Shown here: positions 1 to 64,000 of the stretch, piece after piece
Numbering within the stretch: position 1 is the first letter of the stretch
Layout: each line of letters begins with the position of its first letter
Assembly: GCA_000525675.1 (NCBI GenBank)
Contig: CP002190.1
Span: forward strand, 248,001-312,000
Source of the DNA: Bdellovibrio bacteriovorus W
GTDB lineage: Bacteria > Bdellovibrionota > Bdellovibrionia > Bdellovibrionales > Bdellovibrionaceae
Reading direction: 5' to 3'
DNA: 64,000 bases
Notes under the pieces: model-generated
What the model was told of the DNA's origin: nothing
The model's input: the letters and a program-made list of their open reading frames with translations, nothing else
Database searches by the model: none
Position numbers and translations under genes: made by a program

Positions 1-1
1 T

Positions 2-361
2 AAAAAAGAAATCATCTTGGTGGCTGAAGACGACTACAAAGTCGAGACCATGGGGGGGATTTTGCAAACCAAATTGCACCGCCGTGGGATTGACATTAAG
101 GCTGTGAAATTTGAAAAAATGGAAGAAGCTGGTGGTCGTTTGTTACGCCAAAAAGTGACCATGGTTCAAGGTCTTGAAAAAGAAGTAGCTAAGGATATTA
201 TTAAATTCATTAAGGATTCTAAGCTTAAAGTACAGCCGGCGATTGCGGACGACAAGATTAAAGTCACGTCCAAAAGTATTGATGAGTTACAAGCTTGTAT
301 CAGTTTGGTTCGAGGCGGGACTTTCCCAGTACCGTTACAATTTAATAATATGAGATCGTAA
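2..361 (+). CDS. YajQ-family nucleotide-binding protein, C-terminal part (5' truncated by window edge)
   Basis: The reading frame is open from the first bases of the window to the stop at 359-361, so only the last 119 or so residues of a protein of about 163 are present. The C-terminal half matches the YajQ family: a 'KIKV' strand, 'SIDELQACISLVRGG' helix and an ending close to 'PLQFNNMRS'. Family members bind nucleic acids or nucleotides, and some (Xanthomonas, Pseudomonas homologues) bind cyclic di-GMP. An internal TTG at 17 is not a convincing start, because family similarity continues upstream of it. Family assignment is secure; ligand is inferred. Confidence 0.85.
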   Translation, partial: KKEIILVAEDDYKVETMGGILQTKLHRRGIDIKAVKFEKMEEAGGRLLRQKVTMVQGLEKEVAKDIIKFIKDSKLKVQPAIADDKIKVTSKSIDELQACISLVRGGTFPVPLQFNNMRS

Positions 362-488
362 TTTAATTTGGGCTTGCACGTTTAATAGGCTGTGCTAGCC
401 TAAATTTCAATAACGTTCCCCGAGTGAGTGTTCTCGATTTTATGCTGTTCGAAGCTTCCAGGGGTTTTCAAATCCACAGGAGGTCTTT

Positions 489-836
489 GTGGCTAAAAAA
501 TTATACGTAGGGAACTTACCCTACTCAGTAGATGACGAGGCATTACACCAACACTTTGCGCAGTTCGGCTCTGTTGATTCTGCAAAAGTGATCATGGATC
601 GCGACACAGGTCGTTCAAAAGGTTTCGGCTTTGTTGAAATGGCTGACGACTCTGCAGCAGACGATGCTATCGAGCGCGCAAACGGTTACGAACTAAACGG
701 AAGAGCAATCAACGTTTCTGAAGCTCGCCCACAAGCACCTCGCGAAGGCGGTGGCCCTCGTCGTGGTGGTTTCGGTGGCGGTGGTGACCGTGGTCCTCGC
801 CGTAATTTCGGTGGACCTCGCGGTAATCGCGACTAA
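489..836 (+). CDS. RNA-binding protein with one RRM domain and Gly/Arg-rich tail
   Basis: 115 residues beginning at a GTG with an excellent ribosome site (AGGAGG at 479-484). Residues 3-80 form an RNA recognition motif: RNP2 is LYVGNL (5-10) and RNP1 is KGFGFVEM (44-51). The last 35 residues are Gly/Arg rich (GGGPRRGGFGGGG, then GPRRNFGGPRG), as in cyanobacterial and proteobacterial Rbp proteins that bind single-stranded RNA, often in cold response. It is monocistronic, with a 127-base leader after the YajQ gene and a hairpin terminator-like structure at 888-922. The role of RNA binding is firm from motifs; the cold-response role is only a family association. Confidence 0.93.
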   Translation: MAKKLYVGNLPYSVDDEALHQHFAQFGSVDSAKVIMDRDTGRSKGFGFVEMADDSAADDAIERANGYELNGRAINVSEARPQAPREGGGPRRGGFGGGGDRGPRRNFGGPRGNRD

Positions 837-887
837 GGCTTTGCACCCCTAAGGGATGACGAAGCTGGACTTGTCTTAAGTTCACTT

Positions 888-922
888 AAAAGGTCTCATG
901 GTTAATCTATGAGACCTTTTTT
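888..922 (+). terminator. Terminator-like hairpin overlapping the next start codon
   Basis: Twelve-base perfect inverted repeat: AAAAGGTCTCAT at 888-899 pairs with ATGAGACCTTTT at 909-920 around a 9-base loop and runs into T residues. It has the form of an intrinsic terminator for the RRM gene. The distal arm begins exactly with the ATG of the downstream esterase gene, so the structure would also mask that start codon. Confidence 0.7.
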
Positions 923-1511
923 ATTTTTCCTCTCTATTATTTTCGTATCATCACTCTCATTCGCGCAAAAAAAATTAATTGTTTTGGGTGACTCACTCAC
1001 GGAAGGTTATGGCGTTGCCAAAGAAGCAGCGTACCCTGCGCTTCTTGAAAAAAAACTGCACGAGTCCGGAAAAAAAGAATGGACTGTGATCAATGCAGGG
1101 GTCAGTGGGTCAACCTCGGCTTCGGCACTCTCGCGAATGAAGTGGCTTTTTAAAAACAAACCCGACGTGGTCTTACTTGCTTTAGGCGCCAACGATGGCC
1201 TGCGGGGACTTGATGTAGATGCCAGTGAGAAGAACTTGAATGCCGCTATCGAGTACGCAAGCAAAGAAAAAGTGCGCGTGATTTTAGCGGGCCTTTATAT
1301 GCCGCCGAACTATGGCAAAGCTTATACGGACAAATTTAAAAATATGTATGAGAGCCTTGCGAAGAAGCACAAGCTTACCTTTATTCCTTTCATCCTCGAC
1401 AAAGTCGGTGGAGATCCAAAGTATAATTTGCCAGACGGTATTCATCCCAATGAAGCCGGTCATAAAATTATTTCAGAAAATGTTTTCAAAGCTATCGGAG
1501 CCGAGTTGTGA
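909..1511 (+). CDS. tesA: Periplasmic GDSL/SGNH esterase, TesA-like (arylesterase / lysophospholipase)
   Basis: 200 residues with a signal peptide (hydrophobic 3-17, cleavage near SFA-Q at 19-20). SGNH blocks are clear: GDSLTEG with nucleophile Ser29, a conserved Gly in 'NAGVSGSTS', 'GAND' for the Asn block, and 'DGIHPNEAGH' carrying the Asp-x-x-His pair near the C-terminus. Such enzymes hydrolyse acyl esters, thioesters or lysophospholipids in the periplasm. The gene sits next to a ybbA/ybbP-type ABC pair, the same association as in E. coli tesA-ybbA-ybbP. The ATG at 909 is the first in frame (TAA at 903-905) and fits the signal peptide, but it lies inside the upstream hairpin and has no clear Shine-Dalgarno. 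The stop overlaps the next gene by 4 bases. Confidence 0.9.
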   Translation: MRPFLFFLSIIFVSSLSFAQKKLIVLGDSLTEGYGVAKEAAYPALLEKKLHESGKKEWTVINAGVSGSTSASALSRMKWLFKNKPDVVLLALGANDGLRGLDVDASEKNLNAAIEYASKEKVRVILAGLYMPPNYGKAYTDKFKNMYESLAKKHKLTFIPFILDKVGGDPKYNLPDGIHPNEAGHKIISENVFKAIGAEL

Positions 1512-2173
1512 GTTTGAATATTAAAGACGTCAAAAAAAGTTTTCTTCAAGGGGAGTCGTCTATTGACGTCTTAAGAGGTTTGCAAGCGGACATTAAAACC
1601 GGTGAAGTGGTGTCTATTGTGGGTCAGTCTGGTAGCGGAAAATCTACTTTGCTCTCTATCCTAGCAGGGCTTGAAAGAGCCGATAGTGGAAGTATTGTTG
1701 TGGATTCCGTGGAAATGACAAACCTATCAGAACAGGCAATGACTGGGTTTCGCGCACAAAATATCGCCATCGTCTTTCAACAGTATCACTTGATCTCCCA
1801 TCTAACAGCTTTAGAAAACGTGGCTCTGGCTTTAGAGATTTTAAAAATTGACGACGCTACTAAAAAAGCGGAAGAGGCTCTCACTCGTATGCAGTTGGGG
1901 CATCGTCTGCATCACTTTCCCAGTCAGTTGAGCGGGGGAGAGTGTCAGCGCGTCGCCATTGCCCGCGCACTTGTAGTAAAACCTAAAATTCTATTAGCTG
2001 ATGAGCCCAGTGGAAACTTAGATATTAAAACGGGCGAGCACGTGATGGATGTCTTCTTTGATGTGGTGAAGGATTCGGGGATCACGACTATTCTTGTGAC
2101 TCACAGTGAAGCTTTGGCAGAGCGCTGCCAAAGAAAACTGCGTCTTGAAGACGGTCAGTTAAAGGAATACTAA
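1508..2173 (+). CDS. ybbA: ABC transporter ATP-binding protein, YbbA/LolD type
   Basis: 221 residues starting at GTG in a GTGA overlap with the esterase stop. Complete nucleotide-binding domain: Walker A GQSGSGKST, Q-loop in 'FQQYHLI', signature LSGGECQRVAIARAL, Walker B ILLADEPSGNLD and the switch His in 'LVTHSEAL'. The 'PSGNLD' form is typical of the MacB/LolD/FtsE branch whose partners are FtsX-type permeases, which is what follows directly (no gap). It powers the permease encoded at 2174. The substrate of YbbA/YbbP systems is not firmly established; the link to a lipid esterase suggests envelope lipid or lipoprotein handling (inference). Confidence 0.93.
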   Translation: MSLNIKDVKKSFLQGESSIDVLRGLQADIKTGEVVSIVGQSGSGKSTLLSILAGLERADSGSIVVDSVEMTNLSEQAMTGFRAQNIAIVFQQYHLISHLTALENVALALEILKIDDATKKAEEALTRMQLGHRLHHFPSQLSGGECQRVAIARALVVKPKILLADEPSGNLDIKTGEHVMDVFFDVVKDSGITTILVTHSEALAERCQRKLRLEDGQLKEY

Positions 2174-4717
2174 ATGATTTTGAAGCTTGCTCTTCGCGAA
2201 CTTTTTAGAAGTTGGCGCTTTGGATTGTTTTTTATTTTTAATTTAAGCTTAGGCTTAACGGGTTTTGTCACTCTTGAGGCTTTCAATAGTGCTTTAAAAC
2301 AGCAGATTGAAATCAATGCGAAAGAGATTCTTTCGGCAGACTTGGGTGTAACGGCAAGGCGCGAGTTGAGTGAAGACGAGCTTAAGAAAATTAAATCTCT
2401 CTTACCTTCAGACTCTCAAGAGACAAAGATTTACGAGTTCTTTGCGATGATGTCGGGAAAAGATCAGTCTCGACTCATTATGCTTAAGGGGATTGATGCG
2501 GCTTATCCATTTTACGGGATGCTGCAGTTTGAATCGGGCGCGACTCTTACGCCCCAATCAGAGAGTCCACTTATTGGCTCCCATAAGGTTTGGATTTATC
2601 CAGAGTTGAAATCTCAAATGGGGCTCGAGGTTGGTGATAAAGTTCAAATCGGACAACTTCATTTAGAGGTCTCTGAAATTGTAGAGCGTGATCTCACACA
2701 GTCCTTCAGAGCCCTTGCGCTGGCTCCACGCGTGTACGTGGATCGCGCGCTATTGCCAGAGTCGGGACTGATTCAGTATGGTTCGACTTTTTCTTTAATG
2801 CATGCTTTTAAGCTTCCTTTAAGCTCTGAAAAAGATGAAGAGCTGCGCGCGAAGATCCTAGCAGAAATCAAAGATCCTGCTGTGAACGTGGTAACACCTC
2901 AGTCCGCGGGAGAGGCCTCCAGTCGGCAGCTAGGTTACTTAGCAGACTATCTGGGGCTTGTTGCTATGGTGTCATTATTCATGTCATCTTTGGGGGCGGC
3001 TTACATCTATCGACTCTTTATCACTCGTCGTATGAAAGAAATTGCGATCCTAAAAACTTTGGGACTGCAAAGTATTGAAGCCGTCGGTGTGTACGTGCTT
3101 CAAGCATCTTTACTGGGATTTTTTGCCCTTGTTCCGACGGTGCTCTTTAGTTCTTTATTATTGCCAGCACTGAGTCGCTTGCTTTCAAGTTTTACGCCAT
3201 TTGAATTGATTCCAACAATCACCACTTCTTCCGTCTTGATTGGTTTGGTGATGGCTGTCTTAGGAAGCTTCGTCGTGAGCTTACCGTTTCTCTGGAAGAT
3301 CTTTGGTTTAAAAACGGCAAAACTTTTTAGCGAAGAAAAGTTCTCGGAAGGGTTTGGAAAAACTCAGTGGTGGGCCTTCTTGCCTCTGGTGGTTTTATTC
3401 TATGGCCTTTCCGTTTATCAAGCTCACTCCTTTAAAATCGGCACGATCTTCGTTCTTGCTATGATCGCAGTTTCTTTAGGAATGCTTGTGTTGGGATGGC
3501 TGGTGGTAAAATCCTCAGCGTGGATTAAACCTCGTCAGTGGGAGTATCGCTTCAGTTTCTTAAGCCTATCGCGAAGAGCTGGCTCCAGCCTTTCAGTGTT
3601 CGTAGCTTTGGGTCTTGGGGCATTGCTTATTAATATTTTGCCTCAACTAAAAAATTCTTTGCAGGCAGAGTTTCAATTAGAAAGTGCCAGCAAGGTCCCT
3701 TCGCTATTTATGTTTGATATTCAAGATGAGCAGATTGAGCCTCTTGAAAAAGTTTTATCCGAAAAGAACGTAAAGGCTTTACGAATTTCCCCAATGGTTC
3801 GCGCAAGAATCTTAAAAATCAACGATCAAGACTTTGAAAGAGTCACTGGCAATACGGGCTTTAAAACTCGCGAAGAGGAACAAGATGCGCGTACACGAAA
3901 TCGTGGAGTGAATCTTTCTTATGGTCCTTTAAGTTCCTCTGAAAGAGTGGTTCAAGGGAAAGGGTTTAGTGGAGTCTATGTTGATGATGGTAAAACTCTG
4001 CCGGAAGTTTCATTAGAGTCTCAATTTGCAAAGCGTATGGGTCTTAAGATCGGGGACACCCTGACGTTTGATATTCAGGGGATTGAGATTCAAGGCAAGG
4101 TCGTTAATTTGAGAAAAATCAAATGGACAAGCTTTGAGCCTAATTTCTTTGTGACCATCCAAGAAGGGGTTATTGAAGAAGCGCCTAAGACATTCATCGC
4201 TGCTATTCCGGCCTTGGCTGAAGAGGATCGCAGGGGCTTGCAAAATGCAGTGGCAAAGTCGTTACCAAATATTTCAATCATCGACGTAGCTCGCACCGTG
4301 GATGACACGCTTAAGACAGCAGAAAAGATGAGCTGGTCATTGGAATTGATGGCGGGTTTGACCTTACTGACAGGTTATATCGTTTTATTCTCGATTGTGC
4401 GCTCGCAGATTCGTATGCGTCGCTGGGAATTGAATATGTTGAAAATCCTGGGGACAACTCGAGGGGCTCTGACTGGTTTTATTTTAAGTGAATTTGGCTA
4501 CTTGGCGTTCTCGGCAGCGATTTGTGGAGTGGGCTTAAGTTTCTTTGTGAGCTTTGCTCTGAGCGTATTTGTCTTTCAGAGTGGGTTTAGTATGAGTCTA
4601 TGGGCTCCTATTTTATCTGTGGTCTTTATTACGGGCCTAAGTTTGATAATTTCCTTGCTTGCGAGTTTGGATATCGTTAATGAAAGTGCATTAAAGATCT
4701 TGCGCGGAGAAAGTTAA
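2174..4717 (+). CDS. ybbP: FtsX-family ABC permease, YbbP-like
   Basis: 847 residues starting at the base after the ATPase stop. Topology is that of YbbP/LolC-like large permeases: one N-terminal membrane helix (about 17-37), an extracytoplasmic domain, then FtsX-type helix bundles around residues 255-375 and 400-445, a second extracytoplasmic domain, and a last bundle near 720-830. 'RRMKEIAILKTLGL' and 'RMRRWELNMLKILGT' are the paired coupling-helix motifs after the membrane helices, showing duplicated FtsX halves. Works with the ATPase upstream. Family role in moving hydrophobic molecules or signalling across the envelope is inferred. Confidence 0.9.
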   Translation: MILKLALRELFRSWRFGLFFIFNLSLGLTGFVTLEAFNSALKQQIEINAKEILSADLGVTARRELSEDELKKIKSLLPSDSQETKIYEFFAMMSGKDQSRLIMLKGIDAAYPFYGMLQFESGATLTPQSESPLIGSHKVWIYPELKSQMGLEVGDKVQIGQLHLEVSEIVERDLTQSFRALALAPRVYVDRALLPESGLIQYGSTFSLMHAFKLPLSSEKDEELRAKILAEIKDPAVNVVTPQSAGEASSRQLGYLADYLGLVAMVSLFMSSLGAAYIYRLFITRRMKEIAILKTLGLQSIEAVGVYVLQASLLGFFALVPTVLFSSLLLPALSRLLSSFTPFELIPTITTSSVLIGLVMAVLGSFVVSLPFLWKIFGLKTAKLFSEEKFSEGFGKTQWWAFLPLVVLFYGLSVYQAHSFKIGTIFVLAMIAVSLGMLVLGWLVVKSSAWIKPRQWEYRFSFLSLSRRAGSSLSVFVALGLGALLINILPQLKNSLQAEFQLESASKVPSLFMFDIQDEQIEPLEKVLSEKNVKALRISPMVRARILKINDQDFERVTGNTGFKTREEEQDARTRNRGVNLSYGPLSSSERVVQGKGFSGVYVDDGKTLPEVSLESQFAKRMGLKIGDTLTFDIQGIEIQGKVVNLRKIKWTSFEPNFFVTIQEGVIEEAPKTFIAAIPALAEEDRRGLQNAVAKSLPNISIIDVARTVDDTLKTAEKMSWSLELMAGLTLLTGYIVLFSIVRSQIRMRRWELNMLKILGTTRGALTGFILSEFGYLAFSAAICGVGLSFFVSFALSVFVFQSGFSMSLWAPILSVVFITGLSLIISLLASLDIVNESALKILRGES

Positions 4718-4720
4718 AGG

Positions 4721-5728
4721 ATGATTGGCCAAAGTATTGAGATAGCGACTCAGAAGTTAGCCCAAGGAGAAGTCGTGGGGATGCCCACAGAGACTGTCTA
4801 TGGCTTGGCTGCGCGCATTGATATTCCGAGTGCCGTAGAGAAGATTTTCTCTACCAAGGAGCGTCCTTTTTTCGATCCTCTTATTGTGCATGTTCACTCA
4901 ATCGAACAAGCACAAAAACTAACGCTTCCTTGGGGTAAGATCACTCAGAGTTTAGCTAAGAAGTTTTGGCCCGGTCCTTTGACGATGGTTCTTCCGAAGT
5001 CCGACAAGGTCAGTGATATGATCACCTCTGGATTGACGAGTGTGGGTGTGCGTATGCCCGCGCATCCTATTGCATTGGAACTTTTGCGCTCAGTAAACGT
5101 TCCTTTAGCGGCACCGAGTGCGAATAAATTTGGAAAAACTTCTCCAACTTCGGCAGAACATGTTCAGGCGGAGTTCCAAAAAGAAGATGTGTATATTTTA
5201 GAAGGTGCCGATTGTGAGATCGGTATTGAATCCACAGTGTTATTGGTCAAAGAGTCGGGCGCAAAGTCTGAACTTTCAATTTTGCGTGCAGGTCATGTTC
5301 TGCAATCAGAAATTGAGGATCATTTAAGATCAGAAGGACTCGCTTTTGAGTTTTTAACGAAGGTGGATAAGAAAGAGTCCCCTGGGCATTTAAAGCATCA
5401 CTATATGCCGGCGATTCCCTTGGTTATCGTAAACTCTTGTCGTGAAGAGCCTGAGATCATTGAAATCGTGAATCAGCGTCTGCAAGACCTTCCGGATATT
5501 GTGGAAGATGTGAAGATTGTAAAACCGCAAAATGGTGTAAAGACATTTTCTGAGCTGAGATTGTCGAAAGATCCCGTTGTGGCCGCGCGTGAACTCTACG
5601 GAAAAATGCGTACTGTGGCCGAAGAGGGGAATGACTTCATCGTCTTTTTTAAAAATGATCTTCACGAGGGTGAGCGTTGGAGTGCTATTTTCGATCGCTT
5701 GAATAAAGCAGCCTCTCTTATCATCTAA
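4721..5728 (+). CDS. L-threonylcarbamoyladenylate synthase, Sua5 type
   Basis: 335 residues. The YrdC/Sua5 catalytic domain spans about 1-200: 'MPTETVYGLAA', the KxRP-type site 'STKERPFFDPL', 'WPGPLTMVLPKS', 'GVRMPAHP' and 'APSANKFGKTSPT'. A linker with 'SPGHLKHHYMPAIP' (family signature SPGxxxxHYxP) leads into a C-terminal Sua5 domain, so this is the long form rather than short TsaC. It makes threonylcarbamoyl-AMP from threonine, bicarbonate and ATP for t6A37 modification of ANN-decoding tRNAs. It begins 3 bases after the permease stop, so it is probably cotranscribed. Confidence 0.94.
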   Translation: MIGQSIEIATQKLAQGEVVGMPTETVYGLAARIDIPSAVEKIFSTKERPFFDPLIVHVHSIEQAQKLTLPWGKITQSLAKKFWPGPLTMVLPKSDKVSDMITSGLTSVGVRMPAHPIALELLRSVNVPLAAPSANKFGKTSPTSAEHVQAEFQKEDVYILEGADCEIGIESTVLLVKESGAKSELSILRAGHVLQSEIEDHLRSEGLAFEFLTKVDKKESPGHLKHHYMPAIPLVIVNSCREEPEIIEIVNQRLQDLPDIVEDVKIVKPQNGVKTFSELRLSKDPVVAARELYGKMRTVAEEGNDFIVFFKNDLHEGERWSAIFDRLNKAASLII

Positions 5729-5795
5729 GACCTGTTAGTTAACGAAAAATTGAAATCACTCTATGGCAAACAAAGATCTATGTTAGTCTTAGGGG

Positions 5796-8129
5796 ATGGA
5801 TTATCTACCTAAAGAACTTACAGAACTTGTCGATTGGTCCGTTACAAATTTAGGCCTCGTGATTCGCTCCGAAGTAGGGGACGAACTCTTTCGTCGGATC
5901 GAAAGTATTCGCCGCTTTGTTAAAACCAAAGAAGGTCAAACGGCCGAAGGGCTGCTGGAACTAAAAAGCGACCTTGCGAAATTAAACGATGAGAATCTTT
6001 TAGAGATGGCTCATTCCTTTTCTTTGATGCTGGAATTAATCAACGCCTGTGAATCTGCGTATCGAGTCTGGCGCATTCGCGCTGAGCAAGGGGAAGAGCT
6101 ATCCTTTGCAGGCCATGGTCGTTTGATTCATGTGTTAACAGCACACCCTACCGAATCCAGAAATCCCCACATCCTGCCGATTCTTGAAAATATTCAAAAT
6201 CTTTTGATCCGCCGATTGACGAAACCGTTGCAGTCACAGGGGAAAGAGCTTTTTTTACTTATTAAGATGGCGTGGCTCTTGCCTTTATCAAAGCAGAAGC
6301 GTCCTTCGGTTATGGATGAGGCAGAGTACATTTATTCTCTTTCGTTAAAGCCAGAGTTGATTGATCTTTATTTGCAGTATGCAAAGTCTTATCAGTCTTT
6401 CTATTTAAGAACTTGGGTAGGTGGGGATAAGGATGGTCACCCTGGGGTGGATGAAACTACTTTGGCCGGAAGTCTTTCGATGTCTCGTGGTTTTTTACTA
6501 GAGTGGCTATCAATAAAGATTCAGGCCGAAAAAAAATCATTAAAACCTTTGGAGTCTCATCAGCAGGCTAAGCAAAGGGCGCAGAAATTTCAAAAAGAAC
6601 TAAGAGATTTGGAAACTCAACTGCGCAACCTTAAAGAAGTCGGCGTGAATGATATTAAAAAGGTCTTTCGCATTAAGGATCGAATCGGAAAAATGCAGGA
6701 AGACTTCGTGAAAGAATTTGGAGCGAGTTCACCTTTTCTTTCTTCGGTGATGATGTTGCTAAAAATATTTCCGGGTCTTGTTGTGCCCATTGAGCTGAGA
6801 GAGGAAAGTGCCCTCGTACATGAAGCTGTAGAAAAGCCTCTTTCGAAATTAGCGATCAGTCGTATGCTTCGGTATGTAAAGAGCATATCCGCTGGGGAGT
6901 ATCCTCGGTTTTATGTGCGCAGTTTAATTCTTAGTCAGTGTGAATCCGCGAACGATATGGCTGCGGGTGTGACTTTGGTGCAAAAAGTTTTTAAAGCCGA
7001 TCTTTTGCCGGTGGTGCCTCTTTTTGAAAGTGCTCACTCCTTGAATATGTCGGATAAAATTATCGAGGAATTTCTAGCAAGCAAGAAGCGCCTTGAAATA
7101 GTGAAGAAGAGTTGGCTTGGAAATCTGGAAGTGATGGTGGGGTATTCGGATTCTGCCAAAGAAAATGGAGCTTTTCCTTCTCGCTATTTCGTTTACAAAG
7201 CATTGCACAAACTCAGCTCGGTTATTTGTTCTTATAAGATGACGCCGATATTTTTTCACGGTTCTGGAGGCAGTATTGAAAGAGGCGGCGGCTCTGTTCG
7301 GCAGCAGACGGATTGGTGGCCACTTTCTGCCATGAAAACGGTGAAGGTAACGGTGCAGGGAGAAATGATCTACCGCAATTACGCAAGTCCCGAGATTTTA
7401 ATGCGACAGATGGATCGCTTTGCCGAATCGCGAGATCGCCTGCTTTCTCAAGATAAAGAAAAAAGAAATGGCGATGAAGAGGTTTTGCAAAAGATGGCAG
7501 ACTTCATCAAAGATATGTATCGCAAAACCGTTCACGATGAGAGTTTTTTAAACATGGTGGAACTGGCTACGCCTTACTCTTTCCTCTCAAATTTAAAGAC
7601 AGGATCGCGCCCAGCAAAAAGGCAGGACTCTGTAACTGTTGAAGGACTGCGAGCGATTCCTTGGGTGCTCTGCTGGACTCAGACGCGCACTCTTTTTCCA
7701 ACCTGGTGGGGAGTGGGAAGCTATTGGATATCATGCTCCGAAGCTGCGAAGGGAGATCTGAAGAAAGCTTTTTCAAGCTCGGCACTTTTTAGTTCTTATA
7801 TTCGGGTCCTTTCGTTCACCCTCAAAAAAGTAGAGTTAGAGATTTTTGATCTCTATTTGAAGTCATCTTCTTTAGCTCCGGAAAAGGTGCAAGAATTCAG
7901 TGAGCTCTTTAGGAAAGAGTATCAAAAGTGTCTCACGGCCGTTCGTGAGATCACCGGAGAAGAAGATCTCCTTTGGTACCGTCAGTGGCTCGGCACTAGC
8001 ATTGAGCTCCGAAGCCCTTTGATTCACCCGCTTAATATTATGCAGCTGATTGCGCTCGAGCGTGATGAGGTGAAGCTTTTGCGAGAGTCCGCAACAGGCA
8101 TCGCAAGTGGTATGCTGACCACTGGCTAG
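5796..8129 (+). CDS. ppc: Phosphoenolpyruvate carboxylase
   Basis: 777 residues, about 100 shorter than the usual 880. Family motifs in order: LTAHPTESR with catalytic His117, GGDKDGHPGV, VGYSDSAKENG, FHGSGGSIERGGG with His488, AIPWVLCWTQTR and the conserved C-terminal end GIASGM...TTG. The enzyme carboxylates PEP to oxaloacetate to refill the TCA cycle. The loop normally written FHGRGGSIGRGG has Ser in place of the first Arg (E. coli Arg581) while the second Arg is kept, an unusual change in the active-site loop. Start ATG has an AGGGG ribosome site. Membership is clear; full activity is less sure because of that substitution. Confidence 0.92.
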   Translation: MDYLPKELTELVDWSVTNLGLVIRSEVGDELFRRIESIRRFVKTKEGQTAEGLLELKSDLAKLNDENLLEMAHSFSLMLELINACESAYRVWRIRAEQGEELSFAGHGRLIHVLTAHPTESRNPHILPILENIQNLLIRRLTKPLQSQGKELFLLIKMAWLLPLSKQKRPSVMDEAEYIYSLSLKPELIDLYLQYAKSYQSFYLRTWVGGDKDGHPGVDETTLAGSLSMSRGFLLEWLSIKIQAEKKSLKPLESHQQAKQRAQKFQKELRDLETQLRNLKEVGVNDIKKVFRIKDRIGKMQEDFVKEFGASSPFLSSVMMLLKIFPGLVVPIELREESALVHEAVEKPLSKLAISRMLRYVKSISAGEYPRFYVRSLILSQCESANDMAAGVTLVQKVFKADLLPVVPLFESAHSLNMSDKIIEEFLASKKRLEIVKKSWLGNLEVMVGYSDSAKENGAFPSRYFVYKALHKLSSVICSYKMTPIFFHGSGGSIERGGGSVRQQTDWWPLSAMKTVKVTVQGEMIYRNYASPEILMRQMDRFAESRDRLLSQDKEKRNGDEEVLQKMADFIKDMYRKTVHDESFLNMVELATPYSFLSNLKTGSRPAKRQDSVTVEGLRAIPWVLCWTQTRTLFPTWWGVGSYWISCSEAAKGDLKKAFSSSALFSSYIRVLSFTLKKVELEIFDLYLKSSSLAPEKVQEFSELFRKEYQKCLTAVREITGEEDLLWYRQWLGTSIELRSPLIHPLNIMQLIALERDEVKLLRESATGIASGMLTTG

Positions 8130-8215
8130 GGTAGAGGGGGCTTCGGTAAAATGTGGCGGTCTTCTTCTGAGAGGCCGCTCTTGACCTCGCTTTAGAACAG
8201 AGTTTTAATTTATCT

Positions 8216-9001
8216 GTGAATTCAGTTTTAACTATCCTTCGGGGAACGTTTCGGTTGGCGCTATTTGTAGGAGTGATTGCAGTCTATTTGCTGTGGTCTT
8301 ACCTTTGTCATTTGTTTTTGAGAAATCCTAATCGTCGTCTTCGCGTATTTTCTAAAAACACTCAGTTCTTTGCCAAGATTTTAATTTTTGTGCTGCGATT
8401 AAAACTGGAGATTAAAAATAAAAAGAATATTTCTGGTGGTTACCTTTTAGTAAGTAATCACATGGGTTTCTTAGACATCCTTTGTCTGGCAACTTCGCAG
8501 CCCTTGGTGTTTGTTACTTCCACCGAGATGCGTTCGACTCCTTTCTTGGGGTTGTTGACGGAACTTGGTGGATGTATTTTTGTAGAACGTCGCAGCCGTA
8601 CAAAGATTCTTTCAGAACTGCAAACGATCGCGAACGTTTTGCAAGAGGGGCACACCGTGGTTCTCTATCCAGAGGCGCGGTCCTCTAATGGCGAACAAGT
8701 CCTGCCATTTAAAAAGACCTTGATGATGGCTGCGGCTCAAGCCGGAGTTCCTCTTCAGCCCGTGGTAATCAACTATCGTGAAATCAACGGTAAACCTTTT
8801 ACAAAAGAAACTCGGGATTCGGTTTGCTGGTATGATGACGTTCCTTTTGCAAAATCGATGTGGCTTACGTTGAGTGCCGCTTCCATTCATGCAGAAATTG
8901 AGTTCCTAGACACTCTTCATCCAAAACCAGCAGATGATCGTGGGCTAGTTGCAGATCAGGCTTATTCCATGATCTCAGGAAAGTTTGTTCCGGCGACCTA
9001 A
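8216..9001 (+). CDS. 1-acyl-glycerol-3-phosphate acyltransferase (PlsC-like)
   Basis: 261 residues with a GTG start and an N-terminal membrane helix (about 9-30). The acyltransferase HX4D motif reads NHMGFLD (residues 82-88); block II 'GGCIFVERRSR' and block III 'LYPEARSSNG' (usual FPEGTRS) follow, then 'PLQPVVINY'. Such enzymes add the second acyl chain to lysophosphatidate, or acylate related lipids, at the inner membrane. The change from EGTRS to EARSS in block III leaves the exact acyl acceptor open; ornithine-lipid or other lysolipid acylation is possible. Separated from ppc by 86 bases with a weak hairpin (8156-8178) that lacks a T-run. Confidence 0.87.
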   Translation: MNSVLTILRGTFRLALFVGVIAVYLLWSYLCHLFLRNPNRRLRVFSKNTQFFAKILIFVLRLKLEIKNKKNISGGYLLVSNHMGFLDILCLATSQPLVFVTSTEMRSTPFLGLLTELGGCIFVERRSRTKILSELQTIANVLQEGHTVVLYPEARSSNGEQVLPFKKTLMMAAAQAGVPLQPVVINYREINGKPFTKETRDSVCWYDDVPFAKSMWLTLSAASIHAEIEFLDTLHPKPADDRGLVADQAYSMISGKFVPAT

Positions 9002-9025
9002 TCAGAGCTTGTCATTCTTTCTGAT

Positions 9026-9046
9026 ATGTGTAAATAATGTGTAAAT
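9026..9046 (+). promoter_or_regulatory. Tandem ATGTGTAAAT repeats at the dinB start
   Basis: Two perfect copies of ATGTGTAAAT at 9026-9035 and 9037-9046, one helical turn apart (11 bp). The second copy runs into the dinB ATG (9045). A similar pair, ATGTAAAT at the same 11-bp spacing, occurs upstream of imuA (40112-40130). A shared damage-response operator is inferred. Confidence 0.35.
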
Positions 9047-10109
9047 GAAGAAGATCATTCACGTAGACATGGACTGCTTTTATGCGGCTGTGGAGGTAAA
9101 ATACAATCCAAGTTTAAAGGGAAAACCTTTAGGCATTGGTGGGCCTCCAAATTCTCGCTCAGTACTTTGTACGGCAAGTTATGAAGCTCGCAAGTACGGA
9201 GTGAGAGCTGCGATGCCATCCTCTCAAGCCGTTCGTCTTTGTCCCTCTTTAATTTTGGTACCGCCTCAATTCAACTTATATAAAAAAGAAAGCCAGAAAG
9301 TGCGTGAAATCTTTCAGAGATTCACAAACAAGATCCAGCCTCTGTCTTTAGATGAGGCCTATTTGGATGTGACTGATTGCACGGACTTCGGCGGAAGCGC
9401 AACTTTAATTGCTCAAGAAATTCGACGTTTGATTTTTGTAGAGACGGGGCTAACGGCTTCTGCTGGGGTGGCGCCTAATAAGTTTCTCGCTAAAATCGCG
9501 AGTGATTGGAAAAAGCCGAACGGTCAGTTTGTGATTCGTCCACAGGATATCAAATCTTTCATGGTGGATTTGCCGGTCGATAAGATTTTCGGTGTGGGGA
9601 AAGTAACAGCGCAGAAAATGTATGATCTAGGCATTAAAACCTGCGGGGATTTGCAAAAGTTTACTGTTTTTGAGTTGCACCAGTTTTTTGGATCTCGGGC
9701 GCAGGAACTCCATGATTACTCTTATGGTATTGATGAGCGAGATGTCATTACGGAGTGGGAAAGAAAATCTCTCACCGTCGAGTCGACGTTTGATAAGGAC
9801 TTGATGAGTTTGGAAGAGTGTCAGCAAGAGTTGTTTCCGATCTATGAGGATTTTTTACGCCGACTTAAGAAAGATGACTCCATTGATCGCGTTCGAGGCA
9901 TCGTCGTTAAGTTAAAATTTTTTGATTTTAAGCAAACCACTCATGAAAGGGTCTTCAAAGGACTTCCATCTTTAAGCGAGTTTGAAAGTCTCTTAGAAAA
10001 TGCCTACTTACGAAGACAGACTCCCGTTCGCTTGATAGGACTTGGAGTCAGGTTGGGCTCCGAAGTTGAGGAGCTTGAGAATTCGCCACAGCTACAATTT
10101 GCGATATAG
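9045..10109 (+). CDS. dinB: DNA polymerase IV (Y-family translesion polymerase)
   Basis: 354 residues with all catalytic signatures: HVDMDCFYAAVE (first metal-binding Asp), YEARKYGVRAAMPSSQA, SLDEAYLDVT (second Asp-Glu), and the helix-hairpin-helix 'KIFGVGKVTAQKM'. The extreme C-terminus SPQLQFAI contains a QLxF-type beta-clamp-binding peptide. It copies past damaged bases without proofreading. The gene stands alone, and its start lies in a direct repeat resembling one upstream of imuA, so damage control is plausible. ATG at 9045 is chosen because the protein begins directly with the catalytic core. Confidence 0.95.
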   Translation: MKKIIHVDMDCFYAAVEVKYNPSLKGKPLGIGGPPNSRSVLCTASYEARKYGVRAAMPSSQAVRLCPSLILVPPQFNLYKKESQKVREIFQRFTNKIQPLSLDEAYLDVTDCTDFGGSATLIAQEIRRLIFVETGLTASAGVAPNKFLAKIASDWKKPNGQFVIRPQDIKSFMVDLPVDKIFGVGKVTAQKMYDLGIKTCGDLQKFTVFELHQFFGSRAQELHDYSYGIDERDVITEWERKSLTVESTFDKDLMSLEECQQELFPIYEDFLRRLKKDDSIDRVRGIVVKLKFFDFKQTTHERVFKGLPSLSEFESLLENAYLRRQTPVRLIGLGVRLGSEVEELENSPQLQFAI

Positions 10110-10205
10110 TGAAGGGGGAAGGCGGTTCGGAGCGGGTTCGGTGTTATCTCTATAGTTTGAGAATTATATTCTAGCTTCGAAGAAATGTTTTTTCGAGTGA
10201 TAGCT

Positions 10206-10236
10206 AAAAAAAAGGAGTTCGTTAGAACTCCTTTTT
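10206..10236 (-). terminator. Intrinsic terminator, effective on both strands
   Basis: AAAAGGAGTTC / GAACTCCTTTT stem with the 4-base loop at 10221-10224; the loop holds most of the stop codon of the minus-strand ArsC-like gene (10222-10224). On the minus strand the stem is followed by a run of eight T residues. The opposite reading also gives five T residues and may stop dinB transcription. Confidence 0.85.
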
Positions 10237-10581
10237 CCATTCATCTTCTTTAAAGCCCACTAAGTGATGATCGTCACCAATCACAAAAGGACGTTTTACA
10301 AGTTTTCCATTTTCAGAGAGAAGCTTGATGGCTTCGCTCTCTGTCATTGAAGGAAGTTTTTTACTAATTTCCATCTCGCGATAAAGAACGCCCGAAGTAT
10401 TAAATAAATTTTTAATACTTCCGCCTTTTTCTTTCAGAGCCGCCAACATTTCTTTAAGCTCCTTTTGTGAAGGAGCTTTGTCGACGATAGGCAGTTTTTG
10501 ATACTCTACTTTTTTAGCATCCAAAAACTTCAAGGCCTTTACGCAAGTTGAGCACTTTGCATACTCATAAATCTTAAGCAT
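10222..10581 (-). CDS. ArsC/Spx/YffB-family reductase-like protein
   Basis: 119 residues with a thioredoxin-type fold. The N-terminus 'YEYAKCSTCVKALKFLD' holds a CSTC pair, and the C-terminal part 'RPFVIGDDHHLVGFKEDEW' is the typical ArsC/YffB ending 'KRP...VGF'. Proteins of this family are glutathione- or thioredoxin-linked arsenate reductases, the RNA-polymerase regulator Spx, or YffB of unknown role. There are no arsenic resistance genes nearby. The start overlaps the end of the agmatinase-like gene by 8 bases, so the two are translated from one message. Confidence 0.85.
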   Translation of the reverse strand: MLKIYEYAKCSTCVKALKFLDAKKVEYQKLPIVDKAPSQKELKEMLAALKEKGGSIKNLFNTSGVLYREMEISKKLPSMTESEAIKLLSENGKLVKRPFVIGDDHHLVGFKEDEWKKEF

Positions 10582-11629
10582 GGCTTTTCACCAACCAACC
10601 GCAAAGTTTATAAAGTACACGCGCTCCGACGTTACCGTCCCATTCAACTTCGTGCTCTTCAAGACCGCCTGTTGAAACTTCATTTAAGTCAAAGGCGATA
10701 ATGCGTTTTCCAGAATTGTGAATTTCTCTGAAGAGGAAAAACACTTGGTCAATGCTAAGTCCGCCTGGAACTGGCGTGCCAGTGTGAGGGCAGAACGCAG
10801 GATCAAGGCCATCAATATCAAAAGAGATATAAACATTCTGTGGCAGTTCTGCGATGATATCTTTGCAGACAGCTTCCCAAGAGTCGCCTTTAAGCATGCG
10901 GCGCTTTAGCTCAATGTCATAGAAAGTTTTAATATCTTTGTGACTATTGCTGAATTCGTATTCGTCCTCTGAGAAGTCGCGAATTCCAATCTGCACAAGT
11001 TTTTTTGGTTTCTTCGCGTCGGTCATCACGTTGTACATGATCGATGCGTGAGATTGAGTGAAGCCCTGATAAGCCACGCGCAAATCAGCGTGGGCATCAA
11101 TGTGCAATACTCCGAAGTCACCTTTAAAATGATCGCTCACGGCGCGGATCGCACCTAGCGGCGTGGAGTGATCTCCACCAACGAGGCCCAAAAGTTTTCC
11201 TTTTTTTAGAACATCGCTACATTGGTCATAAACCCACTGAGTCATGTAATCGCAGGCTTTGTTCACGTCATTCACCAGTGAATTCATTTTGTCTTCGTCT
11301 TCACTGAGATTTGTTCGCATTTCAATGAGCTCTTGCGCGAGTTCTTTGTATTTATCGTTCATGGCGCACAGATCTTCTGGGAAGTCGCGCATGTAGTATC
11401 CAGCTTCGTAGGACTTGCCCACCTCAAAGTCGAACAAGTCGATCTGTTCGCTGGCTTGGCGAATAATGCGAGGACCTCTCGAAGCGCCATTTCCGTAGGA
11501 CGTTGTTACCTCCCAAGGTACGGGAACAAGAACTACTTTTGACTCCTCTTCTGTAACAGGAATGCCAAAGATGCCAAAGTCAGACGATATGGCCATTGTC
11601 GGGTCGAATTTTTGAGTCTTTTCAGACAT
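10574..11629 (-). CDS. speB: Ureohydrolase, probably agmatinase
   Basis: 351 residues. All three manganese-binding motifs of arginase/agmatinase enzymes are visible: GGDHSTPLG, HIDAHADLR and SFDIDGLDP, followed by 'GTPVPGG'. The family cleaves guanidino groups to urea. Agmatinase is preferred over arginase or formimidoylglutamase because arginine decarboxylase lies 4 kb away (15770-17674) and would supply agmatine to give putrescine. Residues about 100-150 carry an acidic insert. Upstream, a 146-base divergent region separates it from the peptide-binding protein gene. Enzyme class is sure, substrate is inferred from context. Confidence 0.87.
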   Translation of the reverse strand: MSEKTQKFDPTMAISSDFGIFGIPVTEEESKVVLVPVPWEVTTSYGNGASRGPRIIRQASEQIDLFDFEVGKSYEAGYYMRDFPEDLCAMNDKYKELAQELIEMRTNLSEDEDKMNSLVNDVNKACDYMTQWVYDQCSDVLKKGKLLGLVGGDHSTPLGAIRAVSDHFKGDFGVLHIDAHADLRVAYQGFTQSHASIMYNVMTDAKKPKKLVQIGIRDFSEDEYEFSNSHKDIKTFYDIELKRRMLKGDSWEAVCKDIIAELPQNVYISFDIDGLDPAFCPHTGTPVPGGLSIDQVFFLFREIHNSGKRIIAFDLNEVSTGGLEEHEVEWDGNVGARVLYKLCGWLVKSHA

Positions 11630-11775
11630 TTATGTACTCCTTCGATTGCATCAGATATATAACATTTAAACAGGGCATCAATCGAGCAATAACTTGATTA
11701 TTTTCATAGCTTAACCGATTTTAAGCCCACTTTGGGAAGTACATACTTCACTAGAAAATTTTTGGAGGAAACACA

Positions 11776-13398
11776 ATGAATATGAAGGGTCTCCTAGCTC
11801 TTTTATTGAGCTCAGCTTTGACAGTTCCCGCGTTGGCAGCAGAACCAAATAAAAATGCTCCAAAGGGCGGAAATTTCATTTTCAATCTTGGGGGCGAGCC
11901 TCCAACAGTTCACCCAATCTCTGCAACAGATGCATATTCGCGTCGTGTTCAAGATTACGTGTGTGACGGTTTAGCTACACGTGACTCTGAGACTTACGCT
12001 TGGGTTCCACGTTTGGCTGAGAAATGGGAAATCTCTAAGGATAATAAGGTTTTCACCTTCTTCCTTCGTAAAGATGCGTTCTTCCATGATGGCACTCCAG
12101 TAACTGCTGAAGACGTTAAATTTTCTTTCGACGCTATCTTTGAACCAAAGTATGAGGCAGCTCACTTGCGTCCTTACTATGAAGGCTTAACTAAGGTCGA
12201 AGTTGTGGATAAGCACACTGTGCGTTTCACAGCTAGAGACTTGTACTTTAACAACTTCAGCTCAGCGGCAACTCTAACGGTTCTTCCGAAGAAAGTTTAC
12301 AGCGATGTTGAAAAATCTAAGAGAATGAATAGACAGCTAATTTGTGCGGGTCCTTACGTTCTTTCTAAATTTGATCGTGGCCAAGTGATCGTATTGAAGA
12401 AATTCGATAAGTTCTACGGCAACAATGATGAGGCTTTCAAAGGTCTTTATAACTTCGATATGATCACTATGCGTTTCTTCAAAGATGAAAACGTTGAGCT
12501 TGAGAGAGCTAAAAAAGGTGAGTTGGATTATATCGACATGCGTGTTGAAGCTTTCATGAAAAAATCTGAAGGCAGCCCTTGGGGTAAAACAATCATCAAG
12601 CACAAAGTGGAAAACGATGCTCCGAAGTCTTATGGCTTCATCGGTTGGAACTTCCGTAAGGATATCTTCCAAGATAAGAGCGTTCGTGTAGCTCTAGCTC
12701 ACTTACTAAACCGTGAAGAGATCAACAAGAAGTTCCGTTACGGAATGTCTGATCTTGCCAATGGTGCTATTTACTTAAGAAGTGAATACAACCCAGGCAA
12801 TGCTCCACTTGAATTCAATCCGAAAAAAGCTCAAGAGCTTTTGACAAAAGCGGGTTGGGCAGATGCTGATAAAAACGGTATCCTGGAAAAAACAATCAAC
12901 GGAAAGAAAGTAGAATTCAAATTTACTTTGATCTACCCATCTAAAGACGTTGAGAAGTACTACACAATGTACCGCGAAGATCTTAAGAAGGCCGGAATTG
13001 AAATGGACCTTAAGTATCTTGAGTGGAACTCTTTCCTTAAGTTAGTTGACGAAGGAAACTTCGACGCTGTGACTATGGCTTGGGGTGGTGGTTCAGTTGA
13101 TCCAGATCCAAAACAAATCTGGCACTCATCAAGTGCTGTTGCAGGTGGATCTAACTTCATCGCTTACAAAAATGCTGAAGTTGATAAGTTGATCGATGCA
13201 GCTCGTATCGAGCCAGATAAAGCGAAGCGCGTAGCGGCTTTGAAAAAAGTTTACGCTAAGATCGCTGAAGATGCTCCTTACGCGTTCCTTTTTAACGACA
13301 AGTATGCATTTTATGCAAATTCATCTCGCATGGGCAAACCTGCAGAGACATTTAAATTCGATATTGGTAGAGACTACTGGTGGATGCAGCCTAAATAG
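11776..13398 (+). CDS. Peptide ABC transporter substrate-binding protein (SBP family 5)
   Basis: 540 residues, signal peptide at 1-22 (cleavage near ALA-AEP). The family-5 binding protein signature 'LAEKWEISKDNKVFTFFLRKD' is at about 75-95, with 'FHDGTPVTAEDVKFSFD' next and 'DKSVRVALAHLLNREEI' in the middle. It captures oligopeptides or related solutes in the periplasm. The shape and aromatic-rich end (RDYWWMQP) are close to the YejA/DppA branch. It heads an operon with two permeases (13454, 14491). RBS GGAGG at 11763-11767. Strong AGGAAA-rich leader and the frequency of favoured codons suggest high expression (inference). Confidence 0.92.
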   Translation: MNMKGLLALLLSSALTVPALAAEPNKNAPKGGNFIFNLGGEPPTVHPISATDAYSRRVQDYVCDGLATRDSETYAWVPRLAEKWEISKDNKVFTFFLRKDAFFHDGTPVTAEDVKFSFDAIFEPKYEAAHLRPYYEGLTKVEVVDKHTVRFTARDLYFNNFSSAATLTVLPKKVYSDVEKSKRMNRQLICAGPYVLSKFDRGQVIVLKKFDKFYGNNDEAFKGLYNFDMITMRFFKDENVELERAKKGELDYIDMRVEAFMKKSEGSPWGKTIIKHKVENDAPKSYGFIGWNFRKDIFQDKSVRVALAHLLNREEINKKFRYGMSDLANGAIYLRSEYNPGNAPLEFNPKKAQELLTKAGWADADKNGILEKTINGKKVEFKFTLIYPSKDVEKYYTMYREDLKKAGIEMDLKYLEWNSFLKLVDEGNFDAVTMAWGGGSVDPDPKQIWHSSSAVAGGSNFIAYKNAEVDKLIDAARIEPDKAKRVAALKKVYAKIAEDAPYAFLFNDKYAFYANSSRMGKPAETFKFDIGRDYWWMQPK

Positions 13399-13453
13399 GC
13401 TGCGTTCCGCATCTCTTTGTTCTTCTTTCGTTTGAAAATTTGGGAGTAGCGCT

Positions 13454-14494
13454 TTGATCGTTTACCTGATTCGCCGATTGCTATTGATGATTCCAACGTT
13501 CTTGGGAATCACCCTTGTTACCTTTACGCTAATTAACCTAGCTCCGGGCAGCCCTATTGAGCAGAAGCTTCAAGCTATTCGCTTTGGTGCTGCTGGCGGC
13601 GGCGGTGGTGGTGGCGCTGGCGGTGGTGGAATTAACTCTCGCGGCGATACCGGTGTGAACGAGGAAATTATCGAAGCGCTTAAAAAGCAGTACGGTTTCG
13701 ATAAACCAGTTCACGTTCGTTACGGGATCTGGTTAAAAAACCTTTCGCGCCTAGATTTTGGTGAGAGCTTTACTTACCAAGAACCTGTTATCGATGTTAT
13801 CAAGAGTAAGTTTCCGGTTTCTCTTCAGTTCGGTATTGCCTCTCTGATTTTAACCTACTTGGTTTGTATTCCTCTGGGAGTTCGTAAGGCGATTAAAGCT
13901 GGGACTTTCTTTGACCGTGCTTCTACGGTTGTCTTGAACTTAACTTACTCTATCCCACCTCTGGTTTTAGGTATCTTCCTGATTGTGGTTTTAGCGGGTA
14001 AGTTGAATCTATTCCCTCTTGGGGGATTTCAATCCGACGACTATGAATATATGACGTTCGGTGCGAAAATCTGGGACCGCGTGCACCACTTCTTCTTGCC
14101 ACTTGTATGTTATATGATCGGCGGCTTCACTGAGCTTTCAACGTTGATGCGTAACTCTATGTTGGATGTCGTGAAGTCAGACTATGTACGTACAGCGCGC
14201 GCTAAAGGTCTTTCAGAAAAAGTTGTTATTTTTAAACACGCCCTTAGAAATGCGTTGATTCCAATTGCCACTGGTCTTGGTGGTTTCATGGGAGCATTTT
14301 TAGCGGGATCTCTTTTAATTGAACAAATGTTTAATCTCGATGGTATTGGTCTCTTAGGTTATCAGTCCGTACTTTCTCGTGACTACAACGTCATTATGGG
14401 ATTGGCATTTATTTCTTCAATGTTGTTGATGACGGGCAGAATTATCAGCGACGTTGTCTATGTTCTTATCGACCCAAGGATTGACTTCAAATGA
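13454..14494 (+). CDS. Peptide ABC transporter permease (DppB/OppB/YejB type)
   Basis: 346 residues, TTG start preceded by GGGAG. N-terminal 'MIVYLIRRLLLMIPTFLGIT' helix and 'NLAPGSP' are the hallmark of DppB/OppB permeases; the EAA cytoplasmic loop 'YVRTARAKGLSEKVVIFKHALRNALIP' is at about 254-280, and 'YVLIDPRID' ends the protein. Five or six further membrane helices are visible. Odd: residues 45-59 contain a nearly pure glycine tract (GGGGGGGAGGGG) in the first periplasmic loop. It pairs with the DppC-like permease that overlaps its stop by 4 bases. Confidence 0.93.
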   Translation: MIVYLIRRLLLMIPTFLGITLVTFTLINLAPGSPIEQKLQAIRFGAAGGGGGGGAGGGGINSRGDTGVNEEIIEALKKQYGFDKPVHVRYGIWLKNLSRLDFGESFTYQEPVIDVIKSKFPVSLQFGIASLILTYLVCIPLGVRKAIKAGTFFDRASTVVLNLTYSIPPLVLGIFLIVVLAGKLNLFPLGGFQSDDYEYMTFGAKIWDRVHHFFLPLVCYMIGGFTELSTLMRNSMLDVVKSDYVRTARAKGLSEKVVIFKHALRNALIPIATGLGGFMGAFLAGSLLIEQMFNLDGIGLLGYQSVLSRDYNVIMGLAFISSMLLMTGRIISDVVYVLIDPRIDFK

Positions 14495-15519
14495 TGGATC
14501 CAATTCAGAAGTATCTTATTAAGAATGAGTTAACTCTTAAAAGATATAAGAGATTTAAAAAAGATAAAGTAGCAGTGGTTTCCGTTTGGGTTCTGCTTTT
14601 GATGTTTTTCTTCAGCTTTACCGCAGAGCTTTGGGCCAACAATCGCCCTCACTTTATCTCTTACAAAGGTAAGTTCTACGCTCCACTTTTTGTAAACTAC
14701 CATCCTTCTGAGTTTGGCCGCGAAGATATCTTCGTGATGGACTATAGAGCTTTGGAGATGTCTGAAGGTGATTGGGCTATTTGGCCAATGGTTCAGTGGG
14801 ACCCTTATGAGAGCAATCGTGACGTTGATACATATCCATCTCCACCAACAAAGCAAAACTGGATTGGTACGGATGAGAGTGGTCGTGATGTTCTGACTCG
14901 TTTACTTTACGGTTTCCGCTACACAATGCTATTTGCCTTGGGAAGCTGGATTATGACTTACACTGTCGGTATCACGCTGGGCTCTTTGATGGGTTATCTT
15001 GGTGGTAAGGTCGATCTTGTCGGGCAACGTATGGTAGAGGTCGTAGAAAGTATTCCAGTGCTTTTCATGTTGATCACTATTATTGCGATCTTTGAGCCAA
15101 GTTTACCGCTCTTGATTGTTTTCTTTGCTCTCTTTAGTTGGACGGGAATCTCAGCTTACATGCGTGCACAGTTCTTATCTTTAAGAAAGCGTGAGTACGT
15201 AGAAGCTGCTAAAGCGATCGGCGCCAGTCATAAACGTATTATCGGAAAACACATTTTACCAAATGGTCTAACTCCGATCGTAACTTTTGCTCCGTTCTTT
15301 ATCGCAAGTGGTGTGAACTCTCTTTCATTCCTTGATTATCTTGGATTGGGATTGAGGCCTCCAACTCCATCATGGGGAGAGCTTTTGGCTCAGGCTCAGA
15401 AGTGGTTCACCATTGCTGAGTGGCTTGTGTGGGGACCTCTTGTGGCCCTTGTTCTGACGTTGACTCTTTTAATCAACATCGGGTTTGCAGTCCGCGACGC
15501 TTTCGATTCTAAAATGTAA
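14491..15519 (+). CDS. Peptide ABC transporter permease (DppC/OppC/YejE type)
   Basis: 342 residues starting in an ATGA overlap with the upstream permease. An N-terminal membrane helix is followed by a periplasmic segment with 'NWIGTDESGRDVLTRLLYG' (the DppC/OppC signature HxLGTDxxGRDxxSR), then the permease bundle with EAA loop 'YVEAAKAIGASHKRIIGKHILPNG' and the ending 'NIGFAVRDAFDSK'. The segment between helix 1 and the signature is longer than in DppC, as in YejE. ATPases are not in this operon; the best candidates are at 30452-32412. A strong terminator follows. Confidence 0.93.
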   Translation: MMDPIQKYLIKNELTLKRYKRFKKDKVAVVSVWVLLLMFFFSFTAELWANNRPHFISYKGKFYAPLFVNYHPSEFGREDIFVMDYRALEMSEGDWAIWPMVQWDPYESNRDVDTYPSPPTKQNWIGTDESGRDVLTRLLYGFRYTMLFALGSWIMTYTVGITLGSLMGYLGGKVDLVGQRMVEVVESIPVLFMLITIIAIFEPSLPLLIVFFALFSWTGISAYMRAQFLSLRKREYVEAAKAIGASHKRIIGKHILPNGLTPIVTFAPFFIASGVNSLSFLDYLGLGLRPPTPSWGELLAQAQKWFTIAEWLVWGPLVALVLTLTLLINIGFAVRDAFDSKM

Positions 15520-15525
15520 TAAACT

Positions 15526-15560
15526 AAAAATCCCCAAAGAACTCTTTGGGGATTTTTTTT
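15526..15560 (+). terminator. Intrinsic terminator of the peptide permease operon
   Basis: AATCCCCAAAGA / TCTTTGGGGATT stem (15529-15540 and 15543-15554 or so) with a very short loop, followed by eight T residues. Directly follows the second permease gene. Confidence 0.9.
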
Positions 15561-15599
15561 GTCTTCACCAAGTCAGTTTCGCGCTTTGAGAAATAGTAT

Positions 15600-15705
15600 T
15601 TAAGAAGGGGCAGCGTCTTAATTCTATGAGTATATACATGGAGTGTGGGGAATTCCCGTCCGCCGGTGCGAATCGGTAGAAAAGGTAAAGATAATGCTGT
15701 CTAAA
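15600..15705. other. Unexplained GC-richer element between two terminators
   Basis: This spacer lies between a plus-strand terminator (15526-15560) and a minus-strand terminator (15725-15758), so neither flanking gene needs it. It contains GGGGCAGCG (15607-15615) and a compact block from 15645 with GGGGAATTCCC then GCCGGTGCGAATCGG. The second block resembles the 'GGGAA...GGTGCGAATC' core of cobalamin riboswitches, but no CCCGCCACTG core and no B12 box were found. Possibly an independent small RNA or a decayed riboswitch; no coding potential is seen. Confidence 0.25.
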
Positions 15706-15724
15706 GTTTCCTGATTTTAGATAT

Positions 15725-15758
15725 AAAAAAAGCGCTGGTTTCTTGCCAGCGCTTTTTG
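15725..15758 (-). terminator. Intrinsic terminator of speA
   Basis: AAAAAGCGCTGG / CCAGCGCTTTTT stem with a seven-base loop. On the minus strand it follows the speA stop by 11 bases and ends in a run of T residues. Confidence 0.88.
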
Positions 15759-15769
15759 TTTTTGATGAT

Positions 15770-17674
15770 CTATTCGCCATCTTCCAAATACGTATAACCG
15801 GAAAGGCCTTCTTCATAATGTTTAATAAGAAGACGGGCTTCGTGCTTTGTGATCGTACCTTTTTGGATGCTTTCCTCGGTTGCTTTACGAACGCTGTCGA
15901 CCATTTCTGAACGACCGTACTGAACATAAGAAAGAACCTCAGTCACGGTATCTCCAGGAACGTAGTGATCAATCGTGTATCCAGCTTCGTTCAAAGCAAT
16001 GTGAACGGCGTCTGTATCACCGAAGAGATTGTGAAGATCTCCGAGAATCTCTTGGTAAGCACCTGTCAGGAAAACGCCCACGTAGTACTGATTGTCCGTC
16101 GTGAACTTATGAAGGCGAATGGTTTCCTTAGGTGTTCCTGTTTCAGTGTCGATGAATTTTTCAATCACACCGTCAGAGTCACAAGTTAAGTCTGCCAAAG
16201 TCGCTTCGCGTGTAGGCTCCTCATTCAGTCTATGAATCGGAATCACTGGGAAAAGCTGACCAACAGCCCAAGAATCTGGAACTGATTGGAAGACAGAGAA
16301 GTTAGAGAAATAAGTATCGCAAAGCTCTTTTGAAAGAGCGGCCACGATGTCTTCAGCATCTGGCGTTCTGCGCGCTAAGCGAACCATTTTTGTGGCAATC
16401 GCAAAGTACATCATTTCACACCAAGCACGTTGTTCTAGTGAAAGAACACCGAATGTGAAAAGCTGTAAGCTCTCTTGTTTTGATTGCTCAAGATCGTTGA
16501 AACACTCATTGATGTTTTCTGCATTGAGCTTTTCGTACACATACTGCATGTCTTGCATGATCGAAGGATCTGCTTTTGTTGCCGGGCGTGGAGGGTTTTC
16601 GCGATGAAGATCATTTACACCCATAACATTGAACACTAATACTGAGTGATGCGCCACCATGAAGCGGCCAGACTCAGTAACTATGTTTGGATGAGGGATA
16701 TTGCTCTCATCGCAAAGTGTTTGCAGTGTAGAGACGATATCGTTGGCGTATTCTTGCTCAGAGTAGTTCACTGAACTGTCAGAGTGACCTGAACCGTCGT
16801 AGTCAATACCAAGGCCGCCACCGACGTCGATGTATTTTAAGCCCGCACCCATTTTGTGAAGTTCAACGTAGAAACGAGCCCCTTCTTTAAGAGAAGCTTT
16901 GATGGACTGAATCTGTGGAACTTGTGAGCCAATGTGGTAGTGAAGAAGCTCTAGGCAATCTAGCATGCCTTCTGTTTTTAAGAACTCCACACCAGAAACG
17001 ATTTCTGCAGAAGTTAAACCGAACTTCGAGCGTGCGCCCGAAGAGTCAACCCACTTACCTGCGCCTTGAGAGTTCAATTTGGCTCTGAAACCAATTTTTG
17101 GACGAGCATTAAACTTCTTAGCCACATCTACGATCATTTTCAATTCTTCGTAGCGATCCACAACGATAATTGTGTTTCTGCCAAGCTTTTGAGAAAGAAT
17201 AGCCGTTTCAATGTACTCGATATCTTTAAAGCCATTACATACGATCAAAGCTTTTTCAGCTTTCATCAATGCTAATACGACAAGAAGCTCAGGTTTAGAA
17301 CCGGCTTCAAGGCCCATGTTGTATTCGGCACCGTACTTTACGAGTTCTTGCACGAGGTGGCGCTGTTGGTTCACCTTGATCGGGTAAACTCCGCGATATT
17401 CCCCTTTGTAGCCGTACTCTTCGAAGGCTTTTTGAAAGCAGCCATTTAAGAGCTCAACACGTGAGCGAATGATATCTGGAAAACGAATCATAATAGGAAC
17501 TCGAATTCCGCGATCTAAAAGGTCTTGAGTCAGGTCATACAAATCAACACTTGGGCCAGCAGAGCCCATGGGTGTTACAGAAACATTTCCTGCATTGTTG
17601 ATTTGGAAATAACCGTTGCCCCAATTATTGATTCCATAAAGCGCAGCGCTTTTTTCTGGAGTCCAATTAGACAT
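15770..17674 (-). CDS. speA: Biosynthetic arginine decarboxylase
   Basis: 634 residues, the normal length for SpeA. PLP-binding lysine motif 'GVYPIKVNQQRHLV' is at about 98-111; 'HIGSQV', 'IDVGGGLGIDYDG' and 'ESGRFMVAHHSVLV' are further fold-III decarboxylase motifs; the second-subunit active-site region 'DSWAVGQLFPVIPIHRLNE' comes later. It converts arginine to agmatine in the cytosol. With the agmatinase-like gene at 10574-11629 it would give putrescine. The 103-base gap to leuS upstream contains two hairpins and no obvious promoter. Confidence 0.95.
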   Translation of the reverse strand: MSNWTPEKSAALYGINNWGNGYFQINNAGNVSVTPMGSAGPSVDLYDLTQDLLDRGIRVPIMIRFPDIIRSRVELLNGCFQKAFEEYGYKGEYRGVYPIKVNQQRHLVQELVKYGAEYNMGLEAGSKPELLVVLALMKAEKALIVCNGFKDIEYIETAILSQKLGRNTIIVVDRYEELKMIVDVAKKFNARPKIGFRAKLNSQGAGKWVDSSGARSKFGLTSAEIVSGVEFLKTEGMLDCLELLHYHIGSQVPQIQSIKASLKEGARFYVELHKMGAGLKYIDVGGGLGIDYDGSGHSDSSVNYSEQEYANDIVSTLQTLCDESNIPHPNIVTESGRFMVAHHSVLVFNVMGVNDLHRENPPRPATKADPSIMQDMQYVYEKLNAENINECFNDLEQSKQESLQLFTFGVLSLEQRAWCEMMYFAIATKMVRLARRTPDAEDIVAALSKELCDTYFSNFSVFQSVPDSWAVGQLFPVIPIHRLNEEPTREATLADLTCDSDGVIEKFIDTETGTPKETIRLHKFTTDNQYYVGVFLTGAYQEILGDLHNLFGDTDAVHIALNEAGYTIDHYVPGDTVTEVLSYVQYGRSEMVDSVRKATEESIQKGTITKHEARLLIKHYEEGLSGYTYLEDGE

Positions 17675-17699
17675 CTTCTGTGGCCCTCACCTAAGTTAC

Positions 17700-17758
17700 T
17701 GCCTGATTTTTTCAGGCAAACGGGGCCAGTGACGGACCCCAGTTGATATTCGGGGTCC
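17700..17758 (-). promoter_or_regulatory. Two hairpins in the leuS-speA spacer
   Basis: TGCCTGA / TCAGGCA (17700-17706 and 17712-17718) and GGACCCC / GGGGTCC (17734-17740 and 17752-17758) are both perfect 7-bp stems. Neither is followed by a convincing T-run on the minus strand, so they look more like a structured leader for speA or a processing site than a standard terminator. Confidence 0.4.
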
Positions 17759-17777
17759 TTGATTAAGAAAGACCCAA

Positions 17778-20174
17778 CTACTTACTAATTAAATTCAAAA
17801 TCCTTCCAGCTTTGTAAATCACCTTATCAGGCGCTTTGCCAGCCAAGACGGATGAAACTGTTGGAAGTGCCAAAGCCACTTTCACAGCCTCGTCTTCGGG
17901 AGCGTCCACAGCTAATTCCACTGTTCCGCGCATTTTCCCGTTTACTTGAACTCCGATTACAACGGTGTCGTCAGCGACGAGCTTACTATCATATTTTGGC
18001 CATGGAGCCAAAGAGCAAAGTCCCTCGCCCTTCATTTTTTCCCAAAGTTCTTCCGCCATATGGGGAGCAAAAGGAGCCAGTAACTGGACGAGTGGTTTTA
18101 AAGCCTCAACCGAATGACAGTTAGCACGGTATAAATCGTTCACCAAGATCATCATAGCGCTTACAGCGGTGTTGAAGTTCAAAGACTCGATGTCTTCTGT
18201 CACTTTTTTGATCGTTTTGTGAACTAATTTCTTAATATCCTCAGGAGCTGGTTCGTCCGTCGTAATAACGGCGCCCGAGTCGTCGACGATCAGGCGTGCG
18301 ATACGATCAAGGAATCTTTTCACACCATCAATACCTGTCGGAGCCCAAGGTTTGTCTTTATCCACAGGACCCATAAAGCTGATGAACGTTCTTAAGGCAT
18401 CTGCTCCATGAGTTTGTGCCACTTCGTCAGGAGAAATGACGTTGCCACGGGATTTCGACATTTTTTCGCCATCTGGGCCAAGAATCATTCCTTGGTGAAG
18501 AAGCTTTTGGAAGGGTTCATCGTGGCTAACAAGTCCACAGTCAAAAAGAACCTTCATCCAGAAGCGCGAATACAATAAGTGTCCCACTGTGTGCTCAGGG
18601 CCACCGACATAAAGATCCACTGGTAGCCAATACTTCTCTGCCTCTGCATCAAATGGTGCCGCTGAGTTTTTCGGATCAATATATCTTAAGAAGTACCATG
18701 AAGAGCCCGCAGCTCCAGGCATTGTATCTGTTTCGCGACGACCTTTTTTGCCATCAGCTGAAGTGTATTCAACCCACTCATCGTTACGCGCCAAAGGAGC
18801 TTCACCAGAATCAGAAGGTTCATAGTTGGCAACCGATGGAAGAATTACTGGAAGTTCGTTTACTGGAACTCCACGAGAGCCATCTGCATAGTGAACGATT
18901 GGGAACGGTTCGCCCCAATAGCGTTGACGGCTAAATAACCAATCGCGAAGTTTGTATTGAACTTCACGAGTGCCTAACTTTTTCTCTTCAAGATGAGTTA
19001 ACATTTTTTGTACGGCTTCGGTTTTAGAGAGGCCATTGAGGAAGTCGGAGTTTACTAGAGTTCCTTCGCCTTCAAATGGCAATTCGTCTCCACCTTCAAG
19101 AACGCGAAGCACTTCAAGATTAAAGGCTTTGGCAAATTCAAAATCGCGTGTGTCGTGTCCAGGAACGGCCATAATGGCCCCTGTGCCGTAATCCATAAGA
19201 ACATAATCAGCAATCCAGATAGGAATATCTTTCTGTGTGATCGGATGAACGGCATACGCTCCAGTGAAGGCACCAGATTTTTCTGTAGAAGCTTTGCGAT
19301 CGACTTCTGATTTACGAGCAGTGACTTCGATATAAGATTGAACAGCAGAGCTTTGCTCACTAGTGGTAATAGCTTTTACCAGAGGGTGCTCAGGTGCTAA
19401 CACCATAAAGCTCACGCCAAAAAGGGTGTCAGGGCGAGTAGTGAAAACATCAAAACTTTCACTATGACCTTTTACTTTAAATTGGACTCGTGCGCCTTCG
19501 CTTTTGCCGATCCAATTTCTTTGACCTTCTTTAGTTCTTTCTGGCCAATCCAATTTATCTAAATCGTTAAGCAGTCTCTCGGCATAGTCAGTGATTTTAA
19601 GCATCCACTGCTTCATCGGTTTGCGAATAACGGGATGACCGCCACGCTCTGATTTACCGTCGATAACTTCATCATTAGCAAGGACTGTCTTAAGTGCTGG
19701 GCACCAGTTCACTGGCACTTCTTTTTGGTAGGCCAATCCTTTTTCAAAGAGCTTTAAAAAAATAAATTGAGTCCATTTATAATAATCCGGATCACAAGTT
19801 GAAATCTGGCGATCCCAATCAAAGCTAAAGCCATAGGCATGCAATGTTTTGCGGAAGCTCTCAATAGCTTTTTCAGTTGTGATCTCTGGATGAACACCTG
19901 TTTGAATAGCGAACTGTTCAGCTGGTAAACCGAAAGCATCGTAGCCCATTGGGTGAAGCACGTTGAAACCTTGAGCCCGCTTATAGCGAGACACGATATC
20001 GCCTGGAGTGTAAGAGGCCATGTGACCAATATGCAGACCCGATGCAGAAGGGTAAGGGAACATATCAAGAGCGTAGTACTTCGGCTTGGAGCTTTTTGTA
20101 TCTGTTTGGAACGCTTTGGAGTCATCCCACTTTTGTTGCCACTTTTTTTCGATTTCTTTGAAGTTCAGACTCAT
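17778..20174 (-). CDS. leuS: Leucyl-tRNA synthetase
   Basis: 798 residues, somewhat shorter than the 860 of E. coli. Class I signatures are present: 'GLHIGHMASYTPGD' with HIGH at 48-51, and 'GEKMSKSRGNV' (KMSKS) late in the protein. The editing (CP1) domain includes 'TTRPDTLFGVSFMVLAPEHP' and 'GTGAIMAVPGHDTRDFEFA', so hydrolysis of mischarged tRNA is likely intact. The C-terminal domain 'VIGVQVNGKMRGTVEL' is standard. Charges tRNA-Leu with leucine. Upstream spacer is 249 bases to the GGDEF gene on the other strand. Confidence 0.98.
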   Translation of the reverse strand: MSLNFKEIEKKWQQKWDDSKAFQTDTKSSKPKYYALDMFPYPSASGLHIGHMASYTPGDIVSRYKRAQGFNVLHPMGYDAFGLPAEQFAIQTGVHPEITTEKAIESFRKTLHAYGFSFDWDRQISTCDPDYYKWTQFIFLKLFEKGLAYQKEVPVNWCPALKTVLANDEVIDGKSERGGHPVIRKPMKQWMLKITDYAERLLNDLDKLDWPERTKEGQRNWIGKSEGARVQFKVKGHSESFDVFTTRPDTLFGVSFMVLAPEHPLVKAITTSEQSSAVQSYIEVTARKSEVDRKASTEKSGAFTGAYAVHPITQKDIPIWIADYVLMDYGTGAIMAVPGHDTRDFEFAKAFNLEVLRVLEGGDELPFEGEGTLVNSDFLNGLSKTEAVQKMLTHLEEKKLGTREVQYKLRDWLFSRQRYWGEPFPIVHYADGSRGVPVNELPVILPSVANYEPSDSGEAPLARNDEWVEYTSADGKKGRRETDTMPGAAGSSWYFLRYIDPKNSAAPFDAEAEKYWLPVDLYVGGPEHTVGHLLYSRFWMKVLFDCGLVSHDEPFQKLLHQGMILGPDGEKMSKSRGNVISPDEVAQTHGADALRTFISFMGPVDKDKPWAPTGIDGVKRFLDRIARLIVDDSGAVITTDEPAPEDIKKLVHKTIKKVTEDIESLNFNTAVSAMMILVNDLYRANCHSVEALKPLVQLLAPFAPHMAEELWEKMKGEGLCSLAPWPKYDSKLVADDTVVIGVQVNGKMRGTVELAVDAPEDEAVKVALALPTVSSVLAGKAPDKVIYKAGRILNLISK

Positions 20175-20309
20175 TTATTCATCCTTCTGTAAACGGTCGG
20201 TATCACTCCATTAAATAGCGAAAAAATGACCCTAGGGCAAGGTGGATTACCGTCTGTTGAGAAGGGGATCTGAGGAGGGAAGTCGGAGCCTTGCTGGGCG
20301 CGGAAAAGC

Positions 20310-20330
20310 AGGCCCTTGGGCTTAGGGCCT
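20310..20330. other. Inverted repeat in the leuS-GGDEF divergent spacer
   Basis: AGGCCC (20310-20315) and GGGCCT (20325-20330) form a small dyad in the 249-base divergent region 20175-20423. The rest of that region shows no coding sequence; a GA-rich stretch (20262-20290) is notable but matches no RNA family I recognise. Confidence 0.25.
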
Positions 20331-20423
20331 CTGTCTGGTTTCAAGTCCATGGGTTAGAAAAAACCTTAATCCCTGAACTCTATTCACCGATGAGAATAAG
20401 AAGACGTTACACTGGTATGTGAT

Positions 20424-21422
20424 ATGAGCTTTAACGGAAGTATAAGAAAACCAAATAGTCGTCGGATCCTGGTCATTGATTGTGAACCAGAGAGCCTTGA
20501 GATTCTTCTCGAGCCATTGCGCTGGGAGGGATACGATGCCCGTGGTGTTTCCACGGAAGAGGAAGCTCATGCATTGATTGAGTCATGGATTCCTCACGTG
20601 GTCATTTTGGATTGGATGGCTCCGTCGATGGCAGGTATCCGTCTTTTGCGCTCGATCAATGAGCGGCTGTCTCATGTAGCCTGTGTCTTTGTGTCGGAAA
20701 ACTCTAGCACCGAAGCCATCATTGAAGCTTTGGACGCAGGAGCCGATGATTACATTGTAAAACCTTTTGTTCCTTTAGAGCTATTGGCTCGTATCCGCAC
20801 GCAACTGCGTATTCGCGATTTGCATGAGCAATTGCTTTTTGCCAATGAAAAATTAAAAGAACTTGTGGATACAGATGACCTGACGGGTCTCTACAATATG
20901 CGCTCCCTCTATCAGCGCCTTGAGTTTGAACTTGAGAGAAGTCGTCGCTTCGGGCGCGATCTCTGCGTGGTGATGATGGATATGGACCACTTTAAGACGG
21001 TCAATGATGGTCACGATCACTTGTTCGGAAGTTACGTTCTTTCGGAAGTGGGAAAAATCATTCGTGCGAATACGCGCAATGTGGATATTCCAGCTCGCTA
21101 TGGTGGGGATGAGTTTCTGGTTGTTTTAACCGAGACAAGTCACGAAGGGGCGATGCACTTTTGTGAGAGATTAAGGGAAAATATTCAGCGCACTCAATTT
21201 AAGAGTGGAGATGATATCATCCGTTTAACGTCATCGATTGGTTTTGCTATTACTGTGCCGGGTGAAAATATTACTGCACGCGAATTGGTCCGCAGAGCTG
21301 ACCGAGCCCTTTATGATGCTAAACATAATGGGCGCAACCAAGTGGCTTTCTACAAGCACGACCAGGCGTCAGTCGTCAGTATTCAGGAAGCTTCTAGAAA
21401 ACGTCGTAAGATTGCGGGTTAA
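20424..21422 (+). CDS. Response regulator with GGDEF domain (diguanylate cyclase)
   Basis: 332 residues: receiver domain about 13-130 (phosphoacceptor Asp63 in ILDWMAP, Lys113 in VKPF), linker helix to about 150, then a GGDEF domain 150-320. The catalytic motif GGDEF is intact at 227-231, and the inhibitory I-site RxxD (Arg218-Asp221) sits exactly five residues before it, so the enzyme should be active and feedback-controlled by cyclic di-GMP. 'DMDHFKTVND' carries the substrate and metal contacts. In the receiver the usual Asp-Asp pair reads Asp19-Cys20, which may alter Mg binding. The layout is the same as Bdellovibrio DgcA; identity with it is not shown. No histidine kinase is adjacent. Confidence 0.93.
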   Translation: MSFNGSIRKPNSRRILVIDCEPESLEILLEPLRWEGYDARGVSTEEEAHALIESWIPHVVILDWMAPSMAGIRLLRSINERLSHVACVFVSENSSTEAIIEALDAGADDYIVKPFVPLELLARIRTQLRIRDLHEQLLFANEKLKELVDTDDLTGLYNMRSLYQRLEFELERSRRFGRDLCVVMMDMDHFKTVNDGHDHLFGSYVLSEVGKIIRANTRNVDIPARYGGDEFLVVLTETSHEGAMHFCERLRENIQRTQFKSGDDIIRLTSSIGFAITVPGENITARELVRRADRALYDAKHNGRNQVAFYKHDQASVVSIQEASRKRRKIAG

Positions 21423-21471
21423 TTCACAAGTTAAACTTGCATGCTGGCTGGGTTTTTTATAAACCTCGTCT

Positions 21472-22503
21472 ATGTCTGAAATTCAATTAACTAAATCATC
21501 TGATACTATTCGCAAAAGAGCGGCTTCCATTTCTTTAGTGGCGAGCGTTGTGATCTTTTCATTAAAACTATTTGCGTATCGTATGACGGGATCGACAGCG
21601 GTTCTTTCTGATGCGATGGAGAGTATCGTGAACGTAGTCGCCTCGGTGGTGGCGTTGTTTGTAGTTCGCTTTGCCTCTCAGCCGGCCGATTCGGCGCATC
21701 CCTATGGTCACGGAAAAGCCGAGTCATTCTCTTCCACATTTGAAGGCGGGATGATTGTCATTGCAGGCTTGATGATTGTTCGCGAAGCGGTGAACTCATT
21801 GTTAGAGGGCCCGCAAACTCATGAGTTGGAGACCGGTATTTATATCGTGGCAGCGGCGGCTATCTTAAATGCAATTCTAGGGCTATATCTGAAAAGTACA
21901 GGCAAGAAGCATCAATCAGAAGCTTTAAGAGCTAGTGGAGCCCATGTTTTGTCGGATGTTTATACCACGGTGGGGGTTATTGTCGGATTGGTGTTGGTGA
22001 TTTTCACTGGCATCACTTGGATTGATCCGGCGATTGCTATTGTGTTGGGTCTAATGCTTGTCTATCAAGGGTATAAAATTGTACGAGAGGCTTTGGGTGT
22101 GCTCCTAGATGAGCAAGATATGTCTGTGGTTGAAAGCCTTGCCTCATCAATGCAGAAGTTTCGCTTCAGCGGGCTTATAGATATTCACCATCTGCGTGTC
22201 ATTCGGGCGGGGCGTTTTCATCATGTGGATGCTCATATGGTGGTACCGGAGTTTTGGAATATCGCCGAAACTCATGCGGCTATTCACTCTTACGAAGAGA
22301 AGGTCGTGGCGGATCATGGTTTTGATGGAGAACTCGCGTTTCACTTAGACCCTTGTAAAAAGTCCTATTGCCGAGTCTGCGATTTACCTCAATGTCCTAT
22401 TAGGCAAGAAGCTTATCAGGAGGCTATCTTTTTCTCTGTGAAAAGCTTGACCGAGGGCCCACATCCGACTAATCAAGGCGCCTATGACAGCGCAAACAAT
22501 TAG
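21472..22503 (+). CDS. Cation diffusion facilitator (CDF) metal efflux transporter
   Basis: 343 residues with about six membrane helices in the first 200 and a cytoplasmic C-terminal domain. 'HPYGHGKAESFSSTFEG' is the FieF-type loop motif. A second metal site in helix 5 reads 'HVLSD' (HxxxD), as expected. In helix 2 the usual pair is Glu50 and Asn54 ('SDAMESIVN') rather than Asp/His plus Asp, so metal choice is uncertain. The C-terminus has a Cys cluster, CKKSYCRVCDLPQC, that could bind metal. Exports Zn, Fe, Mn or similar by proton exchange (family knowledge). Overlaps trmB by 20 bases. Confidence 0.9.
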   Translation: MSEIQLTKSSDTIRKRAASISLVASVVIFSLKLFAYRMTGSTAVLSDAMESIVNVVASVVALFVVRFASQPADSAHPYGHGKAESFSSTFEGGMIVIAGLMIVREAVNSLLEGPQTHELETGIYIVAAAAILNAILGLYLKSTGKKHQSEALRASGAHVLSDVYTTVGVIVGLVLVIFTGITWIDPAIAIVLGLMLVYQGYKIVREALGVLLDEQDMSVVESLASSMQKFRFSGLIDIHHLRVIRAGRFHHVDAHMVVPEFWNIAETHAAIHSYEEKVVADHGFDGELAFHLDPCKKSYCRVCDLPQCPIRQEAYQEAIFFSVKSLTEGPHPTNQGAYDSANN

Positions 22504-23182
22504 AAGACGAATTAATATTACCTCAGAACTTCCGGTGCAGAATGCTTACACATTGGCATTAAACGGAGAGTACTCGCATATTGCTTTTGACGAAGTTCGA
22601 GCTCCTCATAACAAAGGTCTTTGGAGATCTGATGTGTTTAAGGCGGACGCGGAGATGCCTTTGGATGTGGAGATTGGTACTGGGAATGGGACCTACTTTG
22701 CGCATCATGCAGAGACCTATCCTCAGCGCCTGCTTGTTGGGTTGGAGTTAAAATACAAACCTCTGATACAAACTATTCGTCGTGCTGCTAAAGCCGGTTG
22801 TAAGAATGCGGCCGTCGCGCGCTTTCATGCATTTAATATTGAAGAGTTGTTTGCTGAGAATGAAATTAGTGATGTCTATATTCACTTTCCAGATCCTTGG
22901 ACTTCGCCGAAGAAGCCAAAGAACCGAGTTGTTTGCCTGCGTAATTTAGATATTCTTCATCGCCTGCAAAAGCCTGGATCTTTTATTAACTTTAAAACGG
23001 ATTCATTAGACTACTTTTTGTGGGCGATGGATGAGATCCGCCAATCGAAGTATAAAATCATTTTTGAAACACAAGATTTGCATCACTCAGAAATGGCATC
23101 GCAGAATTTTGAAACAGCCTTTGAGAAGATCTTTCTTAGAGAAGGTATTAAGATCAACTACGTTCGTCTGCAAAAAGTTTAG
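22484..23182 (+). CDS. trmB: tRNA (guanine-N7-)-methyltransferase
   Basis: 232 residues. SAM-binding motif 'DVEIGTGNGTYFAHHA' and the family hallmark 'DVYIHFPDPWTSPKKPKNRVV' (PDPWxKxxHxKRR equivalent) identify TrmB, which methylates G46 of tRNA. The usual second Lys/His-Arg segment is altered (SPKKPKNRVV). The start at 22484 lies inside the CDF gene; it is the first in frame and the overlap suggests translational coupling. Ends before a strong hairpin. Confidence 0.93.
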   Translation: MTAQTIRRRINITSELPVQNAYTLALNGEYSHIAFDEVRAPHNKGLWRSDVFKADAEMPLDVEIGTGNGTYFAHHAETYPQRLLVGLELKYKPLIQTIRRAAKAGCKNAAVARFHAFNIEELFAENEISDVYIHFPDPWTSPKKPKNRVVCLRNLDILHRLQKPGSFINFKTDSLDYFLWAMDEIRQSKYKIIFETQDLHHSEMASQNFETAFEKIFLREGIKINYVRLQKV

Positions 23183-23204
23183 TTCGTAAAAAGTTGTTAA
23201 ATTA

Positions 23205-23237
23205 AAAAGAAGGCCGTTTCTTCAAACGGCCTTTTTT
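23205..23237. terminator. Bidirectional intrinsic terminator
   Basis: AAGGCCGTTT / AAACGGCCTT with a CTTC loop, flanked by A-run and T-run. It lies between the convergent trmB and CcdA-thioredoxin genes and can serve both. Confidence 0.92.
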
Positions 23238-23254
23238 GTTTTCTGGTTTTGAAC

Positions 23255-24397
23255 TTAGCAGGTCAGTCCATTGCCGCTGTCTTCGCAACTTTGCCCTTGT
23301 TGATAGAGCATCTGTGTGGGAGGGGGTTGTACCACTTTGTGTTGTGCACATCGAACTTCCGGAAGCATATCAATAGCTTGGCGAAGTTTGATTTCGCTTT
23401 GATAACCTACAGTGTACGCAAGCTCCGAGCCGTCTTTGGCTTGTAGACTCATCGTTGGAACTGCGCGCACGCGGTATTTATTGGCGAGCGCCTGATTCAT
23501 TGGATCGTCGACATTGATGCGCACAAGTTGAAAATTCTTAGAAGCGCATTCTTTTTCAATTTCAGGTAAGAAGGCTTCCATTGCCTGACATACAGGGCAG
23601 TGGGTGGAGTGAAAGAAAAGAAGCTTATGGGACTCTGGCGCAGCTTCAGCAACGGTCGTGTATTGACCACTTTCATTGCGAAACTGTGCTTGGTTCATTT
23701 CTTCGTTCGTGCCAATAGGGAAGCTTGATTGAGTCAGAATATAAACACCCAAAAGCATTAAAGCAAAACCAGTAAACTCTTCGATCTTCGGTAAGTAGCT
23801 GCGAAGTTTTTTAATCTGATTTTGAACAAGATCGCCACCGACAGAAATTGCCAAAAAGGGTGCAACTATCCCGAGGCCAAAGCTTAACATTAGAAAAACA
23901 CTTTCAGTGACGGAGCGTTCTTTAGTGGCGATGTAAGTGAGTACGCCTCCAAGGATAGGGCCCACGCAAGGAGTCCATGCAAGCCCAAAGGTCGCACCAA
24001 AAATAAAGCCATGCATTGATTTAGGAAAATATTTATCTAGTTGCGGAAGGTACTTAGAGCGGCTCATCCAACCGAAAAGTTTAGAGTCATCCGAGTTTTT
24101 TAAAATCCAACCACTCATCTTCATTCCATAAAGGAGAATAAGAAGACCGGAGGCAATGAGGAGGTAGTTTTTTGCAGAGCCCAGGGCTTCAGAGATAAAC
24201 GGCAGACTTGCTCCCATCAGGGTGAAGGTCAGTAAGAAGCCTAATGAGAAAAAGACGGTTGCTTTGACACGCGCAAATCTTGATTGATTGTCCGACATTA
24301 AATAGTTTGCGGCGACAATGGGAACCATTGGTAAAACACAAGGAGAGAAGAAAGTTAAAAGACCTGCGCCAAAGACGCTGAGTAAGCCAAATTCCAC
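23255..24397 (-). CDS. CcdA/DsbD-type membrane electron carrier with C-terminal thioredoxin domain
   Basis: 380 residues. About six to seven membrane helices in the first 235 residues carry the two CcdA cysteines in 'FFSPCVLPMVPI' and 'WTPCVGPILGGVL'. After residue 250 an extracytoplasmic thioredoxin-like domain contains 'FFHSTHCPVCQAMEAFLPEIE' (CPVC) and the cis-Pro 'RAVPTMSLQ'. It should pass electrons from cytosolic thioredoxin to envelope thiols. The ending is short and Cys-containing (QSCEDSGNGLTC), unusual for the fold. It is divergent from an ArsR-rhodanese regulator, with a dyad in the 58-base shared promoter region, so it is probably the target of that regulator. Confidence 0.9.
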   Translation of the reverse strand: MEFGLLSVFGAGLLTFFSPCVLPMVPIVAANYLMSDNQSRFARVKATVFFSLGFLLTFTLMGASLPFISEALGSAKNYLLIASGLLILLYGMKMSGWILKNSDDSKLFGWMSRSKYLPQLDKYFPKSMHGFIFGATFGLAWTPCVGPILGGVLTYIATKERSVTESVFLMLSFGLGIVAPFLAISVGGDLVQNQIKKLRSYLPKIEEFTGFALMLLGVYILTQSSFPIGTNEEMNQAQFRNESGQYTTVAEAAPESHKLLFFHSTHCPVCQAMEAFLPEIEKECASKNFQLVRINVDDPMNQALANKYRVRAVPTMSLQAKDGSELAYTVGYQSEIKLRQAIDMLPEVRCAQHKVVQPPPTQMLYQQGQSCEDSGNGLTC

Positions 24398-24425
24398 CTG
24401 TAGGACCTCCGGATTAATGTTTGCT

Positions 24426-24447
24426 TATTCAAGTAATCTATTGAATA
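24426..24447. promoter_or_regulatory. Operator-like dyad between the CcdA-thioredoxin gene and the ArsR-rhodanese gene
   Basis: TATTCAA (24426-24432) and TTGAATA (24441-24447) form a perfect inverted repeat with an 8-base spacer; a further TTGAATAAT copy follows at 24450. This is the size and place expected for an ArsR/SmtB-family operator, directly before the regulator's ATG (24456) and about 30 bases upstream of the divergent gene. Confidence 0.55.
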
Positions 24448-24455
24448 ATTGAATA

Positions 24456-25133
24456 ATGAACAAGAAAATAATCGAAACTGAACTTAGGTCGTCTATTTAT
24501 GAGAATTTAAGCGTGATTATGAGTGCGATGTCAGCACCTGTGCGCTTAAGGATTGTTCAAATATTGGCGCAGTCGCCGCGCTCTGTGGAAGAGTTGAGCG
24601 GTGAGATCCAACAGTCGATTGCCAACACTTCTCAACATCTTCAAAAAATGGCAGCCGCAGGACTTGTGGGCTGTCAGAAAAAAGGCGTTTCTAGAATCTA
24701 CTCTATAGCCAGTCCACAAATTCTAAAAATATGGGAGAGTTTGCAGGTTCTTGGAGAAGAACTCAGCACGGAAGTTGCCGACGCAACAGAAGAGCTTGTT
24801 CCTTCAGAGTTGTGCACGGATCTATCCACAGAGAGTGTCTATCGCAAAGTAAAATCGGGCAGAGCTGTCTTGGTGGATATGCGTGAAGAAAAGGAGCGCG
24901 AGGCTTCTCCGGTGGAATGGGCCTCGGCCTTCACCGCTGAAGACTTGCTTGTGAAAGCCTCTCAATTAGCTGTTTCTAAAGAGTACTTTCTTTTTTGCCG
25001 TGGTAGATACTGTCATCTTGCAAACAAAGCCGTTGTGTCTCTGCGCAAAAGTGGATTTAAGGCCTATCGTTTGAGAGAGAGTCCCTTTGTTTTAAATACT
25101 TTTCTGCAAGATGCTCAGCCTTCTTTAAGGTAA
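24456..25133 (+). CDS. ArsR-family transcriptional regulator fused to a rhodanese domain
   Basis: 225 residues. The winged-helix domain (about 12-100) has 'APVRLRIVQIL' and recognition region 'SIANTSQHLQKMAAAGLV'. Residues about 125-220 form a rhodanese-like domain with 'AVLVDMRE' and the active loop CRGRYC (Cys181-Cys186). Domain fusions of this kind respond to sulfide or persulfide in the BigR/YgaV group or detect thiol redox change. Cys73 and Cys120 in the regulatory half could be the redox pair. Neighbouring genes are all thiol/redox related. Domains are firm; inducer is inferred. Confidence 0.9.
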   Translation: MNKKIIETELRSSIYENLSVIMSAMSAPVRLRIVQILAQSPRSVEELSGEIQQSIANTSQHLQKMAAAGLVGCQKKGVSRIYSIASPQILKIWESLQVLGEELSTEVADATEELVPSELCTDLSTESVYRKVKSGRAVLVDMREEKEREASPVEWASAFTAEDLLVKASQLAVSKEYFLFCRGRYCHLANKAVVSLRKSGFKAYRLRESPFVLNTFLQDAQPSLR

Positions 25134-25140
25134 AAGATTT

Positions 25141-25428
25141 TTACCAGTAGCTCGCATCGACAGTGACGTTGCCACGGATTTCGGTCAGGCAGCTAATGCG
25201 ATTGTCCTTAGGGATCTTGAGGCGCTGAAGAAGAAATGCCTCTCTTTCGGATGGGGAGCTAAGGTTTTCCTTCCCATGAATCACAATCAGTTTGCACTTA
25301 GCGCAAACGCCCTCGGCATTGCAGCTAGATGCGACGGGGAGACCCGCCTCGTGAGCCGCGTCCTTAAGGCTTGTTCCTTGAGGGACTTCGATCGTTAGAT
25401 TCTTTTTTGGAAAAGTCACTTGTGGCAT
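25141..25428 (-). CDS. 2Fe-2S ferredoxin
   Basis: 95 residues. The plant/adrenodoxin-type cluster motif is CNAEGVCAKC (C-x5-C-x2-C) near residue 36, with the fourth Cys in 'RISCLTE'. N-terminal 'VTFPKKNLTIEVPQGTSLKDAAHEAGLP' is typical of the beta-grasp fold. Carries electrons in the cytosol; partner not evident, although thioredoxin reductase is the divergent neighbour. Ends 7 bases from the convergent ArsR-rhodanese gene. Confidence 0.92.
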   Translation of the reverse strand: MPQVTFPKKNLTIEVPQGTSLKDAAHEAGLPVASSCNAEGVCAKCKLIVIHGKENLSSPSEREAFLLQRLKIPKDNRISCLTEIRGNVTVDASYW

Positions 25429-25443
25429 AGCTAGATTCTAGCT
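25429..25443. promoter_or_regulatory. 15-bp perfect palindrome at the ferredoxin start
   Basis: AGCTAGA T TCTAGCT abuts the ferredoxin start codon (25426-25428, minus). It lies in the 111-base divergent region shared with trxB and could be a repressor site or a start-masking hairpin. Confidence 0.4.
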
Positions 25444-25539
25444 GACGCGGTCCTGAAGGTGCAAAGAAGTAATGAAAAGAGCATTAAATATTGGTAGTTT
25501 ATAGGGGTCTTTTATCACTCGGTTAATAAGAGGTTTTTT

Positions 25540-26481
25540 ATGAATCAGGAACAAGTTATTGAAAACGTAATTATCATTGGCTCAGGCCCTGCGGGTTTGA
25601 CATCTGCGATTTATACTTCGCGCGCGAATCTTCAACCGTTGATGATCGAAGGTGAAGAGTCTGGTGGTCAGTTGATGACAACAACAGATGTAGAAAACTT
25701 CCCAGGTTTTGATAAAGGTATTACGGGGCCAGATCTAATTTCTGTGATGAGAAGCCAAGCTGAAAGATTTGGAACTCGCTTTATCACTCGCAATGTCACA
25801 AAGGTTGATTTCACACAGCGCCCTTTTAAAGTTTGGGTGGGTGAGAAGCTCTATCAAGCAAAGTCTGTGATTATTTCTACAGGTGCAAGTGCTAAGTACT
25901 TGGGACTTCCTTCTGAGAAGCAATATGCCAACCGTGGTGTTTCTGCATGTGCAACTTGTGATGGCGCTTTCTTTAGAAATCAAGAGATCGCAGTTGTTGG
26001 TGGTGGTGATACAGCGATGGAAGAAGCTCAGTTCCTTACGCGTTTTGCTTCTAAAGTATATCTTGTTCACCGTCGTGACGATTTCAGAGCCTCTAAGATC
26101 ATGGTGGATCGCGCTTTAAAGAATCCTAAGATCGAAGTTCTTTGGAGCACGGAAGTGACTGAGGTTCTTGGTGATGGCAAAGGGATGACTGGGGCCCGCA
26201 TTAAGAGCACAAAAGATGGTTCGGAAAGAGAACTGGCAGTGACTGGACTCTTCCTCGCTATTGGACATAAGCCCAATACAGACCTTTTTAAAGGTATTTT
26301 GAACATGGATGAGACTGGCTATTTGATTACTGAACCAAATAGTACTTATACTAATATCGCCGGCGTTTTTGCTGCCGGAGACGTTCAAGATCATGTTTAT
26401 CGCCAAGCAATTACTGCAGCGGGAACCGGCTGTATGGCAGCGATCGACTGCGAAAGATGGCTTGAAGCTCAAGAGGCTTAA
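25540..26481 (+). CDS. trxB: Thioredoxin reductase
   Basis: 313 residues. FAD-binding 'IIGSGPAGLTSAIYTSRA', redox-active CATCDG, the NADPH-binding 'VVGGGDTAMEEA' with following 'HRRDDFRAS', and C-terminal FAD motif 'GVFAAGDVQDHVYRQ' are all present. It reduces thioredoxin with NADPH and could supply electrons to the CcdA-thioredoxin system upstream. It stands alone with a divergent ferredoxin. Confidence 0.97.
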   Translation: MNQEQVIENVIIIGSGPAGLTSAIYTSRANLQPLMIEGEESGGQLMTTTDVENFPGFDKGITGPDLISVMRSQAERFGTRFITRNVTKVDFTQRPFKVWVGEKLYQAKSVIISTGASAKYLGLPSEKQYANRGVSACATCDGAFFRNQEIAVVGGGDTAMEEAQFLTRFASKVYLVHRRDDFRASKIMVDRALKNPKIEVLWSTEVTEVLGDGKGMTGARIKSTKDGSERELAVTGLFLAIGHKPNTDLFKGILNMDETGYLITEPNSTYTNIAGVFAAGDVQDHVYRQAITAAGTGCMAAIDCERWLEAQEA

Positions 26482-26504
26482 AGCAAAATATTTTTAAGGG
26501 CTAT

Positions 26505-27002
26505 ATGAAAGATAAAAAAATAAACACCAAGGAACTTATTTCTAAAATCGAAAAGATGACGAAGTCCCGTATTGCCAGTCAAGAAGTGGTATCATTGGAT
26601 TCTTTTCGAGAAGCTAAAAAGAAGTTAGATCCCAAAGTTATTTTGGTTATCGAAGACGACGAGACAATGCGTTTGGCCCTTAAAAGAATCCTTGAGTCTG
26701 AAGGTTATATTACTAAGCTTGCTGCCGATGGAACGGAGCTTTCAAGCGTCCTCGACGATCATCCAGTGGATTTGATTTTGATGGATGTGGGCTTACCTTG
26801 GGTGAATGGCTTTGAGCTTGCGCAGCTTCTTAAAGAACATAAAGACCTCAAGAAAATTCCTTTGGTATTCGTTTCAGGCAAGTCTTCAGATGAAGATATG
26901 CGCAGAGCCTTTGAAATTGGTGCCGATGATTATATCAAAAAGCCTTTCGACATCGAAAAGCTTAAGAAGACAGTCGAAACTCTTCTGAAACTCAATACCT
27001 AA
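26505..27002 (+). CDS. Stand-alone response regulator (receiver domain) with basic N-terminal extension
   Basis: 165 residues. Residues 1-42 form a charged extension without a known domain; 43-163 are a complete receiver: acidic pair Asp51-Asp52, phosphoacceptor Asp94 in LILMDVGLP, switch Ser124 in VFVSGK and Lys146 in YIKKPF. No output domain, so it probably acts by protein contact or phosphorelay. It follows trxB by 23 bases and ends at a good terminator. No kinase nearby. Confidence 0.9.
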   Translation: MKDKKINTKELISKIEKMTKSRIASQEVVSLDSFREAKKKLDPKVILVIEDDETMRLALKRILESEGYITKLAADGTELSSVLDDHPVDLILMDVGLPWVNGFELAQLLKEHKDLKKIPLVFVSGKSSDEDMRRAFEIGADDYIKKPFDIEKLKKTVETLLKLNT

Positions 27003-27011
27003 TTAGCTTTT

Positions 27012-27042
27012 AAGAGCGTCTCATTCTGAGGCGCTTTTTTTT
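27012..27042 (+). terminator. Intrinsic terminator after the response regulator
   Basis: AGCGTCTCA / TGAGGCGCT stem (one G-T pair) with a TTC loop and a run of eight T residues. Confidence 0.88.
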
Positions 27043-27113
27043 CCCCTATACCTTGCAATAGTTTTTTCCAGAAAATGTGCCACAAAAGGTCGCCTGTGGT
27101 TAGAATAATATAA

Positions 27114-27857
27114 ATGAAACGTTTTGGTTGGGGCCTACTTTTACTCATTATCGGCTTTGCTTTTGCCTATTTTATTTCAGGTAAATCCCAGTCTGTTCGT
27201 GTTTCATCCATCGACTCAAACTCGCAGACTCAAGGGCATGAGAATCCTAATAGCGCAGCACCTGAATCCCAGTCGCAAGGTGAGCCACCTGTGGTGAGTA
27301 AACTTCCAGCTTCGACAAATATCGCACAAGAATCAGAAGAAGAAGGTTTTCACGGTCGCCGTTTGGATAATATTCCTGAAGTAAAGTCTCGTGGTGTAGC
27401 GCCTAAAAATATCGATAAAAGAGTTCTGCGCAGCTATCGCGCATTTCAAGGAACATCTTGGAAGCTTTGGGTGGGGACTAGAGCTCGCCTCCAAGGAGAG
27501 CAACTTCACGCAAACGCCATTGCCTCAGTTAACGGCTATGATGTTTTTCCATCTAGCAATGCTAAGAATGCAGAGATCCTTTCAGAAGATGATCATCCAG
27601 TCGTTTATGATGAGAGTTCAAAGTTAGCAGGAGTTATCTCTGGTGTTTATATTCTAGAACTTGCTGATAATGTAAATTTAGACGACTTGAGCCTAGAAAA
27701 TGATTTTCAAATTATCGGTCATTTTTCGCGAAGTGTTTTATTGAAGCCTTTGCATATTCCTTTTAATTTTGTCGAAGTGTTTGAAGTCCTTTCGCGGGAC
27801 TCGAATTTTAAATCGGTGCGTATGGAAGTTTTAGGTCGAGACTATGCGAAATTTTAA
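27114..27857 (+). CDS. Exported protein, possible separate propeptide/chaperone of the downstream protease
   Basis: 247 residues. A hydrophobic N-terminal segment (5-22, GWGLLLLIIGFAFAYFI) acts as signal or anchor; 30-90 is Ser/Gln/Pro-rich and disordered. The remainder is globular. Its end, 'FVEVFEVLSRDSNFKSVRMEVLGRD', resembles the last helix and strand of subtilase propeptides, where 'ALARDPNVKSVEPD'-like text precedes the cleavage site. The downstream protease begins inside this gene (14-base overlap) and has almost no space for a propeptide of its own. I therefore suggest it supplies the propeptide in trans. This is inference; no domain is certain. Confidence 0.6.
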   Translation: MKRFGWGLLLLIIGFAFAYFISGKSQSVRVSSIDSNSQTQGHENPNSAAPESQSQGEPPVVSKLPASTNIAQESEEEGFHGRRLDNIPEVKSRGVAPKNIDKRVLRSYRAFQGTSWKLWVGTRARLQGEQLHANAIASVNGYDVFPSSNAKNAEILSEDDHPVVYDESSKLAGVISGVYILELADNVNLDDLSLENDFQIIGHFSRSVLLKPLHIPFNFVEVFEVLSRDSNFKSVRMEVLGRDYAKF

Positions 27858-29544
27858 AGCCAAAGCATATTCCGTTATATTTGTTTTGATCTTAAGCTCC
27901 ATCACAGGGGTCTTCTTTGTAAACTGTGCTGGTGAGGGCTTTGATGCCTTTGAAGAAAAGACGGTGGTGGGTGCAGATCCTCTTGTTCCAATGGCGTGGT
28001 ATTTATTAAATACAGGGCAGGGAACTTTCTCTAAAAATGTCGGAACTCCTGGAAATGATTTGAAGCTAGCGCGAACATGGGAAGCTGGTATTCAAGGTCA
28101 AGGTGTGACGGTGTTAGTTTCGGATGATGGTATTGATCATGCTCATGAGGATCTTAATGGCAATATGAAGACTGGCAATGTTCATTTGAACTTTACATCT
28201 TCAAGTGCGTTTACGCACGCTGCTTCGGCGCTGCCACTTAACGCTGATTCTAATCATGGAACCAATGTCGCAGGACTTATAGGTGCCATTCGCAATAACG
28301 GAAAAGGTATTGCAGGAGTCGCACCGCAGGCAGAAATTATTTCCTCTAATTTTTTGAGCCAAGGATTAACAGAGTCCTCCATGGCTGCACAAGTCTCGGA
28401 GAACGTCGATGTTGTAAATATGAGCTGGGGGTCGCGACAAACTTCGTTGTCGTCGATAATTCCTCTCTTCCTATCCCAAATGCAGAATGGGACTATGAAT
28501 GGAAGAAACGGCCTAGGCAGAATTTACGTTAAATCCTCTGGCAACGAATTCAGTGTGAAGTGTCTTGCAAACCCTAACGAAACTTGTCTTGGCAACGCCA
28601 ACTTTGACGTCGATAACACAACGCCGTTTACAATCATTGTGGCAGCCCTTCAGGCTAGGCCCCTTGCTGCGGGGTATTCTTCTCCAGGAGCGAATGTTTG
28701 GATTTCCGCACCTGGTGGAGAGAATAACGAGAATTATCCGACTATCGTCACGACAGATCGTCTTGGATGTAATGTGGGAACTGCTAATAAAAATTCTAAA
28801 TCCGCGCGCGCTTTTGAAAGAGGGGGCGAGGGAAATACGGATTGCAAGTACACGACACTTTTTGCGGGGACATCAGCCGCGGCACCTTTGGTGTCTGGAG
28901 TTGTGGCCTTACTGTTAGAGGCAAATCCAACGCTGAGCTGGCGTGAAATAAAACATATCTTGGCCACGACAGCGACCAAAGTTCATGAGTCTATCGGCGC
29001 TATCAATCATCCATTGAACATGACATCTCCGATGGGGCATGTCTATGAGCAGGGGTGGATTCGCAATAAAGCTGGTTATGAATTTCATAATTGGTATGGA
29101 TTTGGGCGAGTCAATACCGACGCTGCGGTGGAGATGGCGACGAGTTTTAGCAATCGTTTTGGCCCTCTACGTACGGCGACGGGAACAGGAAATATTCCAA
29201 CACCAGTTGCAATTCCTGACTTTTCAGCAACGGGTGTAACCAATGCAATTTATATCTCTGATAACTTATTGACGGAGGCTGTGCAAATCTCCGTGACCGT
29301 GACTCATCCATTCTTAGGGAACTTGGGTATCGAACTCACTTCTCCGCAAGGCACAAAGAGCATTATTTGGAATGTGAATAATGGCCTTAAGGGAGCTCAG
29401 AATTTATCGCATCGTCAATTCTTAACGAATGCATTCTATGGAGAGCGTTCGCAGGGGAATTGGACTTTAAAGGTGATAGATGGTTCATCGGGGAACACAG
29501 GAACTCTAGATGGTTGGTCGATCATCGTGACAGGGCGAAATTAA
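27844..29544 (+). CDS. Subtilisin/kexin-like serine protease, lipoprotein, with P domain
   Basis: 566 residues. Lipobox ending VFFVNC places the lipidated Cys at 28. Catalytic triad: Asp94 in VSDDGIDHAHEDL, His138 in SNHGTNVAGL, Ser344 in GTSAAAPLVSG; oxyanion Asn234 in SSGNEF. Residues about 455-566 form a proprotein-convertase P domain ('HPFLGNLGIELTSPQGT', 'GNWTLKVIDGS'). The catalytic domain starts at about residue 45, leaving no propeptide, which is unusual for S8 enzymes. Probably anchored in the outer or inner membrane and able to cut prey or self envelope proteins (inference). Ends 2 bases from a convergent gene. Confidence 0.93.
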   Translation: MRNFKAKAYSVIFVLILSSITGVFFVNCAGEGFDAFEEKTVVGADPLVPMAWYLLNTGQGTFSKNVGTPGNDLKLARTWEAGIQGQGVTVLVSDDGIDHAHEDLNGNMKTGNVHLNFTSSSAFTHAASALPLNADSNHGTNVAGLIGAIRNNGKGIAGVAPQAEIISSNFLSQGLTESSMAAQVSENVDVVNMSWGSRQTSLSSIIPLFLSQMQNGTMNGRNGLGRIYVKSSGNEFSVKCLANPNETCLGNANFDVDNTTPFTIIVAALQARPLAAGYSSPGANVWISAPGGENNENYPTIVTTDRLGCNVGTANKNSKSARAFERGGEGNTDCKYTTLFAGTSAAAPLVSGVVALLLEANPTLSWREIKHILATTATKVHESIGAINHPLNMTSPMGHVYEQGWIRNKAGYEFHNWYGFGRVNTDAAVEMATSFSNRFGPLRTATGTGNIPTPVAIPDFSATGVTNAIYISDNLLTEAVQISVTVTHPFLGNLGIELTSPQGTKSIIWNVNNGLKGAQNLSHRQFLTNAFYGERSQGNWTLKVIDGSSGNTGTLDGWSIIVTGRN

Positions 29545-29546
29545 GT

Positions 29547-30398
29547 TTAGCCTGCCGATTTCTTAACTTGTTTTTGATAGGTTACATACGCCTTTAAGAG
29601 GGCATCTAAACGAGCAGTCATAGCCTCGTCTTGTTCAATAAACATTAAGCGTCTTGGATCTGTCATATCGCCAACAATCTTAGCTTTAAAGAGCAGGCGC
29701 GCTTTTGTTTGGTTCGGTTCAAAGGGATTGACCAAGATAAGATCAAATTGAGTATTTAAGAAATCCCGTGGGATTTCTTTTTCCAGCATGGTTCCGCTTA
29801 AAGAAATATTCTGAGAATGTGTTCTAAAGGAACGCGCTTTGGAAACTAAGACGACTTCAATTTTAAAATTATGACGAGGATCTCTTCTTCGATCAGCTCC
29901 GCCATCGTCTTTGCTTTCAGCGCCTTGAGTTTGTGCTTTGAGCTTTTTTTCTTTTTCTTTTTCTATGTTTCGAATGTTCTTAAGATCTAATTCAGCGCCG
30001 TGGAAATCCTTCGAATGGTATCCACCAATCTCTACATGCTTAAGTGGGCCGTCGCCAACGTCCACCTCAGTGTACGCAGAATCAGGCTCAGAAGAATGAT
30101 GGCTGCGAGTAGCAGTCAGAGTGACTTCTTCGCTAGGAGCTTTGTTTTGAGTTCTATCTGTCATTGGTGGAGGCATCGGTTGTGGAGGCTGTGCAAGAAC
30201 AAAATAGTTCTGATCAGAATCTAGAAATTCTCGTATTGAGACCCAAGTATCCCACCCTGGTGTCCAGAGGAAGAATTTAGATGTGTCTTTGGAGGAAATT
30301 GTAAGAAGCGTGACTTGGGCCTGAACCACAGACATTGGCTTGGACTGAGTGTTTGCCTCAGCATCAAAAATGACCCAAATTTTACCACGAGTTTTCAT
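29547..30398 (-). CDS. PilZ-domain protein with GYF-like N-terminal domain
   Basis: 283 residues. Residues 5-70 ('KIWVIFDAEANTQSKPMSV' ... 'FFLWTPGWDTWVSIREF') resemble GYF_2-type domains with the terminal 'W.PGW..W' strand. A disordered, charged linker (about 75-165) follows, including a KEKEKKLKAQ stretch. The C-terminal PilZ domain starts at about 170 with RRDPRHNFK (RxxxR) and contains NISLSG (the [DN]xSxxG motif), so cyclic di-GMP binding is expected. It would be an effector for cyclases such as that at 20424. Partner of the GYF-like part is unknown. Confidence 0.85.
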   Translation of the reverse strand: MKTRGKIWVIFDAEANTQSKPMSVVQAQVTLLTISSKDTSKFFLWTPGWDTWVSIREFLDSDQNYFVLAQPPQPMPPPMTDRTQNKAPSEEVTLTATRSHHSSEPDSAYTEVDVGDGPLKHVEIGGYHSKDFHGAELDLKNIRNIEKEKEKKLKAQTQGAESKDDGGADRRRDPRHNFKIEVVLVSKARSFRTHSQNISLSGTMLEKEIPRDFLNTQFDLILVNPFEPNQTKARLLFKAKIVGDMTDPRRLMFIEQDEAMTARLDALLKAYVTYQKQVKKSAG

Positions 30399-30451
30399 TC
30401 CCCAAAGCTCCCTAACTATAGGAAGCTTATCGGAAATCGGGGACGACTACT

Positions 30452-31420
30452 TTACACTCGGATGCAAGATGCGATGTGATCCTTGGATTTTTCTTCCAAA
30501 GTCGGGACGATAGTCTTGCAATCCTCAATGGCCATAGGGCAGCGCGGGTGGAAGTGGCAGCCAGATGGTGGATTGATTGGAGACGGAACGTCGCCCGTAA
30601 GGATAATACGGTCATCTTTGCGGCGAGGATCTGGAACTGGAATAGCGGACATCAAAGCTTTCGTATACGGATGCTTTGGATTCAGATAAAGCTCTTCAGC
30701 CTCAGCCATTTCCACGATTTTTCCTAAGTACATAACCGCGACTTTAGTCGATACGTGCTCAACGACTTTAAGGTCATGGGCAATAAAGATGTACGTCAGG
30801 CCGAGCTTTGCTTGAAGCTCCATCAAAAGATTGATGACTTGAGCTTGAATCGAAACGTCCAGTGCTGAAACGGGCTCGTCACAGACGATCAACTCAGGGT
30901 TTACAGCCAAGGCGCGAGCAATGCCGACGCGTTGGCGTTGACCACCTGAGAATTCGTGCGGGTAACGATTAAGGTGCTCGTGGCGAAGACCCACAAGATC
31001 AATCAATTCATGAACACGATCACGGCGAGCTTGAGCTGTGGCGCCGAGTCCGTGAATGACAAGAGGTTCTTCTAAAATCGCACCGATAGTCATGCGTGGA
31101 TTTAGAGAAGCAAACGGATCTTGGAAAATGATTTGGATTTTTTTGCGCATTTCGCGCAGCTCTTCACCATTGATATCAGTGATATCCTGACCGTTATAAA
31201 AAATCTTTCCAGAAGTAGTGTCGTGTAAGCGAGTGAGGCAACGACCTAGAGTCGACTTACCACAACCAGATTCACCAACAAGGCCTAAAGTTTCGCCTTT
31301 ATTGATTTCAAAAGAAACGCCTTGAACTGCTTTTACGCTGGCAACTTCACGATTCAGAAGGCCACCGAAAATAGGAAAGCTCTTAGTTAAGTTTTCAACT
31401 TTTAATAAAGGTGTACTCAT
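30452..31420 (-). CDS. Oligopeptide/dipeptide ABC transporter ATPase (OppF/DppF type)
   Basis: 322 residues. Walker [10 protein letters not shown], signature [15 protein letters not shown], Walker B '[14 protein letters not shown]', and C-terminal oligopeptide-type zone '[15 protein letters not shown]' with conserved Cys residues. DppF/OppF-type because it has '[16 protein letters not shown]' and is the second ATPase in the pair. Its start codon overlaps the upstream ATPase stop (TAATG). No permease lies beside the pair; the permeases at 13454-15519 are the only candidates in this window. Confidence 0.94.
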
Positions 31421-32412
31421 TAAGCTTTAACCTCATCAGAAAGTGGATGGAAACAAGCAACTTTATGAATGCCGCGAAGGTTTTCAGTGGAAGGATAAGA
31501 CTCTCGGCAATCATTTTGAGCATACGGACAGCGATCCGCAAATCTGCAACCTTTTGGAAGATTGTAAAGACTTGGAACCATCCCTTTGATTGTTTTTAAC
31601 TGCTCTAGCTTCTGTCCAGTTTCAAAGTGCGGAATAGAATCTAGAAGACCACGAGTGTAGGGATGCTTAGGACGGTAGAAGATATCTTCGACAGTGCCGA
31701 ACTCAACCACGCGACCCGCGTACATAACAGCAACTTCTTGGCACATCTCTGCAACAACACCGAGATCATGAGTGATCAAGATCATTCCGGCATTAAAGTC
31801 TTTTTGCAGTTTGCGCATTAAATCTAGAATCTGAGCTTGAATTGTTACGTCCAAAGCCGTTGTTGGCTCATCCGCGATTAAGAGTTCAGGATTGCAGCTA
31901 ATTGCCATGGCAATCATGACTCTTTGGCGCATACCGCCTGAAAGTTGGTGCGGATATTCGTGAAAACGCTTTTCTGGAGCTGGAATTCCCACAAGACGAA
32001 GCATTTCGATCGCCTTTTCGCGAGCTTGATCTTTAGAAAGTTCTTTTTGGTGCAAAAGAATGGCTTCTTCGATCTGGTCGCCAATCGTGTAAACGGGATT
32101 TAGGGAAGTCATAGGCTCTTGGAAAATCATCGCAATTTCGTTTCCACGAATGTTGCGCATCTTATCCTCAGAGTAACCGAGAAGGTTTTCCCCTTTGAAC
32201 ATGATTTTACCAGAGTCAACGTTGCCCGGTTTTTGGATCAAACGCATGACGGAAAGAGAAGTTACGGATTTTCCGCAACCAGATTCCCCAACGATTCCAA
32301 GTGTTTGCCCTTTTTTTACGGAGAAGCTGACGTCATCTACCGCGTAGAAGGTGCCTTCATCTGTCTGAAAACGAGTTTTCAGATTTTGCACATCTAGTAA
32401 AATTTCGCTCAC
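31420..32412 (-). CDS. Oligopeptide/dipeptide ABC transporter ATPase (OppD/DppD type)
   Basis: 330 residues. Walker [10 protein letters not shown], '[20 protein letters not shown]' Q-loop, signature [15 protein letters not shown], Walker B '[14 protein letters not shown]', His switch '[12 protein letters not shown]', and C-terminal Cys motif '[15 protein letters not shown]' typical of OppD/DppD. First gene of the two-ATPase operon. Powers peptide import together with OppF-type partner; permeases are encoded elsewhere. Confidence 0.94.
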
Positions 32413-32518
32413 CGGAGTATTCCTCCCTCATTGTAAAATTCCATCTTATATAGTTCGCGTTGATATGAGGCAAGTCTCCTCATATAACTCTAGCCCTTTT
32501 TCATGCGAGGGCGCGTCA

Positions 32519-33178
32519 TCAAATTTGTCTCAGGTTTTCAATGAGTTGATGAAGCTCATCATAGCCCTGAAGGATGGCCTTGGGTTCGTATTTTTCAAGC
32601 AGAGGAACCGCGGTGTAACCAAAGCCAATAGCAATGGAAGGCACTTTTGCCCTTAAAGCAGAAAGAACGTCGGGAATCCCGTCGCCGATCATAAATGTCG
32701 ACTGCACTGAATGCTGAGCTTTATTCATCATTGTCTCTAAAGGCAGTGGGCTGGGTTTGCGTTCTGCCAGCGTATCTGCGCCATAGATATCGACCCAGTT
32801 AAAGCGGTCAAGGCCCAGATGCTTAATGATGGCTTTTGCCGGTCGTTCATTTTTATTGGTGATAATCCCCATAGGGCCATCATAACTTTCTAAAAAATCA
32901 AACACGCCGTTAAAGACTTTTGTTTTATTAAACATCTCAGCTTCGTAAATTCTTAAAAACTCCATTTCGACTTCTATTACTTCAGCCGGAGGAAGCTGGT
33001 CTTCTCTAAAAAGATCAGCGATGAGTTTTTTAAGTCCTTCACCAATGTGGGAAATAATTACTTCGTCAGACAGAGTCTGTTTTTTGTGATTCATCAAAGT
33101 ACGATTAACAGCAGTGATGATATCTGGAGCTGAGTCGATGAGCGTGCCATCGAGATCAAAAACGAGCAGTGGTTTCAT
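32519..33178 (-). CDS. HAD-family hydrolase, phosphoglycolate phosphatase-like
   Basis: 219 residues from the ATG at 33178, which has an AGAGG ribosome site and puts the catalytic motif VFDLDGTLID near the N-terminus; a 19-residue longer version would overlap the divergent gene's leader. HAD motif II is 'GIITNKNERPA', motif III Lys lies in 'LAERKPSPLPLE', motif IV 'MIGDGIPDVLSA'. The helical cap of Gph type is present. Likely removes phosphate from 2-phosphoglycolate or another small sugar phosphate; substrate not certain. Confidence 0.88.
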   Translation of the reverse strand: MKPLLVFDLDGTLIDSAPDIITAVNRTLMNHKKQTLSDEVIISHIGEGLKKLIADLFREDQLPPAEVIEVEMEFLRIYEAEMFNKTKVFNGVFDFLESYDGPMGIITNKNERPAKAIIKHLGLDRFNWVDIYGADTLAERKPSPLPLETMMNKAQHSVQSTFMIGDGIPDVLSALRAKVPSIAIGFGYTAVPLLEKYEPKAILQGYDELHQLIENLRQI

Positions 33179-33255
33179 GCCCTCTATTTTGCCGTTTTCT
33201 CCAATGGAAAACAATCTTATTAACAACTGTGGCAAAGCATGCGAATGTGAGTTCC

Positions 33256-33915
33256 ATGAGAAGTGTGCATCAAACGGAACAAGATGGTTATATAGACTCT
33301 TTAGCTCCTGTCGAAGGAGAATTGAAGAATCAATCGCGTGAATTTTCTAAAGACTTAGGTCTAGAGAGAATCAGTGTTGTCCGAGCTGAAGCACAACTTA
33401 TTAAGACTTTGATTCAAATTCACGGTGCCAAAAAATTTATTGAGATTGGTACGCTAACGGGACTTTCTGCTCAGTATATTTTGGAAGCTCTTCCCAATGA
33501 TGGAGAGCTATGGACATTGGAAAAAGATCCCAAACATGCAGAGTGTGCAGATAAAGTTTTTTCTCAGATCGAAAAGGGATCAAAAAAAGTCCATCTTGTC
33601 ATAGGGGACGCGCGCGAGAAACTCAAAGAGCTTTCTGCAGCGGGGCCCTTTGATGGAATCTTTATCGATGGTAATAAAGCGGCTTATTTAGATTATCTTC
33701 TCTGGGCAGAGGAAAACTTGCGTTCAGGTGGTCTGGTGCTTGCGGATAATATTTTTTTAAGTGGCGCTGTTTGGGGAGCTGAAACTACGCAAAAGTTTTC
33801 AGAAAAGCAGATTCGCATCATGAATGAGTTCAATGCAAGGCTTGCGGATCCTTCTCGCTACCAGAGCGCTATTGTTCCGACCTATGAAGGTCTTTATATT
33901 GCACTGAAAATTTAG
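33256..33915 (+). CDS. SAM-dependent O-methyltransferase (Methyltransf_3 / COMT type)
   Basis: 219 residues from ATG 33256. I chose this start because the preceding 29 residues of the longer frame are not family-like and overlap the divergent gene. Motifs: 'FIEIGTLTGLSAQYILEALP' SAM site, 'ELWTLEKDPKHAECA', 'PFDGIFIDGNKAAYLDYL' with metal-binding Asp, 'LVLADNIFLSGAVW'. Members methylate hydroxyl groups of catechols or tRNA wobble uridine (TrmR). Substrate is unknown. Ends 9 bases from a convergent gene. Confidence 0.87.
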   Translation: MRSVHQTEQDGYIDSLAPVEGELKNQSREFSKDLGLERISVVRAEAQLIKTLIQIHGAKKFIEIGTLTGLSAQYILEALPNDGELWTLEKDPKHAECADKVFSQIEKGSKKVHLVIGDAREKLKELSAAGPFDGIFIDGNKAAYLDYLLWAEENLRSGGLVLADNIFLSGAVWGAETTQKFSEKQIRIMNEFNARLADPSRYQSAIVPTYEGLYIALKI

Positions 33916-33924
33916 AAACTTCAC

Positions 33925-34722
33925 CTAGGGTGCTGAGTACGCTTCCACTTTCATTTTAAGGGCGTACTCTTTAGAAGCTTCATTTAGAGGGGCAATGTAC
34001 CATTCCCAATCTTTGATTTTCTCAAAACTTGTAAAGTCCACGGCGTATCCACCTCGATAGGTTTCGTTCTCGTCTTTATCTAGATAGATCACTTCACGAT
34101 CAGCATAGATTAGTTTTTTACCTTTGCAGCTTAATAAAGATTTTAAATGCATCTCTGCAAAACGGCGGCAGAGATCATCTTTTTCAGGAAGCTCCAAGGC
34201 AGTTTTGGTTTTCTTTTCAACATGCTCCATGGGAAGCAACGCTAATTGAGACATGATGTTTGCTGAAACAACCAAATCAGCCTCGAAAGAAAAAAGATCT
34301 TCATTCTCTAAAGTCACTGTGAGTTTTTTTAGATCTTCGAGGTCTTTGACTTGATCCAGTTTATCAAGGGCTTTAGAGAGATCCAGAGTGATGAGTTTGA
34401 GGCGTTTATTCTTTTTTGCAATTATGTGATGGCGAAGGGGGTGAATCACGTCTACGAGTACGATTTCTTCAAAGTTCTCTTCTAAAAGATGAAGGGGGAT
34501 TTCATGAAGGTGGGCGCTGCCAAGTATGATGACCTTCTTTTTCTGTGGTAGATTTTTGATGGTCTCTAAGAATAGGTCCTGACAGTTTTTAAGGTGGCTC
34601 AACCAAAAGGAGCGACATCTTTTATAGCGCTGCTGTAGAGCGATGGACTGATAAAGAAAGCCATACTTCTTGGCTAGAGGAGTCGTCGGAGTGAGTAAAA
34701 AGATCAAAGCTTCATAAATCAT
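33925..34722 (-). CDS. Unknown protein with Rossmann/methyltransferase-like core
   Basis: 265 residues. 'KKVIILGSAHLHEIPLHLL' followed by 'EIVLVDVIHPLRHH' at about 80-120 matches the first two strands of a class I methyltransferase-type Rossmann fold, with an acidic residue ending strand 2. 'EADLVVSANIMSQLALLP' would be strand 4. No catalytic motif is recognisable and the glycine loop is poor (LGSAH), so SAM binding is doubtful. The N-terminal 60 residues are basic. It follows dnaE2 by 70 bases on the same strand. Confidence 0.6.
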   Translation of the reverse strand: MIYEALIFLLTPTTPLAKKYGFLYQSIALQQRYKRCRSFWLSHLKNCQDLFLETIKNLPQKKKVIILGSAHLHEIPLHLLEENFEEIVLVDVIHPLRHHIIAKKNKRLKLITLDLSKALDKLDQVKDLEDLKKLTVTLENEDLFSFEADLVVSANIMSQLALLPMEHVEKKTKTALELPEKDDLCRRFAEMHLKSLLSCKGKKLIYADREVIYLDKDENETYRGGYAVDFTSFEKIKDWEWYIAPLNEASKEYALKMKVEAYSAP

Positions 34723-34792
34723 ACTGAGGGTATCTAAGATCAGACGTGTCCTTTTGTCTATTGAAGAATGCAGGCGGGAGGATTTAAGAAGC

Positions 34793-37700
34793 TCATAGTG
34801 GCAGAACCTTCGCCGCCCGTATATTGATGATGCGACCTACTTTTTCAATATGCCCTTGAATCTCTAAAAGTGAATGACCGTAGATATTCATGCGATACTT
34901 CTGATAGACGTCAGGGTGAACGACGATGTTCATAAAGCCATTCTCATCTTCAAGAGTGAGAAAGCACATGCCCTTGGCTGTTGGTGGTCTTTGTGTGACG
35001 GCAAGGAGTCCCGCCAGACGCACAGCAGACTTGTTTTTAAGGCGCGTGAGATCTTGGGAAGTGTAGTAGGGAACGAAGCGATTCCTAATATAGTCTTCAT
35101 TCTTTCCCTGCAGATGAGTTCTTAGCACCGCGATGGGGTGAGAATGGATCGAAAACCCTTTTGTATCATATTCTCTTTGCAATTCGTCCCATTGGGATTC
35201 AAACGGAAGGTTTTCTGCATCTTCATCTTCAAACTCAAATTGCTCCTTAGCGTGTCCCCAAAGAAAGCTTTCGTTATCAAGGCTAAGAGCTTCAATTTTC
35301 CAAATAAGCTCTCGGGCATTGGTTTCAAAACACTGAAAAGCTCCTGCTGCTGCAAGCTTTAGAAGTACACTGCGTGGCAAAGAGGTGCGCTGAATAAAGT
35401 CGGTGAGATCTTTAAAAGGGCCTTTTTCTTTCCGTGTTTGAGTGATTTCCTGCAGAGCTTTCTCGGGCACACCAAAAATAGAACGGAAACCGACACGAAT
35501 ACAAAATCCCTGAGAGCTTGCCTCTAATGTGTAATCATATTGAGAGTTCTGAATGCAGAGGGCTTTAAATGAAACTCCATGTCTTTGTGCTTCGGCGATT
35601 AAAGTGCGTGGGGCATAGAAGCCCATGGGTTGGCTATTGAGAATCGCGCAAGTAAAGACATCGTGATGGGTCTCTTTGAGATAGCAGCTTGCATAAGTTA
35701 AAAGTGCAAAGCTTGCGGCATGACTTTCTGGAAAACCATAATTAGAAAAACCTTCAATGGTCTTATAGATCTGCTCGGCATAGTCGGAAGAGATTTGATT
35801 GCGAGTAAAGCCATCTAAGATTCTTTGACGAATCCCGTTCATGGTTACCTTCTTGCGCCAAGCTGAGGACATAATTCTGCGCAATTCATCGGCTTCACCC
35901 GGAGAAAAGTCAGCAAGGGCAATAACAATCCTCATCACTTGTTCTTGAAAGATGGGCACCCCATGGGTTTTCCCGAGGATGTTTTCCAAAAAAGGATGTG
36001 CGTAAACTACCTTTTCAAGTCCTTGGCGTCGCTTCAAATAAGGATGAACCATGCCCCCTTGTAAGGGGCCGGGACGAATGAGGGCTACTTGAATAACTAA
36101 ATCGTAGAAGTTTTTAGGTAGCATTCGCGGCAGAGTTTGCATTTGTGCCCGCGACTCAATTTGGAAAACTCCGACAGTGTCAGCCTTGCCAATCATTTCA
36201 TAGGTGGCTTGGTGATTATGGGGAATCGAGGCTAAGTTTAAAGAAATTCCCTTATGATGTTTTAAGAGATCAAAACATTTTCTCAGACAACTCAACATCC
36301 CAAGGCTTAGAATATCAATCTTCATCAGCTTTAAAGTCGCCACATCATCTTTGTTCCACTGAATAACATAGCGTCCGTTCATAGTGGCCTTTTCAACAGG
36401 AACCATTTCGGTAATAGGGTCTTGTGTGATGAGAAATCCCCCTGTGTGAATCCCAAGGTGACGGGGAAATCCATGAAGTTGCTGAGTCAGACTTAAGATC
36501 ATTTGCCATGAATCTGCGGGGATGTTGAATCTCTCTGCGGCTTCAGGTTCTAAGAGACGACGGATGCCGTCTCTTCCCATATAGGTGACGATTTGATTTA
36601 TTTTCTCAAGTGAAACGCCAAAGACTTTTGCAGTTTCGCGAATAGCCATTCTCGATCGATAGCGAATCACCGTGCACACCATGGCTGCGTGGCGCTCGTC
36701 GTATTTTTCATAGATATGCTGAATAACTTCTTCACGGCGTGAGTGCTCAAAGTCGATATCAATATCAGGAGGCTCGTGTCTTTCTTTGGAAATGAATCTT
36801 TCAAAAAGTAAATCAATCTGCGTAGGATCTACAGCGGTAAGGCCAATACAAAAGCATACCACGGAGTTTGCAGCAGAGCCGCGCCCTTGATAGAGAATGC
36901 CCTTGCTTTCAGCGAAGTCGCAGATTTCTTTCAGAGTGAGAAAGTAATCTTCATATTCCATTTCTTGAATCAGCTTTAACTCATAATCAATAGCGCGCAG
37001 AATTTTCTCAGGAACACCTTGAGGGAAGCGTCTCTCGGCACCCTTGTAAGCCAAATCTTTTAAATGCTCTGAAGGAGTTTTTTGTTCTGGTAAATTTGAA
37101 TGGGGATAACGGTAGCGGATCTGATCTAGTTGAAATTCAATGCGCTCGGAGATCTCCACAGTTTTTTCCACAAGATCTATTCGCTCACTCCAAAGATTTG
37201 AAATTTCTTCGAGGCTTTTTAGATGTCGTTCGCCATTTTGAATGAGTTTGTTTTTAGCACTTTCAAGATTTGTCTTATGCAGAATGCAAGTTAAGACATC
37301 AAATAAGGGTTTGCGATCACGATGATGCATAAAGGGTCTTTGGGTTACAAAGAGTTGCGCGTGATGAGATTTTTCAAGCTCCATAGCTTTTCGGTAAATT
37401 TCTTGGGACTCCCACGTAAAGTCTTTCCATAAAGGTAAATAGAGGCGATCTTTAAATATGCTCTCTAGTTTTTCATAGCGTTCAGTGTTCCAAGGTGGAA
37501 TAGCAAAGCAGAGAAGCCCTTCATTCAGTCTTTCAATTTCAGCAAGGCTGAGTTTAGAAAAACCTTTGCTCGCCTGTCTTTTCCCTAAAGTGAGTAGTTC
37601 ACACAGGTGCGAATAACCTTGTTTATTGATAGGCATTAAGATCACAGAAGTTTCATCTGTCAGGGTGAGTTCTGTACCAAATAAATAGCGAAAGCCCTCT

Positions 37701-37984
37701 TTGGCTTTTGCTGAAGCAGAAAAAAGAGAAGGATTGAGAGCCGCTTGAAATCCGCGCACGACTCCATAAAGACCATTCAGGTCACAAATCGCCAAGCCAT
37801 CATATTCATGATGAATAGCTTCTTGGACAAGTTCTTCTGGGTGAGAAGCGCCTTGCAGAAAAGAAAAGTTACTGCGCGCTAGGAGTTCGACGAAACCCCG
37901 AGCGCGTCTTTTCGTGCTGATAGCTTGTGTGATCTTCTTACTCGGAAGATTTACTTTATGATTTCCACTAATCAAAATAGCCAT
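34793..37984 (-). CDS. dnaE2: Error-prone DNA polymerase III alpha subunit (DnaE2/ImuC)
   Basis: 1063 residues, typical DnaE2 length. N-terminal PHP domain: 'RSNFSFLQGASHPEELVQEA' and 'CDLNGLYGVVRG', where the usual DHNG His is Leu, so the PHP metal site is degenerate as expected in DnaE2. Catalytic aspartates are in 'PDIDIDFEHSRREEVI'; 'GRGSAANSVVCFCIGLTAVDP' and the helix-hairpin-helix and OB-fold zones follow. It is the polymerase of the imuA-imuB-dnaE2 mutasome that copies damaged DNA. Start overlaps imuB stop by 17 bases. Confidence 0.95.
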   Translation of the reverse strand: MAILISGNHKVNLPSKKITQAISTKRRARGFVELLARSNFSFLQGASHPEELVQEAIHHEYDGLAICDLNGLYGVVRGFQAALNPSLFSASAKAKEGFRYLFGTELTLTDETSVILMPINKQGYSHLCELLTLGKRQASKGFSKLSLAEIERLNEGLLCFAIPPWNTERYEKLESIFKDRLYLPLWKDFTWESQEIYRKAMELEKSHHAQLFVTQRPFMHHRDRKPLFDVLTCILHKTNLESAKNKLIQNGERHLKSLEEISNLWSERIDLVEKTVEISERIEFQLDQIRYRYPHSNLPEQKTPSEHLKDLAYKGAERRFPQGVPEKILRAIDYELKLIQEMEYEDYFLTLKEICDFAESKGILYQGRGSAANSVVCFCIGLTAVDPTQIDLLFERFISKERHEPPDIDIDFEHSRREEVIQHIYEKYDERHAAMVCTVIRYRSRMAIRETAKVFGVSLEKINQIVTYMGRDGIRRLLEPEAAERFNIPADSWQMILSLTQQLHGFPRHLGIHTGGFLITQDPITEMVPVEKATMNGRYVIQWNKDDVATLKLMKIDILSLGMLSCLRKCFDLLKHHKGISLNLASIPHNHQATYEMIGKADTVGVFQIESRAQMQTLPRMLPKNFYDLVIQVALIRPGPLQGGMVHPYLKRRQGLEKVVYAHPFLENILGKTHGVPIFQEQVMRIVIALADFSPGEADELRRIMSSAWRKKVTMNGIRQRILDGFTRNQISSDYAEQIYKTIEGFSNYGFPESHAASFALLTYASCYLKETHHDVFTCAILNSQPMGFYAPRTLIAEAQRHGVSFKALCIQNSQYDYTLEASSQGFCIRVGFRSIFGVPEKALQEITQTRKEKGPFKDLTDFIQRTSLPRSVLLKLAAAGAFQCFETNARELIWKIEALSLDNESFLWGHAKEQFEFEDEDAENLPFESQWDELQREYDTKGFSIHSHPIAVLRTHLQGKNEDYIRNRFVPYYTSQDLTRLKNKSAVRLAGLLAVTQRPPTAKGMCFLTLEDENGFMNIVVHPDVYQKYRMNIYGHSLLEIQGHIEKVGRIINIRAAKVLPL

Positions 37985-39290
37985 GCAGATATACCTGTGA
38001 ATTTATACGATCTTTGAAAACCCACAGAAGTTGATCATGCTGAGAAAATGCAAAATAGTAGTCGCGGTTTTTGAGGTCTGTTTCTGTTGTTTTCCACCAA
38101 GAGGATTCGATTCTCTCAGTTGGAAATTTTGTAATAAATTGCAAGGCTTGTACTTGTTGAGGAGTGAGGGCCTTGGGTTTGTCTAAGAGTAAAGACGGAC
38201 GAGGGGATTGGGCAAGCCCTTTGGCATAGACAGATTTAATTTGCACAGCCTCATCAATACGCTCTACAAAATCGTGGGCCTTGAAATCTTCTGGCCAGTC
38301 TGTGACAAGGCGGAAACTCTGCTCTGGAAAGTGACTGGCTTCAACTTGTAAAAAACCCATTTCGCAATGAGCTTGTTTGGCAAAACTAATAAGTCGTCGC
38401 CAGCGGTCCTCTGAGTTGTCGCGGGGCTCAAAGAAATCGAGTTGTTGAACTTTTTCAGGAACATCGGAAATAGAAATTTCAAACTCGCGAATAGGATTTT
38501 CTAGCACTAAATCAGAAAGTTTTTTTGCAAGAAGATCTTCAAATAGAACTTGGTCACGCGTAGGGCTTACGGGCTCAATGGCTAAAGAATATCTGCGATG
38601 AGAGTATTCACAGTGCAAGATCACTTCAAGCTTCTGGGCAAAACGAGAAAGCCCCTGAAGTCGTAAGAAGAGGTGATTTAATGAAGGCTTAAGATGATTC
38701 ATCAAGAGTGAAACATTGTGAATAGGGTCATCAAAATATCCGTAAGACGAGAGCGGATCTTGAGGAGTAAATGCAGAGATGACTTGCAAGTCTTCGTTAT
38801 GCAATCTTTTCCAAATCAAAGTTCCAGCCTCGCCCCAGCGTTCGCGCAGAGAGCTAATACGGAAATTGTAAACATCCATTAAAGAATGCACGCCTAGCGA
38901 GTGAAAAACTTGAATCATGTGATCGAGCTTTGTGGTTTGGGGCCAAGCAGTTAAGCCCTCAAGATCTTTTAAGGGATCGAGTCCTAAAGTTTTCAAAGAC
39001 TCCACTTCATTTAAAGTCTCGGAGATATGAAATGGTTTCCACTTTGCGAGAAGTTGAGCAAGGTAAGGGGAGTTTGCAATAGCAGCCGTGGCATCTTGAG
39101 AAAAATGATTGGCGATCTCAAGAGCTTTTAAAAGACAATCTTTCTCTCCACCTAAAAGATGAGACGTCGAAGCTATATCTATAAAAATATAGCTAGGATG
39201 GCGTACTTGCACACGAGGGCTGAGAGTTAGAAAAGCTTCAGCCCAGGAGTTTTCGAGAGGTGTTTTTAAATTGATGCACAAAGTTCGCAT
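37968..39290 (-). CDS. imuB: ImuB, inactive Y-family polymerase homologue (short N-terminus)
   Basis: 440 residues. 'IFIDIASTSHLLGGE' near residue 35-49 corresponds to ImuB 'LDVTGxxHLFGGE', and helix-hairpin-helix and little-finger zones follow. Catalytic acidic residues of Y polymerases are absent, as in all ImuB. QQLDFF (Gln283-Phe287) is a beta-clamp-binding motif. The N-terminus before the LDVT-like motif is about 50 residues shorter than usual; an in-frame TGA two codons upstream of the ATG rules out a simple extension. It bridges ImuA, DnaE2 and the clamp. Overlaps imuA by 53 bases. Confidence 0.88.
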   Translation of the reverse strand: MRTLCINLKTPLENSWAEAFLTLSPRVQVRHPSYIFIDIASTSHLLGGEKDCLLKALEIANHFSQDATAAIANSPYLAQLLAKWKPFHISETLNEVESLKTLGLDPLKDLEGLTAWPQTTKLDHMIQVFHSLGVHSLMDVYNFRISSLRERWGEAGTLIWKRLHNEDLQVISAFTPQDPLSSYGYFDDPIHNVSLLMNHLKPSLNHLFLRLQGLSRFAQKLEVILHCEYSHRRYSLAIEPVSPTRDQVLFEDLLAKKLSDLVLENPIREFEISISDVPEKVQQLDFFEPRDNSEDRWRRLISFAKQAHCEMGFLQVEASHFPEQSFRLVTDWPEDFKAHDFVERIDEAVQIKSVYAKGLAQSPRPSLLLDKPKALTPQQVQALQFITKFPTERIESSWWKTTETDLKNRDYYFAFSQHDQLLWVFKDRINSQVYLHGYFD

Positions 39291-40080
39291 GAATCATGCT
39301 CCCAGATATTTTAAAAGGGGTTGGGCGATGCAGAGCTCTTTGAACTGTCACAAAGTCTCTTTGAAATAAAATAGACAGACTAAAAAGAGGGTTCACAAAT
39401 TTAAGAGGCTCGGGATTTACAAGCACCAAGGCCACCTTGTGCAGACGGCAAAGTCTTTTGAGTTTTTGCAGTTGGTGATTTTTTAAAAACATCTCTTTGA
39501 GATTGCAGCCGATTACCTCAAAAAGAGAGCTAGTGATAAGCTCCTGCAAAACCCAGAAGAGTTGCTCTTTTTCTTGGGGCTCTTTAAGGACTAATAATTT
39601 TTTAAGGTTAACACCTTGGCTTTGCAGGTGAGCTGGGAAAATCTGCGTTTCACTATTCACCCAAGCTGCCCATTTGTTTTCAGAATGGACTTGTCGCAAA
39701 GTTTGAATCCAAAGCGAAGTCGCTCCAGTGCCAGGGAGTCCTTGAAACAGACTGAGATCCCCTTGTGGAAGACCTTGCCAGAGAAGGAAGTTATCAATGA
39801 CGGCAACCCCTGTTGGAACTCCATCAGGGGGCTTAACGTGCTCCGCTTCGACAAAAGGAACCAAGCTCAGGACATTTTCATTATCAGAAGAATCAAAAGC
39901 ACCTTTTACGGGAGGGGCTTCTTCTTGATGGTAATTGTCTTGGCTCCAAGGATCGTCGAGATTGGCGGAGGTTTGATGGAAGGCAGGGTCGCACCAATCA
40001 TCTGCTGTGTCGGCAGAGGATTCATCAAAGGAATCAGAAGTGTTTCTAAGATCATTTTTATCATCGAAGGATGATTTCAT
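39238..40080 (-). CDS. imuA: ImuA, RecA-like mutasome component
   Basis: 280 residues. RecA/SulA-type core from about 85: 'GVAVIDNFLLWQGLPQGDLSLFQGLPGTGATSLWI', with a degenerate Walker A (GLPGTGATS, no Lys), and a later 'KVALVLVNPEPL' strand. The first 65 residues are very acidic and Ser-rich (DDKND, DESSADTADDWCD), unusual for the family. Position as first gene of imuA-imuB-dnaE2 supports the call. ImuA helps load the mutasome on RecA filaments (family knowledge). A 37-bp dyad lies 14 bases upstream of the ATG. Confidence 0.85.
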   Translation of the reverse strand: MKSSFDDKNDLRNTSDSFDESSADTADDWCDPAFHQTSANLDDPWSQDNYHQEEAPPVKGAFDSSDNENVLSLVPFVEAEHVKPPDGVPTGVAVIDNFLLWQGLPQGDLSLFQGLPGTGATSLWIQTLRQVHSENKWAAWVNSETQIFPAHLQSQGVNLKKLLVLKEPQEKEQLFWVLQELITSSLFEVIGCNLKEMFLKNHQLQKLKRLCRLHKVALVLVNPEPLKFVNPLFSLSILFQRDFVTVQRALHRPTPFKISGSMIHANFVHQFKNTSRKLLG

Positions 40081-40093
40081 GAGTAAGCCCCTT

Positions 40094-40130
40094 ATTTACA
40101 TATAATCTACTATGTAAATTATATGTAAAT
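40094..40130 (-). promoter_or_regulatory. Dyad upstream of imuA with LexA-box-like centre
   Basis: ATTTACATATAAT (40094-40106) and ATTATATGTAAAT (40118-40130) are a perfect 13-bp inverted repeat. The 11-bp centre, CTACTATGTAA (40107-40117), matches TTAC-N3-GTAA, the form I recall for Bdellovibrio LexA, except at the first base. It is placed at -14 to -50 from the start codon, as expected for a repressor of the SOS mutasome. ATGTAAAT copies 11 bp apart echo the dinB leader. Confidence 0.6.
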
Positions 40131-40134
40131 CAAG

Positions 40135-40155
40135 AGGGCTTATCGAGAAAGCCCT
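40135..40155 (-). terminator. Weak terminator-like hairpin after the alkyltransferase gene
   Basis: AGGGCTT / AAGCCCT stem with a 7-base loop, 41 bases beyond the alkyltransferase stop. Only a short T-rich tail follows on the minus strand, so function is doubtful. Confidence 0.4.
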
Positions 40156-40195
40156 GAATACGGACTTTCGTCAGGTTTTAAGGGACTTTGGGAGC

Positions 40196-40687
40196 TTAAA
40201 GAGCGCCTTCTTGAACCAGTAGAGCGCGCTTTGTATCTGCTCCCCAATGGTATTTCATCTGGCTTGTGCCTTTGCCGACAACGCGGTGGCAAGGAATCCA
40301 GTAGCTCACAGGATTTTTTGCAACAGCTGAGGCCACTGCACGGAAAGCCGTCGGTTTGCGCATTTTCTTTGCTAGATCGGAGTAAGTCACAGTGGCGCCA
40401 CGTGGAATTTTCACAAGCTCTAGCCATACTTTTACTTGGAACTCAGTTCCTTGGAGTTTTACTTTGTGTTTTTTCTTCCAGAAGTTCCCTTTTGTCCACG
40501 GAACAGCCTCAAAAGAGCCTAAATGGAAGTGGTAGTTTTTATGGAAGAACTCATTTAGGTCTTTTTCTAAAGATTTTTTTCCAACGCTGTAGTTACCCAT
40601 GAAGATAATCTCTTTACCTTCATAAACAGCTAACCAATCGCCAGATTCTGATGGAACTTTATAAAGATGGAATTCTAAATCACCCAT
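40196..40687 (-). CDS. ogt: Methylated-DNA--protein-cysteine alkyltransferase
   Basis: 163 residues. The active site is 'NPVSYWIPCHRVVGKGT' (PCHRV with the acceptor Cys), preceded by 'GTEFQVKVWLELVKIPRGATVTYSDLAKKM' and the Arg finger 'RAVASAVAKNP', all Ogt/Ada-C features. It transfers alkyl groups from O6-alkylguanine to itself. Located just upstream of imuA on the same strand but separated by the dyad and a weak hairpin, so it joins a DNA-repair neighbourhood. Its ribosome site lies in a hairpin (40690-40720). Confidence 0.95.
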   Translation of the reverse strand: MGDLEFHLYKVPSESGDWLAVYEGKEIIFMGNYSVGKKSLEKDLNEFFHKNYHFHLGSFEAVPWTKGNFWKKKHKVKLQGTEFQVKVWLELVKIPRGATVTYSDLAKKMRKPTAFRAVASAVAKNPVSYWIPCHRVVGKGTSQMKYHWGADTKRALLVQEGAL

Positions 40688-40689
40688 GT

Positions 40690-40720
40690 GGCTACTTCCT
40701 TTTTTAAATTATAAGTAGCC
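40690..40720 (-). promoter_or_regulatory. Leader hairpin covering the alkyltransferase ribosome site
   Basis: GGCTACTT (40690-40697) and AAGTAGCC (40713-40720) form a perfect 8-bp stem ending 2 bases before the ATG (minus). The AAGGAAG ribosome site partly overlaps the stem. There is no T-run, so it is unlikely to be only a terminator for the upstream gene. Confidence 0.5.
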
Positions 40721-40738
40721 TTATCTCACAAAACCGTG

Positions 40739-41158
40739 TCACTCAACATCTTCAATATACATGGGAGTAAAATGTTTAATATCGTAGCCCCCTTTGCCTT
40801 GGAAGCATGAAACGACTTCATCTTTATCCTGCTCGGTCGGAGTGAGCACGCAAATCAGTAAGTGCCCTTCGCGCAGGTTTTGATCGGCACTGCTGAGAAA
40901 GTCCCATTCTGCAGAGGCCGAGAACTTAATAAATTGCCTCATATAGCGGGCTAAGAGGTTGTGGTGCACGCCTTCGGCATCAATGGCGTTCAACCCTTGA
41001 GGGCCTTGAAACACAAAGAAGTCGTCCATGGTGAACCCTTCATTTAAGAGTTCGTTCACGGCGTCTTGGGCGTCCTTATTATTGGTGAAAAATGCCGAGG
41101 TGTATTTATTCGGATAAGGTAAATAACTTGGGTGAGGGAGTTTATCCAATTCAAACAT
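40739..41158 (-). CDS. Hypothetical protein, possible stress-protein-like alpha/beta domain
   Basis: 139 residues, no signal peptide. 'SAFFTNNKDAQDAVNELLNEGFTMDDFFVFQGPQG' has the beta-alpha-beta outline of YflT/GsiB-like 'heat-induced stress protein' domains (strand, helix of residues 'DAQDAVNELLNEGF', strand), and 'GHLLICVLTPTEQDKDEVVSCF' would be a further strand-helix. No catalytic motif. RBS AGGAGG precedes the ATG. Monocistronic with a 50-base gap to the alkyltransferase gene. Family call is tentative. Confidence 0.6.
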   Translation of the reverse strand: MFELDKLPHPSYLPYPNKYTSAFFTNNKDAQDAVNELLNEGFTMDDFFVFQGPQGLNAIDAEGVHHNLLARYMRQFIKFSASAEWDFLSSADQNLREGHLLICVLTPTEQDKDEVVSCFQGKGGYDIKHFTPMYIEDVE

Positions 41159-41263
41159 ACGAACCTCCTATCCGTAATGGGGCCGATAGAGCTCTGCTAA
41201 AGACAGATGGAAATAGATTGCTCTTAAAAGTCCTTAGCAAGATTGGTTTGTATAGTTTAGGTC

Positions 41264-41292
41264 AAAAAAAATCCCCCTTGTGAAAGGAGGAT
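41264..41292 (-). terminator. Intrinsic terminator, minus strand
   Basis: On the minus strand AATCCTCCTT / AAGGGGGATT (one mismatch) forms a stem with a short loop, followed by eight T residues. It lies 55 bases downstream of the alpha/beta hydrolase-like gene. Confidence 0.85.
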
Positions 41293-41347
41293 TAAAATTT
41301 CCAAGCTTTAATAAACTCACAGACGATAGCCTGTGAATTATGGAAAA

Positions 41348-42160
41348 TTACAGTTTTTCTTTTTCGTTTATAGGGGGCTCAGCAGGAGTGGTTTTCTCCT
41401 CAGTGCCGACAGACTTTAAGAATCGAGTCAGAGTCGGAAGATATTCCTCTTTGAAGTCGCGAAGACCGGTGAGGTGTTCAGCTTCTGGTAAAGAAAGTTT
41501 GCTCCAAGAAAGTTGCGGATGCCCTTCAAAAACTCCGTCAATATCTGCAGGTGGAATAAGAGCATCTTTCCAACCGCGAATAGATAAAATGGGGAAGTCC
41601 TGAGGGAAAGAGTTCAGATCTTCTTTGAGGTCCTTGTGTAGGTATGGACTCCAAGCAAGGCTAAAAACCGGCGTAGCAACGGCTCTAAAAATAAATGGAA
41701 CTTTTTGCGCTTTTTGCGAAATAAGAGCTAAGGCTGAGGGAATAAATTTAGCGGTGGGCCCACTATCGCAAATAAGGGCAACGGTGTCAGAACAGTATCT
41801 TCGCGCCATGGCTTCAATGGCAGAGGCCGATGGGTTAGAAAACGAGAAAATGATTTTCTTTCCAGGAATCAGATTTAAAAGAGTTTCGATTTGATCGGCG
41901 TAAACATGTTTAGTCCCAAACTTACCATAACGACTGATGAGTGGACGAATAGAGAGAGCGCTTTGGATGTCGCCTTTGAGATGAAAGGCGAAGGCATCAA
42001 AGCCGATTTCATTAACAGCGCGAATATGACGAAGTAGTTGTTTTTTATTACCTTCGTAGAAGTGCACGAAGAAGATCAGTTCGGAGTATTTCTTTTTTCT
42101 TGATAAAAAGAACTCCCCGTCGAAGGGGAGTTCTTTGGAAGCTAAGTCTTTATAATCCAT
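41348..42160 (-). CDS. Putative alpha/beta hydrolase-like protein
   Basis: 270 residues, cytoplasmic. 'ELIFFVHFYEGNKKQLLRHIRAVNEIGFDAFAFHL' resembles the first strands and oxyanion region of alpha/beta hydrolases; 'IIFSFSNPSASAIEAMAR' may be the nucleophile elbow (Ser in S-N-P-S-A-S, not a perfect GxSxG); 'ILSIRGWKDALIPPADID' supplies the acid, and 'LPEAEHLTGL' the His. Substrate unknown. The last 20 residues are charged and Pro-rich. It has an RBS near 42165-42170 and follows the E1 gene by 77 bases on the same strand. Confidence 0.65.
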   Translation of the reverse strand: MDYKDLASKELPFDGEFFLSRKKKYSELIFFVHFYEGNKKQLLRHIRAVNEIGFDAFAFHLKGDIQSALSIRPLISRYGKFGTKHVYADQIETLLNLIPGKKIIFSFSNPSASAIEAMARRYCSDTVALICDSGPTAKFIPSALALISQKAQKVPFIFRAVATPVFSLAWSPYLHKDLKEDLNSFPQDFPILSIRGWKDALIPPADIDGVFEGHPQLSWSKLSLPEAEHLTGLRDFKEEYLPTLTRFLKSVGTEEKTTPAEPPINEKEKL

Positions 42161-42237
42161 GCTTCATCCTTGCCGAGTTCTAGGTGATCCTTCAAGAACT
42201 TTCGTCTGAAAGACCACTAAAACCTTAAAGGAGCACT

Positions 42238-45051
42238 CTAGTGCTTTTGCACAGGAGTGTTGCTAGGCCACAAATCAGTCCAGTGACCGGCTCTGCCTTC
42301 TGCTTGTTGAGCATCAGTCAGTGCATTTTCTGAAACGATTACTTGTTCAAGAGCTGTTTCAGCTAAAACTTTACCGCAAGCTTCAACCACAGATTCAGCG
42401 TCTAGGCCGTGGAATGCGTAAATTTCAGATGGTCTTCCACACTTAGAGTGTTTACGAACCGCTAGAGTTTCTTGGCGCACACCAACGATTGAACCTAAGT
42501 TATCGAGAAGGCCAGCTTCACCGTCGAATACAGTAACGATTGGAACACGTTTACCAGCGACAGTGATAAGGTCTCCTGAAGAAACCTCTTCTGTTTTTCT
42601 TAAATAAAGGTTCGCATTCAAGCCCAAACCGTTTCTTAAGTAATCGTAGTCATCTTCATGACCTTGGATACCAGCAAGAAGATCAGATGAAGTTACCACG
42701 ATCACGTTGGCATAAATGCCACGAGAAAGAAGCGCTTCAGAAGCTTTCAATGCCTCACCAACGAGTGCACCCATTGCAAAAATATTGACAACGTTATCGC
42801 CCGGCTCGTAGCCAGCGTAACCGCGGTAATCAACAAGGTAGTAAGCGCCTTTTAGAACTTCTTCACGAACAGTCGTCATGATTTGATTGTCGTCCATAGA
42901 AGCTACTTCTTCTTCGTTCATTGCTCCAGCTACCGGGAACTCAGCGCGAGAAAGAGTGCCTTCAATGCCTGATTTAAAGCGCGCTTGCTTTTTCAGGAAG
43001 TGAAGCATGTCTTTTTGTTCTGCACCACGAGTTACAAGGCGTAGAAGAGTTCCAGTTCTGCCCGCATTGTCGTTAAGAACGTGACGTTTGATTGTATCAA
43101 CAAGGATCCAATCCAGTTCTTGGACGAAGTACGGTTCCCAAGTGATTTGATTTGGGATCTGGATGTCAGATTTCCAACCGTGCTGAGCACCTTCCGGAGA
43201 AAGAGTCACACCTGATGGAGTTCCAACGCAGATGAAAGAGCTCTTCCAGTATAGATTGTAGAAGTACTGATCCAATGCACGTTTGATGAAGAAGTCATAA
43301 ACAGTCATCAATGGGATGAGTGGAATTCCTAACATATCACGCATTTTTCCGAACGCGCCTACGCAAGACATTACGTTACCTTCAGCGATTTCAAAACGTA
43401 AGAAGCGGTCATTTGCCTCTTCGCCAGGAACCAGGTCAGGAAGCTTGTTATCTTTTACACCAAGCTCAGTTTCCATATCGTGAACAACAGGGGCACCGAA
43501 AATCTTTCCGTCCATCGCTGGATTCAAGTTCGTCGATGTTCCCACGTCTGGAGCCATTGATAGGAATAGCTCACCTGGAAGCTTGAATGGCTTTTCGTGA
43601 TCAGTAAGAGGCTTTTGTTTATCACCTAACTCCGCTTCATTCAGTGGAGTATTTGCAATACGTGTTAGCTTCGCTGTTAGCTGACCCAACATCCATTGTG
43701 TATGAGGATAGCTTGTCATTTTGGTGTTGATATCTAGAGAATTTGGAATTGTACCGAACTCTTCAAGTTTCCCTAAGAAAAACTCTTGGTTTTTTGCCTT
43801 CAACGCGTGTTGTGCTTTGATTTCGCTGTAGAGCTTCTCAGAGCGCGCAGCTAAGAATTTAGCCTCTGCAGATTTTGCATCAAAGCGCTCATAAAGTTTA
43901 TCGCCGCTAATGCCTTGGGCAGCACGAAGAGCCATCACTTCATCTTCATTTGGAAGTGAAGAGTGGTTTCCAGGTTGCGCTGCTGCTTTTAAGCCCCAGC
44001 CTTTAAGAGTGTGCGCGATAATGATCGTTGGTTTGCGAGTAGAAAGCTTAGATTTCTCCATAGCTTCTGCAAGAGCGATCATGTCGTGACCACCGAAGTC
44101 ACGGAATGCATCGTAAAGCTCTTGATCGTCAACGCTGTCTAAGAATTTTTTCATTGCAGGGAATTCTTTAGCGATGCCTTTTTTCAAAGCTTTCATGTCA
44201 TGAACTAGAAGGAGAGATTGCAACTCGTAGTCTTGAATATCTTCTTCTAGGAACTTTTTGAAAAGCTGCCCGTCTTTTTTGTCGAACAGAGCTAAACGCT
44301 TGCGACCGTGACGAACTTGAATAACTTCCCAACCGTTGGCCGCCATTGTTCTTTCAACGCGGTCAGCATCAGTGCCATTCATGATTTCTTTATTCGTGAT
44401 ACGGTGACCGTCTAAAGACTGTCTGTTGTAGTCAAGGATCCACGTTACGTTGCCAAGCTCGCGCTCTGCAAAGTCAGGAACTGCTTCATACAAAGAGCCT
44501 TCGCGGAACTCAGAGTCTCCACAAACTGCCCAGAAGTGAGCATCTGGAACTTCATAGCCGTGTTCGCGTGCATAGCGGTAAGCAAGAGCTAGGTAACCAG
44601 CAACAACAGGTGGGATGCCCACAGAACCCGATGGGAAGAAGTTGTGATTATCTGGATCGTAGTGAGAATGGTAAGATTGGAAAACGTATTCGCTTCCATC
44701 TGTGAACTTACGCAAGCTGTTCATAGCATTGTCAGCTTGTTCTTGAGAAAGTTTTGTAAGGTCATTCTTTAGCAAAAGATCCATCAAGTAATTGTATGAG
44801 TGATCTGTTGGAGATGCGTGAGGCTTGTTGGCAATGTGGTCGAAACCAGATTTCACCAAAAGATGAAGAGCACCCATGATGTGCAATGCACTTGAAGAAG
44901 CAGCCGGATGGCCACCGATTTTTGGATCGCCTTTTTCTTTATCAGAACGATGATTGGCTTGCCAAATCATCTGGGTTGCCAAGTACATAGCTCTACGAGC
45001 AATTGAATCCAGCACTTCAGGTTTGACGTTTTTCAGATTAGTTTTATCCAA
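42238..45051 (-). CDS. aceE: Pyruvate dehydrogenase E1 component (AceE-type, homodimeric)
   Basis: 937 residues, TTG start with AGGAG six bases upstream. Transketolase-like: 'GGHPAASSSALHIMGALH', 'SYHSHYDPDNHNFFPSGSVGIPP', and the ThDP motif 'AVCGDSEFREGSLYEA' with 'ILDYNRQSLDG' (E. coli AceE has GDGEMDEPES ... NCNLQRLDG). The Gly of GDG is Ser. Later 'YDFFIKRALDQYFYNLYWKSSFICVGTPSGVTLSPEGAQHG' also matches AceE. It decarboxylates pyruvate and passes acetyl to E2; neither aceF nor lpd is in this window. An AceE-like 2-oxoacid dehydrogenase with another substrate is the alternative. Confidence 0.88.
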   Translation of the reverse strand: MDKTNLKNVKPEVLDSIARRAMYLATQMIWQANHRSDKEKGDPKIGGHPAASSSALHIMGALHLLVKSGFDHIANKPHASPTDHSYNYLMDLLLKNDLTKLSQEQADNAMNSLRKFTDGSEYVFQSYHSHYDPDNHNFFPSGSVGIPPVVAGYLALAYRYAREHGYEVPDAHFWAVCGDSEFREGSLYEAVPDFAERELGNVTWILDYNRQSLDGHRITNKEIMNGTDADRVERTMAANGWEVIQVRHGRKRLALFDKKDGQLFKKFLEEDIQDYELQSLLLVHDMKALKKGIAKEFPAMKKFLDSVDDQELYDAFRDFGGHDMIALAEAMEKSKLSTRKPTIIIAHTLKGWGLKAAAQPGNHSSLPNEDEVMALRAAQGISGDKLYERFDAKSAEAKFLAARSEKLYSEIKAQHALKAKNQEFFLGKLEEFGTIPNSLDINTKMTSYPHTQWMLGQLTAKLTRIANTPLNEAELGDKQKPLTDHEKPFKLPGELFLSMAPDVGTSTNLNPAMDGKIFGAPVVHDMETELGVKDNKLPDLVPGEEANDRFLRFEIAEGNVMSCVGAFGKMRDMLGIPLIPLMTVYDFFIKRALDQYFYNLYWKSSFICVGTPSGVTLSPEGAQHGWKSDIQIPNQITWEPYFVQELDWILVDTIKRHVLNDNAGRTGTLLRLVTRGAEQKDMLHFLKKQARFKSGIEGTLSRAEFPVAGAMNEEEVASMDDNQIMTTVREEVLKGAYYLVDYRGYAGYEPGDNVVNIFAMGALVGEALKASEALLSRGIYANVIVVTSSDLLAGIQGHEDDYDYLRNGLGLNANLYLRKTEEVSSGDLITVAGKRVPIVTVFDGEAGLLDNLGSIVGVRQETLAVRKHSKCGRPSEIYAFHGLDAESVVEACGKVLAETALEQVIVSENALTDAQQAEGRAGHWTDLWPSNTPVQKH

Positions 45052-45251
45052 GATATTCTCCTTAGAATTAGTGCTTTTTCTAGCGAGAGAAAACTAGCAT
45101 TTTGGCTCTAGAGAGTCCATTGATTTCCAGCGACGCAAGGTCTTTCTAGTGACCCTTGTCAGTATTTGCGGCCAGAGTTTGGATTGCAGCGTAAAAACTT
45201 CAATATTCTAGGGGATTGTGCTTAGCTTTTGGTCGTGATTAGGGGTGGAAA

Positions 45252-46697
45252 ATGTGGAAGTTAAAACATGTAGTTAGAGGTATTTTAGCCCTTGGAGGCC
45301 TGATCGTTGCCCTAGGGCCTTCGGGCGCATTTGCTCAGTCAGCAGGGCTTTCCAAAAACTTGAGCCTTGAAGAAGCTCTTCAACAGGGCTTGCAAAGCAA
45401 CCGCGAGCTTAAAGCTTCGCAGTCCAATGTGGAGGCGGCCAAGCTGGAAGTGCAGGGGAGTAAAGGTAAATACCTTCCCTCGATCGGATTGAATGCGGAG
45501 TATGTGCATTTGAACGAAGATCTCAGCGTGGATTTGAATGCGTTGCGTTCCGCGATGATCATGTCGGCGGGGGCCGCAGCGTCAGCTGGGGCAGGTGGAA
45601 ATCCGACAGTGGGGCAAGCTGTGCAAAATCAGCTCAACAGCGCTTTGCCCTCGTTTTCGATGCCGGTGCAAAAACAAGATTTTGCAATGGCGCATTTGAC
45701 TTTGGCTCAACCACTTTACACAGGTGGAAAAATCACAGCGAACCGAACTGCAAAAGAGCAACTCTTTGAAGAGGCCGTTCACAAAGAGAGCGACACAAAA
45801 GCTCAGACCGCAGTGAATGTGATTGAGCACTACTTTACTGCGCAAATGGCTGGTGAAGTTGTAAAAATCCGTCAAGAGTCTTTAAAGAGCTTTCAAGAGC
45901 ATCAGCGCATTGCCCAGGCGCTTCTGCGACAAGGACAATTGGCACGAGCCCAGAAGATGCAAATTGATGTGGCTGTTTTAGAAGCCGAAGGAGATCTTTC
46001 AAAGGCTCAGAGGGATGAAAAACTAGCACGCAAAGTTCTAGCCAATACTTTGAATCAAGATGAAACTGAGTTTGTATTAGTGACCAAAATGAAACCGCGT
46101 TCATTTGAATCTTTAGAGTCATATACGCAGTCGGCACGTTCTGAAAATAGCAGCCTCAAACAAATTAAGATTAAAAAAGAACTTCTTGGCGCTAAAGAAT
46201 CTGTGGGCAAGTCTGAGTTCCTTCCTACAATTGGTCTTGTAGGAAGTTATCAACTTTATGAAAAAGATCTTAATGAACTCGCTCCGGAATGGTTTGCGGG
46301 GGTTGTTCTAAAGATGAATCTGTTCAATGGTGGCGAAAATAAGCGAGAACTCGATGCCGTTCGTCAGCAGAAAATTGCACTTGGCTATCTTGAAAACAAT
46401 GCCCAGAGCATGGTCAATATCGGAGTCGAGAAGTATTTCTCAGAGGTATTAAGTGCGCAAGAGCAATACGAAGTGGCGACAAAGACCAAAGCTTTAGCGA
46501 GTGAGAGTTTAAGACTTAACACCGCAGCTTTTAAAAATGGTTTTGCAAAAAGTTCTGACGTCATTGACTCGAGTCTGACTTTGACGGGAGCGCAACTCAA
46601 AGAGTTGAAAGCATTATTTGATTATAATTTAAATTTGGCTCAGCTTTTAAAATTTAGCGGTCAGCAAGAAAAAATCTTAGAAAAGTTTAAGAATTAG
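45252..46697 (+). CDS. Outer-membrane efflux protein, TolC family
   Basis: 481 residues, signal peptide 1-28 (GPSGAFA-QS). Two long heptad-rich halves: 'NLSLEEALQQGLQSNRELKASQSNVEAAKLEVQGSKGKYLPSIGL' opens the first and 'KKELLGAKESVGKSEFLPTIGLVGSYQLYEKDL' the second, the TolC/OEP repeat. An Ala/Gly-rich insert occurs around 100-115 (AGAAASAGAGG). It forms the outer-membrane channel of the export operon that follows (fusion protein and two ABC-2 permeases). 200 bases of divergent promoter region separate it from aceE. Confidence 0.93.
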   Translation: MWKLKHVVRGILALGGLIVALGPSGAFAQSAGLSKNLSLEEALQQGLQSNRELKASQSNVEAAKLEVQGSKGKYLPSIGLNAEYVHLNEDLSVDLNALRSAMIMSAGAAASAGAGGNPTVGQAVQNQLNSALPSFSMPVQKQDFAMAHLTLAQPLYTGGKITANRTAKEQLFEEAVHKESDTKAQTAVNVIEHYFTAQMAGEVVKIRQESLKSFQEHQRIAQALLRQGQLARAQKMQIDVAVLEAEGDLSKAQRDEKLARKVLANTLNQDETEFVLVTKMKPRSFESLESYTQSARSENSSLKQIKIKKELLGAKESVGKSEFLPTIGLVGSYQLYEKDLNELAPEWFAGVVLKMNLFNGGENKRELDAVRQQKIALGYLENNAQSMVNIGVEKYFSEVLSAQEQYEVATKTKALASESLRLNTAAFKNGFAKSSDVIDSSLTLTGAQLKELKALFDYNLNLAQLLKFSGQQEKILEKFKN

Positions 46698-46705
46698 GAA
46701 GTGGG

Positions 46706-47491
46706 ATGATGAAAAACGCAGTACTTTTTTTCAGTCTATTATTGTTGGTGGCATGTACGAAAAATGAGCCTATTTTCTATGGAGAAATTTCCGCAACCGA
46801 GATTGACGTTGGCGTAAAAATTCCGGGACGTATTGGTAAAATCTATGTCAGCGAAGGTCAAGCGGTGAGCAAAGACTTTGTGATGGGAGAACTTGAGAGC
46901 CCTGAAATCGCGGCAAAGATGAAGTCAGCGAAGGCCGGTAAAGGAGCTGCGACAGAGCAGTTTAATTTTGCTAAGACAACTTTTGAAAGAGTGCAAAAGC
47001 TTTTTGAAGAAGGGGCTGTGACACGTCAACAAAGAGATGAGGCAAAGTTTAAATTTGAAGCTGCACGAGCGCAGATGCAAGCCTCTGAAGGTGTCGTCGG
47101 AGAAGTGACAGCTGCAGAAGATGAAACTGAAATTAAATCCCCACTGGATGGGGAAGTTTTGCAAATTGTTTCAAGCCCCGGAGAGCTTGTTTCCCCGGGG
47201 TACCCTGTGATCACTGTTGTTAATTTAAAAGATCAATGGGTCGTATTTAATGTTCGTGAAGATTTGCTGAAGGACTTTAAAAAAGACCAAGCAGTGAAAG
47301 TTAAAATTCCAGCCCTTGATAAAACTGTCGATATGAAAATCACCTACATCTCTGCTTTAGGTGCTTTTGCTAAATGGAAATCGACAAATGAACAAGGGCG
47401 ATTTGATCTTAAGACATTTGAATTAAGAGCTCGCCCAAGTGAGGCCATTGAAGGATTAAGACCAGGAATGACTGCCATTGTGTCCCTATAG
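46706..47491 (+). CDS. Membrane fusion (HlyD/YhiI-type) lipoprotein
   Basis: 261 residues. Lipobox LLLVAC with lipid Cys17 (from the ATG at 46706; an adjacent ATG at 46709 is equally possible). 'DVGVKIPGRIGKIYVSEGQAVSKDFVMGELESPEI' is the lipoyl half-motif, a helical hairpin follows (70-115), 'IKSPLDGEVLQIVSSPGELVSPGYPVITVV' is the second lipoyl half, then the beta-barrel 'QWVVFNVREDLLKDFKKDQAVKVKIP'. It bridges inner-membrane permeases and the TolC-like channel. Starts 8 bases after the TolC stop. Confidence 0.9.
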   Translation: MMKNAVLFFSLLLLVACTKNEPIFYGEISATEIDVGVKIPGRIGKIYVSEGQAVSKDFVMGELESPEIAAKMKSAKAGKGAATEQFNFAKTTFERVQKLFEEGAVTRQQRDEAKFKFEAARAQMQASEGVVGEVTAAEDETEIKSPLDGEVLQIVSSPGELVSPGYPVITVVNLKDQWVVFNVREDLLKDFKKDQAVKVKIPALDKTVDMKITYISALGAFAKWKSTNEQGRFDLKTFELRARPSEAIEGLRPGMTAIVSL

Positions 47492-47499
47492 GAGTGGCG

Positions 47500-48651
47500 A
47501 TGAGAGATTTAAAGAAGGTCTGGAGTTTTGAGCTCAAGAGACTCCTTTCCAATAAGGGATTTCTGTTTTTAGCAGTGGCATGGCCGCTGCTTTATGCCAT
47601 TTTCTTTGGACGCATATATTCTGATCATGTTGTTAACAATATGCCTTTGGCGATTGTAGATATGGATAAGACTCAGATTTCTCGAACGATCACGCGCTTT
47701 GCAGGATCGATGCGCTCGTTTAATATCCAAGAGACTTTTGAAAACCCAGAGCAATTGAAAGATAAATTTTTAAGTGGCGACTTCGCAGCGGCTTTGATTA
47801 TTCCTAAGGGATTGCAGAGAAGTATTAAACATGGGCATCGACCTCATGTGACGGTGTGGATCAACGCAACCAACGTGGTCGTTGCGAATTTAACAGCATC
47901 AGAGATTTCCTATTTGATGGGAACAGTTTCTGGTGGGATTCAGCTTAAGTTTTTGCAAAAAGCGGGAAGCTCTACAAAAAGAGCTATGGAGTCGATTCAA
48001 CCGTTGCCTTTAGAGATGGCACGACTTCACAATCCGGGGCTCAACTATCTGAGCTATTTAACTCCGGGAATATGGGCAGCAATTATTCATCAAGTGGTGA
48101 TTTTGTTGGGAGCTCTTTGCTTTGTTCCTCACGTACAAAGAAAAGAAATTGCAGCATTGAATGGCACTGTAGAAAGACCGAAGAGTTGGTTTTTTGGAAA
48201 GTGGTCTTTTTATTTTATTCTGGGAGTATTAACTTTTGAAATCTTCTTTAGAGGTCTTTTTCCTCTGTTCAATATAAAAATTGAATCATCAGTGTGGGCC
48301 CTCTTATTGTTTTCAAGTCTATTTATTGCCTCGGCCTTATCTTTGGGAACTTTAATATCACTAGCTACAACCAGAACCCTCGGGGCATTAAAAGGGGTGC
48401 TTTTGTTGGCATCACCTGCATTCATTCTTTCTGGATATACGTTTCCGATTTCCCAGATGCCAGAGATTTATAAATTCATTACCGCTATTTTCCCACTGAC
48501 TCCCTTCATCAACGGCTATCGTAAGCTTTATCAAGAGGGAGTTGGTTTCTTAGATGTAGTTCCTGAAATTACCCATCTAGCAGTATTGTTCTTTATCTAT
48601 GCTGCTCTTTCATATTTCTTCTTTAAGAAGAGATGGGAGAAGTCGTTATGA
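47500..48651 (+). CDS. ABC-2 type permease (YhhJ/YbhR-like), first of two
   Basis: 383 residues. ATG 47500 is preferred over the GTG at 47494 since AGGAG ends at 47494 and gives normal spacing. One N-terminal membrane helix, a large periplasmic domain ('LAIVDMDKTQISRTITRF' is the ABC-2 family hallmark), then five helices from about 195 ('YLSYLTPGIWAAIIHQ') to the end, with 'FPISQMPEIYKFITAIFPLTPFINGYRKLY'. Its ATPase is not encoded here. Works with the second permease and the fusion protein. Overlaps the next gene by 4 bases. Confidence 0.88.
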   Translation: MRDLKKVWSFELKRLLSNKGFLFLAVAWPLLYAIFFGRIYSDHVVNNMPLAIVDMDKTQISRTITRFAGSMRSFNIQETFENPEQLKDKFLSGDFAAALIIPKGLQRSIKHGHRPHVTVWINATNVVVANLTASEISYLMGTVSGGIQLKFLQKAGSSTKRAMESIQPLPLEMARLHNPGLNYLSYLTPGIWAAIIHQVVILLGALCFVPHVQRKEIAALNGTVERPKSWFFGKWSFYFILGVLTFEIFFRGLFPLFNIKIESSVWALLLFSSLFIASALSLGTLISLATTRTLGALKGVLLLASPAFILSGYTFPISQMPEIYKFITAIFPLTPFINGYRKLYQEGVGFLDVVPEITHLAVLFFIYAALSYFFFKKRWEKSL

Positions 48652-49808
48652 GAAGTACGTTTGAGTTCATGCAAGGTGAATGGAAACGAATTTTAAAGAG
48701 TTCAGATCTTCGTATGATGGTATTTCTAGCTCCGATTTTATATGGAGTTATTCTGTCATTTGCTTACTATCACGGAAGAGTGCAAGAAGTCCCCATTGGT
48801 GTGGTCGTCGAAGATAGCTCAGAGTTTACAAGAGAATTTTTGCGACAAGTTGATGCGACTGAAGAGGTGCAAATATATTCAGCTTATGTGAATTTGCCAG
48901 AGGCGCAAGAGGCAATGGCTGCCGGGAAAACCTCTGCGACCTTATTAATTCCCCGGGATTTTTCGATTAAGCAGAAGCATCTCAGACAGAGTCCGTTGTA
49001 TCTGTCTTCAAATGCATCTAACTTTGCATTGGCAAATCCGACAATGGTGGGAACATCCACCGTGGCACAAGTTTACGGAGCAGGGACTCTTTTTAATGTG
49101 CTTCGTAAAGCGGGTCTTCCGAAAGAAAAGGCAAAAGTCTTAGCGAATCCCATAGCGGTTGAGAGAAAGCCAATATTTAATCCACTGATTAATTATAGTT
49201 TCTTTTTTGTTCCTGGATTGATCTATGCCATTCTTCAGCAAATCATACTTGTGGGACTTTGTTTTAGTCTCACGGAGCAAAAGGATTCTGGAACTTGGGT
49301 TGTTCCTGAGAAGAAAAAACTAGTGCCTTATATCTTAGGAAGGTCTTTACCTTATGCTTTGATAAATGCGCTTTTAGCAGTGGGATTTATCTATGTTCTA
49401 TTGCCTTGGATCTCTATCCCCGCTCATCTTTCGCAGATGGGGCTTTTGGCTTTGATGAGCTTTCTATTCACTTTCTCGGCGGCTCTTGTGGGATTCTTTT
49501 TTGGGGTGATTATTAAAGATTCGGTGACAGCTTTTATTGCGTTGATGTTTTATTCGATGCCCGCATTTTTAATTTCGGGAATGTCATGGCCTCAATACAA
49601 TCTATCTTGGGGACTGAAAGTTTTAAGTTGGTTAACGCCAATCACTCACTTTGGAGATGCTGTGCGCAGGGCGATTTTAGAGCCTCAAGTGGGAATACGT
49701 CATGTGGCTGGAGCTCTTTTGAGCTTGCTCATATTTTCTGTGATTGTATTGGCTTTGAATTACTGGCTACTTCGCAGAGAAACTGTAAAGAGCCAGTCTT
49801 TGAATTAA
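48648..49808 (+). CDS. ABC-2 type permease (YhhJ/YbhS-like), second of two
   Basis: 386 residues from the ATG at 48648, which overlaps the previous stop as ATGA; an in-frame ATG at 48633 lies within the previous gene and is less likely. Same fold as its neighbour: N-terminal helix, periplasmic domain starting 'PIGVVVEDSSEFTREFLRQV', and membrane bundle from about 185 ('LINYSFFFVPGLIYAILQQII'), ending with 'MPAFLISGMSWPQYNLSWGLKVLSWLTPITHFGDAVRR'. Together the two probably form a heterodimeric export pore. No Walker motifs in either. Confidence 0.88.
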   Translation: MRSTFEFMQGEWKRILKSSDLRMMVFLAPILYGVILSFAYYHGRVQEVPIGVVVEDSSEFTREFLRQVDATEEVQIYSAYVNLPEAQEAMAAGKTSATLLIPRDFSIKQKHLRQSPLYLSSNASNFALANPTMVGTSTVAQVYGAGTLFNVLRKAGLPKEKAKVLANPIAVERKPIFNPLINYSFFFVPGLIYAILQQIILVGLCFSLTEQKDSGTWVVPEKKKLVPYILGRSLPYALINALLAVGFIYVLLPWISIPAHLSQMGLLALMSFLFTFSAALVGFFFGVIIKDSVTAFIALMFYSMPAFLISGMSWPQYNLSWGLKVLSWLTPITHFGDAVRRAILEPQVGIRHVAGALLSLLIFSVIVLALNYWLLRRETVKSQSLN

Positions 49809-49817
49809 TTCTCTAGA

Positions 49818-50765
49818 TTAAGTTTCAAGGATAAAGTCCCAACGGATTTTTACAGTTCCGTCTCCCTCGACAATCCCTTGCGGGGGATTAGGGAAGGGAG
49901 CGGCTGCTCGGAAAGCTTCAATAGCCGCCTCGTCCAAGTCGCGCACGCCGGAATCGCTTATCACCTGAACACCGAAAAGGGTTCCTTTGTCATTAAGGAC
50001 GATCATAAGTTTCGTGATGCGATCCTGATTGGCTGCTGCTGGTGCACGTCCCTCTTTGAACATTCTAGAGAGCCTCTCGCGCACCTTGCCTTCCCAGTGC
50101 TGGGAAAGTTGGCGGCGAATGCGATTGTAATAAGAATAGTACTTAAACTCGCGCGTGTTCAAAACGGTTTCTAAACCCGACTCCACATCTTTGATGTAAT
50201 CGTTGCTTTGGCTGACATCAGAGTCCGCACCTGTGTTTTGCTCTCCCTGACCTTTGCCAAGACCTTCACCAGTTTTGTTTTCAGCCACTTTTTGACGTTC
50301 AAGGGCCTCATTGGCATCAAAAGTTTTAAAGAGATTTTTTGCAACCTCTTTGCGAACTTCTTCGGATGACTTGGCCTGCTTGAGCTGTCCATCGCCTTTG
50401 GTTCCAGATTTTTCTGGAGAACTCTTTTTAATATTCTGAAACTGACCTCTTTGCTGGGCGATGGTCTGCTTTTCGACTTTTTGATTTTTCGCGCTCAGGA
50501 ACCGAGAATCCTCAGGGGCTTCCTCATTGGCAGAGACCTCGCTCTGCTCAACGATTTGGTTAGCAGGCACAGAGGGACTCTCAAGCTTTTTATCAGCTTC
50601 TGCTAACTTTTTAAATTCTTCCGGATTCAGAAGTTGGATGCTGACCGCTTCCGCCTCTTGAGGTTTCGCCTTGAATTGGCTTGTAATCAAGAATGCCGCG
50701 CCCCCAACGATGTGGGCGATAAGTGATAGCAATACATACAATCTGAAAGACGGTGATTTCTTCAT
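49818..50765 (-). CDS. TonB-family energy-transducer-like protein
   Basis: 315 residues. One N-terminal membrane helix (about 8-27, LYVLLSLIAHIVGGAAFLI), then a long polar, Lys/Glu/Gln-rich linker (30-205), and a C-terminal TonB-type domain 'KYYSYYNRIRRQLSQHWEGKVRERL' ... 'GVQVISDSGVRDLDEAAIEAFRAAAPFPNPP' ending in 'VKIRWDFILET'. It would couple the proton-motive force to outer-membrane receptors, or act in a TolA/AgmX-like motility or division system. No exbB/exbD or receptor gene is adjacent. Convergent with the permease gene by 9 bases. Confidence 0.85.
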   Translation of the reverse strand: MKKSPSFRLYVLLSLIAHIVGGAAFLITSQFKAKPQEAEAVSIQLLNPEEFKKLAEADKKLESPSVPANQIVEQSEVSANEEAPEDSRFLSAKNQKVEKQTIAQQRGQFQNIKKSSPEKSGTKGDGQLKQAKSSEEVRKEVAKNLFKTFDANEALERQKVAENKTGEGLGKGQGEQNTGADSDVSQSNDYIKDVESGLETVLNTREFKYYSYYNRIRRQLSQHWEGKVRERLSRMFKEGRAPAAANQDRITKLMIVLNDKGTLFGVQVISDSGVRDLDEAAIEAFRAAAPFPNPPQGIVEGDGTVKIRWDFILET

Positions 50766-50899
50766 AGGACCTCACCCCTCTCTATCGGTATTATGACACT
50801 TCAATTAACGGGGATGGTGAATCCGGACCTTAGATTTCGATTTTAGTCTAGGACCAGACTTTGACTCTGCTTGGTACCTAAGGTGAAAATATTCAGTAT

Positions 50900-51625
50900 A
50901 TGAAATTTGACTCTTGGTATTTAACAGACACAGGACTTCGTCGCGACTCAAATCAAGACTCTTGCCTCATAAATAGGGAGCTAGGGCTCTTTATTGTGGC
51001 TGATGGCATGGGCGGGCATTCTGGCGGTGAGGTCGCTTCCAGTATGGCCGTTGAAACTGTGGAAGAGATCATGCTTCAGCCGGAAGCTCATCGCATGTCT
51101 CCGCGCGAGTTGATTTTGAACTGTTACGAGGAGTCCTCGCGCCGCATTTTTGATAAGGCAGCGAACGAACGACCAGAATTGACGGGCATGGGTACCACAA
51201 TGGTCATGGCCTATATCCGGGGGAAGCATCTATATGTGGGTAACGTGGGCGACTCTCGTTGTTACTTATACAAGCGTCCCAATCTCTGGCAAATCACGGA
51301 AGATCATTCATTAATCAATGAGCAATTGCGCGCTGGTGTTCTTTCCGACTCTCAAGCTGATCAGTTTGTAGGCAGAAACGTCATCACGCGCAGTGTGGGC
51401 TACGAGAGAGAAGTTTATCCAGACATCATTGAAAGAGAGATCTTTCCTGGAGAAATGTTTCTCATGTGTTCCGATGGATTGTCGGGATTGGTCGACGACC
51501 AGCGTATATGTGAAATTTTAAATCAAAATACACCTGACAAAGCTGTGAAGGCTTGTGTAGAACAAGCTCTTGCCAATGGTGGAGATGACAACGTCACTGT
51601 GATGTTAGTTCATTTTCACGAATAG
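50900..51625 (+). CDS. PP2C-family protein serine/threonine phosphatase
   Basis: 241 residues, cytoplasmic, single PP2C domain: 'TDTGLRRDSNQDSCLI', 'FIVADGMGGHSGGEVAS' (metal-binding Asp-Gly-Met-Gly-Gly), 'GMGTTMVMAYIRGKHLYVGNVGDSRCYLYK', 'EDHSLINEQLRAGVL', 'FLMCSDGLSGLVDD' and 'GGDDNVTVMLV'. All Asp ligands are present, so it should dephosphorylate Ser/Thr. A partner Hanks-type kinase is not in the window. It is followed after 14 bases by a cell-wall endopeptidase, perhaps linking it to envelope control (inference). Confidence 0.94.
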   Translation: MKFDSWYLTDTGLRRDSNQDSCLINRELGLFIVADGMGGHSGGEVASSMAVETVEEIMLQPEAHRMSPRELILNCYEESSRRIFDKAANERPELTGMGTTMVMAYIRGKHLYVGNVGDSRCYLYKRPNLWQITEDHSLINEQLRAGVLSDSQADQFVGRNVITRSVGYEREVYPDIIEREIFPGEMFLMCSDGLSGLVDDQRICEILNQNTPDKAVKACVEQALANGGDDNVTVMLVHFHE

Positions 51626-51639
51626 TACGAAGATAGGAT

Positions 51640-52653
51640 TTGAAGTTGGAGAAAAAGAAGGTCACGTTATTTATTGTGAGTAATCAGACGGGAAAGACCC
51701 GTAAGCTGGTTCTCTCGGCGGCGTGGCTGAAGGCTCTGAGTTTTATTTCAGCTATCATTGTTATTATTTTTGCAGCAGGTCTTGTGGATTACTTTGGTCT
51801 TCTTTTGCAGGCCATGGAAAACAAACGTCTCCGCGCTGAAAATGCTCAACTCATTAAGCAATTCCAAGTGGTTGAGAGTAAAGTTAGCTCTCTTGAGAAC
51901 TCTTTAGAGCGTGTTAAGACTTTCACGACAAAATTGAAATTGATCACGAACATTGAAGCCGATGATCGTATTACGAAGCTAACGATGGGGCCGAAGCCAG
52001 CTCCAGGGCAAGCTGTTGAAGAATACGAACCAATGGATTTGCGTCAAGAGAACGAAGAGATCGAAGTTCAAGACGGTCTTTTTGCAAATCAAAAGCCTTT
52101 GAACGATCACGCGGGTGAGTTGGCTCGTGAAACTACGGATAAGGATTACGCGTCCTTAGTTGTGCGCATTGAAAAGGCTGTGAAAGAAACTCACCTAAAA
52201 GAACAATCCGTGATTGATCTTTGGGAGAGCTTATCTGAAAGACAGAGTTTGCTGAACTCCACTCCGAATATGAAACCAGCCAAGGGTTGGATCACATCAC
52301 GTTTTGGTTATCGAGTGTCGCCATTTTCGGGTAAAACAGCTCTTCATGCGGGGATTGATATTGCCGCTGCACCTGGATCTCCGATCTATGCACCAGCAGA
52401 TGGGGTTGTGGTCTTTGCCAGTTACGATGAAGGATACGGAAAACTTATCACGGTGGACTATGGTTACGGTGTGACGACACGTTTTGGTCACTTGTCTCAG
52501 ATTTATGTGCAGACGGGTCAACGTGTAAGCAAGTGGGACGTTATCGGAGCGGTGGGGAACACCGGCCGCTCAACAGGCCCGCATCTTCACTACGAAGTTC
52601 GTATCAATGGAACTGCTGTGGATCCTCTGAATTATATTTTGGATGATGAGTAG
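51640..52653 (+). CDS. Membrane-anchored M23 family metallopeptidase (peptidoglycan endopeptidase)
   Basis: 337 residues, TTG start with AGGA upstream. A cytoplasmic basic end is followed by a membrane helix (about 28-51), a coiled coil (60-100), a linker, and a C-terminal LytM/M23 domain: 'SRFGYRVSPFSGKTALHAGIDIAAAPGSPIYAPADGVV' (Zn ligands His and Asp of HxGxD) and 'GRSTGPHLHYEVR' (HxH). It is expected to cut peptide cross-links of peptidoglycan, or regulate amidases like NlpD. All metal ligands appear intact, so it is likely active. Confidence 0.93.
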   Translation: MKLEKKKVTLFIVSNQTGKTRKLVLSAAWLKALSFISAIIVIIFAAGLVDYFGLLLQAMENKRLRAENAQLIKQFQVVESKVSSLENSLERVKTFTTKLKLITNIEADDRITKLTMGPKPAPGQAVEEYEPMDLRQENEEIEVQDGLFANQKPLNDHAGELARETTDKDYASLVVRIEKAVKETHLKEQSVIDLWESLSERQSLLNSTPNMKPAKGWITSRFGYRVSPFSGKTALHAGIDIAAAPGSPIYAPADGVVVFASYDEGYGKLITVDYGYGVTTRFGHLSQIYVQTGQRVSKWDVIGAVGNTGRSTGPHLHYEVRINGTAVDPLNYILDDE

Positions 52654-52766
52654 TTCGATTCAAAAGATTTCTCAGCTTTTCTAAAAAGCTCCTCTCTACC
52701 CTTCTTGTTAAGATACAAAAACTCAGTCCTTTTTCCTTTGATAAAATAGTCGGCAAGGAAGGAGGA

Positions 52767-53372
52767 GTGATGCTTGAAAAAATCATAATATTTACGTTTC
52801 TATACATTGGTGTTTGGGGTGCAGAGGCAGCGTTGCCTCCGCAGTTTAGTGAGTGTTTGAGCTCAAGTTCTGCTTCGACTTTATCGGTCGCGGATATGAA
52901 GTCTTTGGCTGAAGTGGCTAAGCTCACTTTCTGTCAGAATCAAGTAGGGCCTCTGGGAAAAACAGATTTGCAGAACCTCTTGGCCAGCCCGAATATTCAA
53001 GTGGGTGTTTCTTTAGCTAAAACGAGTTACTCCATCACAGATCTTTTAGATCTTGCGGCAGCAGGAAGCTATGTTTTGTACGTCGATAGCAGCCGTTTAA
53101 CGGCGGCAAACTTAACGGCCCTAGCACAGGCTGGAGTGCAACTTGTTTTAATGGGAACGGCCAGCGGACTTTTAAAATCTGATATCATCGCGCTGGCAGC
53201 GGTGAGGCCCTTGATTCTTAATGTAAACACTTTCATGAGTCGCGCAGATCTTTTGGATTATATAGGCGCTGGTATTGACGTGGTGGTGCGAACCTCACAA
53301 GCAGGATTGAATGTTGAGGATATCACAGCGCTTGCGCAGTTGAACTCGGGCAGGGTGACAATCTTGCCTTGA
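52767..53372 (+). CDS. Secreted protein built of about 24-residue repeats
   Basis: 201 residues with signal peptide (IIIFTFLYIGVWGAEA, cut near residue 20). From about residue 95 the sequence repeats every 22-24 residues with consensus (D/N)LxxLAxAGhxhhhhxxxxxLxx: TDLLDLAAAGSYVLYVDSS, NLTALAQAGVQLVLMGTAS, DIIALAAVRPLILNVNT, DLLDYIGAGIDVVVRTS, DITALAQLNSGRVTILP. The alternation of a short helix and a strand suggests a solenoid. Two Cys in the N-terminal part (near 28 and 51) could form a disulfide. No known family recognised. Monocistronic, followed by a terminator. Confidence 0.8.
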   Translation: MMLEKIIIFTFLYIGVWGAEAALPPQFSECLSSSSASTLSVADMKSLAEVAKLTFCQNQVGPLGKTDLQNLLASPNIQVGVSLAKTSYSITDLLDLAAAGSYVLYVDSSRLTAANLTALAQAGVQLVLMGTASGLLKSDIIALAAVRPLILNVNTFMSRADLLDYIGAGIDVVVRTSQAGLNVEDITALAQLNSGRVTILP

Positions 53373-53393
53373 AAAAAAATACAAGAAGAGAAT

Positions 53394-53427
53394 AAAAAAG
53401 GCAGCCCTTGATGAAGCTGCCTTTTTT
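53394..53427. terminator. Bidirectional intrinsic terminator
   Basis: AAAAAAGGCAGC / GCTGCCTTTTTT 12-bp stem with a 10-base loop, between two convergent genes. A-run and T-run make it effective in both directions. Confidence 0.93.
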
Positions 53428-53448
53428 AATTTTATAGAAATGAATATC

Positions 53449-55614
53449 TTAGTCGTTCATAACTGAAATCGCTGGAACTGGACATTGAAGGTTCTTCATT
53501 TTTTGACTGATCAATGTAGCTTCAGCTTGGTAGCCCTTACGAATCAATGTGTCTTTAGATTGGTCCACGACAGATTTTACGTAAGTGTTTCCGTTTAACT
53601 GCGTGTTGCCACGGCATGCGTGCATCACAGAAGTGTCCATTTTAGCGTCTAGGACTGGATCAATCATGTCACAGAAGAATTGAATTGCTCCGACGTGATC
53701 AATTGCTGCCGCCCAATCCAACCATGCAGATTCTAAATTTTGACACATGATTTCGTGTTCACGAGAACCCACTGGAAGCTCGCGTAAGTTGATATTGCCA
53801 AGAGCTTGGGAAATTTTATGACTTTCCTCTTGCATCTTATGATCAATAACCATGTGACCAGTATTCAATACTTTATAATGCTGTCCGCGACCCGCAGGAG
53901 TTAAGCTATAAGACCCACGACGAACTTCTCTCATACCAGTTAGGAACGCTGATACTGCTTGATCATGCATTTTCTTTGTATGATCAATCCACGCAAGTAC
54001 CGGCGGTTTTCCAAAGCTCCATGAACTTCTTGAGCCAAAAAGACCTGATTTCAAGTTGGTCATACGCTGAGCAAGTTCAGATCTATCAATGATCGAGTTG
54101 TCTTTAGCAAGTTCTTGCATAGCTTTTTCAACGCGTTTGATAGTTAACTTTTCTTGTTCAATACGTTGGAACTGTGCGCTCCACTGACGGTATTCAGTGT
54201 TACGTGTTAATTCTGATTCTAAATCGTTATTTGATTTAGCTATCACTGCAGAAGTCATCAAAGATGCTTGGCGTGCGCCATTGATCCAAGATCTACCAGC
54301 TTGTGCACAATAGGCTAGGTTCTCGCGGCTTTCATAAGCAATAGCAGCGTAGTGAGTAACTCTTTGCATAGAGTTTGTGTGTAACGTGCGCATTGAAGTT
54401 GCTTGAAGTTTTTGTGTACGATCACCTTGTTCAGTGGCTCGCTCTAAATTGTTAAACACAGATGCCGGGAAAGTTCTTCCGTCTCGTGCCCAATTCACAA
54501 GCTCATTAGCAAGTGTACAGACCATCAAATCATCACTGTTTTGCGCGATTTGATTTTCGATCATATTGATATCGGCAGTATCGTTTCTTAGCTGTTCCGC
54601 AATAGAAGAGTTTACCTTCATCGCGGTGTCGCGATACTTCAATAGTGCGGTAAGTTCGCGCGAAGGGTTAGAAAATTTTGCGTTATAGAGATCAACACTT
54701 TGCTCTAGCTCAGCAGTGATGCGATCAATTTTTCCACTCTGGGCAAGTTGCATAAAGCGCACTTTACGGGCCACTTTCGTGAACTGACACGTGTTCTGAA
54801 GAACCGCTTTTCTATGTTCAGCGTTGGACATGTCGAGAGTGTTTTGTTCAATCATCTTGGCAATAGCAGAAATACCACTTGTCGCAACAACACCACCTAA
54901 TACGAAAGGAAGAGCTGGAGCCATGGCGGCACTCATAGATACAGCAAGTAACGCAAATGGAGCAATACCGTTAATTACGTCGTTGAGTGCAAGAAGAACT
55001 TTACCTGTCGACATTGTTTGGCGACCGCACTTGGAGTTGAGAAAATTATTATTGTTAACAATATCACCCAAGTTTCCTACGGCAGCTAGAGCTGCAGTCA
55101 TTGTTTGATCCACTTGGCCTGGATTGACTGCCGCTGCGTCAGGGCTATTCATGAAGGCTTGGAGAAAGGCCACGCTATCTTTGATAGTGTTACCGTTTTC
55201 CTCAATGGCTTTTGCTGAAGGACTGCCAGTACACTCCGGGGAGGATTTAACTTCTTTATTAAGTGAATCAATAGCAGCCAGTAATTCCGCATGAGGGCGA
55301 TTATCAAAAAGAGGACAGCTATAAGCTTCGGGAACTCGCGCTGTACCCATACGAAGATTATTATTCGAGGTCACCGCTTTAGGAGGTTTTGCTTGGGCTG
55401 TAGAACTTGGATTTGAAGAACCGCCACCAGAGTTTTGTGTGGCAGAAGGAACGGTGAAGTTCGTTCGAACGACATTTTCCTCTTCTTTTGCTGAAGACGA
55501 AGTTGTGGGAAGACCCATAGACATCGCCATCGCAGTTGATGGTATTTGCTGAATGGTGAAGTTAGCTGCTATAGCAACCACCATCGTGTTTCTTAAGACA
55601 TTCCTAAAAGTCAT
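53449..55614 (-). CDS. Large secreted, mainly helical protein with a hydrophobic hairpin; function unknown
   Basis: 721 residues from ATG 55614, which has GGAG six bases upstream and begins a good signal peptide (hydrophobic 10-20, cut near TAMA-MS at 30). A longer version of 22 residues is less likely. Residues 35-95 are low complexity (Ser, Gly, Asn). At about 206-254 two hydrophobic stretches separated by APALP form a membrane-type hairpin. Residues 265-700 are nearly all amphipathic helix with few prolines, and several Cys are scattered. The layout recalls helical pore-forming toxins or other membrane-inserting proteins, but no motif proves it. Alone between divergent and convergent neighbours. 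Confidence 0.75.
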   Translation of the reverse strand: MTFRNVLRNTMVVAIAANFTIQQIPSTAMAMSMGLPTTSSSAKEEENVVRTNFTVPSATQNSGGGSSNPSSTAQAKPPKAVTSNNNLRMGTARVPEAYSCPLFDNRPHAELLAAIDSLNKEVKSSPECTGSPSAKAIEENGNTIKDSVAFLQAFMNSPDAAAVNPGQVDQTMTAALAAVGNLGDIVNNNNFLNSKCGRQTMSTGKVLLALNDVINGIAPFALLAVSMSAAMAPALPFVLGGVVATSGISAIAKMIEQNTLDMSNAEHRKAVLQNTCQFTKVARKVRFMQLAQSGKIDRITAELEQSVDLYNAKFSNPSRELTALLKYRDTAMKVNSSIAEQLRNDTADINMIENQIAQNSDDLMVCTLANELVNWARDGRTFPASVFNNLERATEQGDRTQKLQATSMRTLHTNSMQRVTHYAAIAYESRENLAYCAQAGRSWINGARQASLMTSAVIAKSNNDLESELTRNTEYRQWSAQFQRIEQEKLTIKRVEKAMQELAKDNSIIDRSELAQRMTNLKSGLFGSRSSWSFGKPPVLAWIDHTKKMHDQAVSAFLTGMREVRRGSYSLTPAGRGQHYKVLNTGHMVIDHKMQEESHKISQALGNINLRELPVGSREHEIMCQNLESAWLDWAAAIDHVGAIQFFCDMIDPVLDAKMDTSVMHACRGNTQLNGNTYVKSVVDQSKDTLIRKGYQAEATLISQKMKNLQCPVPAISVMND

Positions 55615-55973
55615 ACATGCTCCAGTGTTTAACTTTTTGCCAAGTTCCTTTTTTTGCGTTCCAAACTGAGTCAGTCTCAAACTTTGCTCGTCCCTAACTT
55701 ATTGAAAAGACTTGCTCGCTCGATCCTAAATCCTTTATTCCCGCTAATTCACTGGGGGGAGTTGCAAGGTTGATGCTCAAAATGAGACGGCACTGATCTG
55801 CCTTCATACATATATATAGATGTGCAGAATATCGTCACGGTTGCGCCGAAGCCTGTCACTTGTTGAGTTTCTAGCCATGAAAGCCTTGTCAGATTCTTCC
55901 TATCTCCAAATTAATGGGACTTCGCTCGCTAAAGATGGAACGCTCTTTGTATATCCCATTAACAAGGATGCTT
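55615..55973. other. 359-base intergenic region with structured leader of the next gene
   Basis: Holds the divergent promoters of the helical secreted protein (minus) and the small exported protein (plus). There is an AT-rich run TATATATAGATG (55810-55821) and a long inverted repeat (see 55911-55962). Reading frames in it show no recognisable protein; the frame upstream of 55974 carries no family-like sequence. Confidence 0.5.
55911..55962 (+). promoter_or_regulatory. Leader inverted repeat before the ribosome site
   Basis: TTAATGGGA (55911-55919) and TCCCATTAA (55954-55962) are a perfect 9-bp pair. Inside, AAAGA (55931-55935) and TCTTT (55944-55948) form a further stem. The ribosome site AAGGA starts at 55964, directly after the outer arm. 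Likely an RNA leader structure in front of the gene at 55974. Confidence 0.5.
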
Positions 55974-56513
55974 ATGAGGATATTGATAATACTTACTTCA
56001 TTACTAACGTTTTCAATGGTGGCTCAAGCCAAGGTTGATTTGAAATCAACTAAGCGCTTAATCGTGCCCGTGGATAACGTCACTCCTCGCATCACTCAGA
56101 AAGACGTGGCGAAGGTGGTTCCTCTGGATTTGAAACAAGGTGATAGCCAATCCACTGTTATTACTCGTATCGCCGATCGCGGATTCGGATTGTGGTTTAA
56201 ATCTATCAAAGACACTTCGATTGGAAGATTGGCAGAGACTGCTCAAGAAAGACTTAAGACAGATATCGAAATTACACCTTCTGAAGATGAAGGAATTCGA
56301 CATAAGTTTTCTTTTAAATTTGAAGCCTTTCAAGCAATGGCTAAAGTCGAGTACACCGGTTGGATGAACGCTGAAATCAATTTCGATGCAAAATCTGCTG
56401 AAACAGATATTCAACTCAAGGACAAAGTTTTTGACAACAAGGACTTGATAGTTAGTCACAAGAATACCAAAGAGCAGGCCCTTTCAATGATTGGCCTTGC
56501 GTGGTCTTGGTAA
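55974..56513 (+). CDS. Small exported protein of unknown function
   Basis: 179 residues from ATG 55974, with AAGGA at proper distance; it starts a clean signal peptide (ILIILTSLLTFSMVAQA, cut near 19). A longer version of 199 residues would put charged residues before the signal peptide. The mature part is polar: 'KSTKRLIVPVDNVTPRITQKDV' ... 'IADRGFGLWFKSIKDTSIGRLAE' ... 'HKFSFKFEAFQAMAKVEYTGWMNAEINFDAKSAET'. The alternating pattern near the end could be beta-sheet. No known family recognised. Ends 19 bases before the thiolase gene. Confidence 0.75.
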   Translation: MRILIILTSLLTFSMVAQAKVDLKSTKRLIVPVDNVTPRITQKDVAKVVPLDLKQGDSQSTVITRIADRGFGLWFKSIKDTSIGRLAETAQERLKTDIEITPSEDEGIRHKFSFKFEAFQAMAKVEYTGWMNAEINFDAKSAETDIQLKDKVFDNKDLIVSHKNTKEQALSMIGLAWSW

Positions 56514-56532
56514 GAAGTCTTACCCTTAATTC

Positions 56533-57717
56533 ATGAATAAAAAAATAGTATTTGTCGCAGGTAAAAGAACTCCTTTTGGAGCATTTGGTGGATCTTTAAA
56601 AGACGTTACGGCAACGGAGCTTGGTGTGATTGCTGCCAAGGGAACGCTTGAACAAGCAGGTGTTTCTGCGGAAAAAGTGGACCATGTTGTTTTCGGAAAC
56701 GTTATTCAATCAAGTGCAGATGCCGCTTATCTTCCCAGACATATTGGATTAAAGACGGGTGTGCCAGTGAGTGTTGGCGCCCTTGCAGTAAATCGTCTTT
56801 GCGGTAGCGGGTTTCAATCATGGGTGAATGCAGCCCAAATGATTGAGTGCGGAGAAGCTTCTGTTGTTTTAGCTGGTGGTGTTGAGCAGATGTCTTTAAT
56901 TCCCTATGTTGCACGCAAAGTTCGCTTTGATGGAATGCGTATGGGGAATTTTGAGTTAGAAGATCTCATGACTTCGGCTTTGACGGATGCTTATGCACAA
57001 ATGCCAATGGCATTGACGGCAGAAAAACTGGGGGATCAGTATGGAATCACTCGTGAACAGAGTGATAAGTATGCCCTTCAGTCACAAAGTCGTTTTAAAG
57101 AGGCTTTCGATAAAGGATATTTTGAAGAAGAAATCACTCCGGTGACAATCTCTTCAAAGAAGGGTGATGTTCTTATTAAAACTGATGAACATCCAAAGCC
57201 TGATTCTACTTACGAAAAAATTAGCACTTTAAAATCCATCTTCAAAAAAGACGGTCTTGTAACGGCGGCTTCTGCTTCCGGTATTGTGGATGGGGCGGCT
57301 TGTTCTTTATTGATGAGCGAAGACAAGGCAAAGGAACTGGGTTTAAAACCTCTGGCTCGTATCGTAAGTTATGCTTCTGTGGGATGTGATCCAACAGTGA
57401 TGGGAATAGGTCCAGCCGGAGCGGCTCGTAAAGCACTAGAGAAGGCGGGTCTTAAACTTGAGGACATGGATCTTGTGGAGGTCAATGAAGCCTTTGCAGC
57501 CCAGTATCTAGCTGTTGAAAAAGAACTTAAATTGAATCCTGCAAAGACAAACGTGAATGGTGGTGCGATTGCTGTCGGTCATCCACTAGGAGCTTCTGGA
57601 ACGCGCATTATGAATCACCTCGTGTATGAGCTCAAGCGTCGCGGTGGTAAGTATGCTCTGGGCTCTGCTTGTATTGGTGGCGGACAGGGAATTGCTATCA
57701 TTATTGAAGCGATGTAG
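56533..57717 (+). CDS. Acetyl-CoA acetyltransferase (thiolase)
   Basis: 394 residues, standard length for biosynthetic or degradative thiolase. Active-site Cys in 'NRLCGSGFQSWVNAAQ' (about 89), catalytic His in 'NVNGGAIAVGHPLGASG', second Cys in 'GSACIGGGQG', and 'LVEVNEAFAAQYLA' all intact. It condenses or cleaves acetoacetyl-CoA and related beta-ketoacyl-CoA. Fatty-acid degradation and short-chain synthesis cannot be separated from sequence alone. Stands next to the small exported protein gene, unrelated in function. Confidence 0.94.
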   Translation: MNKKIVFVAGKRTPFGAFGGSLKDVTATELGVIAAKGTLEQAGVSAEKVDHVVFGNVIQSSADAAYLPRHIGLKTGVPVSVGALAVNRLCGSGFQSWVNAAQMIECGEASVVLAGGVEQMSLIPYVARKVRFDGMRMGNFELEDLMTSALTDAYAQMPMALTAEKLGDQYGITREQSDKYALQSQSRFKEAFDKGYFEEEITPVTISSKKGDVLIKTDEHPKPDSTYEKISTLKSIFKKDGLVTAASASGIVDGAACSLLMSEDKAKELGLKPLARIVSYASVGCDPTVMGIGPAGAARKALEKAGLKLEDMDLVEVNEAFAAQYLAVEKELKLNPAKTNVNGGAIAVGHPLGASGTRIMNHLVYELKRRGGKYALGSACIGGGQGIAIIIEAM

Positions 57718-57742
57718 ATTCAATTGAATGTCATTGTCTAAA

Positions 57743-57776
57743 TAAAAATGGCGAGTGATGAACTCGCCATTTTCTA
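57743..57776. terminator. Bidirectional intrinsic terminator
   Basis: AAAATGGCGAGT / ACTCGCCATTTT stem with a small loop, flanked by A and T runs, between the convergent thiolase and beta-helix lipoprotein genes. Confidence 0.9.
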
Positions 57777-57815
57777 TTTTTTAGTTATACAATAATGTTC
57801 TCAGAGCAATCTTTA

Positions 57816-60800
57816 TTAATACTCATGAGCCCCTATGTCTATTTTGATCCCGTTGGATCGAGATGTATTGCCGTAGGCCACTGTGCCCACAATACCAGTG
57901 GGAAGCATTTTACCAGTTCCAGCAGTGGGTGAGTTTGGTAGAGGCCTGAAGTCTCCATCGGGCTCACCCACCATCAAGGGCTTTGCAAAGGCTCCATTGG
58001 TTTCAAAGCCAGCGGCTTTGAAATCTGCAAAGGTAGTGTAGCTTTGGCCATTCAGTCTCCACAAAGGTGTTTTACCTGGCGCGAGATAGTATAGATTATT
58101 ATCGAAATTAATTCCTGTGTTACTCGTCCCTGTCTGCTTTACAAGAATAGGGGAGGTTTCGGCGTAAAAAATATTATTCCAAATATTTACATTGGTATTT
58201 CGGTGTTGAAGATGGATTTCGCCGAAAGAGCCACCGCTGTTATGAAGATCGTTATTGAAAAAGGTATTATTCACTATATGACAATCAACGCAGCCACTGC
58301 GAGTCGCTGTGTAGCCGCCAAAGACAATGCCACTGAGTTTGCTTTTTGAGATAATATTGTTTCTAACGATGACATTGTTACTAAAGAAATTACCAGGTTT
58401 TTCACTTGATAATTCAATCCCCCAGTCATTCCCCTCGAGGCGATTGAGTTCAATAATAATATCTTTTCCGCCATCGACATAAATTCCCACTGCCCCAGGC
58501 TCGCCAGCATAGGAAGGATTCGCTAAGGACGTGGAGTTAAGAATTGTATTGCTTCGAACAATTCCATTGCGAGCTCGATTAAGTTCCGTTGGACAAGAAC
58601 TGCAGGTATCTTCGTATCCGATAATATCAATTCCGATATTATTATTGTCATGTAAGTAATTTCCTTCGATCAGGAAACCTTCCACATTGCCATTAACAGC
58701 TATGGTCTCTGACCAACCTGTTTCGAGATTTGAGATTTGATTATTAAGTATTCTGACATTCTTCAAACCTAAGGCATCGGTACCTTGCACCAGAATGCCA
58801 AGCGCATTGCCATCAACGTGAGACTGGCGAATATCGCGAATTTTCAGGTTTTGCAGAGTGATGTTTTGTCCGTGGCCTGTGACTAGGATACCTATTGGTT
58901 CTAAGTCTTTTGCGGAGGTGGTAATATCAGATATTTCAAAGCCATCGATTATAATATTCGATGCGTTTGAAATGCGTATGACAGGGAAGATATCGTCTAT
59001 TGGGTGAGTTGTCGGAAACTTTAGATGTGCTATTTCGCCCGAATAGTTTTTAAAGACTATCGGTAGATTTTCCTTTCCGGATTCAGTTATAGAGAATATC
59101 TCTTCGTATTGCCCTCCACGTACGATGATCGTATCACCTGCTGTTGCCTCTGATGCTGCGAATGTCAGAGTTTTCCAAGGATTGGTGAAGGACCCTTCGT
59201 TGGCGTCACTTCCGGCTGTCGATACATAGAAGGTTCCGCCAAGGCGATTGGTGTTTAGAACCGGAGTCTGAGCTAAATCCATTGTCCAAACAAAGTTAAA
59301 ATTCCAGCCGTTAAAGGTAGAGGGAATTTGTAGTTCAGCTAAAGTTTTGGCTTCGACCATATTGATTCCATTAACAGGACTAGCTGTTGCAGTAGCTTTA
59401 TAATAATTATTTATATAAGTCGAAGCGGCTCCAAATTCTTTTCCCAAAAAACCCTTAACCTCCGTTCGCAAAGCTGTCGAGGAAGTATAAAAATAAGAAA
59501 CTTTACCAGCTTCAGACACCCCAATTCCCGTTCCCGTGGAGTCTAACCAGTCGTTGCTAACATCTCCCGAAGAATACGAGTTGATGATTTCCGAATTGTT
59601 CAAATATCCAACGAATCCCCCAATTGCAAATCCGCCATCTGAGCATTGAATCTTTCCTGTGGCGGATGACTTAGCTATGAAACTAGATTCAGCGTTTCCT
59701 ACTAAGCCTCCTGCGAACCCTGTCGTCGTCGAGACATTCCCAGTTGCGGAAATAGCTTTGATATTTGAGCTGTTGATCGCTCCAAAGGCGCCTCCCAAGT
59801 ACTCTTTAGCATCAATGTTCCCACTGGCACTGCTCTTTTTAGCATCACACCGTGTGAGTTGACCGACAAGGCCCCCGATATATGTATTTCGAGGCGCTAC
59901 ACTAAAAGGAAAAGAAATGCTCGACGTATTATCTGAAAAACTAAGGCAGCCGGGTTCGGAGCCAGGAGCTGTGATTTGTCCAGCAATTCCTCCTGAGTAT
60001 TGGCGTTGAATTATGGAACCCGAGCTTCGGTTAAAGTTAATCGTGGATTGCTTAAGAATGCCGACGATACCACCAATGTGAGTACCTACGGATCCTGCCA
60101 CGGAAATACTGACGGTGTTATCGTTGATGATGGAAAGCTTTTCAACAAAACCCGCAATACCGCCAAACCATTGTGGTGTCGTCCCAGTGGGAGTCATCGT
60201 CAGATTTGTCACAATGTTTTTATCTAGCTCTGCATTGATCGCGTAACCAGCAATCGTTCCTACGTATTTATTCCCTTGGATTGTGGCATTTTCAACATGG
60301 ATGTTTGAAACACGTGCTACGGTATTCAATGAATCATCAACTCCAGCAGATCCTATAATGCCGACATAGGAGGTTCCCGTCAGAGAAATATCTCTAAACT
60401 TTAGATTTTTTATAACACCATTAAAGCAGCCAAACACACCAGCGTAGGTGGTACCATTGATGGTGATATTGGAAAGTTCGTTATTGTTGCCGTCAATTTC
60501 TCCAGTAAACTGCGCAATCGAACACGAATCACCACCGATACGAGATACTGGAATAGAATTAAAATTTAGACTTTCTAAAATCGTGAAGGATTTATTCCAA
60601 TCAGAAGCCTGGCTTCCGATTCGATTGAATTGAGTCGGAGAACAAATGATAAATGGATCTAACTTACTCCCTGTTCCTCTAGCATACCCAGTGGCTGCAA
60701 GGTCGCTGCTGTCGCAAGTTCTGCGCAAAGCATAGCTTAATTTTACCGAAGAGCATTCAGAGGTCACGCCATTGATGGACTGATTGGCATAATACTCATA

Positions 60801-61388
60801 CTGTCCATCGCTTGATAGCGATAAGGAAATAGTGGCCGAGTTCTGAATCTCTGGCGCTGAACCAGCGACACTAGGAGAAAGACAGCCTGGAGCAGAGTAG
60901 AAAGTGACGAGGCTATTCTTCACGATGCTCTGAGCGGCAATTTGAATATCAGGAACTACTCCGACATCACTTAGTCCCAGCGGGGAAGTAAGAGCAGTGA
61001 TCTTTGGCGGAAGGTAAGAGTAGGTAAGGGGGGCGGATGTACAAGTAGAAGTTTTGGAATCCTTTGTCTGTAGGGCATAGAAATTATATTTACCAAAGTC
61101 TTCTAAAGTTAAAGTGAACACAGTGGTTCCAGAGGGAGTGCTTTTTGATTCTAAAGAATGAAGGCACAGAGGATCAGAGAATAACTGAATACTAGCGCCT
61201 GGGCTTCCATCTGCTTGGATTTCAATTGCGGCCGTGTTCGAGGCACTCTGAGAGGGGGTGTTGAGCTTCAGACTGACTGGAGAAATGTCATTAATTGGAT
61301 TCTTTGAATACTGAAAGTCAATTTGACCAAGACAGCCCGAGATGAAGACTGCACAACACACATACCAGAGATTTTTCAGATATTTCAT
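57816..61388 (-). CDS. Giant lipoprotein with GLUG-like repeats and a right-handed parallel beta-helix
   Basis: 1190 residues. Lipobox 'AVFISGC' sets lipid Cys19. Residues about 40-225 contain two Ig-like units (each with SLKLNTPSQ- or TSPLGLSD-type starts and a final aromatic 'YNFYALQTKDSKTSTCTS', 'YEYYANQSINGVTSECSS'). Then 'ATGYARGTGSKLDPFIICSPTQFNRIG' begins a long run of GLUG-like repeats (YAGVFGCFNG, YVGIIGSAG, YVGTIAGYA, WFGGIAGFV, HIGGIVGIL, YSGGIAGQI, YIGGLVGQL, LGGAFGAI, FAGGLVGNA). From about 710 a 'FYVSTAGSDANEGSFTNPWKTL' head introduces a pectate-lyase-like beta-helix with many 'IIRGN/NNI' turns. Likely a surface adhesin or polysaccharide-binding protein. Composition is Ser/Thr/Asn rich. 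Confidence 0.85.
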   Translation of the reverse strand: MKYLKNLWYVCCAVFISGCLGQIDFQYSKNPINDISPVSLKLNTPSQSASNTAAIEIQADGSPGASIQLFSDPLCLHSLESKSTPSGTTVFTLTLEDFGKYNFYALQTKDSKTSTCTSAPLTYSYLPPKITALTSPLGLSDVGVVPDIQIAAQSIVKNSLVTFYSAPGCLSPSVAGSAPEIQNSATISLSLSSDGQYEYYANQSINGVTSECSSVKLSYALRRTCDSSDLAATGYARGTGSKLDPFIICSPTQFNRIGSQASDWNKSFTILESLNFNSIPVSRIGGDSCSIAQFTGEIDGNNNELSNITINGTTYAGVFGCFNGVIKNLKFRDISLTGTSYVGIIGSAGVDDSLNTVARVSNIHVENATIQGNKYVGTIAGYAINAELDKNIVTNLTMTPTGTTPQWFGGIAGFVEKLSIINDNTVSISVAGSVGTHIGGIVGILKQSTINFNRSSGSIIQRQYSGGIAGQITAPGSEPGCLSFSDNTSSISFPFSVAPRNTYIGGLVGQLTRCDAKKSSASGNIDAKEYLGGAFGAINSSNIKAISATGNVSTTTGFAGGLVGNAESSFIAKSSATGKIQCSDGGFAIGGFVGYLNNSEIINSYSSGDVSNDWLDSTGTGIGVSEAGKVSYFYTSSTALRTEVKGFLGKEFGAASTYINNYYKATATASPVNGINMVEAKTLAELQIPSTFNGWNFNFVWTMDLAQTPVLNTNRLGGTFYVSTAGSDANEGSFTNPWKTLTFAASEATAGDTIIVRGGQYEEIFSITESGKENLPIVFKNYSGEIAHLKFPTTHPIDDIFPVIRISNASNIIIDGFEISDITTSAKDLEPIGILVTGHGQNITLQNLKIRDIRQSHVDGNALGILVQGTDALGLKNVRILNNQISNLETGWSETIAVNGNVEGFLIEGNYLHDNNNIGIDIIGYEDTCSSCPTELNRARNGIVRSNTILNSTSLANPSYAGEPGAVGIYVDGGKDIIIELNRLEGNDWGIELSSEKPGNFFSNNVIVRNNIISKSKLSGIVFGGYTATRSGCVDCHIVNNTFFNNDLHNSGGSFGEIHLQHRNTNVNIWNNIFYAETSPILVKQTGTSNTGINFDNNLYYLAPGKTPLWRLNGQSYTTFADFKAAGFETNGAFAKPLMVGEPDGDFRPLPNSPTAGTGKMLPTGIVGTVAYGNTSRSNGIKIDIGAHEY

Positions 61389-61393
61389 AGGGA

Positions 61394-61417
61394 CCTCAGA
61401 TTAAATAATATCTGAGG
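61394..61417 (-). promoter_or_regulatory. Hairpin masking the ribosome site of the giant lipoprotein gene
   Basis: CCTCAGAT (61394-61401) and ATCTGAGG (61410-61417), spacer TAAATAAT, perfect 8-bp stem. On the minus strand the distal arm ends in GAGG, the ribosome site, five bases before the ATG (61388). A folded message would hide it. Confidence 0.6.
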
Positions 61418-61544
61418 AGTGTATACGTGTCGTGCTCATTTTGTTTTTGTTGACTCGATTTGAGACCAAAGGAAAGCGTAACTAAACAAAAGTTAATGCT
61501 TTTGAGTTTTGCTCAGATTCATTGCTGCCTGAAAGGCTAGGAAG

Positions 61545-61578
61545 CTAAGGAGTGATGGCTCAGGCCATCACTCCTTAG
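61545..61578. other. Fifteen-bp perfect stem-loop downstream of the HD gene
   Basis: CTAAGGAGTGATGGC (61545-61559) and GCCATCACTCCTTAG (61564-61578), loop TCAG. It follows the HD gene stop by only 4 bases on the minus strand. No T-run follows on either strand, so it may act as a factor-dependent end or RNA stability element. Confidence 0.7.
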
Positions 61579-61582
61579 GGTA

Positions 61583-62902
61583 TTAAGAAAGCTTCAAATT
61601 TTTTAAAACTTGTTCACCGATTTGGATATTTTCTGGAGCGAGATAGATGCGATCGATGATACGAGCACCTTCATAGCGTTGGAAAATCTCCGTCGTTTGA
61701 CTAATCGGCGCTGGTGAAGACCAGCGATCGTATTGATCAACTACATAAATCTGTAAAGCACGTTCTTCCGGAGAAGCCGTATGATATTTTGAAAGACGCG
61801 CTTTGGAAGAAGTTCTAATAACTTCGAGTCCTTCTTTTTCCAAGGCTTCTTTGATTTTCTCAGGTTGTTCAGACTCTGAAGTGTTGTGCTGCTCGATAAG
61901 AACTTTAAAAGGTCTTCGTTCTGCAATTCTTCGCGCCCAAGGATTTTCAGCTTGAGTGAGATGTTCATGCAGGCGGTAGTCATTGTATTTCGTGTACTCG
62001 TCAATTTTTCCTGGCAGTACGAATGTACAATCCGGAGATGTTAAATAGCGATTGAGCATCTCTTCATAGATGATGCTCTTGTGATGACAGTAGACCATTA
62101 AGTGCATGTGATGGCGCGAGATCAAGAAATCATCGAAAGAATAAAGTGCGCGGCGGTTTAGCGCCAAGTACATTTTATTTTCACGTCTATGGAAGGTCAT
62201 GTTTTGAATCAACCAAGCCGTGTCGATTTTTCCATAGTTTGTTCCACAGAAGTAACTATCTCTTTCAAGATAATCCATGCGATCCACATCGAGTTCACTG
62301 CTGACTAGTTGGCTCAGGATGGGTCTGAAGTCGACACCGCCATCCACAAAGAAATCATCAGGGCAGTGCAGGGCCTTATCAATTAAACAAGCAACGTGAA
62401 TCGGAAGAATGTCAGGAAATTGTTTTTCAATTGTTTCAGAGATTTGTGAATCAGTGACGTACTTAATCGTATAGTCTTCATGATTCGCACGACGATTGTG
62501 ATTCATCACCGTGTGTGCTTCATCGCCGTACTGTTCTTGCTCTTTATAAAGCTTGATCTCTAGTTCAGAAAGGTGAGGCATGACTTGTTCAGTGGTGTGA
62601 CTTAAAGGTCCATGGCCCACGTCATGAAGAAGAGCCCCTAATCGTAGGACTTGGCGAAAACGCGTTTTTACCGAGGGACGAGAAAATGGATAGACCTTGA
62701 AAATGGCATCAAAAGTTTGTCCCGCTAGGTGACCTACGCCGACAGAGTGAATGTAACGATTGTGGGTAGCACCTGGGAAACTAAACTCAGCGTATCCTAA
62801 TTGTTTGATAGCGCGCAGGCGTTGGTACTCAGCCGTATCTAAAACAGCAACTTCTTGCTCGGAATAAAATAATGATCCGTGGACAGGGTCTCTAATTTCC
62901 AT
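61583..62902 (-). CDS. HD-domain phosphohydrolase (dNTPase-like)
   Basis: 439 residues. N-terminal 'EIRDPVHGSLFYSEQEVAVLDTAEYQRLRAIKQLG' is the start typical of the SAMHD1/YwfO-type HD proteins; 'HNRYIHSVGVGHLA' supplies the first His, and 'GALLHDVGHGPLSHTTEQ' the HD pair; 'SSELDVDRMDYLERDSYFCGTNYG' holds the distal Asp. The C-terminal half ends 'IDRIYLAPENIQIG'. It probably cleaves triphosphate from dNTPs or acts on another nucleotide. The same-strand L,D-transpeptidase-like gene lies upstream, 204 bases away. Confidence 0.88.
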   Translation of the reverse strand: MEIRDPVHGSLFYSEQEVAVLDTAEYQRLRAIKQLGYAEFSFPGATHNRYIHSVGVGHLAGQTFDAIFKVYPFSRPSVKTRFRQVLRLGALLHDVGHGPLSHTTEQVMPHLSELEIKLYKEQEQYGDEAHTVMNHNRRANHEDYTIKYVTDSQISETIEKQFPDILPIHVACLIDKALHCPDDFFVDGGVDFRPILSQLVSSELDVDRMDYLERDSYFCGTNYGKIDTAWLIQNMTFHRRENKMYLALNRRALYSFDDFLISRHHMHLMVYCHHKSIIYEEMLNRYLTSPDCTFVLPGKIDEYTKYNDYRLHEHLTQAENPWARRIAERRPFKVLIEQHNTSESEQPEKIKEALEKEGLEVIRTSSKARLSKYHTASPEERALQIYVVDQYDRWSSPAPISQTTEIFQRYEGARIIDRIYLAPENIQIGEQVLKNLKLS

Positions 62903-63008
62903 AATCTCTCCTTAGGAGGTGCGCGCACTGTAAGAAGCCTCTGGTCTATAGAAACTTAAGGCCCCTTGGAGGTTAGATATTCATTCTAAAAGGAAAGATG
63001 TCAACGAA

Positions 63009-63096
63009 TCCAATGAAACAATGAAGAAGCTTCTAAATGTCTCTAGGTCTAGTTGGAAGTGCTTCAAAAAGAACCTAGATCTGGGGTTTCATTGGA
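63009..63096. repeat. Nested inverted repeat, 88 bp, in the spacer downstream of the L,D-transpeptidase gene
   Basis: Outer arms TCCAATGAAAC (63009-63019) and GTTTCATTGGA (63086-63096) are perfect. Inner arms TCTAGGT (63042-63048) and ACCTAGA (63073-63079) are nested inside, and GAAG-TG-CTTC (63056-63065) lies at the core. The whole would fold as one RNA or hairpin DNA. It begins 10 bases beyond the transpeptidase stop on the minus strand. Could be a structured 3' end, a small RNA or a MITE-like element; no T-run terminator is present. Confidence 0.6.
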
Positions 63097-63106
63097 CGCA
63101 TAAAAT

Positions 63107-63856
63107 CTAATTTCCGATAGCGTAGATCAGGCTTCCACCCTTAATACGATCAATGACGGAACGATGATTGGCCTGAGAAACGGCGGGGCATCCCCAGCTT
63201 CTTCCTTGGACGATATTTTGATCCTGTACGTAACTTGCTCCATGAACAACGATGGCTCTAGAGCGAGCTTGAGAGTTCGTGGAAGACAAACCGTCGAGGC
63301 GCAACGAGTACCCATTGCTGCCACTATAGGTCTCCGCAGTTTTATAGAAACCTAAAGAGGTTGCATTAGAACCAGAGACATTACTAAACTTTTCGGCGTA
63401 TCCATCATGATTGCTATCAGACCCTTTACCATGGGAGACGTGCAGAGAGTTCACCGCTCCTGTTTTTAAATCTATAAAGAACCAGCGTTTTTCAGAAGAG
63501 CGTTTGCGATAGTCGATGATAGACAGGACGTTCTGATTTTTAAAAGAGGCTTTGTTCTTATGAAAATAGATAACGGCGTCTTCTAGAGCAGCCGTGGGCA
63601 CTAATTGATTAGGATCAAGGTAATCATAAAGAGAAAGAATTTGTTCTCTCTCGCTAGCAGGTGGTGGCGGAGTTTCGACAATGTTTTCTTCACTGTCTGG
63701 CTCTTCGATAACTCCGGCAGACGTGTTGTCGTCGTTGGGAAGAGTTGATGCAGGTTCATTATTTGGATCATCCGGCAAACTGACAAGTCCCGGTCCGCAG
63801 GCAGAGAGAGTGAAGGCTACTAAGAGAGAAGTAAGTATTTTAATGGGTAGTTTCAT
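63107..63856 (-). CDS. Lipoprotein with YkuD_2-type L,D-transpeptidase-like domain
   Basis: 249 residues. Lipobox 'FTLSAC' sets Cys20; residues 25-65 are Asn/Asp/Glu/Pro rich linker. From about 75, 'EREQILSLYDYLDPNQLVPTAALEDAVIYFHKNKAS' begins the family fold; 'FIDLKTGAVNSLHVSHGKGSDSNHDGYAEKFSN' and the active-site segment 'RAIVVHGASYV...SWGCPAVSQANH' (His then Cys) follow. The HG-x-S-x-GC arrangement marks a catalytic Cys, so peptidoglycan cross-link editing at the 3-3 type is likely, or anchoring of proteins to peptidoglycan. Start has AGGA upstream. Confidence 0.9.
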   Translation of the reverse strand: MKLPIKILTSLLVAFTLSACGPGLVSLPDDPNNEPASTLPNDDNTSAGVIEEPDSEENIVETPPPPASEREQILSLYDYLDPNQLVPTAALEDAVIYFHKNKASFKNQNVLSIIDYRKRSSEKRWFFIDLKTGAVNSLHVSHGKGSDSNHDGYAEKFSNVSGSNATSLGFYKTAETYSGSNGYSLRLDGLSSTNSQARSRAIVVHGASYVQDQNIVQGRSWGCPAVSQANHRSVIDRIKGGSLIYAIGN

Positions 63857-64000
63857 GTCGATCCTCCATGGAAAGATAGAGGGCGCATCGACACATCACT
63901 GCGAAATCTTAAGAATAGGAATTTGTGTGAGAGTTTTATACAGGACTCTTGGACAGAGTGATTTTCTTTTAGCCGTTCTTCTATATATAGAGGTTTCTTT

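Follow-up and report, generated by a model that had tools for sequence, protein, structure and literature searches.

A composite LexA-type operator of four half-sites predicted upstream of imuA in Bdellovibrio bacteriovorus W

A perfect dyad upstream of imuA in Bdellovibrio bacteriovorus W is most likely a LexA-bound operator of the imuA-imuB-dnaE2 cassette, judging from its four half-sites, which are arranged as two facing direct repeats with 7-bp spacers (N7) and whose inner pair forms the published LexA box. Seen directly in the DNA are the anatomy of the operator, the fact that lexA and dinB share it, how it is conserved and which genes adjoin it. The features are collected in Table 1, with positions counted in the window, which is the whole 64-kb stretch of DNA that was analysed.

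Table 1. Features of the imuA and dinB regions in the window
Feature	Position	Strand	Basis or remark
Composite LexA-type operator/promoter of imuA (predicted)	40094..40130	-	TTAC-N7-TTAC-N3-GTAG-N7-GTAA on the minus strand
Half-site 1, TTAC	40125..40128	-	directly downstream of TTGAT
Half-site 2, TTAC	40114..40117	-	separated by 7 bp from half-site 1; forms the central box's left half
Half-site 3, GTAG	40107..40110	-	forms the central box's right half; reads GTAA at the genus's 21 exact imuA sites
Half-site 4, GTAA	40096..40099	-	7 bp from half-site 3
Probable -35, TTGATT	40128..40133	-	inferred from TTGAY before half-site 1 in 48/48 lexA promoters with exact left repeat
Candidate -10, TAGATT	40104..40109	-	18 bp from TTGATT; inferred from TAANTT at the same place in 42/48 lexA promoters
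Terminator-like stem-loop after the upstream methyltransferase gene	40135..40155	-	1 found versus 1.0 expected in shuffles
imuA	39238..40080	-	NF033429 ImuA, E 3.3e-14, 53.2 bits, under the cut-off of 150; orthologues in relatives
imuB	37968..39290	-	no NCBIfam/Pfam match; named from its place in the cassette
dnaE2 / imuC, error-prone DNA polymerase	34793..37984	-	NF004225, 1169.8 bits, cut-off 939
ogt-type methylated-DNA methyltransferase	40196..40687	-	upstream neighbour, same strand as imuA
Direct-repeat-only operator of dinB (predicted)	9027..9045	-	plus strand GTAA (9030-9033)-N7-GTAA (9041-9044), reaching the start codon
dinB, DNA polymerase IV	9045..10109	+	NF002677, 472.5 bits, cut-off 256

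The dyad at 40094-40130 reads ATTTACATATAAT-CTACTATGTAA-ATTATATGTAAAT (whole string ATTTACATATAATCTACTATGTAAATTATATGTAAAT), and its arms of 13 bp each form a perfect inverted repeat, in exact agreement with the sequence-only reading in which it was first pointed out. It is located between the imuA start codon (ATG at 40080, minus strand) and the 3' end of the ogt-type methyltransferase gene. Perfect 13-bp inverted repeats with a loop of up to 30 bp were found at four distinct places in the window, and none was found in 20 first-order Markov sequences of the same length. The remaining three have the appearance of terminator-type hairpins when inspected by eye. A role of the dyad itself as terminator was rejected, since the only terminator-like stem detected is the separate one downstream of the methyltransferase gene. 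A Rfam scan of the window returned no family at gathering score. When the genome was scanned for the dyad, as that reading had suggested, a single place was found in 3,006,992 bp at up to three mismatches (on both strands).

The centre CTACTATGTAA carries TTAC-ATA-GTAG, one mismatch from TTAC-N3-GTAA; it had been called LexA-box-like, and we regard it as a probable LexA-type box. By itself the centre box is not statistically significant: the window contains 16 sites with up to one mismatch to TTAC-N3-GTAA versus 18.15 expected, a chance level at which the central box alone was dropped as a finder of LexA sites. The sole exact TTAC-N3-GTAA in the window, at 20750-20760, is within a coding frame.

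The same architecture is present at lexA. The lexA promoter of this genome is AAGCCCTCTTGACTTACATATAATTTACACTGTAAGTTCGTATGTAAGTATG and the imuA promoter, read on the minus strand, is AAGCCCTCTTGATTTACATATAATTTACATAGTAGATTATATGTAAAT; both hold the centre and the arms, with the layout TTAC-N7-TTAC-N3-GTAA-N8-GTAA at lexA and TTAC-N7-TTAC-N3-GTAG-N7-GTAA at imuA, so that TTAC-N3-GTAA is exact at the former and has one mismatch at the latter. With no mismatch allowed, TTACATATAATNTACNNNGTA has no place in the 3.0 Mb other than imuA (both strands) and the region preceding lexA. The proposal that the arms are a second motif for a different dimer is not supported, because the same outer half-sites flank the centre at the lexA promoter and because a direct repeat of the arm type is found by itself in front of further SOS genes, dinB among them. 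Each arm adds an outer copy of the TTAC(A) half-site, and a second regulator is therefore not needed for them.

In the LexA encoded here, a DNA-binding domain of LexA type and an S24 domain were detected (TIGR00498, 148.8 bits, cut-off 110.95), and the self-cleavage residues Ala-Gly, Ser and Lys were recognised by eye. The lexA frame has an interruption at ten consecutive A past the catalytic residues (L004:3396-4119; G000:C1:2733395-2734118), which puts the final ~35 residues, including the last part of the S24 domain, in another frame. The other family genomes that encode LexA with a DNA-binding part have lexA in one open frame, and in the 64-kb window all runs of A or T are shorter than nine. 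The interruption may be an assembly error, phase variation or a real loss. With half-site 3 of imuA changed and lexA interrupted, regulation may be altered in this strain. A different change was observed in genome G009 (L097, G009:C1:2845500-2847300), where the promoter and the DNA-binding domain of lexA are lost and the peptidase part appears, by eye, to be fused to a small gene that is seen upstream of lexA in B. bacteriovorus W; the imuA and dinB operators of G009 are intact.

The composite recurs within the family. Exact TTAC-N7-TTAC-N3-GTAA-N7/8-GTAA was found in 27 of 66 family genomes (reversed control 1/66) and in 27 of the 368 phylum genomes, every one of them from the own family (control 2/368). 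Rather than being absent from close relatives, which the sequence-only reading had named as a refutation, the full four-half-site form stands without mismatch upstream of imuA in 21 of the 24 Bdellovibrio genomes, and equally at lexA in 21 of the 24. The exceptions at imuA are the present genome (one mismatch), G024 (a shortened form) and G018 (imuA not found), and those at lexA are G022 (one half-site changed), G024 (left repeat only) and G009 (promoter lost). A pattern made of the promoter plus the left part of the operator matched 33 places in 84,980 species genomes, of which 30 are lexA or imuA promoters of this family and 3 are unrelated; the 30 are largely assemblies already counted in the family set, some under other names, and three of them were assigned by equal length with contigs already read, the gene having run off the fetched piece. 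By our own reading, a fourth half-site (GTA, 7 or 8 bp further on) not required by this pattern is present at 30/30 family places and 0/3 unrelated ones. The base after the outer TTAC, left free in the four-half-site pattern, is A on both sides in 26/26 compared composite sites, as at the inner half-site. In G036, three half-sites differ from TTAC at the same base (CTAC/GTAG), as would be expected if one protein reads them all.

The relative conservation of repeat and palindrome was compared in 61 lexA promoters; five of the 66 genomes (G009, G029, G042, G057 and G064), in which the LexA gene with a DNA-binding part or its promoter was not found, were left out. TTAC-N7-TTAC is exact in 48 of the 61, and the same two half-sites at any other spacer from 0 to 30 bp are found exactly only once (4 bp). 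TTAC-N3-GTAA is exact in 44/61 and GTAA-N7/8-GTAA in 32/61 (N7 in 11, N8 in 21). When one mismatch is allowed, the direct repeat is present on at least one side in all 61 promoters and the palindrome in 54; mononucleotide shuffles at one mismatch give 13% for the left repeat, 13% for the palindrome and 20% for the right repeat, for which two spacings are allowed, so single one-mismatch cases such as G041 may be due to chance. By these counts, the best-kept element across the family is the TTAC-N7-TTAC direct repeat, rather than the palindrome.

Departures from the standard layout were also found. The lexA promoter of G034 keeps both N7 repeats around an N4 centre, at the second imuA of G035 two N7 repeats face each other at a distance of 16 bp (N16), and at small-ORF promoters in G012 and G018 they do so at 17 bp (N17). 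Besides the left repeat of G024, lexA of G030 has a left repeat with one mismatch, and G031, G032 and G033 possess an exact right repeat at lexA but, even with one mismatch allowed, lack a left one. In G024, G030, G032, G033 and G034, the lexA promoter is at least two mismatches away from the palindrome and retains a direct repeat. Half-site 4 runs directly into the lexA start codon in several genera (GTATG), and lexA may be leaderless there.

The direct repeat is also present alone, as at dinB. Its extended form, TTTACAYANNATTTACAYA, has 86 matches in 45/66 family genomes (reversed control 0/66); in the phylum sample it was found in 44/357 genomes (reversed control 0/357), and in none of the 294 phylum genomes outside the family. 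In this genome, a search with up to two mismatches gave three sites, namely dinB (0), imuA (0) and lexA (2), with two in the reversed control. The surroundings of all 86 matches were inspected and 49 adjoin DNA-damage genes: dinB (24), imuA (4), divergent imuA-like genes (3), imuB or other Y-family polymerases (8), umuD (2), recA (1), lexA (1), the radical-SAM PA0069 family (4) and the repair-linked family TIGR03916 (2). The 24 dinB matches, all with the N7 repeat, come from 23 of the 24 Bdellovibrio genomes and from G061. The other 37 are close to small unknown frames, mobile mystery protein A, toxin-antitoxin-like or unknown genes, or have no gene assigned. Genes at the 86 sites were named by profile search for representatives, and by DinB comparison or by eye for the others; some profile-searched frames were cut by the fetched piece and so scored below the cut-offs. 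The divergent imuA-like genes were named mainly from context, one representative reaching E 1.3e-6 with the ImuA profile, far under the cut-off; dnaE2 was found downstream in 5/5 such loci checked, with 35-39% identity.

A broader pattern, with TTGA in front, gave 88 matches in 54/66 genomes versus 5 in the reversed control. Nineteen of the 88 lie elsewhere than at lexA, imuA or imuB genes and comprise seven divergent imuA-like genes, four sites at a 36-aa frame near lexA, one radical-SAM gene and seven without clear meaning. A predicted operator common to DNA-damage genes, as is expected of an SOS regulon, is found here at lexA, imuA and dinB, and additionally within the family at umuD, recA, Y-polymerases and repair-type radical-SAM genes.

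Further genes were observed behind direct-repeat operators. Small proteins of ~60-95 aa, many with MGAFKE, MGAMKE, MGTFKE or MSAMKE near the start, are encoded there at L176, L199, L200, L202, L205 and L230, and it is possible that they are SOS-induced. The 36-aa frame (MQTINNLVALNK... or similar) is located ~1.4-2 kb from lexA in G058, G059, G060 and G062 (L188-L191). Mobile mystery protein A-type genes with a helix-turn-helix (HTH) are found in several Bdellovibrio genomes (L195, L198, L206 and L238, the last one checked by profile), as if a mobile element had come under SOS control.

On balance, we favour the view that the true LexA unit of the family is the direct repeat TTACAYA-N4-TTACAYA (TTAC-N7-TTAC) and that the palindrome is the junction of two facing repeats at lexA and imuA. 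One repeat would then confer single control, at dinB and in some relatives at recA, umuD, imuB or repair-type radical-SAM genes, and two would confer tight control. The presence of the unit at dinB and other genes would make the Bdellovibrio SOS regulon larger than lexA and the cassette. Among the points that weigh against the reading as a LexA operator are the less clear-cut lexA promoters at one mismatch, the N8 right spacer in 21 of them, the 37 of 86 repeats without a recognised DNA-damage gene, and the repeat in two assemblies, G042 and G064, in which no LexA was detected.

It is also conceivable that two proteins share the composite, with LexA occupying the centre only and the direct repeats of the arm type bound by another regulator linked to damage. 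The repeat stands without palindrome at dinB, at the divergent imuA-like genes and at recA of G030, and a LexA-independent co-regulator of the damage response is described in Myxococcus in the accessible part of PMC12288472. LexA with a DNA-binding part was not found in four genomes, G029 (100% complete), G057 (83%), G042 (72%) and G064 (81%), and of these, G042 and G064 still hold the TTTACAYANNATTTACAYA repeat, which speaks for a second protein, but G029 and G057 have no match to the four-half-site, TTGA-front or TTTACAYANNATTTACAYA patterns. The second protein would moreover need nearly the same targets and the same half-site (TTACA) as LexA, and a LexA confined to the palindrome could not autoregulate in G024, G030, G032, G033 and G034, since the lexA promoters there have lost the palindrome by at least two mismatches and kept the repeat. 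We consider this arrangement improbable.

The position of the half-sites relative to putative promoter elements suggests how the operator would work. TTGAY stands directly before half-site 1 in 48/48 lexA promoters, and TAANTT follows at an 18-bp spacer in 42/48, where the 48 are those chosen for exact TTAC-N7-TTAC; the mirror image of TTGAY after half-site 4 is found in only one of the 48. These elements are probably the -35 and -10, with the caveat that the TAA belongs also to half-site 3. We infer LexA as the binder, its reading of the direct repeat, the number of dimers, the two promoter elements and the induction by damage. The half-sites TTAC, TTAC, GTAA and GTAA (the third being GTAG here) would present two N7 repeats facing each other across a 3-bp gap, in which half-site 1 would abut the TTGAY -35, half-site 2 would lie in the spacer, half-site 3 would overlap the -10 region and half-site 4 would be at or near the transcription start. 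Two or more LexA dimers on the composite would block RNA polymerase, and a lone repeat such as that of dinB would take one dimer. Upon DNA damage, LexA would cleave itself under stimulation by RecA, freeing lexA and imuA-imuB-dnaE2 and, via its single direct repeat, dinB.

In another explanation, the central box alone is the operator and the arms are promoter elements (TATAAT and a -35) conserved for RNA polymerase. TATAAT is present in both arms, and a promoter scan of a 901-base stretch, which gave three promoter-like sites versus 1.6 expected, called a 10-of-12 promoter there; the invariant TTGAY in the 48 lexA promoters with exact left repeat fits a -35. However, TATAAT as the cause of arm conservation was rejected, since the hexamer varies in other genera: it is exact at its position in 10/48 promoters and is replaced elsewhere by CATTTC, CATAAA, TATTTA and others while TTAC is kept, though the 48 had been selected for TTAC-N7-TTAC. 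In addition, no promoter role for imuA is evident in the right arm, and the distance between repeat and start codon is different at dinB and at further genes. This explanation is very unlikely.

Least likely of all, with hardly any weight left to it, is a primary role of the dyad as an RNA hairpin that hides the imuA ribosome-binding site in upstream read-through transcripts: the minus-strand RNA of this genome does fold at -31.4 kcal/mol (z -7.8), and in relatives the sequences just beyond the operator complement the GGAG region, a pairing equalled or beaten by 23 of 2000 permutations (18 distinct pairs in 22 sequences; the permutation ignores relatedness), but transcription would begin inside the dyad if the -35 and -10 are right, leaving the own imuA RNA without the 5' arm, linker pairs fail in 29/154 cases in imuA-type sites and 13/28 in other genera, and the spacers at lexA are mostly unequal. 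Such a hairpin could be a minor additional layer on read-through RNA. In window 40060-40140 (minus strand), the complementary outer flanks are AGCCCTCTT/AAGGGGCT, which in read-through RNA would base-pair close to the ribosome-binding region; relatives have similar flanks.

The genes downstream of the predicted LexA operator encode ImuA, ImuB and DnaE2 in cassette order, ImuB being recognised by its place and by orthologues in the same order. Campoy and co-workers reportedly found the Bdellovibrio LexA box at a dnaE-type cassette as well (2005). In six family genomes, representing five genera, imuA lies ~0.5 kb or less behind lexA in the same orientation. Given the near-identical lexA and imuA promoters, a single promoter may once have served both genes and been copied when they parted. 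In G025 (L141:1702-2985 and 3126-3158), an opposite-strand gene with a helix-turn-helix-like start was observed between imuA and imuB, and the imuB separated in this way possesses its own exact copy of the four-half-site operator. A CCTTCCC stretch was noted near the imuA start in 20/23 loci (L043-L065), and the likewise C-rich CTCCC or CCYTCCC close to the start of lexA in 29/30 loci (L013-L042); these may be an RNA signal or merely conserved Leu-Pro codons.

These results suggest, from comparative sequence evidence, that the Bdellovibrio damage response is wider, and its LexA site built otherwise, than published. If true, the SOS regulon of a predatory bacterium would gain dinB beside lexA and the mutasome, with recA, umuD and repair-type radical-SAM genes added in some relatives. 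An operator combining the palindrome with direct repeats, of which relatives keep one, would also indicate how a LexA lineage moves between architectures. According to the accessible part of PMC8565304, the site of the LexA repressor has changed many times in the course of evolution, and its spacers are rigid. The same source, also in part, ties splB and genes of the UDG system to the SOS network of Bacteroidetes, in agreement with the radical-SAM genes found behind repeats here. According to the portions of PMC3323433 available, the imuA cassette is the only LexA-regulated unit in several organisms, with Bdellovibrio work among that cited. Neither a direct-repeat LexA site of Bdellovibrio nor a LexA-controlled Bdellovibrio dinB was found in the accessible portions of the open-licence literature, and the composite direct-repeat architecture is probably new, the published site in those portions being the palindrome only.

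The LexA site of B. bacteriovorus is given as TTAC-N3-GTAA (Campoy et al. 2005, as cited in the accessible parts of PMC8565304 and PMC3323433). Our sites agree with it in the central element, apart from the one mismatch at imuA of this genome, and in the presence at lexA, but the box here is the middle of a four-half-site array, the outer half-sites and the N7 repeat are kept where relatives lost the palindrome, and dinB has the repeat without the palindrome. Compared with other imuA-imuB-dnaE2 cassettes, including operons that start with lexA (PMC3901139 and PMC3323433, in the parts accessible), gene content and order are alike, whereas in Bdellovibrio lexA and the cassette are separate, and a copy of the composite promoter precedes each of them. 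The atypical SOS box of Acinetobacter, that of UmuDAb with DdrR (PMC11332147, in the part accessible), is likewise a damage operator departing from the simple LexA box, but Acinetobacter is without LexA and the repressor is unrelated. The closest likeness in form is to the alphaproteobacterial box GTTC-N7-GTTC (PMC8565304 and PMC3323433, in the parts available), in which a 4-bp half-site is likewise repeated directly across a spacer of 7 bp; unlike it, the site described here has TTAC as half-site, faces a second repeat at lexA and imuA, and belongs to another lineage. The Bdellovibrio repeat may work like the alphaproteobacterial box, though with TTAC in place of GTTC it is not a member of that class.
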